Of a stretch of DNA of 64,000 bases, positions 1 to 64,000 are shown one piece after another (within the stretch, counting starts at the first letter, position 1; each line of letters begins with the position of its first letter). The notes under the pieces are model-generated. The model was not told the DNA's origin. It did not search any database and worked only from the letters and a program-made list of their open reading frames with translations. This DNA comes from Owenia fusiformis (lineage: Eukaryota; Annelida; Polychaeta; Sabellida; Oweniidae), in the NCBI GenBank assembly GCA_903813345.2, contig CAIIXF020000011.1, forward strand, positions 687,001-751,000. Direction: 5' to 3'. The position numbers were made by a program, and so were the translations under genes.

Positions 1-2300
1 AGATAAACATTATTTTAGCTGATATTCCTCTTGAGACATGGTGGATCTTAAAAATATAAAAGTGGAAGTCCCCTTTTTGAAGCTTTGAACTGAATTTACA
101 CTTCTTAATGCTGAAATTGATAATTTATCCATACATGTTAAGAAAATAGGTATGTCAAAGAAGATGTTAAACCAAATGTTGCCTTGATAGCTCAGAAGAA
201 ATGAAAAACTTTCCTATTTTCTCTACAGTCCTTATTGCCCCTTTAATTAATAAATGGCACTATTATGTCAGTCTACGCACTTCATGGACATGGACGGGGG
301 GTGTGAGTTACCCATTCTAAAATGGTTAAATTTTGTATTAAAGAGTAATCAATAGGTCGTGAACTCCGATTGATAACCAACTGTAGCATACTACTTAATT
401 TGTTTGACTATTGATATTAAAAAGGAGTGAATTTATGATATTCATAGAGGTACATTGTATTGGTATTAATATAATAATGATATTGGGGACCATAAACCAC
501 TTTGTTTCGCAAGTAGCTTTAGGATCGCGGTTTTATCTTCACATGTTGCCCTTTTAGCAATTCGAAAATGAAATATTTTTATCTATAATTTATATATCAT
601 TTGCAAAATAAATGTAATTAAGAGACATGGGGGAGGGGGGGGGGTTAACGGCCAGAATTTGGAATGAATTTGGGAATTTCAAGGATTGATTCACTTAATG
701 TTGTTCACTGGAGTCGATACACACACCTGTATAACAATCGGAGACAAAACTGACTTAATCTGATATGATAACAAAACATTAATAACTTAGTCTATGTTTT
801 TGTTTTTATAATTGCGGAAGTGTAACAAAACCACCTTGATTACAGAAGATATCGTCTAGGCTTTAGATTTAATGAATAGATTTTTTGCCCTAGTCTCATT
901 TAATAAAACAGGCTATTTGCGTATTTAATTAATATTTGTGACAGTTAGACAGTTAGACTCAAAATCAAAACGAATTTCTCCATTATAGCCCCCCTTGCAA
1001 CTGTCCCGAGTCTGCATCTGTTTTTCATGCTTCCGATCCACCTTTGGGATGGAGAGAATAGATGTAGATTTGTAATTTGGGGGGGGGGGGGTGGCATTAA
1101 ATGTGTTCTCATACAAACTAAAACAAACCCCAAAAAGCCATATCAAATGTCCAAACACAAGACCAATGCCATGTCAAACATCCAAATATAGAATCAATGC
1201 CATACCCCCGGGTACCAAATATCCAGAATATAAGACTAAGGCCATTCGAAATATCGAATGCCCCGAGAAGAAGGCAGATCTTTGAGTAAAATGATCATAA
1301 ACAACCTCAAATGAAGGATATGTGTAACAACTAGACCAATGCCCCGGGACCAATGCCGTACCACAATTGAGGGGTAACATATTTTCCACACCGATTCTTA
1401 TACCAGAAAATGGAAAAATCTGTCTTAAAATGTGGGTCCATTGGCTTGACATACCAAATGTAAAAAAGGTACCCCACCTGAGCCGAGTGTGAACCCCCGG
1501 GGTGAATGGTGAACACACGGGGCAAGGAATTCTTCGATTTTGATTCAAGTAATTTTTTTATAAAATTCATACTCATGTTAATAGCGGACGCCTTGGCCAA
1601 ATAATCTTTCAAATCATGCACTTTCCAAGTGATTTTGTAACAAAATTGTGATAATATATGAACCCCTTGGAATTATTCAAAGACGGACCCCCGCCAGCCC
1701 ATCCCCCATTCTTACCTATGCTAAACACTAAGATAAACATATTGACTTGATTGTAAACTTCCGTAGAAATATCCTGTAGATGAAGAAACAAATGGCCTTT
1801 CATAAAGTGAGCCAGTCTGTCTGATTGCTTAATATGTTGGTCAAAATATTTTTGCTCATATAACATCAAAATAGTACATTTTAGATGTAAATGAATGATG
1901 TCAATGGATTCTTACGGATTATGTTGTTCCTGGGAAATGAAAATGTGATTTATTTTTCCTGGCTGTTCTAGGAAAACATTTTTGAAAAATCTCTATGCAG
2001 GCATTGAAATGCATCATAAGAAATCATCGCCTTCTATAAGACCGATTAGCTTCTCTCCCGGGGCTTCTCTCTAGTTGAAAGATGTGATGTGTATCAAAAA
2101 CGAGGGCGCCGTATGGTTGACACACGGGCAATGCAAGAATGTGAAGTGTAACTGTGTCCCCGGGTATTGCCGAAAGATTGGTGTTGGTCGTAGATATAGT
2201 ATACCATTCGAGTAGCAAATATGTCTGAGGCATAAACGGTACAAAGGGGTCTAGGGTGACACATTACAGTAACATACATGTTTTGATCTGATTTATGATG
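1..2300. other. Unassigned AT-rich DNA
   Basis: No convincing gene is seen on either strand. There are two short runs of G (near 630 and 1080). From about 1130 to 1270 there is a loosely repeated motif with 'ccaatgcca' and 'aaatatcca' words, which keeps short overlapping frames open. Small open frames here have no recognisable domain and look like chance. Confidence 0.5.
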
Positions 2301-2322
2301 AGAGCCTTTATCCCTACTTTAG

Positions 2323-2545
2323 GCTAGCCCCAACCCCTGTTGATGCCCTATTTTCCATTATGTCTACCCCTCAACCCCCTGTTCAGGCCTAACATTAATC
2401 TACCTCATCAACCTCCTGTTAAAATCATACTTTTCTAATGTAGATACAATTCTAAACCCCGGCCTTTGAAAGCCCTATTTTGCAGGGAACCTTACCCCAA
2501 ACCCCTGTTGAAGCCCTACTTTTTATGTCTATTGATTTTATGTCT
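2323..2545. repeat. Degenerate minisatellite, about 42-bp period
   Basis: About five diverged units share the words 'ccaacccctgttgatgccct' and 'tatgtcta', at roughly 42-bp spacing. The array lies just outside the left target duplication of the Polinton, so it belongs to the target locus and not to the element. Confidence 0.55.
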
Positions 2546-2606
2546 ATTGGATCCCTTATTTTGAAGTCTAGCTAAATAATCGAGTTTGATTTTAAACGTT
2601 TTCAGG

Positions 2607-2612
2607 GATCCG
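2607..2612. repeat. Left target site duplication of the Polinton
   Basis: GATCCG directly precedes the left inverted repeat and is repeated exactly after the right one at 11819-11824. Confidence 0.93.
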
Positions 2613-2758
2613 AGTAGTTAGAAAAAAGGGGCTTTCAACCATCTTTTATACAGAACTCTATGGAAGGGTGATAATTATAAGTAGGGGGATATTAAAGGGT
2701 ATTCCCCTTTAATCAACTACGTCATCGAGGGGATTCCCATGTTTCATCAATCTGGTTT
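2613..2758 (+). repeat. Left terminal inverted repeat of the Polinton
   Basis: This is the reverse complement of 11673-11818 with a handful of differences, mostly near its inner end. It ends inward at about 'caatctggttt'. Confidence 0.92.
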
Positions 2759-3090
2759 TATATTTGGAAACCGTGACTTCAGACTATCATAGAATGTTCT
2801 GTAAATTAAATTTGCTAAGTGTGAATGTTTTATCTTGAGGCTTATATTCTACATGATCCTAAAATACTGAAGTATACAGAATGATTCCATTTCGTTTTGC
2901 AAAAGGGTATTCCCTGTTTTCATCAACTACGTCAACGAGGAGATTTCCGGTTTAAACTGGTTTAAACCATGACTTCAGGCTGTTTTAGAATACTCTTTAA
3001 ATTAAAAACTTACCAAGTTATGAATGTTTTATCCAACATGATTCTCAAATACTGTACTATTTAGAAAGATTCCAATTTTTGCTTTGTATT
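2691..3090 (+). repeat. Direct duplication of the subterminal region inside the Polinton
   Basis: About 200 bp starting 'taaagggtattcccctttaa' (2691-2885) recurs in diverged form at about 2901-3090. Both copies carry the words 'caactacgtca', 'gtgacttcag' or 'atgacttcag', and 'gaatgttttatc'. The first copy overlaps the inner part of the left inverted repeat. The second is older-looking. The right end has no such second copy. Confidence 0.75.
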
Positions 3091-3795
3091 ATAGGCCTTC
3101 ACAATGCCATTCATAGTTATCAGCTATACGTGTGTCTACAATCTAATAATAAACAGACTTTGACCTGTAAGCAAATGATTAACTTATACATGTTTCCAGG
3201 CCAAACACGTTTATGTTATGACTGTAAAGCGGGATTATTTGTGTTACATTAAACTGGTAAAGTAGTGTTTATAAGCTAGTGCAGTATTTACTAAATACCA
3301 TACTGAATACACTCTATGTAAAAGACTACGCATATATAAGAATACCCTAATAATTGCATATGTTGTACATAAACTTATTTGAAATATCATCATTATAAAT
3401 AAATGTAATACATTCAACCTTATTTAGATGTACCTAAGCTTTGAAAAACATGACATCATTTTAGATTTTACTATAAAAATAGCATATCTATAATCAAACA
3501 TCCTGTGAAGCGAAAAAACCTCAAGGCCACCATATAACATATGTTACAAATACATGTACTATTTAAACCTTCAGTGATCTTTGATCAATTGGAAGCAAAC
3601 TACGCATTTTACTATCCTAGGTAATCCTGGAGAGTCATTATATCCATTTAGAAATAGAATCATCTATTTGAGGGATGAGGGATTATCAGAAATGGATAGA
3701 TTTAATTATTCAAAAATGTTAATTAGCGATTGATTATCAGACAGATCCTAGACTTCTTATGATCCGATATATATCCAGTTCCAACCGGATCAATC

Positions 3796-3825
3796 CAGAT
3801 ATAAAAACTAAGTATAAAAATCCAA
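3796..3825 (+). promoter_or_regulatory. TATA-like boxes upstream of the polymerase region
   Basis: Two 'tataaaaa' words lie about 70-100 bp before the first methionine of the polymerase region at 3894. They could serve as a core promoter. The region is AT-rich, so this is weak evidence. Confidence 0.3.
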
Positions 3826-3893
3826 CAGCAACACCGATTGCTCATTTCATAGTATTTGTTGGAAAGGAGCACTACTAAGGAGAAAACCTGAAG

Positions 3894-6800
3894 ATGCCTG
3901 CAGCAGACCATTCTAATTACGAGTGCCACTGTGGAAAGAGATTCAAACATGCAAGTAATTTGTCGAGGCACAAGAGGCTGGAACATTCTCATGACAATAT
4001 ACAATATCAGTGTCATTGTGGGAAAACCTTTAATAGAAAGGATAGATTGACAAGACATGAGCTTACACATAATGGAGTTGAATACAAATGTGATAAATGC
4101 AATGCGAAATTTAACAGAATGGATAATTTAACCAAGCACAAACGTACACATGTACAAGTCGGTGGTGGTGTTGATCCAGACTTGGCACCAACACACAATC
4201 AGACACAGCAATTTGATTCAAGCCCCTTGGATCAGCCTAAAAAAGACAAAACAGATTTCCCAAATCATACATTAGAATCTGAGATATCAAATACGCCACT
4301 AGAAAATGATCAGGATAACGAGCCTGAAGAATGCAACTTTGAGGAGGAAGCAGTGAGTGGAACATTAAAGACTGTGACATTCAAAGCCATAGGATTATCA
4401 AAGTTTGATCCACTCCGATTCATGAAAGAAAAAGAAGCTAGGATTAAAAGCGCACTTCTAAAGCAGATGAAAAGAAAAGGTGGGATAAAGTGGTATGGCT
4501 CTATACAAGTGCAGTTTAGGAAGGAAAATAAAGAAAGGATGGATATAGCTAAACCCCACTTCCGAGGTCATTGTCACATAGCTATGAAGCCTGAGGATTT
4601 CAATGAAGCTTGGAAGGAAACAGTTAAAAAGATGTATGACTCGTTTATCAAGTATCAAAGGGAAGGTAGTAATTGGTTATTGGATTTTGTGATGAACTTT
4701 ACATTGCATATGATCATCTGGAAACCAATCCGAGGATCAAGCTATATCAAAACTCCACTTAAGTTACGATACAAGGGTGCAATTGTTAATGTGAAGAATA
4801 GAGACAAAAAATGTTTCCTCTGGTCTGTGTTGTCATCACTTTATCCAGCAACAACTCACTCTGATCAAGTATCAAAATACAAACAGTATGCATCGTCTCT
4901 AAATATGGATGGTATAACTTATCCTGTCAAGTTGACAGATATACCAAGATTTGAGAATAACAACAATATCTCTGTAAATGTCTTCGGATTTGACAAAGAG
5001 GTGTTCCCCTTACATATTACAAAGCAGAAATCGGATAAACACGTAAATCTGATCATATTCTCAAATAAGAGGGGTAGCCATTATTGCAGCATTAAGAATA
5101 TGAGCAGATTACTAAGCCACACCACAAAACATAAGTGCAAAATGTTCTTCTGTGATTATTGCCTTCATGGGTTTTCAAAGGAAAGTCTACTTGTGGAACA
5201 TGTAAAGTATTGTGAAATGTATGGCCCACAAAGAATAGAAATGCCGTCTGAAGAGAACAAGTGGCTAGAATTTAAGGATACCGCAAAACAATTGAAAGCA
5301 CCTTGGGTGATATATGCAGATTTCGAAAGTTGCTGTGAGAAAATACAAAGTTGTCAACCAGATCCAAGTCAGTCCTACTCTGACAAAAGAACCATACATA
5401 CACCGTCTGGATTCTCATATAAAGTAGTGGGTCCCACATCAGAGCATAATCAACCATCTGTTGTATACAGTGGAGAGAATGTCACAGATACATTTATACA
5501 GCATATGGTGAAAATACAAGATAGAATAGACCTATGGTATAAAAACACCAAACCCATAGACATGCAGCCTGAAGATTGGTCTGCTTTTCGCAAGGCTGTG
5601 AACTGTCACATATGCAACAAGCCAATGGGGGATGACCGCGTCAGAGATCACGATCATGTGACAGGGAAATTTAGAGGTGCTGCACACAATACATGCAACA
5701 TAAATTTCAAGTTTAGAGGCAGAATCCCAGTAGTCTTCCACAACCTGAAGGTAATTGTCTTCTTTTAAAAATGAATAATATAGTACTCAAATACATCTTG
5801 ATCTATATGAAAAAATAGTCTCTATATCTAATTTTTGATTTTCTATTTTCTAATATAGTATTAATACATATTGATCTGTACGAAATACATGTAGTCTCTA
5901 TATCTAATGTTGATTTTCATATTTTGCAGAATTATGATGCTCACTTGATAATGAAGAGTATAGGAATGTATCAACATGGGCGACTGAGAGTTATACCTAC
6001 GAATATGGAAAAGTATATCAGCTTTTCAATGGGAAGTATGGATTTCATTGACTCATACCAATTTCTCAATGCCTCGCTTGGAAGACTTACTGACAATCTG
6101 GTTCAAGAAGGGAAAGAAAAATTCAAGCATTTATCCAACGAATTTTCTGATGATGAAACATTGAATTTGCTTCTGAGAAAAGGGGTGTTCCCATACAGCT
6201 GGTTTGACAGTAGGGAAAAGTTTGAAGAGATGGGCCTTCCTTTGAAAGACAATTTCTACAATGATCTTAACGACCAGCATCTCAGTCAAGAAGACTATGA
6301 TCATGCTCAATGTGTTTGGTCACATTTTAAGATGAAGACATTTGAAGATTATCACAATCTTTACATGAAAACAGATACTCTTCTACTTGCTGATGTGTTT
6401 GAGAACTTTAGAGAGTTGTGCCTTGATCTATATGGTTTAGATCCTGCTCACTACTATACAGCTCCAGGTAAGTTATAGAATACTTTGATCTTAGATATAT
6501 AGAATTGATAAAATAAATGTTAAATTAGGATATAATGAGAATCATAAATATTATAAAACACCTTACATTTTTCAGGTCTAAGTTGGGCTGCTGCTCTAAA
6601 ATACACAGGGGTGAGACTCGAATTACTAACTGATCCTGACATGTATCTATTTGTGGAAGCTGGATTGAGAGGAGGAATATCTATGATATCGCATAGACAT
6701 GCAAGAGCAAACAATCCATACCTCCCCGAATATGACCCAACAAAACCAAACTCATACATTAGTTACATTGGTAAGTTACTTTTGGTAAACTCAAATTTGA

Positions 6801-8393
6801 TATATACCTTATTAGGTTTAATTAATAGTAAGGTCTGATAACTTATTCCTTAAGAAGAGGGTTAAGAATAGACAATTACCTCTTGTTCAACCCATTTTAT
6901 AATGTTAAAACCACTATAAATCATTATACTATAAAAAAAATATATATATAAAAAAAACATAGACAAATAAAATATTCTCAATAAAAACTTATTCATTTAT
7001 GGTTTCAGATGCAAATAATTTGTATGGTTGGGCCATGAGCAAGCCACTTCCGACACAAGGTTTTAAATGGCTAAAAGAAGAGGAAATGGATGACCTTAAC
7101 ATCTGTGATATTGATGAAGATTCAGAAGATGGCTATATATTGGAAGTTGATCTGGACTATCCCCAAGATCTACATGACAGTCATTCTGATTACCCGTTAG
7201 CACCAGAAACAATGGTTATCAACAAGGATTTGATATCTCCATTCTGCCAAGGACTAGCTGAAGATCTTGCACTTGGTGGAACCCCTACCAAAAAGCTAGT
7301 ACCAAATCTAATGGATAAGAAGAACTACATAGTTCATTACAGAAACCTCCAGCAGTATATTAAGTATGGGTTGAAACTGCGTAAAATCCATAGAGTGATG
7401 ACCTTTAAACAGTCCAGGTGGCTAAAGTCATACATTGATCTGAATACCAATAGACGTAAACTCGCCAAGAATGACTTTGAAAAAGATCTATTCAAGTTAA
7501 TGAATAACAGGTAAGTAAGAAATTTGAGTTTAGTTTGTATAACTCGAGAAAAATACTCTGATTTGAAATATTTATATATAAAAAATATATATATATAATT
7601 AGTCTAACCATACTAATACAGATTCTTTTATTTTAGCGTCTTTGGCAAGACGATGGAGAACCTTAGAAAACGCCGTGACATTGAGTTGGTTAACAAGGAG
7701 AGGAGGCTTCATAGATTAGCGTGTAAACCCTCATTCCACGCGTTCAGCATATTTACTGAAGACCTAGCAGCAGTTGAGAAGTTGAAGACAAAGCTCTATC
7801 TTGACAAACCTATCTACTGTGGATTTACTATCCTTGACATCAGTAAAACACTGCTATTTGATCACCATTATGGATATATACTACCAAAATATGGTAAAAA
7901 TGCCACGCTTTGCTTCACTGATACAGATTCACTTTGCTATTACATCAAAACTGATGATCTCTACAGAGATATGAAGGGTGACATGGCCTTGTATGACACA
8001 TCAAACTTTTCATCTTCGCACCCATTATTTTCGACTGAAAATAAAAAGGTTATCGGAAAATTCAAGGATGAAACTGCTGGAGAACCTCCATTGGAATTCG
8101 TTGGTCTTAAGCCAAAGATGTACTCTCTGCTTGTGGGAGATGAAGTTAAGAAAACAGCAAAGGGCATTAGCAAATCAGTGGTGAAGAATAGCATCACCCA
8201 TGGCGACTATCGAAATGCTATCCTGGAGAGACAATTGAAAATGGCATCAATGAAACAATTCAGGTCATTTAAACATGATATCTTTATGGTGGAATTAAAC
8301 AAGATTGGCCTTAACCCCTATGATGACAAACGCTTTATTCTTGATGATGGAGTTGGTACACTTGCACATGGACATTACAGAATTCAAAAGTGA
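3894..8393 (+). CDS. Polinton type B DNA polymerase region with N-terminal C2H2 zinc fingers
   Basis: The region is several consecutive + strand open blocks between 3894 and 8393, separated by short, very AT-rich gaps with GT...AG-type borders. These look like spliceosomal introns, which some animal Polintons carry. The first block (3894-5768) opens with three C2H2 zinc fingers within the first 90 residues. Later it has the exonuclease-type 'YADFE' motif and a Cys/His 'CHICN...DHDH' zinc-binding stretch that is common in viral and organellar polymerases of this group. Later blocks carry the polymerase motifs 'DANNLYGWAM' and, in the last block, 'DTDSL'. Together these mark a protein-primed-type family B polymerase, which would copy the element. 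The region looks whole and I saw no clear break. The zinc fingers at the front are unusual and may direct DNA or terminus binding; that role is inference. Confidence 0.9.
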
Positions 8394-8428
8394 GAATACA
8401 ATATACTGCTCTTTCCATCTTTCCACCT

Positions 8429-8460
8429 CCTCCTCCTCCTCCTCCTCCTCCTCCTCCTCT
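8429..8460 (+). repeat. (CCT)n microsatellite
   Basis: About ten CCT/CTC triplets lie just after the last polymerase block, between polymerase and ATPase genes. The triplet run opens short spurious frames on both strands. Confidence 0.9.
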
Positions 8461-8596
8461 CTTATTCTAACTGGTATAGCCATTTTGTTAAGTAACTGAT
8501 AATTAAGCCAATCAGATTACAGGATGAAAATATGTAAATTTAAGCCCATGTGTTCTAGATTATGTTCATTCTAAAATAAGATCTTGAAGGAGCAAC

Positions 8597-10120
8597 ATGT
8601 CTTTTACTTGCTTTAAATGTAATATAGACTTCACAAGAAGGGATAATTTGAGCAGACACATGAATCAACTTCATAGAGATTATAAAGATGATGTTGGAGA
8701 TGTTAAGACAGAGATGGTATTAAAACACCCATTTACTTTGATTGCAGCTGGTCCAACATCGTCAGGCAAAACGTGGTTGATGAGGAAGCTAATTAAGCAT
8801 GTAGGAAAATACATAACCCCCACTCCTAAGAGAATAATTTGGTGCTACAGTCAATGGCAACCAGCCTACGAAGAAATGAAGAGCTATCCTGGCTTAGAAT
8901 TCATTCATGGAATACCTGATGAATTAGACAACCCGAGATTCCTCAATACTACCATACCCAATCTCCTTGTATTAGATGACCTCATGGGAGCAGCGACTAA
9001 AGATGAACGCATTTCAGACCTCTATACAAAAGGAAGCCACCATCGGAATCTATCTGTGATTTGCCTCATGCAAAACATGTATCATCAAGGAAAGGAAAAC
9101 AGAACAATGAGTTTGAACTCACACTATTTGATTTTATTCAATAATCCAAGAGATCGTCAGCAGGTGGCACATTTATCAAGACAGATGTATCCAGGCAGTG
9201 GTGGAAAACTTGTAAGAGCATACAACAATGCAACTGATGTACCATATGGTTATTTACTATTGGATTTAAAGCAACAGACACCAGAGCACGAAAGGTTGAA
9301 ACCAAATGCATTTACTTTCGCTGATAACAACTCAGAACAACTCAAGTCTTCTCACTCAGATCAACCAATAGGAAAGCATGTTGATGATGACGTAGCACTA
9401 CAAACTTCAACTGAAATAAATAGCAGCATCACTCAGGGTTTTCCTCATTTGGATCATTGGCATAGAGAAGATAACATGGTATCTTGTGATGATTGTGGAG
9501 TTGTCTTTGAGAGTCTTCATGATCTGCAAAGACATATTCGAAAATGGTGCCCAGAACAGAATGAGTTGCCAGCTTTTAAAAAGAAAAAGATGGATTCAGA
9601 AAATGATGTAGAAAATACTAGCCATTCAACCAAGTGGGAAGTTCTTGGCGATAGTGATGATGATGGTGATAATAATGAAAGTGCAGCAGAAGATGATGAA
9701 GATATAAGAGAAAACAGTACTTATCTCTATTTTAAAGTGAATGCTAGAAAAGAGAATGAAAAACACTTTCAGAGTAAAGTTAATAAGTATTTGGACAATG
9801 GCTTCACAGAACAGGAAGCAGTAGAAAAAGCAGAAGCAAAACTGATGACTCAGGATATTAACCAATTCTTGGATAAATACAGACATTTCATCAAACTCTA
9901 TATACACATTGAAGAGAGTACAGTGCATAGAAAGATCATAGATGCTATTCAAAAGAGGCTCTCAAATGATGTATCAGAGAAAGTCGCTATTAGGAGGGTG
10001 TTGTCCAAGTACAGACATGAATTTGATGAACTGTTTAGCCAGGACTCAGAAAATGAATCAAGTGATAGGTCAAATAGTGAAGCAGAATCTGGTGGAGAGA
10101 CTGATTCAGACAATGAATAA
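8597..10120 (+). CDS. Packaging-type P-loop ATPase of the Polinton, with C2H2 fingers and acidic tail
   Basis: The 507-residue open frame has a C2H2 finger in its first 25 residues (CFKC...HMNQLH). The Walker A loop GPTSSGKT lies near residue 53 and a Walker B-like 'LLVLDDLM' near residue 125. This layout fits the FtsK/HerA or poxvirus A32-like packaging ATPases known in Polintons, which normally pump DNA into capsids. A second C2H2-like finger (CDDCG...HIRKWC) lies near residue 296, followed by an Asp/Glu/Asn-rich stretch and a charged C-terminal domain I do not recognise. Classic Polinton ATPases are about 200-250 residues, so this one is roughly twice as long. It lies 200 bp after the polymerase region on the same strand and 65 bp before the integrase. 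Because no capsid gene is seen, its role may differ from packaging; that is inference. Confidence 0.82.
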   Translation: MSFTCFKCNIDFTRRDNLSRHMNQLHRDYKDDVGDVKTEMVLKHPFTLIAAGPTSSGKTWLMRKLIKHVGKYITPTPKRIIWCYSQWQPAYEEMKSYPGLEFIHGIPDELDNPRFLNTTIPNLLVLDDLMGAATKDERISDLYTKGSHHRNLSVICLMQNMYHQGKENRTMSLNSHYLILFNNPRDRQQVAHLSRQMYPGSGGKLVRAYNNATDVPYGYLLLDLKQQTPEHERLKPNAFTFADNNSEQLKSSHSDQPIGKHVDDDVALQTSTEINSSITQGFPHLDHWHREDNMVSCDDCGVVFESLHDLQRHIRKWCPEQNELPAFKKKKMDSENDVENTSHSTKWEVLGDSDDDGDNNESAAEDDEDIRENSTYLYFKVNARKENEKHFQSKVNKYLDNGFTEQEAVEKAEAKLMTQDINQFLDKYRHFIKLYIHIEESTVHRKIIDAIQKRLSNDVSEKVAIRRVLSKYRHEFDELFSQDSENESSDRSNSEAESGGETDSDNE

Positions 10121-10185
10121 TCACCACAAATATAAACTGTGAACAAACTACTTATCATCATAATAAAAAGAGTTTTCAATGAGGA

Positions 10186-11280
10186 ATGATGTCCTGGAAG
10201 GATCAGTTAGCGAATATCTATTTCCATCCTGACAATGCTGCCAGTTTCAGCGGTCCAGAAAAGCTGTATCGAGCTGCACAAGAGCAGGGGTTGGACATTT
10301 CACGTTATAGAGTGAAAAAATGGTTAGACAGCCAAGAAGCCTATAGCTTGCAAAGACCAAATCAACAGAAATTCCGTCGAAATAAAGTCTATGTGTCTCA
10401 CATTGACCAGCAATGGGATGCAGATTTGATGGATGTGTCCAACATGGCCAAATGGAATGACGAATACAGATATATATTAGTTGTCATTGACATTATGTCG
10501 CGCTTTGCATGGCTGAGAGCTCTGAAAGACAAGAGAGGACAAACTGTAGCTGCCGCATTTGATGATATATTTAAAGAAGGCAGACAACCTGACGTTATAA
10601 GATCTGATAAAGGTCAAGAGTTCAAAGCCCATACTACACAGAGACTATTCAAAAAATGGGGTGTAAGACATTTTGTGACACAAAATTCCCCAAAAGCAAA
10701 TTATGCAGAGAGACTTATTAAGACTATTCGCACTAAAATCAAAAGATATGTAACATATAAACAAAATTATAGATTTGTAGACCAAATGCAGAGTTTTGTA
10801 AATAGCTACAATAACACTTGGCATAGGGGGATAAATATGCCCCCTAATGATGTAAATAAAAATGATGAAATGACTATTTGGTGGCGAATGTATTATCCTA
10901 AAGGTGTTGTAAAAACTAAATCGAATCAAATTTTCAAGTTTCCCATTGGAGCATTGGTAAGAATCACCCATGAAAGATCTATATTTAGTCGAGAGTATGA
11001 TGAGCATTGGACAGGTGAAATATTCAAAGTAGCCAGTAGATTTATCAGACAAGGATTACCAATCTATCGTTTAAAAGATTATAATGGTGACGAGATCACT
11101 GGAACATTCTATCAACCAGAGCTTCAAAGGGTACATATTGATGAAGATAAATTGTGGAAAGTTGAAAAAATTTTAAAAACTAGAATAAGGAGAGGCCAAA
11201 AGGAACATTTTGTTCGATGGCAATTTTGGCCTAAAAAGTTTGATTCATGGGTGAAAGATTCTGACATAACACCATTGTAA
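10186..11280 (+). CDS. Polinton integrase (RVE core) with C-terminal chromodomain
   Basis: The 364-residue frame holds a retrovirus-like integrase core. The acidic residues of the DDE triad appear in the contexts 'QQWDADLMDV', 'VIRSDKGQEF' and 'NYAERLIKTI'. The last 45 residues form a chromodomain ('WKVEKILKTR...EHFVRWQFWPKKFDSW'), which in related integrases steers insertion to marked chromatin. The first methionine at 10186 is followed at once by a second; either could start translation. The gene lies next to the right inverted repeat, as is usual for Polintons, and the intact 6-bp target duplication is the expected product of this enzyme class. It looks whole. A Ty3-type LTR element is ruled out by the lack of gag or reverse transcriptase and by the inverted ends. 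Confidence 0.92.
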   Translation: MMSWKDQLANIYFHPDNAASFSGPEKLYRAAQEQGLDISRYRVKKWLDSQEAYSLQRPNQQKFRRNKVYVSHIDQQWDADLMDVSNMAKWNDEYRYILVVIDIMSRFAWLRALKDKRGQTVAAAFDDIFKEGRQPDVIRSDKGQEFKAHTTQRLFKKWGVRHFVTQNSPKANYAERLIKTIRTKIKRYVTYKQNYRFVDQMQSFVNSYNNTWHRGINMPPNDVNKNDEMTIWWRMYYPKGVVKTKSNQIFKFPIGALVRITHERSIFSREYDEHWTGEIFKVASRFIRQGLPIYRLKDYNGDEITGTFYQPELQRVHIDEDKLWKVEKILKTRIRRGQKEHFVRWQFWPKKFDSWVKDSDITPL

Positions 11281-11672
11281 TTATAAAATGTTTATGTATA
11301 ATCTTTGATATTTTGTGTAAATAAATGAATAGAATATATAAATATATACATTAATGAATGTGTTATGTTTAAGTCAGATTGTGGTGATGTCTAGATATCA
11401 GGAAGATTCAACTATGAGAATAAGGACAGAGATTGTAAAAAAGTAGAATCATACTATTCTGAATTATAATCCAAATAAGCTCCATATTATGCTATCGTTA
11501 TATCAAATGCCCTGATACACTGATTGAAAAAAAAAAGATGTTGTTGTTCTTATCAAATTTTCCTAAAAACGAAGAGAATGTCCTTAATTACACTCCTAGT
11601 AACTCGAGATGACCCCTAGTTAAATATATGCATTATTTTATACTAAATGGTTATAACACATAAACCCGGATT
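11281..11672. other. Polinton 3' spacer
   Basis: This AT-rich spacer lies between the integrase stop and the right inverted repeat. It holds 'aataaa' words just after the gene (near 11320), which could act as poly(A) signals. No gene is seen. Confidence 0.5.
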
Positions 11673-11818
11673 AAACCAGATTGTAGAAATATGGGAATCC
11701 CCTCGATGACGTAGTTGATTAAAGGGGAATACCCTTTATTATCCCCCTACTTATAATTATCACCCTTCCATAGAGTTCTGTATAAAAGATGGTTGAAAGC
11801 CCCTTTTTTCTAACTACT
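11673..11818 (-). repeat. Right terminal inverted repeat of the Polinton
   Basis: This is the reverse complement of 2613-2758. It begins inward at 'aaaccagattgtag' and closes with 'ctaactact' directly before the target duplication. Confidence 0.92.
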
Positions 11819-11824
11819 GATCCG
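11819..11824. repeat. Right target site duplication of the Polinton
   Basis: GATCCG directly follows the right inverted repeat and matches 2607-2612 exactly. Confidence 0.93.
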
Positions 11825-12580
11825 GGCAGAACTCAGGATATAGTACTTGAGTACATTTGCATTCAAATTGTTTGCAAATTCAAAATTGCAAATATCAATT
11901 ATGTTCAATGATCGTCAACATGAAAGAACAATATGTCTGAATAATTAGCTATTAAACATCTTTATCAAAACTTCCCTACACTTTTAAATGTTGATCTTGT
12001 CAAAGAGTACTCTCCATCTGAGATTCAGATGTAGATCGAAAATCAAATTGTTTTCAAAGATAAATGGTTTACATGAGGGGTTCTGTCCATGTGGGTGGTG
12101 TATTCCTTTCATAACAAAGAGTTGTTTTGCTTCCGGGGTCCTAAATTATTCAATTTTAAATAGTAACTAATAAGATTAAACAGATCAAAAAGACTCAGGG
12201 AACTGCCGTCGCCCCATCATGATCAATACATGTGACAATAAGCGACACATGTTTCAGCATCATGATAGTAACCATGACATCTCAAATCTTCTCAGCCCTT
12301 GATTTTTGAGATCTTTCATCCCAGCTCATATTTCATCTAATTGGGGTCATAAAACTTGTGTAACTGTGCCAGTTGCATCCTCGCTGCAAGGGTATTTTAC
12401 ACGTATAAATGAAGTCCTTTGAAGAAGGATGTGCCTGTTGTTAAATACATGTACAATGCCTTACTACATTATGTAATGTATTGACATTAAGGTAGATGAT
12501 TACAAGATAACAATCACACTTATTGACATTCATAACTCTTCCCATCTATGCTCAGGTCACAGAATATGCCTCATTATATC
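11825..12580. other. Unassigned DNA with a dispersed repeat
   Basis: No gene is seen. The words 'ccatgacatctca' and 'gcatgtttcaggtg' with 'aacagaaagat' (12270-12610) recur together near 40990-41045, so part of this stretch is a dispersed repeat found twice in the window. Confidence 0.45.
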
Positions 12581-12626
12581 AGAGCATGTTTCAGGTGAAA
12601 CAGAAAGATCAGAATGACGTTTCAGA

Positions 12627-12818
12627 CCCGTAGCCAGGATTTGCCAAGGGGTGGGTTACTTTTTTAAGAAATTCCAGGGGAGTTCACTTTTGGCAATGTT
12701 AGTTCAAAAATAGGCAAAATAATTTAAAAGGTGCTCAGTATGGGGTAAAAAATGCAATTTTTGTCACGGAGGGGAGGGGGTCGCTAGAACCAATCTATCC
12801 ACCCTGTATTCGGGCCTG
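12627..12818. mobile_element. Short TIR element (MITE), hAT-like ends
   Basis: It starts CAGACCCGTAGCCAGG and ends with a diverged inverse (CGGGCCTG). The same end words occur at 42880-42893 and 44205-44218. CAG-starting ends suggest hAT, but I see no clear 8-bp duplication. Confidence 0.4.
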
Positions 12819-13254
12819 CATGTGCTACAGCGTATCTACATGTTTGACAATTTGATTGACACGGTTCAAAGTGGACTTTGTTAATTATTCAAACTGTTTT
12901 AAAAGAGGAATATGCGTCCAAGTTAAAGTCACTCGAAATCAGGGTAGATAAACCTAAGAAAAACACATTTCGTGTTTTCATTTGATCTATATCATGATCC
13001 TGTAAAAATGTCAGATTTAGCAAAATAGATAGGCGATCTCCATCTGCACACGTCTACTCATTTCGACTAAGCTATTGCCTATACTTACACGCATACACAT
13101 ACTTTTTAAATTAATTTTATTTTGATAACGATTTAAAAAACACAAATTATTATTAACACGAAATTAAAATGATTGTTATATTCCAATCCTAGTAAAGTAT
13201 AATTAAGGGCGACTATAGGGCATAACAACATGTGGCCGGTCTAATTATACTGTT

Positions 13255-13390
13255 TGTTTTGATAAGGCTGTGCAAAGAGATATCAAAACTCTTGACACGC
13301 TCTTTACACGCGAGGTCTTTGCACCTCTTGACACGTCTTGGAATCTCTAGATACGCGGAGTTCCTAGACTATCTTTGCACGTCTAGAAAT
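13255..13390. repeat. Cluster of short degenerate words
   Basis: 'cttgacacg', 'tttgcac' and 'tctag' words recur several times within 140 bp ('ctcttgacacgctctttaca', 'cctcttgacacgtctt'). No gene or known element is recognised. Confidence 0.4.
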
Positions 13391-13498
13391 TGCTTGGAAT
13401 TTCACATTTGACGCAGTGGGGGTTGTCGCATGCGGTTTATGTAGTCTATATGTTCTTAGTTTATTGCCATGTTCTTGGTTTCTGCGATCGTTCCACAA

Positions 13499-13810
13499 TT
13501 AATGATGCCAAATTTCATGTTCAGTTGAGCTCAAACGATGTCCTAGTTGTTTCAAATGTTGTTTCACATTAGAAATTTTATCCTGCGTTATTAGCATTTT
13601 AGCTCCGTTGTCTGATAGCAGAGTTTTTACTTTTGATTCCCAGGAACCGCGTAGGCTAAGTGACCAAACATGTATTTTCTTAAGTGTTCGTTGAGGGGAC
13701 ATGTTTTTAATGCGGCACCACATCCGTGCTGATTCGATATTCTGTCGTGTATCTATGCTTGTCCAGCACATGTCTCCTTGTACTGCCGAGTTGGGGGCAT
13801 GTTGGCCCAC
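13499..13810 (-). pseudogene. LINE C-terminal fragment
   Basis: The minus-strand open frame of 103 residues has the pattern RMW-RIKNM...LKKIHVWSLS...W-SKVKTLL. It resembles the region downstream of the reverse transcriptase in CR1/RTE-type LINEs. It abuts a Harbinger-derived segment at 13813, and the reverse transcriptase of a minus-strand LINE resumes beyond it at about 15150. It may therefore be the tail of the same LINE, split by that insertion. That link is inference. Confidence 0.5.
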
Positions 13811-14047
13811 ACAAAGCCACTAGCTAGCTCATACAGTATACTTACCCCTTGCGAATTGTAATTTATTGAACTCACAGTAAACCCATCAATTTAAACATTA
13901 TTGTTCTCATGGATCTATTATTTATGTTAAACTAACTATGAAAATATAAATATGAAATAATATAAAATAATAATAAGCTTGAAGTCATATATAAGATGAA
14001 AATATATGTTCATGCATTTGCATTTTTCCAAAGGGAATATATTCCCT

Positions 14048-14299
14048 TATTCCATAATACTGCTGTTTTCCCAGGGAAAAATAAAAATCGTATTGAATCG
14101 TATTACATGAAAAAATCGTATTGTCCCCGGGAAAAATCGTATTGGAGCGTATTACATGAAAAAAATCGTATTGTCCCCGGGAAAAAATCGTATTGGAACG
14201 TATTAACCAATTTTTGGTTTTCCTGTTATTTTTAACCTTGGCTAATTGATAAAAGCATTTTCAAAATGTAACATTTTAAAGGAATGTATTATGGAATAA
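14048..14299. mobile_element. Foldback element with repeated 'aatcgtatt' units
   Basis: The ends 'ttattccataatac' and 'gtattatggaataa' are inverted copies. Inside, 'gaaaaatcgtattg' with 'tccccggg' recurs about three times at roughly 55-bp spacing. The segment is absent from the related copy at 31168-32117, which shows it is an insertion or a local expansion. Confidence 0.6.
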
Positions 14300-14300
14300 A

Positions 14301-14487
14301 TAGGTTATTTCTGGTCGGGATTGAATATGGGTTTCAATCCTCGGAAAATATGATATTGACCTTGGGAAATATGATATTGACACTCAGTCGCTGCGCTCCC
14401 TCGATCAATATCATATTACCCTTCGGTCAATATCATATTGTCCCTCGGAATAAAACCCATATTCAATCCCTCCCAGTAAATAACCTA
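14301..14487. mobile_element. Small palindromic MITE (187 bp)
   Basis: The ends TAGGTTATTTCTGG and CCAGTAAATAACCTA are inverted, and the inverted pairing continues inward through 'gattgaatatgggttt' and 'aaacccatattcaatc'. It directly follows the previous foldback insert. Confidence 0.65.
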
Positions 14488-15039
14488 TATATGTTAGTAA
14501 ATACAGGTGCAATATATAATTTATATGTATATCTATGTCATCTGTCTATACATGCACGTTTAGTGATACATTTGAACAAGATGGTTCTGGAAAGAAAAGC
14601 CACATACACCACAAAAGAAGGACCAATTTGAAAGTAAGTTCATTATTCTCAAGGGTACACTTCAAGTGAAAGCTACATTGCTACAGGGTGGCCTATCATT
14701 CTGAGACAAATGTATTATCCAACGATTGTGATTTTCGAAGCTAAAATATAATATTTTGAGCAGATGGAAATACGTTCCCATGAGATATGTATATATAGTC
14801 AAAAGTGATAACTATTTATTGAGTGTAATGAAACGTATCCTTCGCCAACAATTTTTTGTGTGAATATGAAGAGTCCAAGCATTGCTTTTTTATGTTTACT
14901 GTATAGTTATAGTTATAGTTATAGTTATTTAGCCTTGATATCTATGATTTTTTAAAACAAAATCTCACCGTTAGATTTCGAGCTATTCATGTTTACTCAT
15001 TTTTCTAATTGGAAAACAATGCAAATCTCATTTTTTCAA

Positions 15040-15980
15040 AGGAAAAAATTGAAATTCTAAGACGGTGAAAAATCATTAAAAAATACACAGATTCAGAATC
15101 TGGCAAGCATTTTCCCCTATTTCTCTCCGTTAAGAAGTTTTGTAAGGTGGTGGATCCCTTTAAGTTATCAGGAAGGTAATTTATAAAGAGGATGAAGAAA
15201 AGAGGACCAAGTATTGAGCCCTGAGGTACTCCACAGTTTATAAATCCAGATTCAGATGAGGCTGCTGAATCACCAGCGATATCTACAAAGATCTTTCTAT
15301 CACTAAGATAAGATTCAATAATTTTGAATAACTGTACATGGATACCATAGGATTTTAGCTTATGTAGTAATAGTTTATGCGGAACTTTGTCAAATGCAGA
15401 TGCGATGTCCAAAAATATTGTTTTAGTTGCTTTACCTTGATCAAAATTATATGAAAGAAAGTGCTCAATCGCCAGTAGCTGAGAATGAGTACTATGTCCG
15501 GGTAAGAAGCCAGACTGGTGTTTAAAAAGGGGTTCATTGGTCAAAAGGTGTTTTTATTCGGTCAGCTAGAATTTTTTCTAAAAGTTTTGAAATAGTACTT
15601 AACAATGTTATTGGTCTATAATTTGTAATATTAGTTTTGTTATTTTTCTTGAATATTCGGCAGACGCTTCCAGTCTTCCAACAATTTGGAAATGTTTTAT
15701 TTGTAAAGTATTGATAGTGGTATTGGAATTGTATGAGCAGTTAGTTTAAGCATCCTATTTGTAATCTTATCTGGTCCACAAGATTTAGAAGGATCAAGTT
15801 CCAGTATAAATTTCATGATTTCAAATTGATCAGTTTTAGCTGAAATGAGAAGAAAGTTTGTTCTAAGAGGAAAGTCAGGTAGTGGTCTATAATTTGTGTC
15901 ATCATGGTTTTTATTAACAAAAAAAATGTCAAAAAGGCATTAGCCTTTTCTAAATTACTTGTAAGCGGTGCACCAGTATT
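15040..15980 (-). pseudogene. LINE reverse transcriptase relic
   Basis: On the minus strand an open frame (15005-15544) carries reverse transcriptase motifs: 'HQSGFLPGHST', 'TIFLDIASAFDKVPH', then 'GVPQGSILGPLFFILFINYL'. Upstream on the same strand, in other frames, are 'NYRPITLLST' and 'ISKLLEKIL', so there are frame shifts. The expected 'ADD' catalytic block does not follow; the frame runs into unrelated sequence near 15150. This is a dead copy of a CR1/Jockey-like LINE. Its upstream part continues past the palindromic insertion at 15981-16815. Confidence 0.85.
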
Positions 15981-16815
15981 CACAGGCTGGTATCGAAATA
16001 TTTGTCCGCTGTGACGGAGCATGCTATTTTTCATGAAAAAAACTAAGAATACTTCACGATTTATTTTTTTAACTCATATCTTTCGTTATACCATACAAAA
16101 TTACTTACTCCATGCAATGGATATATCATTTGCGGGTAACTTTCACTTCTGTTTGAAGTCCAATTACGCTGGGAAGAAAAGCTATTGAAAATGGCGCCGG
16201 AGTATCATACTTCAAAATGTACCATTTCTTGTTTAACTTTCTAATGGCACGATATAGTGACACGATAATATTTACACATGGTTTCAGCATAACTATGAAG
16301 GTATGAATGAGATGTTGATGTATATGGTCTTTTTAATTCTTTTATAAAAAATAATGTTAAATTTTTTTGTCCGCTGTGATGGAGCAGTTGCAAATGTGAA
16401 CTGTGAAAATGCTCCGTCACAGCGGACAAAAAATATTAATATTATTTTTTATAAAAAAAATTAAAAAGACCCAATGCATTAATATATCATTAATACATTC
16501 AGAGTTATGCTGAAAACATATGTTAATATTATCGTGTCACTATATCATGCCATTAAAAAGTTAAAAAAGAAATGATACATTTTAGAGTTTGATACTCTGG
16601 CGCCGTTTTCAATAGATTTTACTGCTAGCGTTATTGGACTTCAAACAGAAGTGAAGGTTACGCGCAAATGATATATCCATTGCATGGAGTAAGTAATTAT
16701 CTTTGATATAACGAAACATATGAGTTAAAAAAATAAATCATGAAGCATTCTTAGTGTTTTTATGAAAAATAGCATGCTCCGTCACAGCGGACAAATCTTT
16801 CGATACCAGCCTGTG
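15981..16815. mobile_element. Palindromic DNA element with 5-bp target duplication, copy 1
   Basis: The whole 835 bp folds on itself as two arms of about 400 bp. The ends are CACAGGCTGGTATCGA and its inverse. The word 'tgtccgctgtgacggagc' appears near each end and again at the centre. It is flanked by GTATT on both sides (15976-15980 and 16816-16820). CAC-starting ends with 5-bp duplications fit Transib-type transposons, but there is no transposase to confirm this. It sits inside the LINE and is a shorter relative of 46737-50005. Confidence 0.85.
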
Positions 16816-16820
16816 GTATT

Positions 16821-17900
16821 AGGGTCAAGAATGGTTGGAATGCCAGATAAATTAAATTTTTTACCCAGAAATTATATAATTATTTTCCAATAACTTTTGT
16901 CATTTTACTTAGATTGTCAATAGTATTTAGAAGTCGTTTTTCATGACAAAGCTTTGCTTCTTTAATAAGACTTGTCACAAGCATGACCTGTTTAAATATT
17001 GAGATTTATTTATATCTGTTGGAGATTTTGTCATTATTTTATACAGTCGTTACTTTTTGTTTATTTCCAATTTCAGATGTTCATTTATCCACGGCTGGTC
17101 ATTTGAACGAATTTTGATTGATTTATTTGGAATATGCTGCTGGTAGATACTCATCAGCTTATCAATAAAGTTAACCGTAATTGTTTAAGTCTAAGTTGTC
17201 ATTTAAAATAGACGCCCAGTCGGTTTCCCTGATACAGTTATTTAAATTTTCAAAATAATTTTATTAAGAGGTGGGGACTTAAGAACCCTGATATAAATAT
17301 TTGCTAAGACTGTGGTATGGTCATACCCACCAATTGTGTCTTATATAATCCAGCTATTAAAGATATCTGGTGAATCTGTTATAATATGGTCAATACATGA
17401 AGTAGAATTTTGGGATATTCTTGTAGGTTTGTCTACAAGTTGAGAAAAGTTAAACCCATCAATGGCCTCAAGAAGTTTGACTCCTGCTAGATTTTCATCT
17501 TGATTATCAGAAACCAAATCGAATGTTTAGCATTAAGGTCTCCCATAATAACCACATGGTCATACTTGGGGACATGATCGTCAATTTTTTGAAGGAGTAA
17601 GTAATTAAGTATTGACAGGTTTGTTCAGCAGTTTGGCTAGGCGATTTATAACATACTCCCATTGGAATCTTTTTATTGTTGAAGCTGCATTCGGTAAACA
17701 GACAATCGAATCCATCAATATAAAATTCCGGAGGAAGTGCTTTAGAAGCAATATGATTATGTGTATAAATTATAAGGCCTCTCCCATGATCTGAGTAAAG
17801 AGAGTTGTAATTTTCAATTTTATAGTTACCAGAATCCATTTTTGATTTTGAGATGCCTGCCTCACATAAGCTAAGCTGTATGACCAAAAGTGACACAAAA
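16821..17900 (-). pseudogene. LINE 5' part with endonuclease relic
   Basis: This is the upstream continuation of the minus-strand LINE. The open frame 17507-17896 carries endonuclease/exonuclease/phosphatase-type sequence ('SDHGRGLIIYTHNHIA', 'IPMGVCYKSPSQ'). In an adjacent frame just downstream is 'VVIMGDLNAKHS', the conserved D-x-N block of this nuclease fold. The switch of frame shows decay. With 15040-15980 it forms a LINE of about 2 kb once the palindromic insertion is removed. Confidence 0.8.
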
Positions 17901-17904
17901 TCAT

Positions 17905-19400
17905 TTGGTTTTCCGCAAACCTATTCAGTTTGTCACGTGACAAAATCCCTTATAATATAAGTTATTGAATAATTTGAAGTGCAATACACAGGATGTATTC
18001 TGCTCGAGAAATTCCGTATTGGAACGAGACGTAGTCGAGTCGATTTTGCTTACAACTCACGAAATCTTGAAAAAGAAAAATCGTACCTTCGAGGCTTATC
18101 TTTTTACGTAAACGAATCCGTTTCTGTAACAAGTTTGAATAATTCCTCTATAAGTGAATATAAAATGTTAAACAGTAAGAATATCTCATTGTTGTGACAT
18201 CAGAGAGCCATTAATATCTATACGGATTTTAATTAATTGTTCTTGTTCTCAACCGCAAGGTCAGAATTAATGTAGAATTTAGAATGTCCAGCTTTTGTTA
18301 GTCTTGTTTTTAAATGTACTCTCGATATATAGGTACGATCATGATGGCAAAACAAACAGTGTTCTACGGAACGCTCTAATATTTAATTAAAGGTATTGAT
18401 TCAACTTGCTTCAAATTGACCATTTTTTCAAAATCATCTACAAGTTCTCAAAAGCTCAAACCTGACCTGATTTTCTAGATGGTGACATTCTGTCATGTTA
18501 ATGCCTTGGTACTAGTAATTGATTTTCATGTTCTTTGTGGCAAGGGCAAAATTGATGTATAATTTAGAATTTCAAATTTTTGACCTACAAATTACATGTT
18601 TCTCAATTGCACGAGAACGCTTTGGGCTTTCAAGAGAAGTTTAGAAAACTTCAAATATTCCATACATACCTGTAGCCATTGCTTTGGGTTTTCAAAATTG
18701 GAGGTTGACGCATTCCAAGAAAAATCTTCATGAATGAAACTTTCATGAATAATTTAACGAAATAACCCAAAAATAAAAACAGGATTCTCTACATACATGT
18801 TGATAATGTAATACAAAATGGATTTCATCATGATTAGGGCAATAATGAAAGTCAATATTCTCCCACAAATTATGTTTTTATTGGAATGTCTTCTTGAATA
18901 ATTACCCACAATACAATTATTTTAAAGAACATTTTGATACCTCTTTTTCTTAGTTGTCTTTTTGTTTACTTTTACATGAGAATGAACATGTTATATGCTT
19001 TAACCATATTGAGTAATGAATTTTATTCAAGATAATACTAACACATACTTATATAATTTTTTTTGCAATATTATCATAACAAGGGAACCATGGCACTGCT
19101 CAATAGGAGTTCTCATGTTTATAACACAGAGTTGCATACCCTTCTCTCTCTTGAAAGACCATGATCACGGTGTTGTAGCATGACGGTTACGTCACCTCTG
19201 AAAATGTTACAAATATATGAGCAAAGGTGTATAACCAAATAATTTGCAAAATGATCATTAAGAACATGGATGATTTAGAATACAACATTTTGATTTATTT
19301 CTATTGACTATTGAATCTGAAGAAGATTTCTACCTGAAGAAGATTTAGAAATACATCGAAGATTTGTATTCTCAATCATTTTTGATATTTTAACACATTA
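17905..19400. other. Unassigned AT-rich DNA with one dispersed repeat
   Basis: No gene is recognised. The stretch 17960-18040 ('ttgaagtgcaatacacagga', 'ctgctcgagaaattc') recurs in diverged form at 21228-21305, so it is a dispersed repeat end. The rest is AT-rich without visible structure. Confidence 0.45.
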
Positions 19401-19415
19401 ACAATATACAAGAAA

Positions 19416-19670
19416 ATGGATAATATTCAGAGACTCGCCTTTATCACGCAATTAGCTACTTGTGATTCCAGCCTTGGTCTACTTATAAATGCCCTTAATA
19501 CCGTGTATCAAAGTAATGATGTGATACGTAAGAATGTTAAACCAATCAAAAAACGTCGACCTTGTCCGTTTCTAAATGATTTGCCGAATTACAACTTTGA
19601 CACTTTAATCATTCCATTCCACGATTTTTTGAATTCTCTAGCATTCTTATTTCATACGGTGTTTAAATAA
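19416..19670 (+). CDS. Small open frame of unknown nature (84 aa)
   Basis: This 84-residue frame has a basic stretch in the middle ('KPIKKRRPCPFL') and a hydrophobic C-terminus ('FLNSLAFLFHTVF'). I do not recognise it. It lies about 100 bp upstream of the NHL-repeat exon on the same strand and could be an exon or chance. Base composition does not differ from the neighbouring non-coding DNA. Confidence 0.2.
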   Translation: MDNIQRLAFITQLATCDSSLGLLINALNTVYQSNDVIRKNVKPIKKRRPCPFLNDLPNYNFDTLIIPFHDFLNSLAFLFHTVFK

Positions 19671-19767
19671 ATCTGAAATCCTTGTATCATATAATTACAA
19701 CCTGATTCCATGATTCACTTATCATATGTTTCTTATATATGTAATTGCAGTAACCGTTGGAAAATAA

Positions 19768-20541
19768 AAAAGCAGCCCAATTGTTGCAAAGAGACAGCTG
19801 CAGTCAAGGTATATACTTAGTCTTGCAGTAACATCAAGTGGTCATATTGTGGCAACAGGTGGAACAGGATCCACAACAAAGATATATGCCAGTGATTATA
19901 GTCTCGTGAAAGATATCGGCCAATCATTCACTCGTGTTACTGTTACAAGAGATGATCAACTATTATTCATTGATTGGTCTCGCACAATCTACTTCTATAC
20001 TACAGACGGCGATTATATACGCAACATAACAGTTACAGGGTCTTCATATCAACTAGCAGGTATTACTACACTATATACTGGTCAGTTGGTTGTATGCGAT
20101 GATTACACAGACAGAGTATGTATTGTGGAACAAGATGCAGGGAATGCAACACCACTCTCTGCTTCTGGGACGTTTGTAAATCCTTTAGATGTGACAACTA
20201 ACAGCAAAGGAGTAGTTATAGTGATTGACATTAACGGACATTCTATAAAGGGATTGGACCAGGATGGCGATATACTCTTCAGTTATGGTACAGAAGGATC
20301 AGGGGAGGGGCAGTTGAATTATCCCAGGGGTGTCGCCACAGATAAGGAGGACTACATAGTGGTAGCAGACTTCGGCAACAAAAGAGTACAACTACTCACC
20401 CCTGATGGCGAATTCCATAGTTACCTCCTAACAGCGAGTGATGGCGTGAACAACCCATTTGCTGTTTCTATAAAACAAGACGGACATTTATTGGTTGGGG
20501 ATAACCGTGGACAATTATTCACCATCACATACAGAGAATAA
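19768..20541 (+). CDS. NHL-repeat protein, 3' terminal exon or fragment (TRIM-NHL-like)
   Basis: The frame is open from 19768 to a stop at 20541 (about 258 residues) and needs no internal start, so it is better read as an exon than as a complete gene. It contains beta-propeller NHL repeats: 'NPLDVTTNSKGVVIVIDINGHSI', then a canonical 'GEGQLNYPRGVATDKE' with 'VVADFGNKRVQLLTPDGEF', then a last 'VNNPFAVSIKQDGHLLVGD' blade. Such propellers form the C-terminus of TRIM2/3-type and related proteins, where they bind RNA or protein partners. AG dinucleotides upstream (for example after 'gtaattgcag' at 19750) could be acceptors. No RING or B-box is seen upstream. An 'aataaa' at 20726 could end the transcript. 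It may be the last exon of a host gene or a decayed gene copy; the frame itself is clean. Confidence 0.7.
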   Translation, partial: KSSPIVAKRQLQSRYILSLAVTSSGHIVATGGTGSTTKIYASDYSLVKDIGQSFTRVTVTRDDQLLFIDWSRTIYFYTTDGDYIRNITVTGSSYQLAGITTLYTGQLVVCDDYTDRVCIVEQDAGNATPLSASGTFVNPLDVTTNSKGVVIVIDINGHSIKGLDQDGDILFSYGTEGSGEGQLNYPRGVATDKEDYIVVADFGNKRVQLLTPDGEFHSYLLTASDGVNNPFAVSIKQDGHLLVGDNRGQLFTITYRE

Positions 20542-20544
20542 GGT

Positions 20545-21225
20545 AAATTTAACACAATGACAATTAACATATTAATATTGCGAGATACATGATACTGCAA
20601 TATTACACATTATTATTAGTGTACACAAAGTCATGATGCTATTTCAATTCGATTCGAATTAGCAGGATTGGATTGATTGATATATACGCTGTATATACAT
20701 GACATTGCTCTGCCCATGGTATAAGAATAAAATAGTTTTTTGGGGAGGGGTATAAATAGTAAAAAACGCATTAGGTGAATCGCAAATCAGTGACTATGAT
20801 TCATACTTTTTCTTTTTTTAACCGTTTGCATTATATCTATTTGATGATTCTTGGAACGAAATTGATGTATTTTGATGTATTTTAAAATACAAAAATATTA
20901 AATTGCATTTTGGCTTTGTGTTTCAGTCCACACCCGATAACAGAAATGAGAGTTAGAAGATGACCAACAATTTCAACAACACGAAGCTATCTATCAAAGG
21001 CACACGTTTACATTATCGTATCCTAGTGCCAAAAAACTCTGAAGATGAAACAATGAATATGTGGAATAGTCATTAATTGTTGTGTGAACAACGTAGTAAC
21101 TACACAACTTCACAATAACAATGACTTTACAATAACAATGGCTATACATTATTGTATAAAATATAAATTTACTGGAAAGCAATGTATTGTACAAAACAAT
21201 GAGTTTATTGTAAAAATCATATAAG
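20545..21225. other. Unassigned DNA after the NHL exon
   Basis: No gene is seen. There is a possible poly(A) signal at 20726 and two 'ttgatgtatttt' repeats near 20865. Near 21115-21135 'acaataacaatg' repeats, and the stretch grades into the tandem array that follows. Confidence 0.4.
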
Positions 21226-21319
21226 TTATTGAATGATTTGAAGTGCAATACAGGATATATTCTGCTCGAGAAATTCGGTATTGGTATGAGAGGAAGTCGA
21301 GTGCCAATACAGAATATCG

Positions 21320-22085
21320 ATGTATATAACTATAAGTGTATTGTATGAGACATAATCATTCTGAAATGCAATTTATTGTACAAATCTATGTGAATATTGT
21401 ATTAATCATTTACATTATTGTACTACAACAATGTAGAGCTATGAGTGTATTGTATGAAACATAATTATTCTGCAATGCAAATTATTGTACAAAACTATGT
21501 GTTTATTGTATTAATCATTAACATTATTGTACTACAACAATGTAGAGCTATACGTATATTGTATGAAACATGATCATTCTGAAATGCAATTTATTGTACA
21601 AAACTATGCGTTTATTGTACTGAACAACAATGTATTGTGTAGAACTATAAGTGTATTGTATGAGATATAATCATTCTGAAATGCAATTTATTGTACAAAA
21701 CTATGCGTTTATTATACTGAACAACAATGTAGTGTGCAGAACTATAAGTGCATTGTATGATACATAATCATTCTGAAATGCAATCTATTGTACAAAACTA
21801 TGGATTTATTGTACTGAACAACAATGTAATATGCAGAACTATAAGTGCATTGTATGAATCATAATCATTCTGAAATACAATGCATAGTACAAAACTATGA
21901 ATTTATTGTTTTATTTATTAACATTATTGTACTACAACAATGTGATATGCAGAACTATAAGTGTATTGTATGCAACATAATCATTCTGAAATGCAATGTT
22001 CAGAACTATGAATTTATTGTATTAATCATTACTATTATTGTACTGAACAACAGTATATTGTGCAGAATAATAAGGCCATTGTATT
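21320..22085. repeat. Minisatellite, 97-115-bp units
   Basis: About seven to eight units start 'ctataagtgtattgtatgag', each followed by 'cataatcattctgaaatgca', 'tattgtacaaaactatg' and 'aacaacaatgta'. Unit starts are near 21330, 21439, 21548, 21645, 21742, 21840, 21955 and 22068. Two unit sizes alternate in blocks: about 109-115 at the ends and about 97 in the middle. Confidence 0.85.
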
Positions 22086-22683
22086 GAATATCACAATCAT
22101 ATGTTGCATACTTGGCATCGTTGGATATAACTTGTTACTTGCAACAAATTGTCCTTTTGAAATAACATGAATTTAGGACCTGTATAATAGCATGCGTTCA
22201 CAACAAGTCCATCCAACTAATTTAGCATACTGTAAAACTTCATCTTGGTCGCATACATTTTCTTCTAGAGCTTTGTATATCATATATGACATTGCCTGCC
22301 TCATATAGAGCACCAGAACATTTTCATTTTGGGTAGTAACAATTAAGAACATTTTTGTTATGGATCAAGTAACCTACCCGATGAACTTCGTCATTGCATT
22401 TTAATATTATTTTAGTGATAAACATGTATTTTGTAAAGAAATGTAAATTGATGCGCACTCTGGGTTATGCCACACATATAACAGGCCCATAGTCAGGCAG
22501 GTGGAGGGGGTGTGGTTGTGTCTATAAAAGTATTTTATTATGCGTACATACACACAGGTTTTAACCTATATAAATATATTATTCAATATTTAAATGTATG
22601 AATTTTCAATACTGAAAATAGTGAAAAAATGATGCCCTGATAGCCACCACAAGAGAATGAATTCTGCCTCGCTATTCAAAGCT

Positions 22684-23085
22684 ACCTCATCTGTATTTTG
22701 CCTCACCTGTAGTTTGTTTAATCTGTATTTTGCCTCATCTGTATTTTGCCTCACCTGTGTTTTGCCTCCTCTGTATTTTACCTCATTTGTATTTTGCCTC
22801 ACCTGTGTTTTGCCTCTTCTGTATTTTGCCTCACCTGTATTTTGCCTCTTTTGTATTTTACTTCATTTATATTTTGCCTCACCTGTATTTTGCCTCACCT
22901 GTGTTTTGCCTCTTCTGTATTTTGCCTCATCTGTATTTTACCTCATTTATATTTTGCCTCACCTGTGTTTGGCCTCTTCTGTATTTTGCCTCATTTGTAT
23001 TTTGCCTCCTCTGTATTTTACCTCATTTGTATTTTGCCTCACTTGTATTTTTTCTCACTTGTATTTCGCCTCATCTATTTCAATT
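22684..23085. repeat. Minisatellite, 16-bp units
   Basis: About 25 copies of 'tcacctgtattttgcc' and variants (tcatctg, tcctctg, tcatttg; ttttacc). Because 16 is not a multiple of three and the unit has no stop in any frame, all three + frames stay open here. They give look-alike hydrophobic Cys/Leu/Phe-rich frames that are not genes. Confidence 0.92.
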
Positions 23086-23099
23086 TGCCTAACCTATTA

Positions 23100-24015
23100 A
23101 TTTAAACTAACTCTGCTTATCTAAATTTGGCTTATTATCAGGACTTTTGGCCAGTTGAATTGAATTTTATTTTTCAAGATTACTGTTCTGAATTCATATA
23201 GGGCTATTGTATGAGTGGCATAATCAATTGATAATGATTGATTCCGTTGTACTTTTTCAAAGATGTATAGTCATATGATATACGATACTATTTAAATTAG
23301 CGAGCAAACATTTATCATTACAGCCAGTTAGCAGGCTAAGAAGCAACTGAAGGGAGCATAGACCAGAACACGTGTCTGGGAATGACATCTGTCATAGATA
23401 AGGCCAGCCCCCTTGACAAATGATTTGTAGGTTTAATGTTAGAGGCTGGCCCTATCTGAGACGATCTGTTGCTACATAATTTAAATCAAGTTTAATTAAT
23501 TAAACTTACAATTTAACATTATTTATAAAATAAAATATTCTAAAATTATAAGAATTTTTTGTTTAGTCTGCTCGCTATTTCTGATTCTCTGTTTAAAGAT
23601 CTTAAAAACACAATTAGAGTAACCCCCTGATTTTTTCGTGTTATTTGTTGTAAAACAAGTTTGTTTATCAACTTATCAATTCTGAGAATTGAATTAATTC
23701 GCTAACTGTATCAATTCGATGATTGTTCCTAGCCATGAATTTCCACTTACATCAATATAAATTCAAATTAAATTTAAAAAGCCCGCTCAAATTTGTCCAG
23801 TCTGATTGGCTTTTTCCTTTAGATTATTTTGGCTTGGAGAAGCCATATTTATTACTTCTAAGGGGTGACAATAGATAAATCCTCCAAAAAACATTGTATT
23901 CTGTTTTCTACTTATTGCGTTCAATTCTGACAGTTGGTTGTATTTTTGGTTGTCCTGTTGATATCCTCAATATATTGTCGATATCGTGCTTATGATTTGG
24001 TCTCAAGATATATCT
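23100..24015. other. Unassigned DNA with a short foldback
   Basis: No gene is seen. A 65-bp foldback at about 23395-23460 pairs 'gataaggccagcc' with 'ggctggccctatc'. The words 'tttagtctgctcgctat' (23562) recur at 25387, and a weaker relative appears near 45500-45600, marking a dispersed repeat. Confidence 0.45.
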
Positions 24016-24021
24016 AAGGTA

Positions 24022-24583
24022 CAGGGTGGTCAAAAAAACTGGAAACCCTAACACAATTTTCCTAATATCTTTGTCATTTTAAGAAATAACTTTGCACATT
24101 TGTACATGACTCAATTTCCTATTTGCCTACCCTCTTTCATGACCATCAGATTGATAGTCACAGTGTTACAGCACTTTAAAGAACATACCCGGTGGCCACT
24201 ATTGCGCTGTAGACCAACCTGTACATGTCGTCCAAAATGTCCCTACCTATGGGAATATGGCAGAGATAGAGTGTATAAGAATGACCTCAGGACAATTGCA
24301 GACCTCAAAAGTGAGATCATCTGTATCATTCAGGTCATACCTGCTGAGGAATGCATTTGGATCATTGACAACTGTGCAGGTTTGCCTACAGCGCAATAAT
24401 GCCAAACCTGAAGCATGTTGTTCAAAGTGCTATAAAATTGTGACTATCAGTCTGATGGTCATGAAAAATAGTAGGGTAGTAGGAAATTGAATGATGTACA
24501 CATGTGTGAAATATCAGGGAGTAATTTCTTAAAATGACAAAGATATGAGGAAAATGCAGGGTTTCCGTTTTTGACCACCCTGT
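24022..24583. mobile_element. Mariner-like palindromic MITE (562 bp)
   Basis: The ends CAGGGTGGTCAAAAA and TTTTTGACCACCCTG are flanked by TA on both sides. The inner sequence is also palindromic: 'atgaccatcagattgatagt' near 24139 is mirrored by 'actatcagtctgatggtcat' near 24442. The end sequence and TA target fit Tc1/mariner elements. It has no coding capacity. Confidence 0.85.
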
Positions 24584-24654
24584 ACATATGATGTTTTATG
24601 AGCAATTATATTGGGACATTACTGATTGTCCAGAATAGAAATCTGGACGACTCG

Positions 24655-25366
24655 ATCCTTTTAATTCTAATAATTGTATATCGATTGGATACAAATGCAT
24701 AGTGATAAAAATATATGTTTCTCCCTCCCCTCTCCAATATTTTCTCAATTGATATGGGTAACATACTCCCTATGTACCTATGGAACATTTTAAGACTATA
24801 ATTCCCAAAGAAGGGAATATTATGTTTATCCTGAACTTCAATGAAGACAACATGAATATTTAACCACTTTAAGAGGTTGAAATACTCATTGGTATCAAAA
24901 GGTATACTGTAATCTATAAATAGAGATATTTTTGCCTCTAGTCTCATTTTTAAACGGCCTATATTTGCGTACTTAACATTGGTGGCAACATATTTCAATT
25001 TCAAACCAGGGGAAACAGAAGCAAACTCACTGACATCGTTGAGAGATTGTCTGGAATGGGAGACAATAGTGATTACAGGGGGTATTGTATTCTTCGATTA
25101 CGATTGCATGATTGAAGCACTTTTCATTACTGAGTATGTTTTATTACGTGTTCTGTTGGTTATGTATTTCCGTACCATCATCGATTTGTTTATTCCTAAA
25201 AATCAAATTTTATTTTCTTTACGTGATTGATCATTAAAAAACACAAGTTAAGAAGAAACTTGAACATTAATTAATCTATAAAAATTCAGTTTTCCTGGAA
25301 TAAAGTATGCACTTTTGTGATTTTTAGAAAATAGACATGACAAGGAATGACATGAGCCAAAAATAT
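24655..25366. repeat. Direct duplication, copy A (no MITE)
   Basis: About 710 bp starting 'attctaataattgtat' and ending 'agaaaatagacatgaca' is repeated at 25420-27027. This copy lacks the MITE found in copy B, so it shows the empty site. Both copies share a + strand open frame (24979-25230 here) starting 'MVATYFNFK'. It is not recognisable and is probably chance. Confidence 0.8.
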
Positions 25367-25419
25367 TCTAAAATTGAAACTTTTTTTGTTTAGTCTGCTC
25401 GCTATATCTGATTCTCTCT

Positions 25420-27027
25420 TTAATTCTAATAATTGTATAACGATTGGCTACAAAGGCATAGTGATAAAAATAGATGTCTCCCCTCCCCTCTCTCTCTAAT
25501 ATTCTCTCTATTAATATAGGCTACAGATATGAAATATAAGAGGGAGGGGTAACATATTCCCATATACCTATGGAACATTTTTAAAACTATAATTCCCAAA
25601 CAAGGGAATATAATGTTTATCCTGAACTTCAATGAAGACAACATGAATATTTAACCATTTTAAGAGGTTTAAGTACTCATTGGTATCCAAGTGTGCACTC
25701 CCCTCCATAAGTTTGGCAACCTTTTTCCGCCATTGAACTACGTGTTAAAGTCTCTTTACGTTTGAATTTTTATTTACTTAACCGGCGATGAAATAACTTA
25801 TAATATTAATGGAAACGTAACTTGACTTTATTTCCAATACCTCAAATTTTCTCAATTTTTTCCTCAATTACAATAGGTCGAAAATTGATGATAAATTTGA
25901 TGAATTTTTGGAAATCGTCATTTCCATGTAATCCAATGGGAAATGAAGGGTTCGGGGCAAATCAGAAATCAGGATATCTATTCAGTAAAAGATTCAGCAA
26001 AAAATATTTTTATATAGAAAATTGAATTGTCTAACTTTTTTGAACACTAAGTGTTTAGTTTATTTGATGAATATTAAAGTTACAGCGCTTCAAAGTCATT
26101 TTTGAAAATAATTTTTCGCCTCCTGTGTTATTTCAATGGGAGAGTTTTTTTGAAAAACAATTTTGACTTTCAAGCCCTATAACTTTGTTGAACCTGAAGA
26201 AACATATCAATTTTTTGTTAAATAAAGTTAGCAATTCAATTGCCTGCCTAACTCGTATTTTTTGCAAGGACTCGGATGGATGGATATTCTGTCATATGAC
26301 TTGCGGCAAACCTACCATTTCCCATTGGTTAACATGGGAATGTCGATTTTCAAAAATTCATCAAATTTATCATCAATTTTCGACCTATTGTAATTGAGGA
26401 CAAAAATTGAGAAAATTTGGAGGTATTGGAATTAAAGTCAAATTACGTTTCCATCAATAGTATAAGTATTTTCATCGCAGGTTAAGTAAATAAAAATTCA
26501 AATGTAAAGAGGCTTTAACACGTAGTTTAATGGGGGAAAAAAGGTTGCCAAACTTATGGAGGGGAGTGTATATACTGTAATCTATAAATAAAGATATTTT
26601 TGCCTTTAGTCTCATTTTTAAACAGCCTCTATTTGCGTACTTAACATTGGTGGCAACATATTTCAATTTCAAAACGGGGGAAACAGAAGCAAACTCACTG
26701 ACATTGAGAGATTGTCGGGAATGGGAGACAATAGTGAATACAGGGGGTATTGTATTCTTTGATTTCTATTGTATGATTGAAGCACTTTTCATTACTGAGT
26801 ATGTTTTATTACGTGTCCCGTTGGTTATGTATTTCCATACGACCATCGATTTGTTTATTCCTAAAAGTCAAATTTTATTTTCTTTACGTGATAGATCATT
26901 AAAAACACAAGTTAAGAAGAGACTTGAACGTTAATTAATCTATACAAATTCAATTTTCCTGGAATAAAGTATGCACTTTTGTGATTTTTAGAAAATAGAC
27001 ATGACAAGACATGACATGACCAAAATC
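25420..27027. repeat. Direct duplication, copy B (with MITE)
   Basis: This is the second copy of the 24655-25366 unit, in the same direction. It is split by the 0.87-kb MITE at 25696-26568 and has a small extra segment near 25505-25545. The open frame at 26647-26934 corresponds to that of copy A, with several changes but a preserved length; its product is unknown. Confidence 0.8.
25696..26568. mobile_element. TA-site MITE 'CACTCCCCTCC' family, copy 1
   Basis: The 873-bp element starts CACTCCCCTCCATAAGTTTG and ends with its inverse, followed by TA; the left flank reads TG. The arms pair over most of the length. Copies 37156-38032 and 38479-39353 are nearly identical. Copy A of the surrounding duplication lacks it, which proves insertion after the duplication or loss from copy A. 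Ends and TA target fit Tc1/mariner. No coding frame. Confidence 0.88.
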
Positions 27028-27029
27028 CA

Positions 27030-29300
27030 TGTTATTTGATTCGTGCATTATCTACAACCTAGTAGCGAAAGGGTAAAATAATTGTTTCATGTTAACGTAA
27101 AAACAGAAACCCCAACACAACCCCAAACCGAAAGCATATTATAATTAGAACCCCTCTTACATAACTATTCGGGAGAAACATATACAAAAAGAGGAAGACA
27201 ACCAATGGGGGGTCACTCCAACCCACGCATCCCCCTCCTCCGCATTTGCCATTACGACGACGCGTTTTGATAAGTAACAACGTATTTTGTATGTAATGGA
27301 CTTACACTTATGAAAGTAATTCAAATCAATATTGTATCATATTGGCTAAATCAGAAGTAATAAAGTCAGGCAATACATTGGCAAAATGTAATCAGAAAGG
27401 CGGATTCATTGTTATTTGTTTTAATTGATGTTTATTATAGGTTTTAGTATCATGGGCACCAAGTGAACTTGTACCGAATCAATTGTGTTGAATAGAACAC
27501 CCGCAGTGAGTAGAAACGAAGACGATGAAATCTGTTAAATTGACATTATAAAAAATGAATCCTCGGAACTTATACATGGTATCGTTCAAAATACTAAGTA
27601 ACCCTGGAAAGTGCTATCCATAACTTGAAGAAAATATATCATAACTTATCTATAATGTATATGAGAGTTATTGGAGATCAAATATTAGAAATGAAGAAAT
27701 GCAAATTTTTTCTACATGTTCATTTCATTCAAACAAAGGCATTTTAAGTGCTTTTTGACATTTTGACTTCATATCTTAGACATTGAATAGTCAACTTTTT
27801 ACAAGATTTTACAAGATTTACTAGACTTACAAGTTTTACAAGATTTACTAAATTTACTAGATTTATAGTCTACCTCCGTCCCTGGCTAGTAGACAATAAT
27901 TCAATGTGGAGGTTAAAAACAAAGTTTAAAATTACCGATGAACATGAGGGTGAATTGGTAAGGGATATTCAGGACGTTTTAGCAGACTATTTGCTTTATG
28001 AATCCTGCATGATTCCCAACAGCTGAATTCATTTGTGAACTATTTCGTTTGCTATATATACACTGGCGGAACCAGGGAGGCGGGGCCATGGGGCCCGCCC
28101 TATGGCCCCAAACGTTTTTGAGCGAAAATCTTTTCTTTGTAAGGCCTCACAAATAGGTCTTTCGGCAGTTCCAGCTATGAGGCGCAAGTACTAACTGTCC
28201 GTGACACGCGCACAGGTGGTTGACAGCGAACAATTTGCGTGCCGAGTTACTGATGTCTATGTTCTGAGTAGTCAATTTACAATAAAGCCGTCCTGTATAA
28301 TATATATATGGAATTATTACAATTTACAATCTATGCATTATTGTACTTGCAGATGAATTGTAGTTTTACCTGTCTCTATTGTTGAATGTCATTTCTATAC
28401 AAACACTGTTATTACTGATCTTTGAAGTCCAGTGTCTCAGAAGCCGACATCGGCTGTTGGATTTTTAGAATATGTATTTATTTGTGCCAAATGTAAATAA
28501 TAAAGTACTATAAAACAATGGTTTAAAAGTTACCAGTTTTAATCTAGTCTGATTGCTCTATATTGTATTAATAGGGGACAATGAGACCGCTGTATTTGAT
28601 TAACAGTGCATGTCTTATAATTGAAAACCATGTACATGTAGCAAGATCATTGAGGAATCCACTTAATGTTTGTTGTAGAAAAAATATGGTGATCTTGCAA
28701 CAAAATCCAAAGGAGAAGTATTTTAATGCTACTGGTTTTTCTTTTTTATTTATAAAATTTACACGTTCTTTGTACACTGATACTTATTCACTGATTGTTT
28801 TGCCTTACAATGCTTTTACTTGTACATTTTACTTTGATGTTTAATTCAATTTCATGAGCCAAACAATAATTTAATGCACTCTTCAGTTGTTATTTATGAA
28901 TAATGTATAATGCTCATTGACTATGTTCTGAATCAACCATTGTGCTGGTGCACTAACTGGTTTTTAATGCTACTGTTATCTCTTAATTATACACTGTGGC
29001 TGATATTTAATCCACTTACAATGCTCTTAATTGTACTCTTTACAGTTGTTATTTATGAGATTGTATTTGGTATTTGTGTATTCTATAATATTTCATATTT
29101 CTGTTTAGATAACTGATCAAATAATTTTGTGTTGAAACATAATTATGAACAGTAAAATTTTGTAGAAATAGGCTATTGCTCGCAAAATCGATAAAAATTG
29201 AGAAGGTGTTTTTTGACCCCCATGTCACATAAATGGTTATATCTCGAGCCAGGGTTGTTGAAAATTGTTCTATTAGGGATGTTTCAGCTATTCGGAATCT
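27030..29300. other. Unassigned DNA
   Basis: No gene is recognised. Near 27800-27870 there is a short repeat of 'acaagatttactag' words. Around 28065 'tggcggaaccagggaggcgg' resembles hAT element ends seen in many marine animals, but no partner end is found. Small open frames at 28581-28844 and 28910-29116 are hydrophobic and look like chance. Confidence 0.4.
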
Positions 29301-29385
29301 GAAAGTGAGCTTTACAGGGAAAGTGAAAGTCAGATTTCAAGGGTCATGTCATAAGGGTTTAGAAAGAAACAACAATTTATTTCCA

Positions 29386-30180
29386 AAAGGATCTTGTACA
29401 CCTGCCATTATGATCTCCCCATGAACAAAATGAATCATTTTTAGGTGTAATATAAAGAATACAATGTTACATAATACTTTGGAAAATATTTAAGCGTTTG
29501 GCCCCACATTGGCTGAGGTTGGGGTCATTAAGTTCAGCAAGGGTGTATTGACTTGACATTGGATGTGTTCTATTGACTTAACGTGTGGATACCATCCGAT
29601 TCCAATGGAGGCCATTGGTTTCTATTGATTTTCACAAAAATACCTAAAATACACTATGACCTGAATCGATTGCAAATTAAATAATTTCACAATATGACAC
29701 AAATGGTATTTCAGATCAGATGTGCAAATATAAAGTTTGCAATCGATTCAGGTCATACTTCAAATTAAAGATTATTCATTTTTTCATCATTTTTTCCTAC
29801 AAAATGGCTATAGAAAAATGCTTCAAAAGCAACTTTTACACTTATGAAATCCCATACAACTTTGTAAATCCAAAGATTATGCTGTTATGATTCATTAATT
29901 AATAACATATTTTGATAAGATGCAGGGATGTGTAGGATGCAAATGGATTTTGACAGACACAAAAATACTTCCTGGTTTGGCATCTCTACCCCTGTACACT
30001 TTATGATTGAATATTGCCCTAAAAAGTGGCCCATTCATCAATACAGTGCTGAATATAGGTCAACAAGATACTAGTGTACATATAAATGTAATAATAAAAG
30101 CAGTATATTTATTTTGAAAAACCAGATGAATTTATTTTTGTTCATGGGGAGATCATAATGGCAGGTGTACAAGATCCTTT
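29386..30180. mobile_element. MITE inserted in the Harbinger element
   Basis: The inverted ends AAAGGATCTTGTACACCTGC (29386) and its inverse (30180) continue through 'atgatctccccatgaac'. TTTATTTC occurs next to both ends and may be the target duplication, though its exact edge is ambiguous. Inside is a second foldback (29655-29757) with ends 'tatgacctgaatcgattgca'. A diverged copy of the whole, including this inner foldback, lies at 59173-59950. Confidence 0.75.
29655..29757. repeat. Inner foldback of the MITE
   Basis: 'tatgacctgaatcgattgca' and its inverse enclose about 60 bp. The same pair occurs at 59619-59715, so it is an original part of this MITE family. Confidence 0.75.
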
Positions 30181-30258
30181 ATTTCAGAATTTTATCCGTT
30201 TGTAAACTCCACTAGTTACTCTCAGACTCAGATGAAGATAACTCAATACCTAATTGGT

Positions 30259-31832
30259 TTAATATCTTTGGCATTTTTTTGTCCATGAAACGTATTTCAA
30301 TTGATTGTTTCTTGTTATCTCTGTTCGACTTATCTTCTTTTTAGGCTTTCCTTTTGTCGTTGTTTTTTTCTTTTTGTTTGATTTGGTCACTTCATCACTT
30401 CTAGATGATTCTTGCTCCATTAGTGTATCCCTGTAGTTGTCATTACTATCCTCACTCATTAGCTCATCTACATCAAAAAGAATGGGCCTCTTTCGTCCTC
30501 TTGATGGTCCTTGACTTGGTGCAACATGTGAAGGCCCTTGGGTAGCAGATGGTTGAATTTTACGTCCTTTTGATGGTTTTGGCTTGATTGAACTCTGGCA
30601 GGCCCTTGGGTAATAGTTGGCTGACCATCTTCCTTGGGTTTTGGGGGTTGAGGAACATTTGTTGTTAGAGGGGATCATTTTGGTGACTTATTGGCATATT
30701 TTAACTCCATTGCCAACACCTGTTGGATTACAGCACTGAAAAATACAGGAGATAGAATAGTTAGACAGATGTGAAGCACTGTTACAGTACGAAGTCATTG
30801 CAAATAGGAGTAGTTTCTCTTCTTTTGTAAATAATACTGCACTATTCTTCTTCCTCTCCTGAAAAATTGTATGTAATGAAATAATATGATATTACCAGGG
30901 ATCCTTGATATTACCCCTTACAATCATGTGTGATATATACACACAATATTGCACATGCATGAAACAAGGAAACCTTATCAGCAAATGTGGATACGTTTCA
31001 TGTAAACTCTACAAAAACGGGTAAACAAATACATATTTATTTATCTAGACTCAATTATTATCAAGAGAATCATAAACAATAATAAATACATACCTTTCTG
31101 TTCCGACATTTTACAGTCAATTCCTGTGAAGAGTGAACATCAATGAAGAAGGCAATAAGTGTTTGATTGAAAAAATGAGATTTGCATTGTTTTCCAATTA
31201 GAAAAATGAGTAAACATGAATAGCTCGAAATCTAACGGTGAGGTTTTGTTTTAAAAAATCATGGATATCAAGGCTAAATATAGTTATACAGTAAACATGA
31301 AAAAGCAATGCTTGGACCCTTCATATTCACACAAAAAATTAATTAGTAAATGATGTTTGATATTTGTGAGAATAAGTTGTTCGAGGTGCAATGCTCTACA
31401 AACACCAGACTAAAGGGTGGATTAGGATCAATGACATACATAGAAATTAATTTAAAAATATTTCATGATAATTATCTCAAACAAAAGCAGTTAGCGAAGG
31501 ATACGTTTCATTACACTCAATAAATAGTTATCACTTTTGACTATATATACATATTTCATGGGAATGTATTTCCATCTGCTCAAGATATCATATTTTAGCT
31601 TCGAAATTCACAATCGTTGGATAATACATTTGTCTCAGAATGATAGGCCACCCTGTAGCAATGTAGCTTTCACTTTAAGTGCACCCTTGAGAATAATGAA
31701 CTTACTTTCAAATTGGTCTTGCTTTTGTGGTGTATGTGACTTTTTAGCAAATCTGCCACGCTCATTTCTTTCCAGAACCATCTTGTTCAAATGTATCACT
31801 ACTGTATACGCGCATGTATAGACAGATGACAT
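30259..31832 (-). pseudogene. Harbinger accessory gene region
   Basis: Reading on the minus strand, a first exon-like piece starts near 31800 ('MVLERNERGRFAKKSHTP') and ends at a good donor 'gaaagtaagttc'. A 30-bp piece at 31094-31123 has an AG acceptor and GTATG donor and encodes 'ELTVKCRNRK'. A larger open frame at 30259-30678 is rich in Lys, Ser and Pro ('KKKKTTTKGKPKKKISR') with an acidic patch. Harbinger elements carry a second gene that imports the transposase into the nucleus, often with basic stretches. I see no clear Myb/SANT domain here. Integrity is uncertain; the first exon also exists as a relic at 14580-14635. Confidence 0.5.
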
Positions 31833-32117
31833 AGATATACATATAAATTATATATTGCGCCTGTATTTACTTACATGGGAATATATTCCCTTTGGAAAAA
31901 ATGCAAATGCATGAACATTTATTTTCATCTTATATATGACTTCAAGCTAAAATATTATTTCATATTTATATTTTTATAGCTAGTTTAACATGAATAATAG
32001 ATCCATGAGAACAATGTTCTTTGTTTTTTAAATTGATGGGTTTACTGTGAATTCAATAAATTACAATTTGCAAGGGGTAAGTATACTGTATGAGCTAGCA
32101 AGTGGTTTTGTATTTTA
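31168..32117 (-). repeat. Harbinger segment shared with 13813-15038 (inverted)
   Basis: This part of the Harbinger element is repeated in opposite direction at 13813-15038. It covers the first accessory exon and its upstream region. About 160 bp in the middle (31340-31490) is missing from the other copy. Confidence 0.7.
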
Positions 32118-32783
32118 TGTTAGGCCAGGGTAATTAAATCAGTTGTTACTCTTCTATTTTTCAAAATTGATACGGGAATGACGGTTTTTATATTAACTTT
32201 TTTGTCTATCTAAAATGCTGATGAAGGACGGGATGATTTTTTTTTTAAAATAACTGTAAAAACAAATAACTAATTTTGAAGGAAATAAACTGAGTTTATG
32301 TTGAATTTATATGTTGAATTTAGCCTACTTTACTGGTATATTTGACCATATATCAGTACCACGATATTGTCAATTATCCTGATCCATAAAAAGTAAAAAA
32401 GTGTTTCACACGCCATGGATGCGCGCGATGTGCGGTGTTTTTTCTCAGAAATGGCAGAAAAAAGGTGGAGGGGGATTTGTCGTGTGACACACAAACTGAC
32501 CAATACATGAGGGTATTAGCTACTTTTCACATAAACCAAAGGAGGACAGTGCTTTTATTTCAACTGGGAGCTTACCTCCACACGACTGATCATGTGACCA
32601 TGATGGTGGTCCCCTTTAAATACTTCAATGAATGTATTGTATACATACAAATACTATATATAGTCTACTTACATACTATATACCCATTGAAGCTTTTGAA
32701 ATAGATCCTGAGTTGTTTAGGCAATTTTTTCAGGGAGAATGTCAAAAATAGTGAAGTATTTTTATGATTGAATTTTCAGTAGA

Positions 32784-33670
32784 ATGCGCACTTTGAGCCT
32801 AAGAGAGAAACATGCATTAGTTGCATTGCTTATGTTTCTAGCTGCACCACCACCGGAAGGCCTTCAAAGTGAGATAATTCCAACCCTATTGTTTTTATTG
32901 GTGCCTCCTCCAGATCCGTTGTTAAATTTTCGTAACAGATTGGGCGCAGATAACAACAATTGGCAAGGACGAGATGTCCTTGGATTATTTGAAAAACACC
33001 CATATGAGTTTTTTGAAACTGTTGGTGAAACAGTTAATACATTTCATGTTGGTAATTTTCTGCCTTGAACTTTTGGTATGCGACATAACATGTCACCTCA
33101 CAATAAACTACTCCTCACATTGATCTGGCTGAGAATCAGATCGTACCCTTGTTATCCTCTACTCTCCCTGATGTTCGATGTTAGCATTACAACTGTGTCA
33201 CGAGGCATTAATGACGTTTGGCCAATATTATGGGAACTATATGCATCCAATGTACGCTGGCCATCTCGATCTTGAAGAATGAAATGCAATAAGGAATAAT
33301 TAGAATGATCTCCCATTTGCAATTGGCTCTATTGATGGAACATCCCATGAAATTAACAGGCCAGAAAATGAACCCCAAGCACTTTTTTACTCTGGAAATA
33401 GAGGATACCATTGTATGCATACCCAAGTAATAGTAGATAATAACAATGACCTTCGTTATGTCCAAAGTGGCTTTTTAGGTCATATGAATGATGCACAAAC
33501 ATTTGGCTATATGGCAAATATTGGGCCCGGGGGACCTTTAGTATTCAATGAAGACTGTAGACTTTTAGCTGATAAAATATGTCCATGTCGATACCCACTC
33601 CTTAGGAAGTATAAAAGTTCTGAAATACGCAGAAAACCCCTAAATTTACGTAAACAATTTAGCGGCTAAA
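32784..33670 (+). pseudogene. Harbinger-like transposase relic (DDE superfamily 4)
   Basis: Three consecutive + strand frames carry it. 32784-33068 is an N-terminal region with 'ALVALLMFLAAPPPEG'. 33078-33275 contains 'SPHNKLLLTLIWLRIRSYPC' and 'TTVSRGINDVWPILWE', typical of DDE_4 transposases. Then in a third frame come 'LPFAIGSIDGTSHEINRP', with the first catalytic Asp in 'GSIDGT', and 'HTQVIVDNNNDLRYVQSGFL' with the second Asp. The frame ends at 33669 soon after 'LADKICPCRYPLL', before the region where the last acidic residue is expected. Stops and frame changes between the pieces show that it is dead. Confidence 0.85.
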
Positions 33671-34102
33671 CAGAAAAATTGGGAGTAGGCGGTGTTATGT
33701 AGAGCATGTGATTGGTCACATCAAGGTTTTTAAGGTTATAGGTACACTTTTTCGCCACCCACGACAACATCTGGCAAAGCTCACATAATTGTGTGCCGGT
33801 CTTACTATAAGGAGGGTCTCTTTGAGACTACTTAAACTGCTCAATCAACTGTTCTATCAATACATGTAATATTCAGTACAAGATAATATACTTTGTGGCA
33901 TAGTTCTAATAAATGTTATCCACAGCGAATAACAAATAAAAGCATCTTGAAATTATTTTAATGTTGCTATATTCTCTAAAAAGCACAGTGATGTTTTTAG
34001 CTTTGAAACTATTGATTTATCAGTTATAATAAACGTTTAATGCAACTGAACTTATGACATGACCCCTGAAATCTGACTTTCACTTTCCCTGTGAAGCTCA
34101 CT

Positions 34103-35197
34103 GGTCAAGTCGTACCCAAGACAACTCGTACCAAAGTCAAGTCGTACCCAAGACAACTCGTACCCAAGTTTATGTTTTGTTTTCAATCAAGTGTTGGAAT
34201 GGGTTTAAATGTGTGTTTATTCCACATATTCATAATCATTGTTCAAAATATTAGAGGTATTTTTGTATGTTTATGAGTGTTTGGAACAAGTGTCACATCT
34301 TCAAGATGGTTTTATTAAAAATATAAAGATTTATCAATACTTGGGCCTAATTTCTTATTTAACAGACATTTAGGATTTCATATTATCAGATTAAAGAATG
34401 TTAATTCTTAGAGCCACATTTAGCAGTAACATAATTCTAAATAATATTATATTATTCATACATGATATTATACACTTTGTATGCATGCGCTCAAATATGA
34501 TCCAATTATGTTCAAAATGGAAAAGAAATTAACAGATTAAACTTCCCTTATTAACTTTATCTAAATGCACTTAGCTAAATTAATTGTTTGATTTATTTGT
34601 AGAAAAGTAAAGAAGTAAATGTAAATATATATTAGTTAATTAATTATGGTATTTTATATGATAGTTTGATTGAACGTAAAATGGAATTCTGGTGACTGTT
34701 TTCCAACAGTATGAAGCAAGAAGATATGGAACAGAGGGTATGATCCTCAGCATGGTGTGAGATTAGGAAAGACAACAAGCATACTATTGGTTGACAGTGA
34801 CATGTGGGTGGAGCAATAACAGGCATGAAAAATAGCACAGAGTGTGTGGTATATTCCTCCCATTTTCCTAATGAAGCATTAGGGTTTATATATGTATGAC
34901 AAAAAAGTCGAGAACAAGCCTTTCAAAGCACTTCTTTTATTTAAAAAAGGTGATCCAAGTTAAAACAAAATGCTTTGCTTAATCCATTGAGAAAAATGTC
35001 TTCTAAATTCAGAAAAAATATTGAGGCTTATTTGCTTTACATAATAACAATAAAACATTATTATGCAGACTCAATTTGTTTTCCTAATATGCACCAATAA
35101 TACTGAAAATAAACTTGTGTATGAATTGTCTTGGGTACCAGTTGTCTTGGGTACAAGTTGTTTTGGGTGCGAGTTGTCTTGGGTACGAGTTGACTAG
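34103..35197. mobile_element. TIR element with ends made of 'gtacccaagacaact' repeats
   Basis: The left end has the words 'gtcgtacccaagacaactcg' twice within 60 bp, and the right end has the inverse four times (35125-35192). The 1.1 kb between is AT-rich without a gene. It abuts the right end of the Harbinger element, so it may have inserted at or beside that end. Target duplication not determined. Confidence 0.6.
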
Positions 35198-35329
35198 GAA
35201 GCACTGCATGTATTAAAATGTATATCTCTCAATAAATACGTGGTTAATTACTTGGATGGATTAATTTTATCGCACCCTCAGGTGCTTTATTGTAATCAGT
35301 TTGCTGGGCGGGCGGTTGGGCCGACGGGC

Positions 35330-36645
35330 ATCTCGAATAATCTTGTCTACAGGTTTCCAGCCAAACCATTTGAGGGATTCATTTGAAAATCTCAGGGATG
35401 TTTCTACCTATGAAAGTTTAGAACTGATTAGTTTTTCGACATTCTGGATAAATGTTAAGACGGCCATTTTGGATTTTCCATCCTAAAATCTTGTCAGTCA
35501 GGGCTTGTCTACAGGTTATCAGCCAAACCGTTTGAGGGATTCATTTCAAATTCTCAGGGATGTTTCTACCTATGAAAGTTTAGAACTGATTAGTTTTCCG
35601 GCATTCTGGGTAAATGTTAAGGCGGCCATTTTAAATTTTCCGTCCTAAAATCTTGTCTGTCAAGGCTTGACTACAGGTTTCCAGCCAAACCGTTTGAGGG
35701 ATTCATTTGAAATTCTCAGGGATGTTTCTACCTATGAAAATTTAGAACTGATTAGTTTTTCGACATTCTGGATAAATGTTAAGACGGCCATTTTGTATTT
35801 TTCGTCCTAAAATCTTGTCAGTCAGGGCTTGTCTACAGGTTTCCAGCCAAACCCTTTGAGGGATTCATTTGAAATTCTCAGGGATGTTTTTACCTATGAA
35901 AGTTTAGAACTGATTAGTTTTTCGGCATTCTTGGTAAATGTTAAGGCGGCCATTTTGGATTTTTCCGTCCTAAAATCTTGTCTGTCAAGGTTTGTCTACA
36001 GGTTTCCAGCCAAACCGTCTGAGGGATTCATTTGAAATTCTCAGGGATGTTTCTACCTATGATAATTTAGAACTGATTAGTTTTTCGGCATTCTGGGTAA
36101 ATGTTAAGGCGGCCATTTTTGATTTTCCGTCCTAAAATCATTTCTGTCAAGGCTTGTCTACAGGTTTCCAGCCAAACCGTTTGAGGGATTCATTTGAAAT
36201 TCTCAGGGATGTTTCTACCTATAAAAGTTTAGAACGGATTAGTTTTTCGGCACTCTGGGTAAATGTTAAGGCGGCCATTTTGGATATTCCGTCCTAAAAT
36301 CTTGTCAGTCAAGGCTTGTCTACAGGTTTCCAGCCAAACCATTTTAGAGATTCATTTTGAAATTCTCAGGGATGTTTCTACCTATGAAAGTTTAGAACTG
36401 ATTAGTTTTCCGGCATTCTGGGTAAATGTTAAGGCGGCCATTTTTGATTTTCCGTCCTAAAATCTTGTCTGTCAAGGCTTGTCTACAGGTTTCCAGCCGA
36501 ACCGTTTGAGGGATTCATTTGAGATTCTCAGGGATGTTTCTACCTATGAAAGTTTAGAACTGATTAGTTTTTTGACATTCCGGATAAATGTTAAGGCCGC
36601 CATTTTGGATTTTCCGTCCTAAAATCTTGTCTGTCAAGGCTTGCA
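35330..36645. repeat. Satellite-like tandem array, about 162-bp period, eight units
   Basis: Units start 'cttgtctacaggtttccagc' and run through 'gggattcatttgaaattctc', 'agaactgattagtttttcgg' and 'aaggcggccattttggattt'. Starts lie near 35342, 35504, 35666, 35828, 35990, 36154, 36316 and 36478. Units are highly alike. 162 is a multiple of three, so one frame stays open across parts of the array and gives repeated peptide frames that are not a gene. Confidence 0.93.
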
Positions 36646-36649
36646 CTGC

Positions 36650-37150
36650 GTCAAAAGCACTTAAATCTCCATGGGATTTATAAAATATTTAGCGATTATT
36701 AAGAAAAATAATTCAACAATCACCGTAAATAGTTGACCTTCGTTTAGATAGAAATCACTAAATACCAACTAGGTATTTAAGTCATATACCGTTTTTCAAA
36801 TAACCCATGAATAGTGTTGGATATTTATGATGTATTTATTTACTGCTTGGAATGTATTTGTAGTTTATTAACGTGTATTCATCATGTCATGTAAATACAC
36901 AGGGGTATCCATTGGGGTATTAATGCCATCTGACCAGAGTTACGTCATCCATCTTATTTGATACCAATGAGTATTTATGGTATTTATAACGTAATGTTGA
37001 TACTCTGATTTAAGAGTATCAATGGTCATTTAGCCCCAGTTTCGTCACGCTATTGGATTAATGATATATATACCTAAACGCATTTGCGCTAGATTATGAG
37101 GTATTTTCAAATTATTAGTAAGTATTCGTCTGATCGATCATCACTTTTTA
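36650..37150. other. Unassigned AT-rich spacer
   Basis: Lies between the satellite and the next MITE. Words such as 'tatttatggtatttataacg' give it a loosely repetitive look. No gene is seen. Confidence 0.4.
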
Positions 37151-37155
37151 TGATA

Positions 37156-38032
37156 CACTCCCCTCCATAAGTTTGGCAACCTTTTTTCTCCATTGAACTA
37201 CGTGTTAAAGCCTCTTTACGTTTGAATTTTTATTTACTTAACCGGCGATGAAATAACTTATAATATTAATGGAAACGTAACTTGACCTTATTTCCAATAC
37301 CTCCAAATTTGCTTAATTTTTTTCCTCAATTACAATAGGTCGAAAATTGATGATAACTTTGATGAATTTTTGAAAATCGTCATTCCCATGTAATCCAATG
37401 GGAAATGGAGGGTTCGGGGCAAATCAGAAATCAGGATATCTTTTCAGTAAAAGATTCAGCAAAAAATATTTTCATATGGAAAATTGAATTGTCTAACTTT
37501 TTTGAACACTAAGTGTTTAGTTTATTTGATGAATATTAAAGTTACAGCGCTTCAAAGTCATTTTTGAAATGAATTTTTCGCCTCCTGTGTTATTTCAATG
37601 GGAGAGTTTTTTTGAAAAACAATTTTGACTTTAAAGCCCTATTACTTTGTTGAACCTGGAGAAACATATCAATTTTTTGTTAAATAAAGTTAATAAATTC
37701 AATTACCTGCCTAACTCGTATTTTTTGCAAGGACTCGGATGGATGGATATTCTGTCATATGACATATGGCAAACCTACCATTTCCCATTGGTTAACATGG
37801 AAATGTCGATTTTCAAAAATTCATCAAATTCATCATCAATTTTCGACCTACTGTAATTGAGGAAAAAAAATGAGAAAATTTGGAGGTATTGGAATTCAAG
37901 TCAAATTACGTTTCCATTAATAGTATAAGTATTTTCATCGCAGGTTAAGTAAATAAAAATTCAAAGGTAAAGAGGCTTTAACACGTAGTTCAATGGGGGA
38001 AAAAAAGGTTGCCAAACTTATGGAGGGGAGTG
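37156..38032. mobile_element. TA-site MITE 'CACTCCCCTCC' family, copy 2
   Basis: 877 bp with inverted ends, flanked by TA on both sides (37154-37155 and 38033-38034). Nearly identical to copy 1 and in the same direction. The spread of near-identical copies suggests recent activity. Confidence 0.92.
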
Positions 38033-38034
38033 TA

Positions 38035-38475
38035 AATACATCAAGTGCTTATTTAAGGGTACTTATAGTATAAAACAGGATTTCTCAATGGATTGGGGGG
38101 GGGGGGGCGCTGCGGTATATACTCTGTCCTGGTTATAATATTGAAGCATATTAATGCGATATGACCTAGCTTCACTATGTGGCAAAATGTACAATTTATT
38201 TTAATAGCTTTATTAATAATCTATTTTACATTCATTAAACTTTAATTGACATATAGTCCGGACATATAATCAGGCATGTACAGTCCATATTGTTAGTACC
38301 TCAGTTGATATACTCGATTTTGATTGGTCAACGAGCGGTGAATAATTTTAACTGTACACCGCGCAATGCATTGCCGGTGAATAATATTCCCAGCATTCCA
38401 CTAAAATGACGTCATTATCAGACGATAAAATGGCCGCCGCTAGCACTAGCCGTTTCAAAAAAGTTGAAGATGAGG
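38035..38475. other. Spacer between two MITE copies
   Basis: Contains a G run (38096-38107). The stretch 38310-38460 has 'tgacgtcattatcag' (a CRE-like word) and 'aaaatggccgccgctagcac'. No gene is seen. Confidence 0.4.
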
Positions 38476-38478
38476 ATA

Positions 38479-39353
38479 CACACCCCTCCATAAGTTTGGC
38501 AACCTTTTTCCCCCATTGAACTACGTGCTAAAGCCTCTTTACCTTTGAATTTTTATTTACTTAACCTGCGATGAAAATACTTATAATATTGATGAAAACG
38601 TAATTTGACTTGAATTCCAATACCTCCAAATTTTCTCAATTTTTTTCCTCAATTACAATAGGTCGAAAATTAATGATAAATTTGATGAATCTTTGAAAAT
38701 CGACATTCCCATGTTAACCGATGGAAAATGGTAGGTTTACCGCAAGTCATATGACAGAATATCCATCCATCCGAGTCCTTGCAAAAAATACGAGTTAGGC
38801 AGGCAATTGAATTTGCTAACTTTATTTAACAAAAAATTGATATGTCTCTTCAGGTTCAACAAAGTTATAGGGCTTTAAAGTCAAAATTGTTTTTCAAAAA
38901 TCCTCTCCCATTGAAATAACACAGGAGGCAAAAAATTATTTTCAAAAATGACTTTGAAGCGCTGTAACTTTAATATTCATCAAATAAACTAAACACTTAG
39001 TGTTCAAAAAAGTTAGACAATTCAATTTTCTATATAGAAATATTTTTTTGCTGAATCTTTAACTGAAAAGATATCCTGATTTCTGATTTGCCCCGAACCC
39101 TCCATTTCCCATTGGATTACATGGGAATGACGATTTTCAAAAATTCATCAAATTTATCATCAATCTTCGACCTATTGTAATTGAGGAAAAAAATCGAGAA
39201 AATTTGGAGGTATTGGAAATAAAGTCAAGTTACGTTTACATCAATATTATAAGTTATTGCATCGCCGGTTAAGTAAATAAAAATTCAAACGTAAAGAGGC
39301 TTTAATACGTAGTTCAATGGGGAAAAAGGTTTCCAAACTTATGGAGGGGAGTG
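38479..39353. mobile_element. TA-site MITE 'CACTCCCCTCC' family, copy 3 (inverted)
   Basis: 875 bp flanked by TA on both sides. The asymmetric interior ('atggatggatattctgtcat') is reversed relative to copies 1 and 2. Its left end reads CACACCCCTCC, one base off the other copies. It is only 446 bp from copy 2. Confidence 0.92.
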
Positions 39354-39576
39354 TATTATTAGTCTCTTAGAGAGTAAAGACAGTCAAAATACGAAGAAAA
39401 ATCTAAAACTTTGTACAAAGCTTTTAGTGGACTTCGCCTTAGGAGAGTAATTTGACTCCATTGAGTGAACTTACTGCCGTGGCAGATGTTTGCCATGAAC
39501 GTCTCGAGGGTCTGGATCCAACTTCAAGTCAACTTCAAGGGTCAGAAAAATCTAAGATATTCTTCGGACTAACAAA

Positions 39577-39709
39577 ACAATTATAGACCTCTCCATTCGG
39601 TTTACTGCCAAAATTATATCCCTCGACTGTAAACCTCGACCTACGGTCTCGGTTTACAGTCTCGGGATATACTTTTGACAGTAAACCTCTGGAGAGGTCA
39701 ATAATTGTA
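39577..39709. mobile_element. Short foldback MITE (133 bp)
   Basis: 'acaattatagacctctcc' and 'ggagaggtcaataattgt' pair, and the pairing continues through 'ggtttactg' and 'cagtaaacc'. The centre is also palindromic ('ctgtaaacctcgac', 'cggtttacagtctcg'). Confidence 0.7.
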
Positions 39710-39714
39710 TATTA

Positions 39715-40460
39715 TGTAATATATGAATGATGTTAAATTATACTATGAATCTACAGATTCACCGAATCCAAACCTCTTCATTATATCGTTAACTACAGGG
39801 TGACTAAAAGAAGGTGCAACCCGTAACACAGTTAATAAATAAATAAAACATATAAATACTATTGCTTAACGTTAATATTTTACCCATAATAAAGCTAAGA
39901 TAATCAAATTCCCTGAGTTTCATGTCTCTCATTCAAACGGTTCTTCTATATTGTCTTTCAAAGGCTATGTTCGGTTTCGCCTACTTGGCCACACCAGAGC
40001 ACTTCGTTTAACAGTTCTTTGATCTATCAGAGGGTCCTATACAATACGCTTTCTCTCATGGCTGCATGGGTGTAATCTCCAAGTTTACGGTCCTGAATCA
40101 TTTTATCTAGGATCTTGATTAAAGCCTTCTGTTCTCCATCGTGGAGTCCCGGGCGTGGAGTACTCAAGTTGACCGTTTCACTTTCGAACTCCTCGTCAGA
40201 CACTATTTCGGTTGATCCTCCAATACTCAACATATGGAATTGTCTCATTTACTGACCATCTTCCCTCTATAGTTTAGTCTAAAACAATAAAATGCATATG
40301 TTATATGAGCATCGTCAATAATGAAGCTACTACCACTCCTGTAATGAGATGGGAGGTTAACAAATATATAAAATGCTTGAACTAAGGGGAAAATCTTGCT
40401 TAGCAATAGCGTTACAATAAAATGTAGTCACAGGATTATAAATACTTATTGACACAGGTG
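39715..40460. other. Unassigned DNA with one small minus-strand frame
   Basis: A 73-residue minus frame at 40027-40248 is acidic at its N-terminus ('EIVSDEEFESETVN') and ends 'AAMRESVLYRTL'. Its composition is protein-like, but I recognise no domain and no neighbours support it. The rest shows nothing. Confidence 0.3.
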
Positions 40461-40465
40461 TGTAC

Positions 40466-40612
40466 CTACTTGTTGCCATATTATTGTACCTTCTTATTGC
40501 CACAATATTGTACCTACTTATTGCCACAGGATTGTACCTACTTATTGCCACAGGATTGTACCTACTTAATGCCACAGGATTGTACCTACTTAATGCCACA
40601 GGATTACCACAA
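40466..40612. repeat. Minisatellite, 24-bp units
   Basis: About five to six copies of 'ttgccacaggattgtaccta' plus 'ctta', with diverged versions on each side up to 40685. The unit length is a multiple of three, so periodic frames on both strands stay open and are not genes. Confidence 0.88.
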
Positions 40613-40689
40613 GATTGTTCCTTACCTTTAAACTTACCTTTAAAACGTATAGCCACAGCCGTGTACCTACGTATAGCCACGTGATTCAT

Positions 40690-43235
40690 GTTTCTAAAAC
40701 TTCAGATATCAAAAGACTAATTAGGCACCTGATTGCGAAAGTTTGATAGCATTTCGATCGCCGCGATTTTACAAGCGTATTGTTGAAGTAGCGATCGTGT
40801 TCTTGAGATCTTGATAACTTCCTATTTTAAGTTTTTGGTTGGAAGCAATGAGTGTATCGGACTTTCTCAAGTCCACATAATGAAACAATACCCCTTTATA
40901 TTAGTCCAATTGGAATTTGCATAAACATACCAGTTTTATATTGCAAAAAGAACTATAATTAATAGCCTATACGTAAAAGTATCATGATAAACCATGACAT
41001 CTCATGTCTGCTCGGCATGTTTCAGGTGTAACAGAAAGATGCTATGAGTATCAGAATGACATAAAAGGGTTTTGTTTGGTATTCAAAATAATTGTAAATA
41101 ATATTCAATTCATTATACAATTGAATAATTACGATGCATCAATAAATACAATGTACATGAAATTCGCCTGTTTAATATAATATTCATTTTTACAGGATAG
41201 CGGGATGCTACGAGACGGATAGAAGGAAGAGGGGCGAGGCCGAAGGGGTTGGTGCAAGCCTTCACTACAGACAGGAGTTAATGCATTATGGGATTCGACG
41301 CATCCGTTGAAGTTCTGAAAAATATTTGGTGATAATTAATTCAATGAATGCATTCGACCATTTGCAACCACAACTGACTTTCGAATCCCAAGAGTCAGTG
41401 GGTTACTTGGCGTTCATACATGTTAATTTGCAGTTACTTGTTCACTATTTATATTTGAAAGTTAATAATTAAGGGTTTGTACACCCTTTGCATTCGTTCG
41501 ACTTCACTTCTAAAATAGAGCTTCGTCTTCAAGTTTACAACTAGACTCTGCGCGCAGGGTAAAGGGTTTGCGTTATCTTTCAGATATAAGAGAGATTAAT
41601 TCAGCTACATGCATTTAGCAAAATTTGAACGTGTAATATTGTGACAAAATTTTTCCCCATCCAACGGTTTAAATTCCAGAGGGTTTCACTCGAATATATT
41701 TTTAATACCTGTGTGCCGCCCAAAAGAGCCCCCTTTTGAGCATTTTTTCCATGTCAATTTCCTCTCAAAATTGAAGGTTTCCATGTTTTATTTCTCTGAG
41801 ACTTATAATTGACTAAAAAATGTAACTTTCCAGTGATTTGGTCCAGGCTTCAGCAACTGATTAGACACATTTTATACAATGTTTTGTTGATAAACTGAAA
41901 TTTAACTTAAACAGGGTACTTTTTTAGAATATTTTCCATGTATTTTTCCTCTCAGATTGGCCAATTTCCATGTTTTATGCTCAAAGCCAAAATTGGCCGT
42001 GCTGCAACTTACCTAAGATCTTTATACTAAACTAGTCGAATTAAAAGACAACTTTGAGGGATATGCCCCAGGGAAAAATAGCTTTAAGTAGCTTAACCTC
42101 TTTATTGTTTTATTGGAGAGGTTAAGCTACCGTTTAAAATCCAAAACGCAACTTAAACGTATCAATCGGCCCTATACAAATACATGTAGAGTTCACACAT
42201 AAATAGCCGTTCAGCTCTAGTGTTTGTTTAGACTACACCATAGCTTGTAATGATTACATAGTATGCCATTGATGAAGTTCAATAGCTGGTTTTCTAATAC
42301 ATATTTTAAACGAGCTCGTTTCGTAAGATTATTAGAGTTAAATCATGCGTTACATACATCATCTTCTTCAGAAAGAATTATACTTTGTATCGAAATCAAA
42401 ATTCCAAGGATAGTATTCAACAGACATGAGTATAATGATTCCCGTTGATAGCAACGTGAAAATTTAAAATCTCCCGTTCTAAACACGCAACTTTGAAGTT
42501 GAACGGGTATCTGAAGTAGACTCAAGCGACACAATCCTATGTTGATTCAATGTACTTTGGGTTTACGTATACGTTTTGAAAAACCGTATTTGCTTAACCT
42601 CTCCATTACAGTTGGCGGCGATCGTGACAATTTCGAAAACAAAAAGCTCTATATTAGCAATATTGAAATAGATTTATTGTTTTTCCATGTTACATTATAT
42701 AAGCTTATATTGTTTCAGTTAGCATGTTCTTTTATTAATTTTGATATAGAAATGTTGCACTGCTGCCGTGCAGCTGTTTATTTCTTATGACTATTTAGCA
42801 AATATTTCACTCTATTGTGGTGAATACCTGTACATCCGTCACAATTGATACTAGTATTCCACGAATCCCCCTTGCAAATCCTGGCTACGGGCCTGGGTAT
42901 TAACCGAAAACAAATGAAATATTTGTTTTATTAAATGACTGTCCAGCTTACATCCTCAATAATACCTTGGGAAGACAAGATTAATCTTACTCAACATGTC
43001 GGAGCTATTTATGATTCAATACTCAGTATTGTCACTGGGATTTTGCCACATTGTTGTCATGAAAAATGTATTGAGCGTTTTGCCAAGAGAGAAAATTGGA
43101 TATAAAATTATGATATAAACCACCCTATCAGTCAAATGATCAAAAATAATTGTTTTCATTCACGCCTTCCTGCTTTACAGTATAATGTAGGCTGCTATTG
43201 AAGAATATACCAATAAACTCATTTCAGCGGGTACC
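40690..43235. other. Unassigned AT-rich DNA
   Basis: No gene is recognised. It contains the dispersed repeat shared with 12270-12610 (near 40990-41045). A short hairpin at about 42098-42129 pairs 'aacctctttattg' with 'ggagaggtt'. A hAT-like end word 'ctggctacgggcctg' lies at 42879. Small frames at 42263 and 42539 look like chance. Confidence 0.4.
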
Positions 43236-43240
43236 ATAGT

Positions 43241-43512
43241 CACACTAGTCTGTCCATAAACCGTAGCCTGTATTTCTTTAAAAATAATACAGGGTGCAGT
43301 AAAGTTGCAAATGGAGGACGTTTGTTTATTTCCATTTCTGATTTACTTCTTGTACATGTATATATCAAATATATTCACCAAGCAGTTTGCATTTTATTAT
43401 TACCAGAAAATCCCATCGACAAATATAGAGAATACCTCTCCATTTGCATCTTCACTGCAGCTTGAATTCCTATGAAAAAATACAGGCTACAGTATGGGGT
43501 TAGGGTAGTGTG
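43241..43512. mobile_element. Shortened relative of the 'CACACTACCCTA' element
   Basis: 272 bp with the ends CACACTAGTCTG and 'ttagggtagtgtg'. It shares inner sequence with 57854-59016 ('agttgcaaatggaggacg', 'ttccat-tttctga'). The flanks ATAGT and ATGAT nearly match as a 5-bp duplication. It looks like an internally deleted copy. Confidence 0.6.
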
Positions 43513-43514
43513 AT

Positions 43515-44295
43515 GATGGATTATTGGACCGCCCAGGGGCCTAAAGTTAAAGGTCTAATATTTCAGTGTGTTCAATGCTGAATGTTGATATTCATTTTGA
43601 AACACCACAACGACTGGCCACTGCACTATGGCCCGCTAATGCTCATGTCATATAGTAAAATATAAGACTTCTAAACAAGTATTATACCCTTAGAACAAGG
43701 TGGTTATTGTGGTTGTCTTGTTCTGCTTTTAGGGATTGCTTCACATGATGGATTTGATACATACACTTGTATTACAATCGCAATCAAAAGTTTTATATTT
43801 GTCAAAACAATAAGTATTATAAAAAAGAAGACTATTCACTAATCCATCAATTTCCCTGTTCAGCGGATGTTATGTTTGGCTACTTTGATTAAGAAAAAGT
43901 CTAAAGATCATCCAGAACTCTGATCAGAAGTCGTCTAGGACTCTGATTATAGAAAATATCGTCTCAGCCTTTGATTAGAGAGATCGCCTAGGTTTTCACC
44001 TTCAGACCCACCTTGTGGATGTGTATCATGAGCTTTCGAGAAATCAATGATAATATTTGCCCTTTCCAGAGTGATGGGGGCAGGGGGTCAACATTAAACA
44101 ACATGGATCATCACTTAAGTTAAAAGAGCTCAGAATCATGAAAAACTGCAAGATTTTAAATAAACTTTGAAGAAAGGCGGGCTTGAACCCCTCCCCCTTT
44201 CTGACTACGGGTCTGACTTTGTCAAATGCCATAGAGGTCGATTGCAATTATATTTGAGGGTCGCCATTTAAATGAAAGAAAAACATAAATTAAAT
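43515..44295. other. Unassigned DNA
   Basis: No gene. 'tctgactacgggtctgac' at 44203-44220 resembles the end of the element at 12627, and 'tcagacccaccttg' at 44005 could be its partner. The pairing is too weak to call. Confidence 0.35.
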
Positions 44296-44299
44296 ATTA

Positions 44300-44560
44300 A
44301 AACTTTCCCACATTTTCACGTCTTTGCCTCTCTATGTTTGAATTTTTATTTTCTTATTCTTCAGGAAAAAATTAAACATACACAGATATAAGAATATGTG
44401 ACTTGATCCTATTCTAGATCTCAAAAGTTGAAAATTATTTTTGTAAAACCTCTCCCACAGAAATGATACAGAAGGAGGTGGAAATGACTTCGGAGCTCTA
44501 CAAATTAATGTTACCAAAGAACCTGACAGGCACACATGCACTCTTCGAGAGCGTTGTCAT
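44300..44560. repeat. Old diverged relative of the 'CACTCCCCTCC' MITE
   Basis: 'gaatttttattttctta' and 'cctctcccacagaaatgata' with 'aaatgacttcggagctctac' follow the same order as one arm of the MITE ('cctctcccattgaaataaca', 'aatgactttgaagcgctgta'). It has no clear ends. It suggests an older layer of the same family. Confidence 0.45.
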
Positions 44561-44564
44561 TTCT

Positions 44565-46420
44565 ATACTTAAATCAATTATCAGCAAACTTTATGATTTA
44601 AAATCAATTGTAGGCTATATGAAATTCCTCGTAGACTAACTTCTGTTAAAAATTAGTATAAATAAAACACAGAGATAAAACCAAAAGTCGCTTTGAAAAT
44701 CTAGGATGAAGAAAAGGTTAGCATTATCAACAAATGCACAGCCACTTGCAGATAAACCACTGTCCATATCATCCTCATCAGATAATCAAAGTCTCAGTGC
44801 AGTGACAGCTTTAGTAATATATCAATTATCAACTTTTTTCTATATCAATTACACGTTGATCCATAACATCCATATATTTATCTGTACGTTCCTGGCGCCC
44901 TTCAGAGATAATGTAATTAATGTAATACCCACTAGGGTGTCTAGCGGCTTGTTTTTATAGTGTATATTTATATAAGAATTATGAAATAAATAAAAATTGA
45001 ATTGAAAAAATTGAATTGAAAAGGTAGTGGATGAGAGTGATAACACAGATTTCATGTAAATATATTAATGATATTTTGCAGATGTGTGGAAAAAGTGATA
45101 TGTGATATTCCACAGATATCACTGACATTTTTCCACGGATTTGTAAACATCCTAAGTGAACTATGGTATAAATAGAATATCCTAACAATTTTCAAATTTT
45201 GGAGGCTGAAGTCTCAATCTTGCAACATTTTTTGGCTTATATATTTTCTTATGTGTACGTACATGCTAAAAATGTCAAAATGTATCTGTGTATAAATACA
45301 ATTAAAAATGAAATAACATTAGATATTTGTTTTTTATACAGTATGCTTGTATCTACTAAACTGATTTTATATATTATTATTCTGATGATGATGCATAAAG
45401 TTGGAGTTTATACAGAGTACACCAACAAACTAGTAATGCTATTTAGCTTAGTCATAACATCTTTAGTTTTCCTCAAATAATACAGGTACTTTGGGTATTT
45501 TTAGAAAAAAGGTATGACATGAGCCCAAAATATTTTAAAACTGAAACAATTTTGTCAAGAGTAATCATCTTGATCTTGCTAGATCTGATTCTGCCTTTAA
45601 ATTGTGCTGGAATATAGTCCAAACGTTGTTTGAATAGGGGAGTATTTCAAAGAATCAATGTTGGAAAGGTAACTATTTTGAACAGTAGTTAGCATTGAAT
45701 TAAGTATAAAAATTGACTGCATTACAAATTATGATAGATAAAGTATGACCTTCAAAGTAGTGCAACATTCATCATATGAGGGGGAGGGGGGTCACCTATT
45801 ATTGTGCATATATAGCTAGGATGACAATGCTATAACATAGCATTTTCCCCGGGAACAGCGAGTTGCATATCCTTTTTATTCGTCATCCTAGATCAAAATG
45901 AAAAATGGATGGATTAATAAATACATGTATTTCAAACATATAAATCCGCTTATTAAGGAATAACAATTAACACAACTGGAATAAATGTTCGAGCTATATA
46001 ATCAGCAATCTCAATGCAGATAACACCTAAAATTCCGTCTGGAACAAGCAACAATAACAAAAACAATTAACAGATTCGTGCCAATTAATTAATTATCAGA
46101 CTATGGATTTTTCATAGTTTATGCTTCAAGCAACTTCGTACCCCTCTCTTGTCAGTGAACATACAAGAAATCATCATTATATTTTCACATTGTACTTGAG
46201 GCAATTTTCATAAACTATAATTTTTTTTGAAGATATTAGCCACGTTGGCTAATAATTTTTTCAGCTTATCTGGAGCCCTGCATTGTACTTGAGGCAATTT
46301 TCATAAAACAAAGATCGCCATGTTAAATTATTGACGACTCGTTTAACTTGCAATATACTGCCTGTGTTGTTGGAACCAATTTCAAGGGGAACCCGTAAAA
46401 CAGAATACAAATATATTATA
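44565..46420. other. Unassigned AT-rich DNA
   Basis: No gene is recognised. Small hairpins are seen: 'gtggaaaaagtgatatgtga' with 'tcactgacatttttccac' (about 45085-45137), 'ctaggatgac' with 'gtcatcctag' (45815-45893), and 'ttagccacgttggctaa' (46236-46252). A 26-bp word 'ttgtacttgaggcaattttc' is repeated at 46190 and 46283. The frame 45199-45480 is hydrophobic and unsupported. Confidence 0.4.
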
Positions 46421-47416
46421 CAATACACTGTTGCTCATAAATATGGAATATTTTATAGATACGAACTGTTCGATGGAATTTTTACAAAATGATAACATTT
46501 TGATGAAAATTTGTAATGTGTTCTCATTCCCTCATCAGTTTTGCATATAAAACTGATTGGTATGAAAAGTTAAAACATTTATGGTTGATTAAACTTGTAT
46601 TCACTGAGGTGACCCCATGACCTCATGATATTGGTAACTTGAAAGAGGTGTCCAAATCTTAGTTGTAATCATTGTGCACATTTTATAAAATTTTAATTTA
46701 GAGTTGGAAGAGTTTTAAAAAGGCATGCCCCATAGACACAGGCTGGTATCGAAAAAATTGTCCGCTGTGACGGAGCGTGCTATTTTGCATAGAAACACTA
46801 GGAAATCCACACAATTTATTTTTTACTCATATGTTTTGCTATATCAAAGAAAATTACTGACTCCATGCAATGAATATATCATTTGCGGGTAACTTTAACT
46901 TCTGTTTGAAGTCCAACAACGCTAAGAGTAAAGGCTATTGAAAACGGCGTCGGAGTATCATACTCCAAAATGTACCAATTCTTTTATTTCTTTTTAATGA
47001 TACAATATAGCGACACAATAATATTTACATATGTTTTCAGCATAACTCTGAAGGTATTAATGAGATCTTTATGTATTGGGTATTTTTAATTTTTTCAATA
47101 AAAAATAATGTTTAATTTTTTTGTCCGCTGTGACGGAGCAGTTTCAAATCTGAAATACGTTAAGAATTTAGATTTATAATATATCTCTTTATAACCACAC
47201 GTTAGAGGAGGGAGCGTATTAGTCTTGCTCAAAGACTATCCACCCCCCCCCCCCGTCACCTTCACTCTCTTTACCTGGCAACATACAAGAGAGAAGGATA
47301 AAGAGGGGGGAGTACAGGGTCTTTTAAGCAAGACTAGGAGCGTATCAAATCTCTTTCTTAAAGTATTCTGAAAAATAAAACGGAATAAAAGTACACAATT
47401 CAAATTCTGAGATGTA

Positions 47417-48483
47417 CGAGGGGTGATCCAAAAGTCTTGGACGCCCTGCTCTAATTTTGTTGGTTTTTGATAAAATTTCTTTAAACTTTCCAATAATAAA
47501 GACCAACAACCTAACTACTTTGTGTATTTATTTCATGGAGAAATTATATATTTCATGTTGTTTTCTAGATAGTTTTTAATATAGGAACCCTGCCACCCGG
47601 AACGGTATTCGCACATGGCAACTTTCAGCCTTAAATGTTGCCCCCATTTAACTTGTTTCGCAAGTCTTGACCACTGTCTTTCTTTGAATTTTGAATGTTA
47701 AACCATGTTAGTTTACTTCCTTTGTTACTAGGCAACCAATTAATTGTGTTTTAATTATCATTTCACATATGACAATGGCTGTATATGTCAAATTCTAAGA
47801 AAATGACGTCGGATAAACAACCCTCATTCTGGTATCATTTTGCTCCAAAATGGCTGCTTAAATGCAGAACATAAAAGAAAGCAGTGTGGAACAATGAATA
47901 CTACAATATATTTTAACTATTATTGACCTTGAGCAGCTATGGCTCCCATTGATTTTCTTCCTTTTCTCCAAGTTGAAAGGAGGGTTAAAAGAATATGTTA
48001 TTTACTCATTGGATGAGGTTTAGAGTGGCACTCCAGAAGCATTTGTATCACATAAGCAATGGCGGTTTCATAAATGTCTTCCATTCATTGGTAAAGCGGT
48101 ATGAAAATTGTGTTCAAATTCGTGGAAAATATGTTAAAAAGTAGGTCTTAATATGTGAAGATGATGATGGCAGATGACACTCAGATTGAAAATCAGAAAT
48201 TCTCTCATATCATGCCTGGTGTTAGGCTGTGCACCTGCACCTAAAGTATTTGTCATATTATGACAGTTGTGACGTGATTTGCTATATTTAAATACCGTTC
48301 CGGGTGGCCACGACCCAATATTAAAAACTATTTAGAAAAGTAGCTAAAATATATAATTTTCTGTTGAAACTTATACACAAAGTTGATAAGATGTAGATCT
48401 TTATTATCTGAAAGTTTCATGTAATTATATTAGAAAATAGCAAAGTTAGAGCGGGGCGTCCAAGACTTTTGGATCACCCCTCG
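47417..48483. mobile_element. Mariner-like MITE nested in the palindromic element
   Basis: The ends CGAGGGGTGATCCAAAAGTC and their inverse are flanked by TA. The inverted arms extend about 220 bp, to 'cacccggaacggtatt'. This end sequence is typical of mariner elements. It is 1,067 bp long with no transposase. Confidence 0.88.
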
Positions 48484-48744
48484 TATATACGACCACTCTT
48501 TAAGCTTCTTATAGTTTGTACTGTAATCCAAGTTATGCATGGTAACTCATGAAAATGATATAATCAACTTTATTTCAGTATAGGGTATTTGCCTTTCGTT
48601 GTGCCTACTGTGGATCCATCACCTGACATGGTCATTTTTATGGTAACTTATATACAGTAATATTATGTGGTAAAGGGTTATACATCTGTCGGAATGCAGG
48701 ATGTCTGTGCGCTATTTCGAATAAATTCATATTATCCCTATTTA

Positions 48745-49325
48745 TGTTACGCGGTAAACACGATACAAAAATATGCCATATTCCGCAACGAATATGCCAT
48801 ATTCACTTGCGGTGTATGACAGATTCACCTGTGGTATATGGTATACACACTAACCAATGAGAACGTGATACGGAAGTATGCAATTGTCAATTGCATCGAT
48901 TGAACGAACAAGTAAAACTTTATAAATTATTAAAATGATTACTGAATCAACAGTACAGTTTATCGAATACATCAACGTATGCAGAAGTATCACTCACCAA
49001 TCTCACGTAATAAACTTACCCAATCAATCCAGGATTACATTCAGAGTCGATTCTCGCAACCAATCAAACCAAGTCTTTCTGTATCACGTTTTTCACCTGC
49101 GGAATATGTCATATTCAACTGCTGTATATGGCATATTCCGCAAGTGAGTATGACATATTCTGAAGGTTAGTATCGGGTATTCACTGAATTCAATGCATCA
49201 CATATTCACTGCGGAATATCGCATACTCACCTGCGGAATATGACATATACCGCAGGTGAGTATGGCATATTCACCCGTATCACAAATACCGCGCAACCAT
49301 GAATGTATGCCATATTCCGCGTAAC
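48745..49325. repeat. Cluster of 'gaatatgccatattc' palindromes with inverted ends
   Basis: The ends 'gttacgcgg' and 'ccgcgtaac' enclose about 580 bp. Within it 'tatgccatattccgc' and variants (tatgacatattc, gaatatgtcatattc, 'cacctgcggaatatg') recur about ten times in both directions. It may be a small TIR element whose ends have been amplified. Confidence 0.6.
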
Positions 49326-50011
49326 AATTTAGAAATACACGTGACATTCTAAGACGTCTTGGCGAAAACGTCTTAGAAATATTATGTTGAGTTTACACCA
49401 TGTTGATTCATGTTGATTTCAGTACAAACCTCCGAAAAATGCTAAGAGTTTTTATATCTCAGATTTACATTACCCCAGATCTCCCAGAGGCTACTTGTCA
49501 TAATTTAGGAAAGTGATTTGTGACGTTCTCTCTTCTTATGGTACTTTTAAAAGGTATAATTTGAATCTTAAATTCTTAACGTAGTTCACAGTTAAAACTG
49601 CTCCGTCAAAGCGGACAAAAAATGTAAACATTATTTTTTATAAAAAATATTAAAAATACCCAATACATCAAGATATCATTAATACCTTCAGAGTTATCCT
49701 TAAAACATATGTGAAATATTATTGTGTCGCTATATTGTACCATTAAAAAGAAATAAAAGAAATGGTACATTTTGGAGCATGATACCCCGGCGCCGTTTTC
49801 AATAGCTCTTACTCTTAGCGTTGTTGGACTTCAAACAAAAGTTAAAGTTACCCGTAAATGATATACCCATTGCATTGAGTAAGAAACTTTCTTTGGTATA
49901 GCGAAACATATGAGTAAAAAAATAAATTGTGTTGGTTTCTTAGTGTTTCTATGCAAAAATAGCACGCTCCGTCACAGCGGACAAATTTTTCGATACCAGC
50001 CTGTGATAGAA

Positions 50012-51035
50012 TAAGCGAAAAAGAGCATGGCAGGTCATAGGGATGGCGCTCTCTGGCATGAAAGAAACTGCCATTGCCAGGACCCTAGGGGTGTGTCAGG
50101 AACAGTCTCTCAAATGTTGCAGTGGTACCAAAGGCATTGGAATATGACTCCAGGTCACAGCAATAGTAGCCCCAGAGAGAAAAATGTAAGAAAAGACCAC
50201 CACCTACTGCATTTATGTCATCAAAATCGCTTATTAGGCAACCAGTAGTCTACGAGGTGAATGGCTGCCCCACCTCAAAACCTGTGTTCCAGAGCTATAG
50301 ACAACAAGTGGTTTCTTCATAACGGATGCAAGGCCATGAGACCTTTAAAGAGACCACAGCTGACTGATCATAACAAAGAAAGGTGCCTTCAATGGGCAGG
50401 AAAGCACCAAAAAATTGGACCTAATCTTCGGTGTCATATGACAGCATGTGAAGAAATAAGATGTGTCCTCCACAAAGTTGATAATTGTGTTCATTTCTGT
50501 CGTAGACCAGGGGAAAGCGACAATAAGGACACTTACTGATGTGGCAGTCATTAAAGGCGACCCTATTTAAGTTATGAGCAGTATTACAAAGGTTGTTTGG
50601 AGCAGTCCACAGAAGTCGCACCCCCTTGGTGATTCCCAAACATAATTTCAGAGTAATTTGAACTTTTGGACCTCCATCAAGTACCACATGCAAAAAGAGT
50701 GTTTTGGGGCAACGTTCAACTGCAGAATGACCATGCTGATGCATATGCTAGTGGCATTGTGTTGGATTACATCAGGGCAGGCAATGTGGACCAGCTACCA
50801 TGGGCACAAAAATCAGTCAATCAGGCTAATGAAGAGCAAATGTCGGACGACCTTGGTAATAAGATTCGTGACTTGGACCCCAACCTCAAAATTTAAATAC
50901 GTTACGCACTGCCCAGATTGAGGAATGGGGCCTCATTTCACTTAGAAAGGTCAGATGTTTCATTCTATACTGGTCCCGTAGGGTTGATGCTCTGATTGCA
51001 ACACGAAGAGGACATAACGCATATTAATGCTATCA
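50012..51035 (+). pseudogene. Tc1-like transposase relic
   Basis: The N-terminal helix-turn-helix is readable in one frame ('WQVIGMALSGMKETAIARTL'). The middle is in another ('RCLQWAGKHQKIGPN', 'HKVDNCVHFCRRPGES') and the C-terminal part in a third ('GIVLDYIRAGNVDQLPWAQK', 'LGNKIRDLDPN'), near the end 'RVDALIATRRGH'. These blocks match the order in Tc1 transposases. The expected 'SPDLNPIEH' reads 'KSVNQANEEQ', so catalytic sequence is lost. At least three frame changes make it dead. Confidence 0.88.
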
Positions 51036-51578
51036 TTGGATAGAGGACCCTTCAATCTCCATGACCAGATGTTTATTTTGTTTGATCTGTTTTACATGAC
51101 GATTTGGATCGGGGTTTTTTGAAAATGCAAAAATTCTTAGCGTACCCATGTTTAAATAACAGTAATTTTCTAAACTTAAATGTGAATATTTTTTCTCTTA
51201 AAAAATTTTGATTTGTAGATGAAATATGTGGTTATGATTTGCCTAGAAAATAAATGTATGAACCAACTCCAAATAAATGTTCTCTTACTCCAAACTTTGA
51301 ATACTGAGTTGCCAAATCTAATATTCCATATGTATGAGCAACAGTGTATGTTAAGAACGGAATAATAACGTATGAAAATTCCACTCACTCGTGATCCGGA
51401 ATCGTGAGTCTTAATAGGAAAACTTTATTTATTTATTTACTTAGGCTTCAATACTGAAGAATAGTTTGACAATTAAAGAAATCGTACACTATACCTTATG
51501 CTAATCAAACAATTACAATATCATGAATTATACATGAGCAAATTTAAGACCCAAAATAACAATGGATTTATTGGTAAA

Positions 51579-51859
51579 TCAGCCAAAAAATCTTCTTTGG
51601 TACATAATTGCGACATTCTTACATAAAATAATCAAAACATTATCCCAATTTTTCATTGGGAACTCCATGCCTAAAATAATGTTATATAAAACCTCACATG
51701 AAACTTTCTTAAATGTAGGATTTTCCTTAATCAAATTTTCAATCATATTCGCTCTGATATCAACATAATTATCACAACCCATAATAAAATGATAAAGATC
51801 CTCTAATGAGTTATTTCTATATTTCTTACACTCTCTATTTTCTATAGGTAACCCCCCTA
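51579..51859 (-). pseudogene. LINE C-terminal domain fragment
   Basis: The minus frame has 'PIENRECKKYRNNSLEDLYH' then 'FIMGCDNYVDIRANMIENLI', the Cys/His-type tail common after LINE reverse transcriptases. It is cut on its upstream side by the TIR element at 51860; LINE sequence resumes at about 52660 ('GIHNLEINNHSLPY'). Confidence 0.75.
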
Positions 51860-52654
51860 TCACACCAAACTAGTTCTTACCCGTTCTTGCCAGTCCTACG
51901 AAAACGTCGTAAAACGGGCTCAATCTAGCTGTGGTCGGGAAAGTTGTCTAAAATAATTAGCTACTTCGTTCATAAACAGTCTTCAATACGTCCATCTCGT
52001 TCGCAGTTCGTTCAGGTCGCACCACATCGGTGTGCAACGTCGTATAACGCGTCCCTTAGTCTAGAAGGTCATCATGACCTGATTACAGAACGGTATGGTC
52101 GCCATCGAATTTTGAATCGATTCAAAATTCTAAAATCACCTTCCAGTCTGAGAACGTTCATGAAGTTCGCAAATAGACCTTAGAAAGTTGCAGTTACGTT
52201 CATTTCGTTCGCACACAGTTCAAAACCAGTTTTGAAGAACGCAGTGGCAACTTGTTTGGTGTGATAGCTATATTTTTGCTAACTCGTTCATAAGCAGTCT
52301 TAAATACGTTCTTAATCAGTTTAAACTCGTTTGTGATTAGTTCTACCTCGTTCTCAATACGTCCTCAGACAGTTCAACTCGTTGTTAAAACGTTTCTAGT
52401 AGGATTAAAGTACGACGGTTCCGTTCGTAGTACGTCCAGCTCGTCGTTAGTACGTTGTCACTCGTTCTAATTGTAGAACGTATCGACCACGAGAACATTT
52501 TGAGCATGTTCTAAGTTCTAGAGGACCTACCCGTTCGAGTACGTTCGATGAAGTTTGTAAATAGACCCCAAACGGTTCTAAGTACGTCCAGTCCGTTCGT
52601 ACACAGTTGAAGCCCGTTTTCGAGAACGTAGTGAGAACTAGTTTGGTGTGATAG
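51860..52654. mobile_element. 'acgttc'-rich TIR element in the LINE
   Basis: The ends TATCACACCAAACTAGTTCT and the inverse (AGAACTAGTTTGGTGTGATA) mark about 0.8 kb. The inside is crowded with 'cgttc', 'acgtcc' and 'cagttc' words. The right terminal 115 bp has a diverged direct copy ending 'ttgtttggtgtgatag' at 52254-52269, so two right ends lie in tandem. No gene is seen. Confidence 0.75.
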
Positions 52655-52880
52655 TAGGGTAAAGAATGGTTGTTTATTTCTAAATTATGTATACCACATA
52701 GATAAATATTGTCTCCAACTATTAAATTCAAAATCTCTAACATTGTTCTTACGTATTTTTTCCATAAAACGTTGACATATTTATACAATCATTGTACATG
52801 AAGTGTACATCTGTACTTTATAATTGTACAAGGTGGACATCTTTCCACCTTGTTTTAAACCTTGTCTATTAACAAACCAT

Positions 52881-53960
52881 TCAAAATTTGCACCATGTAT
52901 AAAAACATAGTCCATAGAGTTTATATAAGATTGACGCAAAATTCTCCAAAATATTTCCCTTTAATACCAGCGTCATATATTTGAGCAAATAGCCCATCAA
53001 TCCACACCGTGTCGTATGCCTTCTTTCTAAAAATGCAGCAACAATCTTACTTCCATTTTCAATATTATGAGCTATAGCCTCTTGAAGAAGAAGGGATGAG
53101 TGAAGAGAACTACATTTAATCTTATTAGCACCCTGTAACTCTGATATTGCCTGATAACTATGACCATACTTCAATTCCCTCTGAAGTAAAATCTCATAAT
53201 ATAGTTTACACAATGATGATTGAAGTGTTATACGTCTGTAACTATCTTTATCAAGTTTCTTCTTTTTTTCTCCTTTATATACTGGAATTATAACACCCCG
53301 TTTAAAGTTCTTAGGTGAATATTCTTCATTAATTAACATATTAAATAGAATTGCTATAGTTTTGAAAGTGTGATCACCATTATACAAAAATTGTTCATAT
53401 GGTATGCCATCATAACCTGTTGCCTTGGCCTTAGGTAACTTATAACAGGATTCCCTGACTTCATCTACAGTTATAACATTTTGAAATTGTGGAGAATCAT
53501 CCTCTATGCATTTTATCCTCTGTTCAATTGTACATTTAAAATAATCATCATATACATATTGTTCATTTGGTCAGGTGAAGCTAACTTCCAAAATACTGTT
53601 TCCATGACTCCCTAACCTCTTCAGCATCAGTCAATAAAATTCCTTCATCAGGTAATCTTGACATGTTCTTGCCTTTGTACCATAGGTCTTTTTGTGAAAC
53701 ACTAGCATCTTCAATTGTGATATCAATTTTTTGTTATATTCATAGTCAGCTTGCCTTAAAGCTTTCCTTAAAGCTTTTTTTAGATTCTTTAATTTTAATC
53801 CAAAGAACATTATTGGATTCCCTTGGTTTTCCCGCTGCACACCAGTTATCATAAGCAATCTTTTTATCCTTTGTTATCTGGGGTAATAATGGGTTACGTT
53901 TCCAGTAGGGGTTACCATTCTTTTTCCTGAACCGTATTTTAGGTCTAGATAAATTGGCAG
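52881..53960 (-). pseudogene. LINE reverse transcriptase relic
   Basis: On the minus strand, 52881-53387 reads 'NFKRGVIIPVYKGEKKKKLD', 'SYRRITLQSSLCKLYYEILL', 'GANKIKCSSLHSSLLLQEAI' and 'IVAAFLERRHTTRCGLMGYL'. These are reverse transcriptase blocks 0 to 3, and the usual 'FLD' catalytic Asp is replaced. Frame 53631-53858 is the linker ahead of it ('KNLKKALRKALRQADYEYNK'). Several frame changes are present. Confidence 0.82.
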
Positions 53961-54357
53961 CTGAATAAATTTTTTTTAGTTATACTTTCCATAAACTTCT
54001 CTATTTCACTTGGCGAGAATTTTCTTTAATCAAATGTGTTGTCATTATCTATAGATTTATCTTCATTCAGCCTCTTAAATAAAGATTCCACTAAAGGAAA
54101 ATAATTGCCATTTATATAATCTTTAGACACCTTATTCCATGCAAGTTTAGAAGACTACATAATATTCTCAGAATTTCGGAAATTGCACTTTAATTCCAAA
54201 AGTACGCCCACTGGCAAATGATCAGATGTATTAACAGCATTATCTATATGCGAAACTTAACTATTTGACTGTTCATATTATGTGGTATTAAAATATGATC
54301 AATACAAGAAACTGAACCACTAGTTCTAAATAAATTCATCTGGTTAGTCTTTCTAAA

Positions 54358-55128
54358 TTAATCATATTTTCCTTTTGTCTTAACCATACCTTGTTTTTTA
54401 ATTTGTGACGTTTCGTCCAGCATGGTCGCTTGACTTTTTCGAACTGCTTGAAGTTGATACTTGATCTTGAGAGTTAATTAGCACTTTATTCCACAAACTT
54501 GATAATTCGTGATTGCCTGAGTCTCTATTCATACACTGTTTTTCTTTCTTTATGTAAATTGCCTCTTTTATCCACCGTTTATTTCTCTGACCTTCATTGT
54601 CTATAACCTTGACGTTATCCCAATCAACTACATGGTTCATCTGACGCACATGATCAGTGACTGCTGATTTCCCATATGATGACTGGGCTTCTTTCCTAAC
54701 ACTTCTTGTATACCTAGTCAGTCCACAATCAGGGACATCTTTCTTATGTTCTGATAGTCTTATATCTAATTTCCTGCCTGTCTCTCCAATATATACTTCT
54801 TTACACGAGCTACATGGTATTTCATAAACTACATTTGACTTATCTAGCAACTTGCGCTTGTCTTTAGGGTGAACTAATATCTGCCTTAATGTTTTAACTG
54901 GTTTAACGGTTGAAGATATCTTGTGTTTCTTTAAAATTCTTTTAACCTTCTCTGTTACACCTTGGACATATGGTAAAGTAGTAAACCCAATCCTATCTTC
55001 CTTATCTGCACTAGAAGAGGCTGTTTTTTGTCATCTATGCACTTCTTAACAATATTTGAAGGATATTCACATTTACTAAGAGCTGACTGTATATGTTCTA
55101 CCTCTTTGGTTTTGTCACTTCTAAGATG
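54358..55128 (-). mobile_element. Penelope-like fragment, minus arm (GIY-YIG)
   Basis: This arm is a near-identical inverted copy of about 55430-56184. Its open frame 54398-54850 carries the GIY-YIG endonuclease with 'VVYEIPCSSCKEVYIGETGR' and 'KLDIRLSEHKK'. It is 5'-truncated and joins the plus arm head to head at a short palindrome (near 55119-55143). Inserted in the endonuclease region of the LINE. Confidence 0.85.
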
Positions 55129-56184
55129 ACATCTTAGAAGTTGTGAAATCAGACAGTGTAGATAAGCTTACAGATCATCTCAATCAAGTAGATAGTACTG
55201 GGAGTATCAAGTTTACAGTAGAGCAAGAAACGAACGGGTGTCTACCGTTTCTAGATGTACTTCTTAGTAGAAAGGAAGATGGTTCTTTGAACTGTAGTGT
55301 ATATAGGAAGAAGACTCACACAGACCATTATTTGAACTATTCCAGCCATCTCCCCCTGGTGCATAAACTAGGAGTAGTCAAAACACTAGTTAATAGAGCG
55401 CAGTCCTTAGTTACAGACGACAGTGACAAAACCAAAGAGGTAGAACATATACAGTCAGCTCTTAGTAAATGTGAATATCCTTCAAATATTGTTAAGAAGT
55501 GCAAAGATGACAAAGAAACAGCCTCCTCTAGTGCAGATAAGGAAGATAGGATTGGGTTTACTACTTTACCATATGTCCAAGGTGTAACAGAGAAGGTTAA
55601 AAGAATTTTAAAGAAACACAAGATATCTTCAACCGTTAAACCAGTTAAAACATTAAGGCAGATATTAGTTCACCCTAAAGACAAGCGCAAGTTGCTAGAT
55701 AAGTCAAATGTAGTTTATGAAATACCATGTAGCTCGTGTAAAGAAGTATATATTGGAGAGACAGGCAGGAAATTAGATATAAGACTATCAGAACATAAGA
55801 AAGATGTCTCTGATTGTGGACTGACTAGGTATACAAGAAGTGTTAGGAAAGAAGCCCAGTCATCATATGGGAAATCAGCAGTCACTGATCATGTGCGTCA
55901 GATGAACCATGTAGTTGATTGGGATAACGTCAAGGTTATAGACAATGAAGGTCAGAGAAATAAACGGTGGATAAAAGAGGCAATTTACATAAAGAAAGAA
56001 AAACAGTGTATGAATAGAGACTCAGGCAATCACGAATTATCAAGTTTGTGGAATAAAGTGCTAATTAACTCTCAAGATCAAGTATCAACTTCAAGCAGTT
56101 CGAAAAAGTCAAGCGACCATGCTGGACGAAACGTCACAAATTAAAAAAAAAGGTATGGTTAAGACAAAAGGAAAATATGATTAA
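55129..56184 (+). mobile_element. Penelope-like fragment, plus arm (RT tail and GIY-YIG)
   Basis: The open frame 55143-56144 (333 residues) begins within the reverse transcriptase tail ('DSVDKLTDHLNQVDS', 'NGCLPFLDVLLSRK'). It continues through a linker and ends in the GIY-YIG nuclease with a 'CSSC' pair. In Penelope-like elements this nuclease nicks the target for reverse transcription. The palm and fingers of the reverse transcriptase are missing, so it is 5'-truncated. The last 40 bp, after 'aaaggtatggtt', are shared by both arms and so belong to the element's 3' end. Confidence 0.88.
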
Positions 56185-56811
56185 CTGAACCACTATATCC
56201 TTTAAGTTTATGTATTGAGCTCACACTGTTCATTTCATTCCTGTGAGTAAATTCAGATAACAGCGATCCTTGTGATTCAGGGTTACCACTATTTAAAGCA
56301 CGAGGGTCACCATTTAGATCCCCAATTATAATGCATCTCTGATGCATATCATTAGTTTCAATAATATTATCAATGATATCTAAGGCATTTGAATATGCAA
56401 TACCATTGTCATTGTTCTTAGATGGTAAATAAACATTAAAAATGCACAATTTCCCACTATTCCCTTGTATTGTTAATTCTATACCACCAATTCTCTTATG
56501 AAGTACATGGTTTACATCAAAATGTGAATTAATATCACTAATTTGAATACAATGATTTAAAGATATCCTCAAAAAATTGCAATGCCACCACTCGCTCTAC
56601 CAATCTTAAATACTCGCGTTGCACATAGACTTAAACATTCAAAATCCGGGTGAAATGTACTCATTTTATTACATAAAGCAGTATCGTAAACCCAATGCTC
56701 TGAAATTCCTAGAATATCTACAGTTGATAATAAATTGTACAGGAATGGTTTACATGTTGAAAATCCATGTACATTAAATGTTGAAATCCTTATTCCATTT
56801 ACATTCTTCAT
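56159..56811 (-). pseudogene. LINE endonuclease relic, inner copy
   Basis: Two overlapping minus frames are seen: 56569-56811 ('GIRISTFNVHGFSTCKPFLY', 'ILGISEHWVYDT') and 56159-56572 ('IGGIELTIQG', 'CIIIGDLNGDPRALNSG', 'LKGYSGSVNHIF'). These are the N, E and DxN blocks of an apurinic-type endonuclease. One frame change separates the two pieces. It continues toward the reverse transcriptase beyond the Penelope-like insertion. Confidence 0.85.
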
Positions 56812-56836
56812 AGTTCTGTTAGATCATTGTATACTA

Positions 56837-57220
56837 TTATAACATAAAAATAACAATAAATAAATTATTCCCTTGTATTGTTAATTCTATACCACCAATT
56901 CTCTTATGAAGTACATGGTTTACATCAAAATGTAAATTAATATCACTAATTTGAATACAATGATTTAAAGATATCCTCAAAAAAATTGCAATGCCACCAC
57001 TCGCTCTACCAATCTTAAATACTCGCGTTGCACATAGACTTAAACATTCAAAATCCGGGTGAAATGTACTCATTTTATTACATAAAGCAGTATCGTAAAC
57101 CCAATGCTCTGAAATTCCTAGAATATCTACATTTGATAATAAATTGTACAGGAATGGTTTACATGTTGAAAATCCATGTACATTAAATATTGAAATCCTT
57201 ATTCCATTTACATTCTTCAT
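56837..57220 (-). pseudogene. LINE endonuclease relic, duplicated outer copy
   Basis: The minus frame repeats the first 115 residues of the endonuclease almost exactly ('GIRISIFNVHGFSTCKPFLY' against 'GIRISTFNVHGFSTCKPFLY'), then stops within unrelated sequence. DNA 56866-57270 is a direct repeat of 56465-56860. Here the two parts are in one frame, where the inner copy has a shift. Confidence 0.85.
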
Positions 57221-57289
57221 AGTTCTGTTAGATCATTGTATACTATTATAACATACAAATAACAATAAATAAATTACTATAATGTAACT

Positions 57290-57690
57290 GTGCTTAACAT
57301 TAAAATGAGTTACTGGACATACACGAATACATACTACACACATACAAGCTTAATAGCTTTTATCACACCACCAATCTCTCTGATCATTTTATTTGAATTA
57401 AAGGGGAAAGTTTACTATCCAACCTCGGAATTCAAGAATGCACTTTCCGTGCTTATTCTATTTGCCAGTCACATAAGGCTCAGGACGTCTGGACTCGGTC
57501 ATATCATCCTATCTAATGAAATATGTGTTTGAAATCTAATTCTTACAACTAAGGTTTAGGTCTTTAAAATTATTCACGTTACATTCAAAAAGGTATCTCT
57601 TATAAAATTGTCCCCGATTTTCCCTGTCATTCTGATTTCAAGTGTCGGAGATTAAACCAGTAAAATGTTCCGATCGTCACATAAAAATTA
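57290..57690. other. Unassigned DNA
   Basis: The + frame 57290-57532 (80 residues) contains 'LKGKVYYPTSEFKNALSV' but matches nothing I know. No other structure is seen. Confidence 0.3.
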
Positions 57691-57699
57691 ATAACAACA

Positions 57700-57838
57700 T
57701 TCGATGGGCCGAGAGGTATCACAGATTCATACATGCAGTAATTATTATTGGAAGGATATATGGAATGTACATGCATACTGTGCCGAATATACAGTGTACA
57801 TGTATGAATCCGTGAAATCTCTCGGGTATCGAATATTG
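57700..57838. mobile_element. Short foldback MITE (about 139 bp)
   Basis: 'attcgatgggccgagaggta' is mirrored by 'ctctcgggtatcgaat', and inward 'cagattcatacatg' by 'catgtatgaatccg'. It lies just left of the next element. Confidence 0.65.
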
Positions 57839-57853
57839 CGACGACACCATTGT

Positions 57854-59016
57854 CACACTACCCTACCACGTGACCACGTTTAAAAGGGAAACAGGGTACA
57901 GCTTAGTTGCAAATGGAGGACGTGGGTTTAATTCCATATTTCTGAACGTAAAATACATTTTACATATATTTCTAGTGTTCTACCAGACATAGAATTGATT
58001 CATCAAGGAGTGTGTAGAATATTGTTGGCAAAAAACCACTATAGGCAAAGATAGATAATAGTGGGCGCAGTGAAGCAAAACCAAATGCAATACACGATAC
58101 ATTTCAGTAAATCTATCAACGTACAGGGAGCATGTAAGTGTCCCTTCGAAAATGTTACATTGATATGTAACAAAAAACCAAGTTAACTGTTGTTTAAACT
58201 GCGTGTCATCGTGTTATAAGTGGATACGTTTTCTAGTATGTTAGTCAACTGTATTTTTGTGAATTTGAACAAAACATTTTGAATGGTCGGGTTTTTAGGA
58301 CGGTAGTGAATTAGACCATTCAAGGGGTTCTATAGAAAGATTCTTCATATGTAGTTCAGGCAATTTTAATTATTCTGAGTAGCAAACAGTCATTAATACT
58401 GATAGCGGATAGTCATTTATCATTAACGTGTTGATATTTAATTTCGTTATTTTATTTCAATTTGATACCCTAGTAACACGTATAATCTAGCGTTCTTGTT
58501 AATTTAATGACTAAAATGCATACGACTTGAAAGCCCGTGTCTAAATCTACAAAATAATGTTTACTTTATTTGGATTAAATAACAATTGATGACACCTCAA
58601 AGCATCAACAGGCGGCCTTTTTAGCATTACTTTCACTGTTTGCAACGTAAATGTACATGAGGTCGGGACATAGTATATGTCTGTATAATCAGCTTACTTT
58701 CTCGCTCCCTGTACTATTGAACAATTTACATTCCTTGTACCCTGTATTGATCAACTTTTGCAGCTGTGTACCGTGTACTATGACATATCAAATATTTTAA
58801 AATTTAAAACGATATTATTTACATTATTTCTTCAACTATCATATAACTTGGAACATGGACTTCACTATTGCACCACTGAAGTGTAGCGAATAGCAATATT
58901 GACTCACTCCGAGCACCAAACGTATTAACTTTTTGACTAAGCAGTCGATATACTCAAAAGCGACATGTTTGAAAGCCAAAAGATTCGCGCATGCGCGATC
59001 GAGGTAGGGTAGTGTG
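57854..59016. mobile_element. DNA element 'CACACTACCCTA' with 5-bp target duplication
   Basis: The inverted ends CACACTACCCTACC and GGTAGGGTAGTGTG are flanked by ATTGT on both sides (57849-57853 and 59017-59021). It is 1,163 bp with no gene. CAC-starting ends and a 5-bp duplication resemble the family at 15981 and 46737, but the sequences differ. Transib-like is a guess from these two features. Confidence 0.85.
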
Positions 59017-59172
59017 ATTGTATGATCTACAGCAAGTATATCCCTTGGAATACCAAAGGGTTAGATAAAGTAAGACTCAGATAGATCAGAATTTCCCGAC
59101 ACGGGAAATCAGAATGACAGAACAAATATAATTTTGAATACCATGGCCAGAGACTAAACCTATGAATGGAAG

Positions 59173-59950
59173 GTAGGGAATCGCACAAAGGACCTTATAC
59201 ACCCTCCATTGGGATCTCCCCATGGGAAAAAAATAATTCAGCTGATTTTTCAAAATGAGAATGCTGCTTCAATTATTACATTTATATGCACACTACTATC
59301 TTGTTGACCTATATTCAGCACTGTATTGATGTATAGGCCACTTATTAGGGTCATAATTCAATCATGAAGTGTAGAGGCATAGATTCCAAACCAGGAAGTA
59401 TTTTTGTGTCTGTCAAAATCCATTTGCATCCTACGCATCCCTGCTTCTTCCAAATATGTTACTACATAATGAAATATAATTGTATAATCTTTGGTTTTAC
59501 AAACTTGTATGATATTTGATAAGTGTAAAATTTGTTTTTGGAGCATTTGTTTTTGGAGCATAGCCATTTTGTAGGGAAAGAATGATGAAAAATGTACAAT
59601 CTTTTAATTTTAAGTATGACCTGAATCGATTGCAAACTTCATATTTGCACATTTGATGAGATAAATTTGTGTCATATTGTGAAATTATTAAGTTTGCAAT
59701 CGATTCAGGTCATAGTGTATTTTGGTATTTCTGTGGAAACCAATGACCTCGATTGGGATCTGCTGATATCCTCATGTTAAGTCAATGTTACACAGCCCCA
59801 TGCAAGTCTATACAACCTTACTGAACGAAATGATCCCTATCTCAGCTTATGTGTGCCCGAGCACTTTAATATTTTCCAAAGTATTATATAACATTTTATT
59901 CTTCATGTTAAACCTAAGAATGATTCATTTTGACCATAGGGATATTTGCC
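59173..59950. mobile_element. MITE relic related to 29386-30180
   Basis: It starts AAAGGACCTTATACACCC and shares 'gatctccccatg', 'ttgttgacctatattcagca' and the inner foldback 'tatgacctgaatcgattgca' with the copy in the Harbinger element, in inverted order. The right end is eroded near 59935-59950 ('gattcattttgaccatagg'). Confidence 0.7.
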
Positions 59951-60284
59951 AATAATCGCACCTCTTCCTTTGTTTTTCCAATGCTGCCCTTGTGTTTTAT
60001 CAACGTTATACAATGATGCAAACAAAACAGATCGTAATAAATATTTTTCTAATCTTAAATCCTACATGAAATCTCAACCCCGAAACACTGACATTTGAGA
60101 CTTTATCTAGTTCATGTAATTCAAACAATCTAATCAAATCAAAATTAAAACATGCAAACATGTAAGCTATATCTGCTTATGGAGGAATATCCGAGTAAAT
60201 TCGCGACGCTGGTTTTCAGTCCTACATAGCCTTTTAATACCCAAAGAATAACTTATCTGCTTATTATAAGTTATCAAATAATTT

Positions 60285-61690
60285 AACAATGAAACAGAAA
60301 CACAACAGATTATCTAATTATGTATCGGTTTTGGGAAGGTTAAGAACATGACATATTAATTTTATCTGTTTAATTGAAAGTAAGATCACCCGTCTGACTA
60401 TATTTTGCATTTAAAATGATTAAAATTGTTCCATTTAGTTCACTTTCTTTTAACACCATCTTGTTTTTTGTTGATCTGCCAATTGTTTTGATATGTTTAA
60501 ATGATAAAACATATATTCCTACATACGTTTTCACATGTTGAGCACTTGTCAACATTACCATTTACTTATTATTGAGGGGTTTAACAGGGGTTCACAAAAA
60601 ATAAAAATATTCGATTTTGTTTTTTTTGAAGTTTACAAAGGATTATCTAATCATGAATCGGTTTTTGAGAAGGTTATTAGCATGACCTATTGATTTTATC
60701 TGTTAATTGAAAATAAGATCGTCTGTCTGATTATATTTTGCATTCAAAATAATTAGAAATAATTGTTCCATTTTGTTCACTTCTTTTAACATCATCTTGT
60801 TTTTGTTGATCCGCCAATAACGCAGATGCGAGTAGGTAGTTACCAGTTTCGCCACCAGGTGGCTCGTTCGGGTCAGATAACATGGCGGGTATAGTAGAAA
60901 GTTCCCTTTAACTTTAATTACATCTGTTTTAGTGGTTCAATTTTTTTATAACCCTTATGTATCTAATAGTTATGCAAATTAAAATATGTCCAGTAAAAGA
61001 AAATGTTATCTGTCTGATACAAGAAAATATATTTAACTTTTTGTGATTTTGTAACATGGGGTCTATGAGGAATCAACCCGAGCTAGAAGTCACATTTTCA
61101 AAAAAAATTAAATTTTCAAAGTTGATAAACAATTTTCGAAACCATTTCTGTAGACGTACTTTCACATGTAGATTTCAAATATGACATCACTTTGACTGAA
61201 TTTTGAATATTTAATGACGTAAATCAAGATTATTTCTATTCGCATCTAGTCTATTGTTAAATGATATGTGTAAAAGATAAAACATGTATTATCACATACA
61301 TTTTCACCTGTTGAGGACTTTACCATTTACTTATTATTGAAGGGTTTAACAGGGAGGGGTCAACAAAAAATATTAGATTTTGATAGTTTTGAAGTTTACA
61401 ACAGATTATCTACTAGTCATTAATCGGCTTTTGGAAAGTTTACTAGTATAACATGTTGATTTTATCTCGATGTACATTAGATGTTCAAGAGACCAATAAA
61501 CTTATTTATTAATTATTGAGGGGTTTAACAGGGGTTCACAATAAATATAAAAAATATTAGATTTTGATATTCTTGAAGTTTTTTTGGAAGGGTTATTAAT
61601 ATTAGTATGCCATATTGATTTTATCGGTTTAATTGAAACTAAGATCGTCTGTTTGACTATATTTTGTATTCAAAATAATAAAAATAGGAC
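60285..61690. repeat. Diverged tandem array, units of roughly 300-400 bp
   Basis: The blocks 'ttaattgaaagtaagatc' (60372, 60707, 61632), 'ttattgaggggtttaacagg' (60570, 61336, 61515) and 'agattatctaat' with 'cggtttt' (60309, 60640, 61404) recur in order. There are three to four units, some truncated. A direct array this diverged is old. No gene is seen. Confidence 0.65.
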
Positions 61691-61694
61691 GCAC

Positions 61695-64000
61695 GATCCT
61701 GTGCTCACACAGTTTGGAAACTTCAGAGGAATGTATATCCTGACTTTCAAACAAAATATGATTTGGATTTGTAGTGTCGAACTTTGAAAAACTTAGACAG
61801 CACAGTTGTGTGGCCTTTGACCTTGATAATTTTACTTATTTAGAGCTCAGTAAGGTCTTTTGTGTTCAAGCTGACCAAAATTTACATCCAAAAATCAATT
61901 TGAAAATCGACTTTTTTTACCTTTTAAAGGTTCCTGCAGGTCAAGCAAAGGTCGAATCCTAAAACTAAAGTCAGATTGAAGCAAGTTGAAAAATAACTTA
62001 TTTTTACTGTTTTTTACGTCAAATATCTTAAAAACGGTAAAAATTTGATGCTGACATATATTGAGCTATATGTAGGTAGTAAACACCAAAAACTGTGATT
62101 CCAAGAGCTTTGAAATCTTCAGAGAACATAAATTACATATACAGCAACTACTACAAGTTATTTGAAAGTTCTACTTCAACAAAGTGTCTAGTATTTACAG
62201 AAAATTTGACTTTTTGACGTCAAGATCAGCAATTTCTCAGAAACCGGGCGAACTTGGGAAATTGCGATGATATGTCAAATAGGCATTATCGATATTGTAT
62301 AAAATGACTGTGGATCAAGGGCGTTACAATACCCGGGAATTTATCGGTTCGTGCAGTACTTGTTTGTGATAGCGCCCTCTGTAGGTCACTGTGCTTAATA
62401 GCCTACAGTAATACGGGGTAGGATATCGGGAATTCGGTCAGTTTCTATCCGTCGATTACGCTATGAATTGAAGCAAGTGTGACCACTCTATCCACTTAAA
62501 CGATTTGATAATTGATTAAATCTTTAAACAAAATCGATAAACACGTTATACACTTCAGGTATCTCCTTAGAAATTAGCATGTATTTATGGATTGTGTTTT
62601 CGAACAAGGCTCGACCCAGACCAATAGGGAAATCCTTATGCTAATTAGTATGACGTCATATTTTCCTGGGGAATCCTAGATTTCAAAGCCTCAGTCTGTT
62701 ATTGTGTCAAATGTAAACGCTCTTTTGCAGACAGAAAATTGACAGATTAGCTTTTAACTTTCAGCTTTGATGTTTAGATATTCTGTATGTCTACCGGACT
62801 TCTTGCTGAATATCATATAATGTTATAACTTGATTTGGACCATTGCCTGATTGATCATTCTGAAATTTTGATTGTGATTCATGATTGATTTGCAAGAATT
62901 GAAATAATTCCTATTCCTATTGTTTTCCAGCGAAGTCAAAATGTTACAGCATGAGTTATAATGTCGAGTTTGCATCATGTTAAATTCTGCTATAGTGATT
63001 AGAAGTCAATGCACAAGCATACACATAAGAGACAAGCACACTCAGGCTCCAGGCCGTGGATGGAAATATAAAACTATTTAAGGCACAAACTGGTATTTAA
63101 TAGACCGATATGTAGTGTCTGACATGTATTGAAGGTAAACCAATCTGCATTATTAATGTTACTTCTATCAATACATGGATTGTGCAATGGAAAAGCAATG
63201 GCACAATCAAAAATGTGCTTATAAATCGTAAATATCTCTCGGTTCAAATCTTATTTCCAACAGAATCGTGTCAAAATATGTGTCTGAGTAACAGTTATAC
63301 ATTATAAGATCGCAAACTCTTACCAATTATCAGCCGAATGGCTCATTTTCAACGAAATGTCTTTAAGACAACAGCCCTGGGTCGCGCCTGAGACCAAAAA
63401 CTATTTCAAATAGCCCTCCCCTAAATATATTGGATAATCACATTTATGCGTGCGCGCGCAGCTCATCCACTGAACGAAACGCCACTTCCTGCTGAAATCA
63501 CCGGGTCTTGATCTTTCCCTTGTGTGGATATGACTCAATCCGAATAGCAGTTTTAATTTGCAGATTTCATAATAATTCCTCATGGGATAAACGTTCAATT
63601 CTATGGTTTCTCAAAAATATCACTTATATCCATGAGTGGATATTGATATCTTCGCGAGTGAGCGCAGCATTTTTCAAAGCGCAGCATTTTTCAAAGCCAT
63701 GGAATATTCCTATAATATTCAATTAAAATGACGTCACTTCACTTAATTTAGTAAAAAGTATTTTCATCCGATTTGACAGACGGTGAATTAGTTTCAGGAT
63801 GTCCGCCCAAGAAAAGGTTCAATACTTTATAACAAACGCGGGATAAAGATTTTACAAATGTATTCAAAATGTCAACTAATGAAAGCACGAAAACAATGGA
63901 GTTTAACAAGGAAGATCCGAATCTTATTTTTATATTTTATGGTGTGACAGAGATCGTAAATTATAACAGAATATATATCACGGGTGTTAAGCCACGATGA
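61695..64000. other. Unassigned DNA to the window end
   Basis: No gene is recognised. A 21-bp direct repeat 'gcgcagcatttttcaaag' occurs twice at 63662-63697, next to a CRE-like 'tgacgtca' at 63730. The small frames at 61584, 61774, 63401 and 63508 have no recognisable domain. Confidence 0.4.

What the first reader, a model, noticed from the sequence alone, without database searches (positions are those of the whole stretch)
2613..11818. A young 9.2-kb Polinton-type element without recognisable capsid genes
The ends, the 6-bp duplication and the polymerase, ATPase and integrase set define a Polinton. It is about half the usual length, all its genes run in one direction, and I find no capsid or protease gene. 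Clean ends and open genes argue that the copy moved in this compact form. It keeps a packaging-type ATPase even though there is nothing visible to package into.
Basis: partly seen in the sequence, partly recalled or inferred. Interest (0 to 1): 0.78.

Follow-up and report, generated by a model that had tools for sequence, protein, structure and literature searches.

The report
Capsid-less Polintons that keep packaging ATPase
This is one of several copies of a compact, virus-derived jumping element that has no shell genes but whose DNA-packing motor is still preserved by natural selection; the same genome also holds shell-bearing relatives from which it might borrow shells.

Summary
Window 2613-11818 is a 9206-bp element with 149-bp inverted ends starting AGTAGT, a perfect 6-bp duplication (GATCCG), and three same-strand genes: PolB, packaging-type ATPase, integrase (INT). 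Its 498-Mb genome holds five more copies with these genes, each with its own 6-bp duplication; five of the six are 9.1-10.1 kb, the sixth has a ~19-kb nested insertion. So it is a compact lineage, not a unique deletion. Queries with MCP, penton, PW and protease from a capsid-bearing Polinton of the same genome find nothing in it. Related capsid-bearing elements carry penton-PW-MCP-PRO after INT; ours lacks these. Corrections: PolB is split by four GT-AG introns, and the end mismatches are inherited, so they do not date the insertion. The ATPase core is under strong purifying selection (dN/dS 0.04-0.09), like the integrase. Beyond the finding: of 150 ATPase loci examined, 49 are capsid-less with INT, 56 have only PW beside the ATPase, 36 have MCP. 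Some PW+ATPase elements share this element's ends. Best reading: a transposon lineage derived from a virus-like one, whose ATPase still acts on its own DNA, possibly loading it into capsids of resident relatives; that step is inferred.

The parts
2607..2612 (.). left copy of 6-bp target duplication GATCCG
2613..2761 (+). left terminal inverted repeat, begins AGTAGT = (AGT)2
   Evidence: end motif of vertebrate Mavericks in PMC8097293 section 7
2710..2730 (+). subterminal motif holding ATCAACTACGTCA (copy 1); candidate binding site, function inferred
   Evidence: exact 13-mer in 14 of the 17 loci L009-L025
2920..2940 (+). subterminal motif, copy 2
3894..5750 (+). PolB exon 1: N-terminal C2H2 zinc fingers, a region with candidate vOTU Cys and His, and an Endonuclease VII-like segment
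   Evidence: the vOTU placement is by eye, from passages of PMC11071308
5751..5929 (+). intron 1 (GT-AG)
5930..6467 (+). PolB exon 2
6468..6575 (+). intron 2 (GT-AG)
6576..6770 (+). PolB exon 3
6771..7008 (+). intron 3 (GT-AG)
7009..7510 (+). PolB exon 4 (DANNLYGW; palm motif by recall)
7511..7636 (+). intron 4 (GT-AG); same place and phase in a B-lineage locus (L051), absent in D2 at C3
7637..8393 (+). PolB exon 5 (DTD; palm motif by recall)
8597..10120 (+). ATPase, 507 aa: N-terminal C2H2, A32/IVa2-type ATPase core, C-terminal C2H2, long tail ending acidic
10186..11280 (+). retrovirus-type integrase with chromodomain, 364 aa
11670..11818 (-). right terminal inverted repeat, ends ACTACT
11701..11721 (-). 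subterminal motif, right end
11819..11824 (.). right copy of target duplication GATCCG

Best explanation
It belongs to a compact Polinton lineage that most likely descends from a capsid-bearing Polinton by loss of the block penton-PW-MCP-PRO that follows the integrase in its relatives. It replicates by its protein-primed PolB from (AGT)2 ends and inserts with its own integrase, making 6-bp duplications (inferred from genes and ends; the copies and duplications are shown). Its ATPase is not a relic: selection keeps the core intact in lineages without capsid genes. The likeliest reason is that the ATPase acts on the DNA of the element that encodes it. The favoured action is the ancestral one, pumping that DNA into capsids supplied by capsid-bearing Polintons of the same genome, as satellites do; the packaging step itself is not shown.
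For: Six copies with the same three genes and different duplications. Of 49 lineage A+B ATPase loci, 49 have INT, 27 a PolB match, and none a PRO, penton or PW match within 15 kb; one has a 41-aa MCP fragment 11.1 kb away, no other MCP match. Nine of nine D2 loci, with a related ATPase (59-61%) and INT (69-70% where in one piece), have ATPase-INT-penton-PW-MCP-PRO on one strand, and two of the nine a PolB match upstream; INT to PRO is the order printed for vertebrate Mavericks. ATPase core dN/dS 0.07-0.09 in A and 0.04-0.05 in B; INT 0.06-0.11 over its first part, 0.16-0.21 whole. The ATPase stands in three capsid-less gene sets: with PolB+INT (27 of 150), with INT (22), with PW (56). PW+ATPase elements with this element's ends lack PolB and INT, yet their ATPase is constrained in 3 of 6 comparisons (p 3e-7 to 3e-6). 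Capsid-bearing relatives are resident: 77 MCP loci parsed, 75 with penton; 79 of 85 MCP matches have no stop inside.
Against: No virion, packaged DNA or expression was seen. A and B lack PW, which the small elements keep, so the two classes do not keep one common packaging kit. PW shows no significant constraint (0 of 6 comparisons), and 3 of 6 ATPase comparisons of the small elements were not significant (p 0.06-0.27). Trees do not order A, B and D2, so a single loss is not shown by them. Whether D2 shares ends or packaging signals with A is unknown. The ATPase could serve transposition instead.
Confidence: 0.5

Rival explanations
1. Pure transposon: the ATPase was repurposed for moving or segregating the linear intermediate inside the nucleus, and no capsid is involved. 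Its fused C2H2 fingers would tether it to the subterminal motifs.
For: No capsid genes found; introns fit life as a chromosomal gene set; ATPase kept where PW is gone.
Against: The zinc fingers and tail are already present in the ATPase of capsid-bearing D2, so they are no sign of a new job; 56 of 150 ATPase loci keep PW, a gene of the capsid block.
Confidence: 0.37
2. Recent deletion product: capsid genes were lost so lately that the ATPase has had no time to decay.
For: Two copies are 99.0-99.5% identical.
Against: A and B share the layout though synonymous sites between them are near saturation (pS 0.84-0.88) while the ATPase core differs at 16-17% of nonsynonymous sites; A and a B locus share intron 4, absent in D2.
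Confidence: 0.05
3. Hidden capsid: capsid genes are present but too diverged or intron-split to see.
For: No library model recognised the MCP even in L064; 1.1 kb upstream of PolB is unassigned.
Against: At 60 aa or more the only frame reaching into 2762-3893 is 115 aa, antisense. The same queries find D2's MCP at 49-50%, penton at 43-44%, PRO at 40-43%, PW at 39-40%, and D2's INT is as close to A's as B's is.
Confidence: 0.04
4. Split genome: PolB+ATPase+INT elements and PW+ATPase elements with the same ends are parts of one multipartite system whose capsid part is still unseen.
For: End type 1 is shared by the window and C10 copies (A) and by C5:11.16M and C2:7.36M (PW+ATPase); type 2 by C2:29.06M and C6 (A) and C5:8.74M (PW+ATPase).
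Against: None of the 14 loci found with this TIR has an MCP, PRO or penton match near it; shared ends are equally expected of ordinary non-autonomous partners.
Confidence: 0.04

Closest known systems
Polinton/Maverick transposons (vertebrate Mavericks, PMC8097293)
   Same: PolB, ATPase, RVE integrase, (AGT)2//(ACT)2 ends, 6-bp duplications; the relative D2 has INT, penton, PW, MCP, PRO in the printed order
   Different: 9.2 kb against 12.7-24.6 kb in intact vertebrate copies; no MCP, mCP, PW or PRO found; four PolB introns where intact vertebrate Mavericks have none
Polintons without MCP in Krupovic et al. 2014 (PMC4028283)
   Same: Capsid genes missing from a Polinton
   Different: Nine of the elements without MCP there also lacked PRO and ATPase, read as concerted loss; here the ATPase is kept under selection. 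Elements under 10 kb were removed from that set
Transpovirons
   Same: Capsid-less linear elements derived by loss of the structural module (PMC11071308)
   Different: They encode pPolB-S1H proteins and go with giant viruses; this one has an RVE integrase, showed no helicase family match in PolB, and sits in a chromosome
Phage satellites such as P4 and PICIs (recalled, not looked up)
   Same: Would work alike if borrowed capsids were confirmed: own packaging specificity, helper's shell
   Different: No kinship; packaging in trans is not shown here

Membership tests
Polinton/Maverick | 6-bp target site duplication | tested here: met
   GATCCG; different perfect 6-bp repeats in the other five copies
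Polinton/Maverick | TIRs with (AGT)2 or (AG)3 ends | tested here: met
   AGTAGTTAG at both ends (motif)
Polinton/Maverick | family B polymerase of Polinton type | tested here: met
   exons 4 and 5 match the 1287-aa PolB frame of D2 at 69% and 66%; Pfam DNA_pol_B_2 only 0.0018, below cut-off
Polinton/Maverick | protein priming by a terminal protein | not testable with these tools
   biochemistry; domain inferred only
Polinton/Maverick | retrovirus-type integrase | tested here: met
   rve 3.8e-13 above cut-off, Chromo 4.2e-6
Polinton/Maverick | A32/FtsK-like packaging ATPase | tested here: met
   Pox_A32 and Adeno_IVa2 above cut-off
Polinton/Maverick | cysteine protease PRO (one of four core genes in PMC3671162) | tested here: not met
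   no match in the element; nearest genome match 616 kb away
Polintovirus (capsid-encoding) | double jelly-roll MCP and penton | tested here: not met
   no match in the element; nearest genome matches over 600 kb away; so filed as a Polinton-derived capsid-less element, not as a polintovirus
Transpoviron | pPolB-S1H helicase protein | tested here: not met
   no helicase family match among the PolB pieces in Pfam at E<=1
Capsid-borrowing satellite | own genome found in a helper's particles | not testable with these tools
   needs sequencing of particle DNA
Capsid-borrowing satellite | no capsid genes, a packaging gene under selection, capsid-bearing relatives resident | tested here: met

The most novel reading that the evidence does not exclude
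The genome hosts an economy of Polinton satellites: 9-kb PolB+ATPase+INT elements, ATPase+INT elements and 4-6-kb PW+ATPase elements, together more numerous among the ATPase loci examined than capsid-bearing ones (105 against 36 of 150), each keeping its own packaging motor so that its DNA is loaded into shells made by the capsid-bearing Polintons. They would be shell-borrowing satellites of an integrated virus lineage of what is probably an animal, a kind I did not find in print.
Probability: 0.35. Interest if true: 0.87.

Novelty: new variant of a known kind. Interest (0 to 1): 0.63.

Why it matters
Polintons are argued to be viruses because they encode capsid proteins, yet their particles had not been observed (abstract of PMC8097293, seen in the listing). 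A genome in which capsid-bearing and capsid-less kinds live side by side, with the packaging motor under selection in the capsid-less ones, makes the question testable: if capsid-less kinds turn up in particles, particles exist and satellites exploit them; if not, the 'packaging' ATPase has another job in transposition. It also shows that a survey filter which drops elements under 10 kb would remove this class, and that Polinton genes can carry spliceosomal-type introns.

Tried and rejected
Peptidase_C5 profile in the genome: no hit, but the control was silent too, so I used the genome's own PRO. IMG/VR scans with the ATPase, INT and an MCP piece found no relatives. AlphaFold of the ATPase alone gave pLDDT 36.8 and is not interpreted. 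PDB sequence searches with the MCP piece (one galectin at 0.0065, taken as chance) and the ATPase (mostly zinc fingers) were no help; PHROGs was run on six window proteins and NCBIfam on seven proteins of L064, L011 and the window, and neither bears on the capsid question. Trees: in the ATPase tree A is not one clade in most bootstrap trees; in the concatenated tree B+D2 stand together at 58/32, A+B held together gives p-AU 0.503, A+D2 0.212. So one loss versus two is undecided by trees; the shared intron 4 favours one. Rejected: unique internal deletion; capsid hidden in the ATPase tail; arm divergence as a clock. L016 and L022 have one TIR-like end each and no PolB, ATPase or INT match.

The neighbourhood counts rest on start coordinates that I retyped from search lists. 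Rows left out: ATPase 9 of 159 matches, not listed by the tool (and only 150 of 257 first-look candidates were scored); MCP 7 of 85 (six second pieces and the 41-aa fragment C9:15851578; put back); INT 25 of 138 (second pieces; and only 112 of 503 candidates were scored); PolB exon 4 2 of 39; PolB exon 5 32 of 65 (second pieces and weak hits); penton 2 of 86; F-type PolB 17 of 37. PRO (65) and PW (119) were entered whole. Group letters A-G are mine, by ATPase similarity, frame length and, for some D3 members, neighbours; the counts by gene content do not depend on them.

Full report
WHAT IS THERE. The element at 2613-11818 has 149-nt inverted ends at 97% complementarity, begins AGTAGT and ends ACTACT, and is flanked by GATCCG on both sides. 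Three genes lie on the + strand. PolB has five exons (3894-5750, 5930-6467, 6576-6770, 7009-7510, 7637-8393); each gap begins GT and ends AG, and by eye the frame goes on across each, in phases 0, 1, 1, 2. PolB carries N-terminal C2H2 fingers and an Endonuclease VII-like segment. The ATPase (507 aa) has a C2H2 finger, a core that passes the cut-offs for poxvirus A32 and adenovirus IVa2, and a second C2H2 in a long tail. The integrase has a chromodomain.

COPIES. A search of the whole genome with the left 288 bases gave 52 matches. Six elements carry all three genes: window; C10:15006312-15016433 (10,122 bp, about 1 kb extra in intron 1); C2:29062177-29071248 (9,072); C6:18551986-18561585 (9,600; a frame shift in PolB exon 1 and one stop in the ATPase); C4:8647561-8657469 (9,909); C4:10906197-10935107 (28.9 kb, PolB exon 5 split by an insertion of about 19 kb; the 10 kb of it in L020 have no ORF of 150 aa). 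Their duplications are GATCCG, ATAGTC, TTCAAG, GTCATA, GACCTT, TATAAT. Window and C10 are 99.0-99.5% identical over long blocks; the others are 87-91%.

NOT A HIDDEN CAPSID. Ten kb around a distant ATPase (L064) turned out to be a capsid-bearing Polinton: penton-like gene, small basic protein, MCP (frame split), PRO, INT, 238-aa ATPase, and PolB on the other strand. The names rest on the order printed for Mavericks (INT, mCP, PW, MCP, PRO; [quoted passage not shown] no library model recognised the MCP. I call the small basic protein PW by position. None of these proteins matches the window element or the loci of other A copies given (L009, L012, L015, L017, L019, L021) at E<=1; PW matches four small elements, and one MCP piece matches L023 at E 0.99, taken as chance.

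NEIGHBOURHOODS. I set 150 ATPase matches (of 159 found) against matches of MCP, PRO, INT, PW, penton and two PolB types (parsed). Within 8 kb: 56 ATPase+PW only; 27 ATPase+PolB+INT; 22 ATPase+INT; 36 with MCP; 6 ATPase alone; 2 ATPase+PRO; 1 ATPase+INT+penton+PW. Lineage A (ours): 6 of 6 PolB and INT. Lineage B (ATPase 69-76% identical to ours): 43 of 43 INT, 21 of 43 PolB. Of these 49, none has PRO, penton or PW within 15 kb, and one has a 41-aa MCP fragment 11.1 kb away. D2: 9 of 9 ATPase, INT, penton, PW, MCP, PRO in that order on one strand; PolB upstream in 2 of 9 by these queries. The capsid queries see D2's genes at 39-50% identity, and D2's INT is as close to A's as B's is, so a capsid of similar age in A or B should have been seen. 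The lists are capped and start from our ATPase, so distant capsid-bearing Polintons are undercounted: only 37 of 77 MCP loci have a listed ATPase within 12 kb.

DIRECTION. A and B have D2's layout minus the genes after INT. D2's ATPase already has both zinc fingers and the tail. At intron 4, the PolB matches of D2 at C3 lie 21 bases apart, the seven codons expected without an intron, inside one 1287-aa frame. In the B locus L051 an acceptor stands at the same place and phase; B locus L033 has a GTAAGT donor inside the ATPase gene just before the Walker A motif, where A and D2 read on. Intact vertebrate Mavericks have no introns (passage). So introns look gained in the capsid-less branch; loss in D2 is the alternative. 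Trees do not order A, B and D2.

SELECTION. Nei-Gojobori on the 185-codon ATPase core: 0.070, 0.093, 0.068 within A; 0.049, 0.040 within B; window and C10 are identical. Tail: 0.21-0.43. INT, first part: 0.057-0.112 where measurable, one pair with no nonsynonymous change. Whole INT in A 0.16-0.21; PolB exons 0.06-0.15. Between A and B synonymous sites are near saturation. The ATPase core is at least as constrained as the integrase. Among the ATPase+INT copies without PolB, 4 of 6 pairs show constraint (p 3e-4 to 0.013), 2 have too few changes.

SMALL ELEMENTS WITH THE SAME ENDS. C5:11161842-11167971 (6.1 kb), C5:8742862-8747264 (4.4 kb) and C2:7356484-7365482 (9.0 kb with an insertion) have this element's ends and duplications CTGTCA, GCATCA and AACATT (the last read by eye after trimming two bases from the printed alignment). 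With C9:33769641-33774202, whose outer ends were not reached, they hold PW and a different ATPase (38-39% to ours) and no PolB, INT or capsid match. The other three align to the first along PW and ATPase in one order. Their ATPase is constrained in the three comparisons with C9 (dN/dS 0.13-0.18 over 332-333 codons, p 3e-7 to 3e-6), not significantly in the other three; PW in none of six. Two end subtypes each include both kinds, as expected if A's PolB and INT serve them in trans. For groups C, D3 and E (49 loci) only coordinates were seen; their ends were not read.

READING. Shown: a multi-copy capsid-less Polinton lineage; the capsid block present in D2 and not found here; introns by sequence; constraint on the ATPase; resident capsid-bearing Polintons; small partners with shared ends. 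Inferred: direction of loss, protein-primed replication, integration by its own INT, and above all why the ATPase is kept. Borrowed capsids explain both the ATPase in all these classes and PW in the small ones; a transposition role explains the ATPase only. I put 0.5 on the whole best statement and 0.35 on the bold satellite reading.

PRINT. Library searches showed me no description of capsid-less Polintons that keep the ATPase under selection, or of PW+ATPase elements; I saw listings, not all papers, and most subscription papers are not held. Seen: passages and sections 4-5 of PMC4028283; passages and sections 7 and 13 of PMC8097293; passages of PMC11071308, PMC3671162 and PMC10294476. The 2014 survey gives 46 full and 13 split MCP genes in 72 Polintons, hence 13 with none (my subtraction); nine without MCP also lacked ATPase and PRO, and elements under 10 kb had been removed.

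Noticed in passing
G000 C1:21999397, C2:22060009, C6:19982925, C7:2566026, C9:20776857, C10:14050107, C12:24101712: Seven loci carry two intact PW frames (136-150 aa) facing each other 1.7-3.0 kb apart, with no listed ATPase or MCP match within 8 kb: PW seems to lie inside long inverted repeats.
   Followed up: partly
L024 (C7:35338300-35342400) and L025 (C124:583900-586700): Elements whose fetched inverted ends are 99.8-99.9% identical over 649 and 951 bases share the subterminal motif but gave no ATPase, PolB, INT or PW match; their outer ends were not reached.
   Followed up: partly
G000 C1:17745899 and ten more with a 475-aa ATPase frame: ATPase+INT loci, most of them near-identical, without any PolB match within 15 kb: possibly another reduced class.
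   Followed up: partly
window 2708-3006: The inner part of the left TIR is repeated about 200 bp further in, so the left end carries two copies of the ATCAACTACGTCA motif and the right end one.
   Followed up: partly
window 55143-56144 and 15005-15544: A 333-aa frame with a GIY-YIG-like stretch and a reverse-transcriptase-like frame (motifs recalled): probably pieces of retroelements.
   Followed up: no
window about 8425-8465: Simple repeat that reads as a serine run in one frame, just after PolB exon 5.
   Followed up: no
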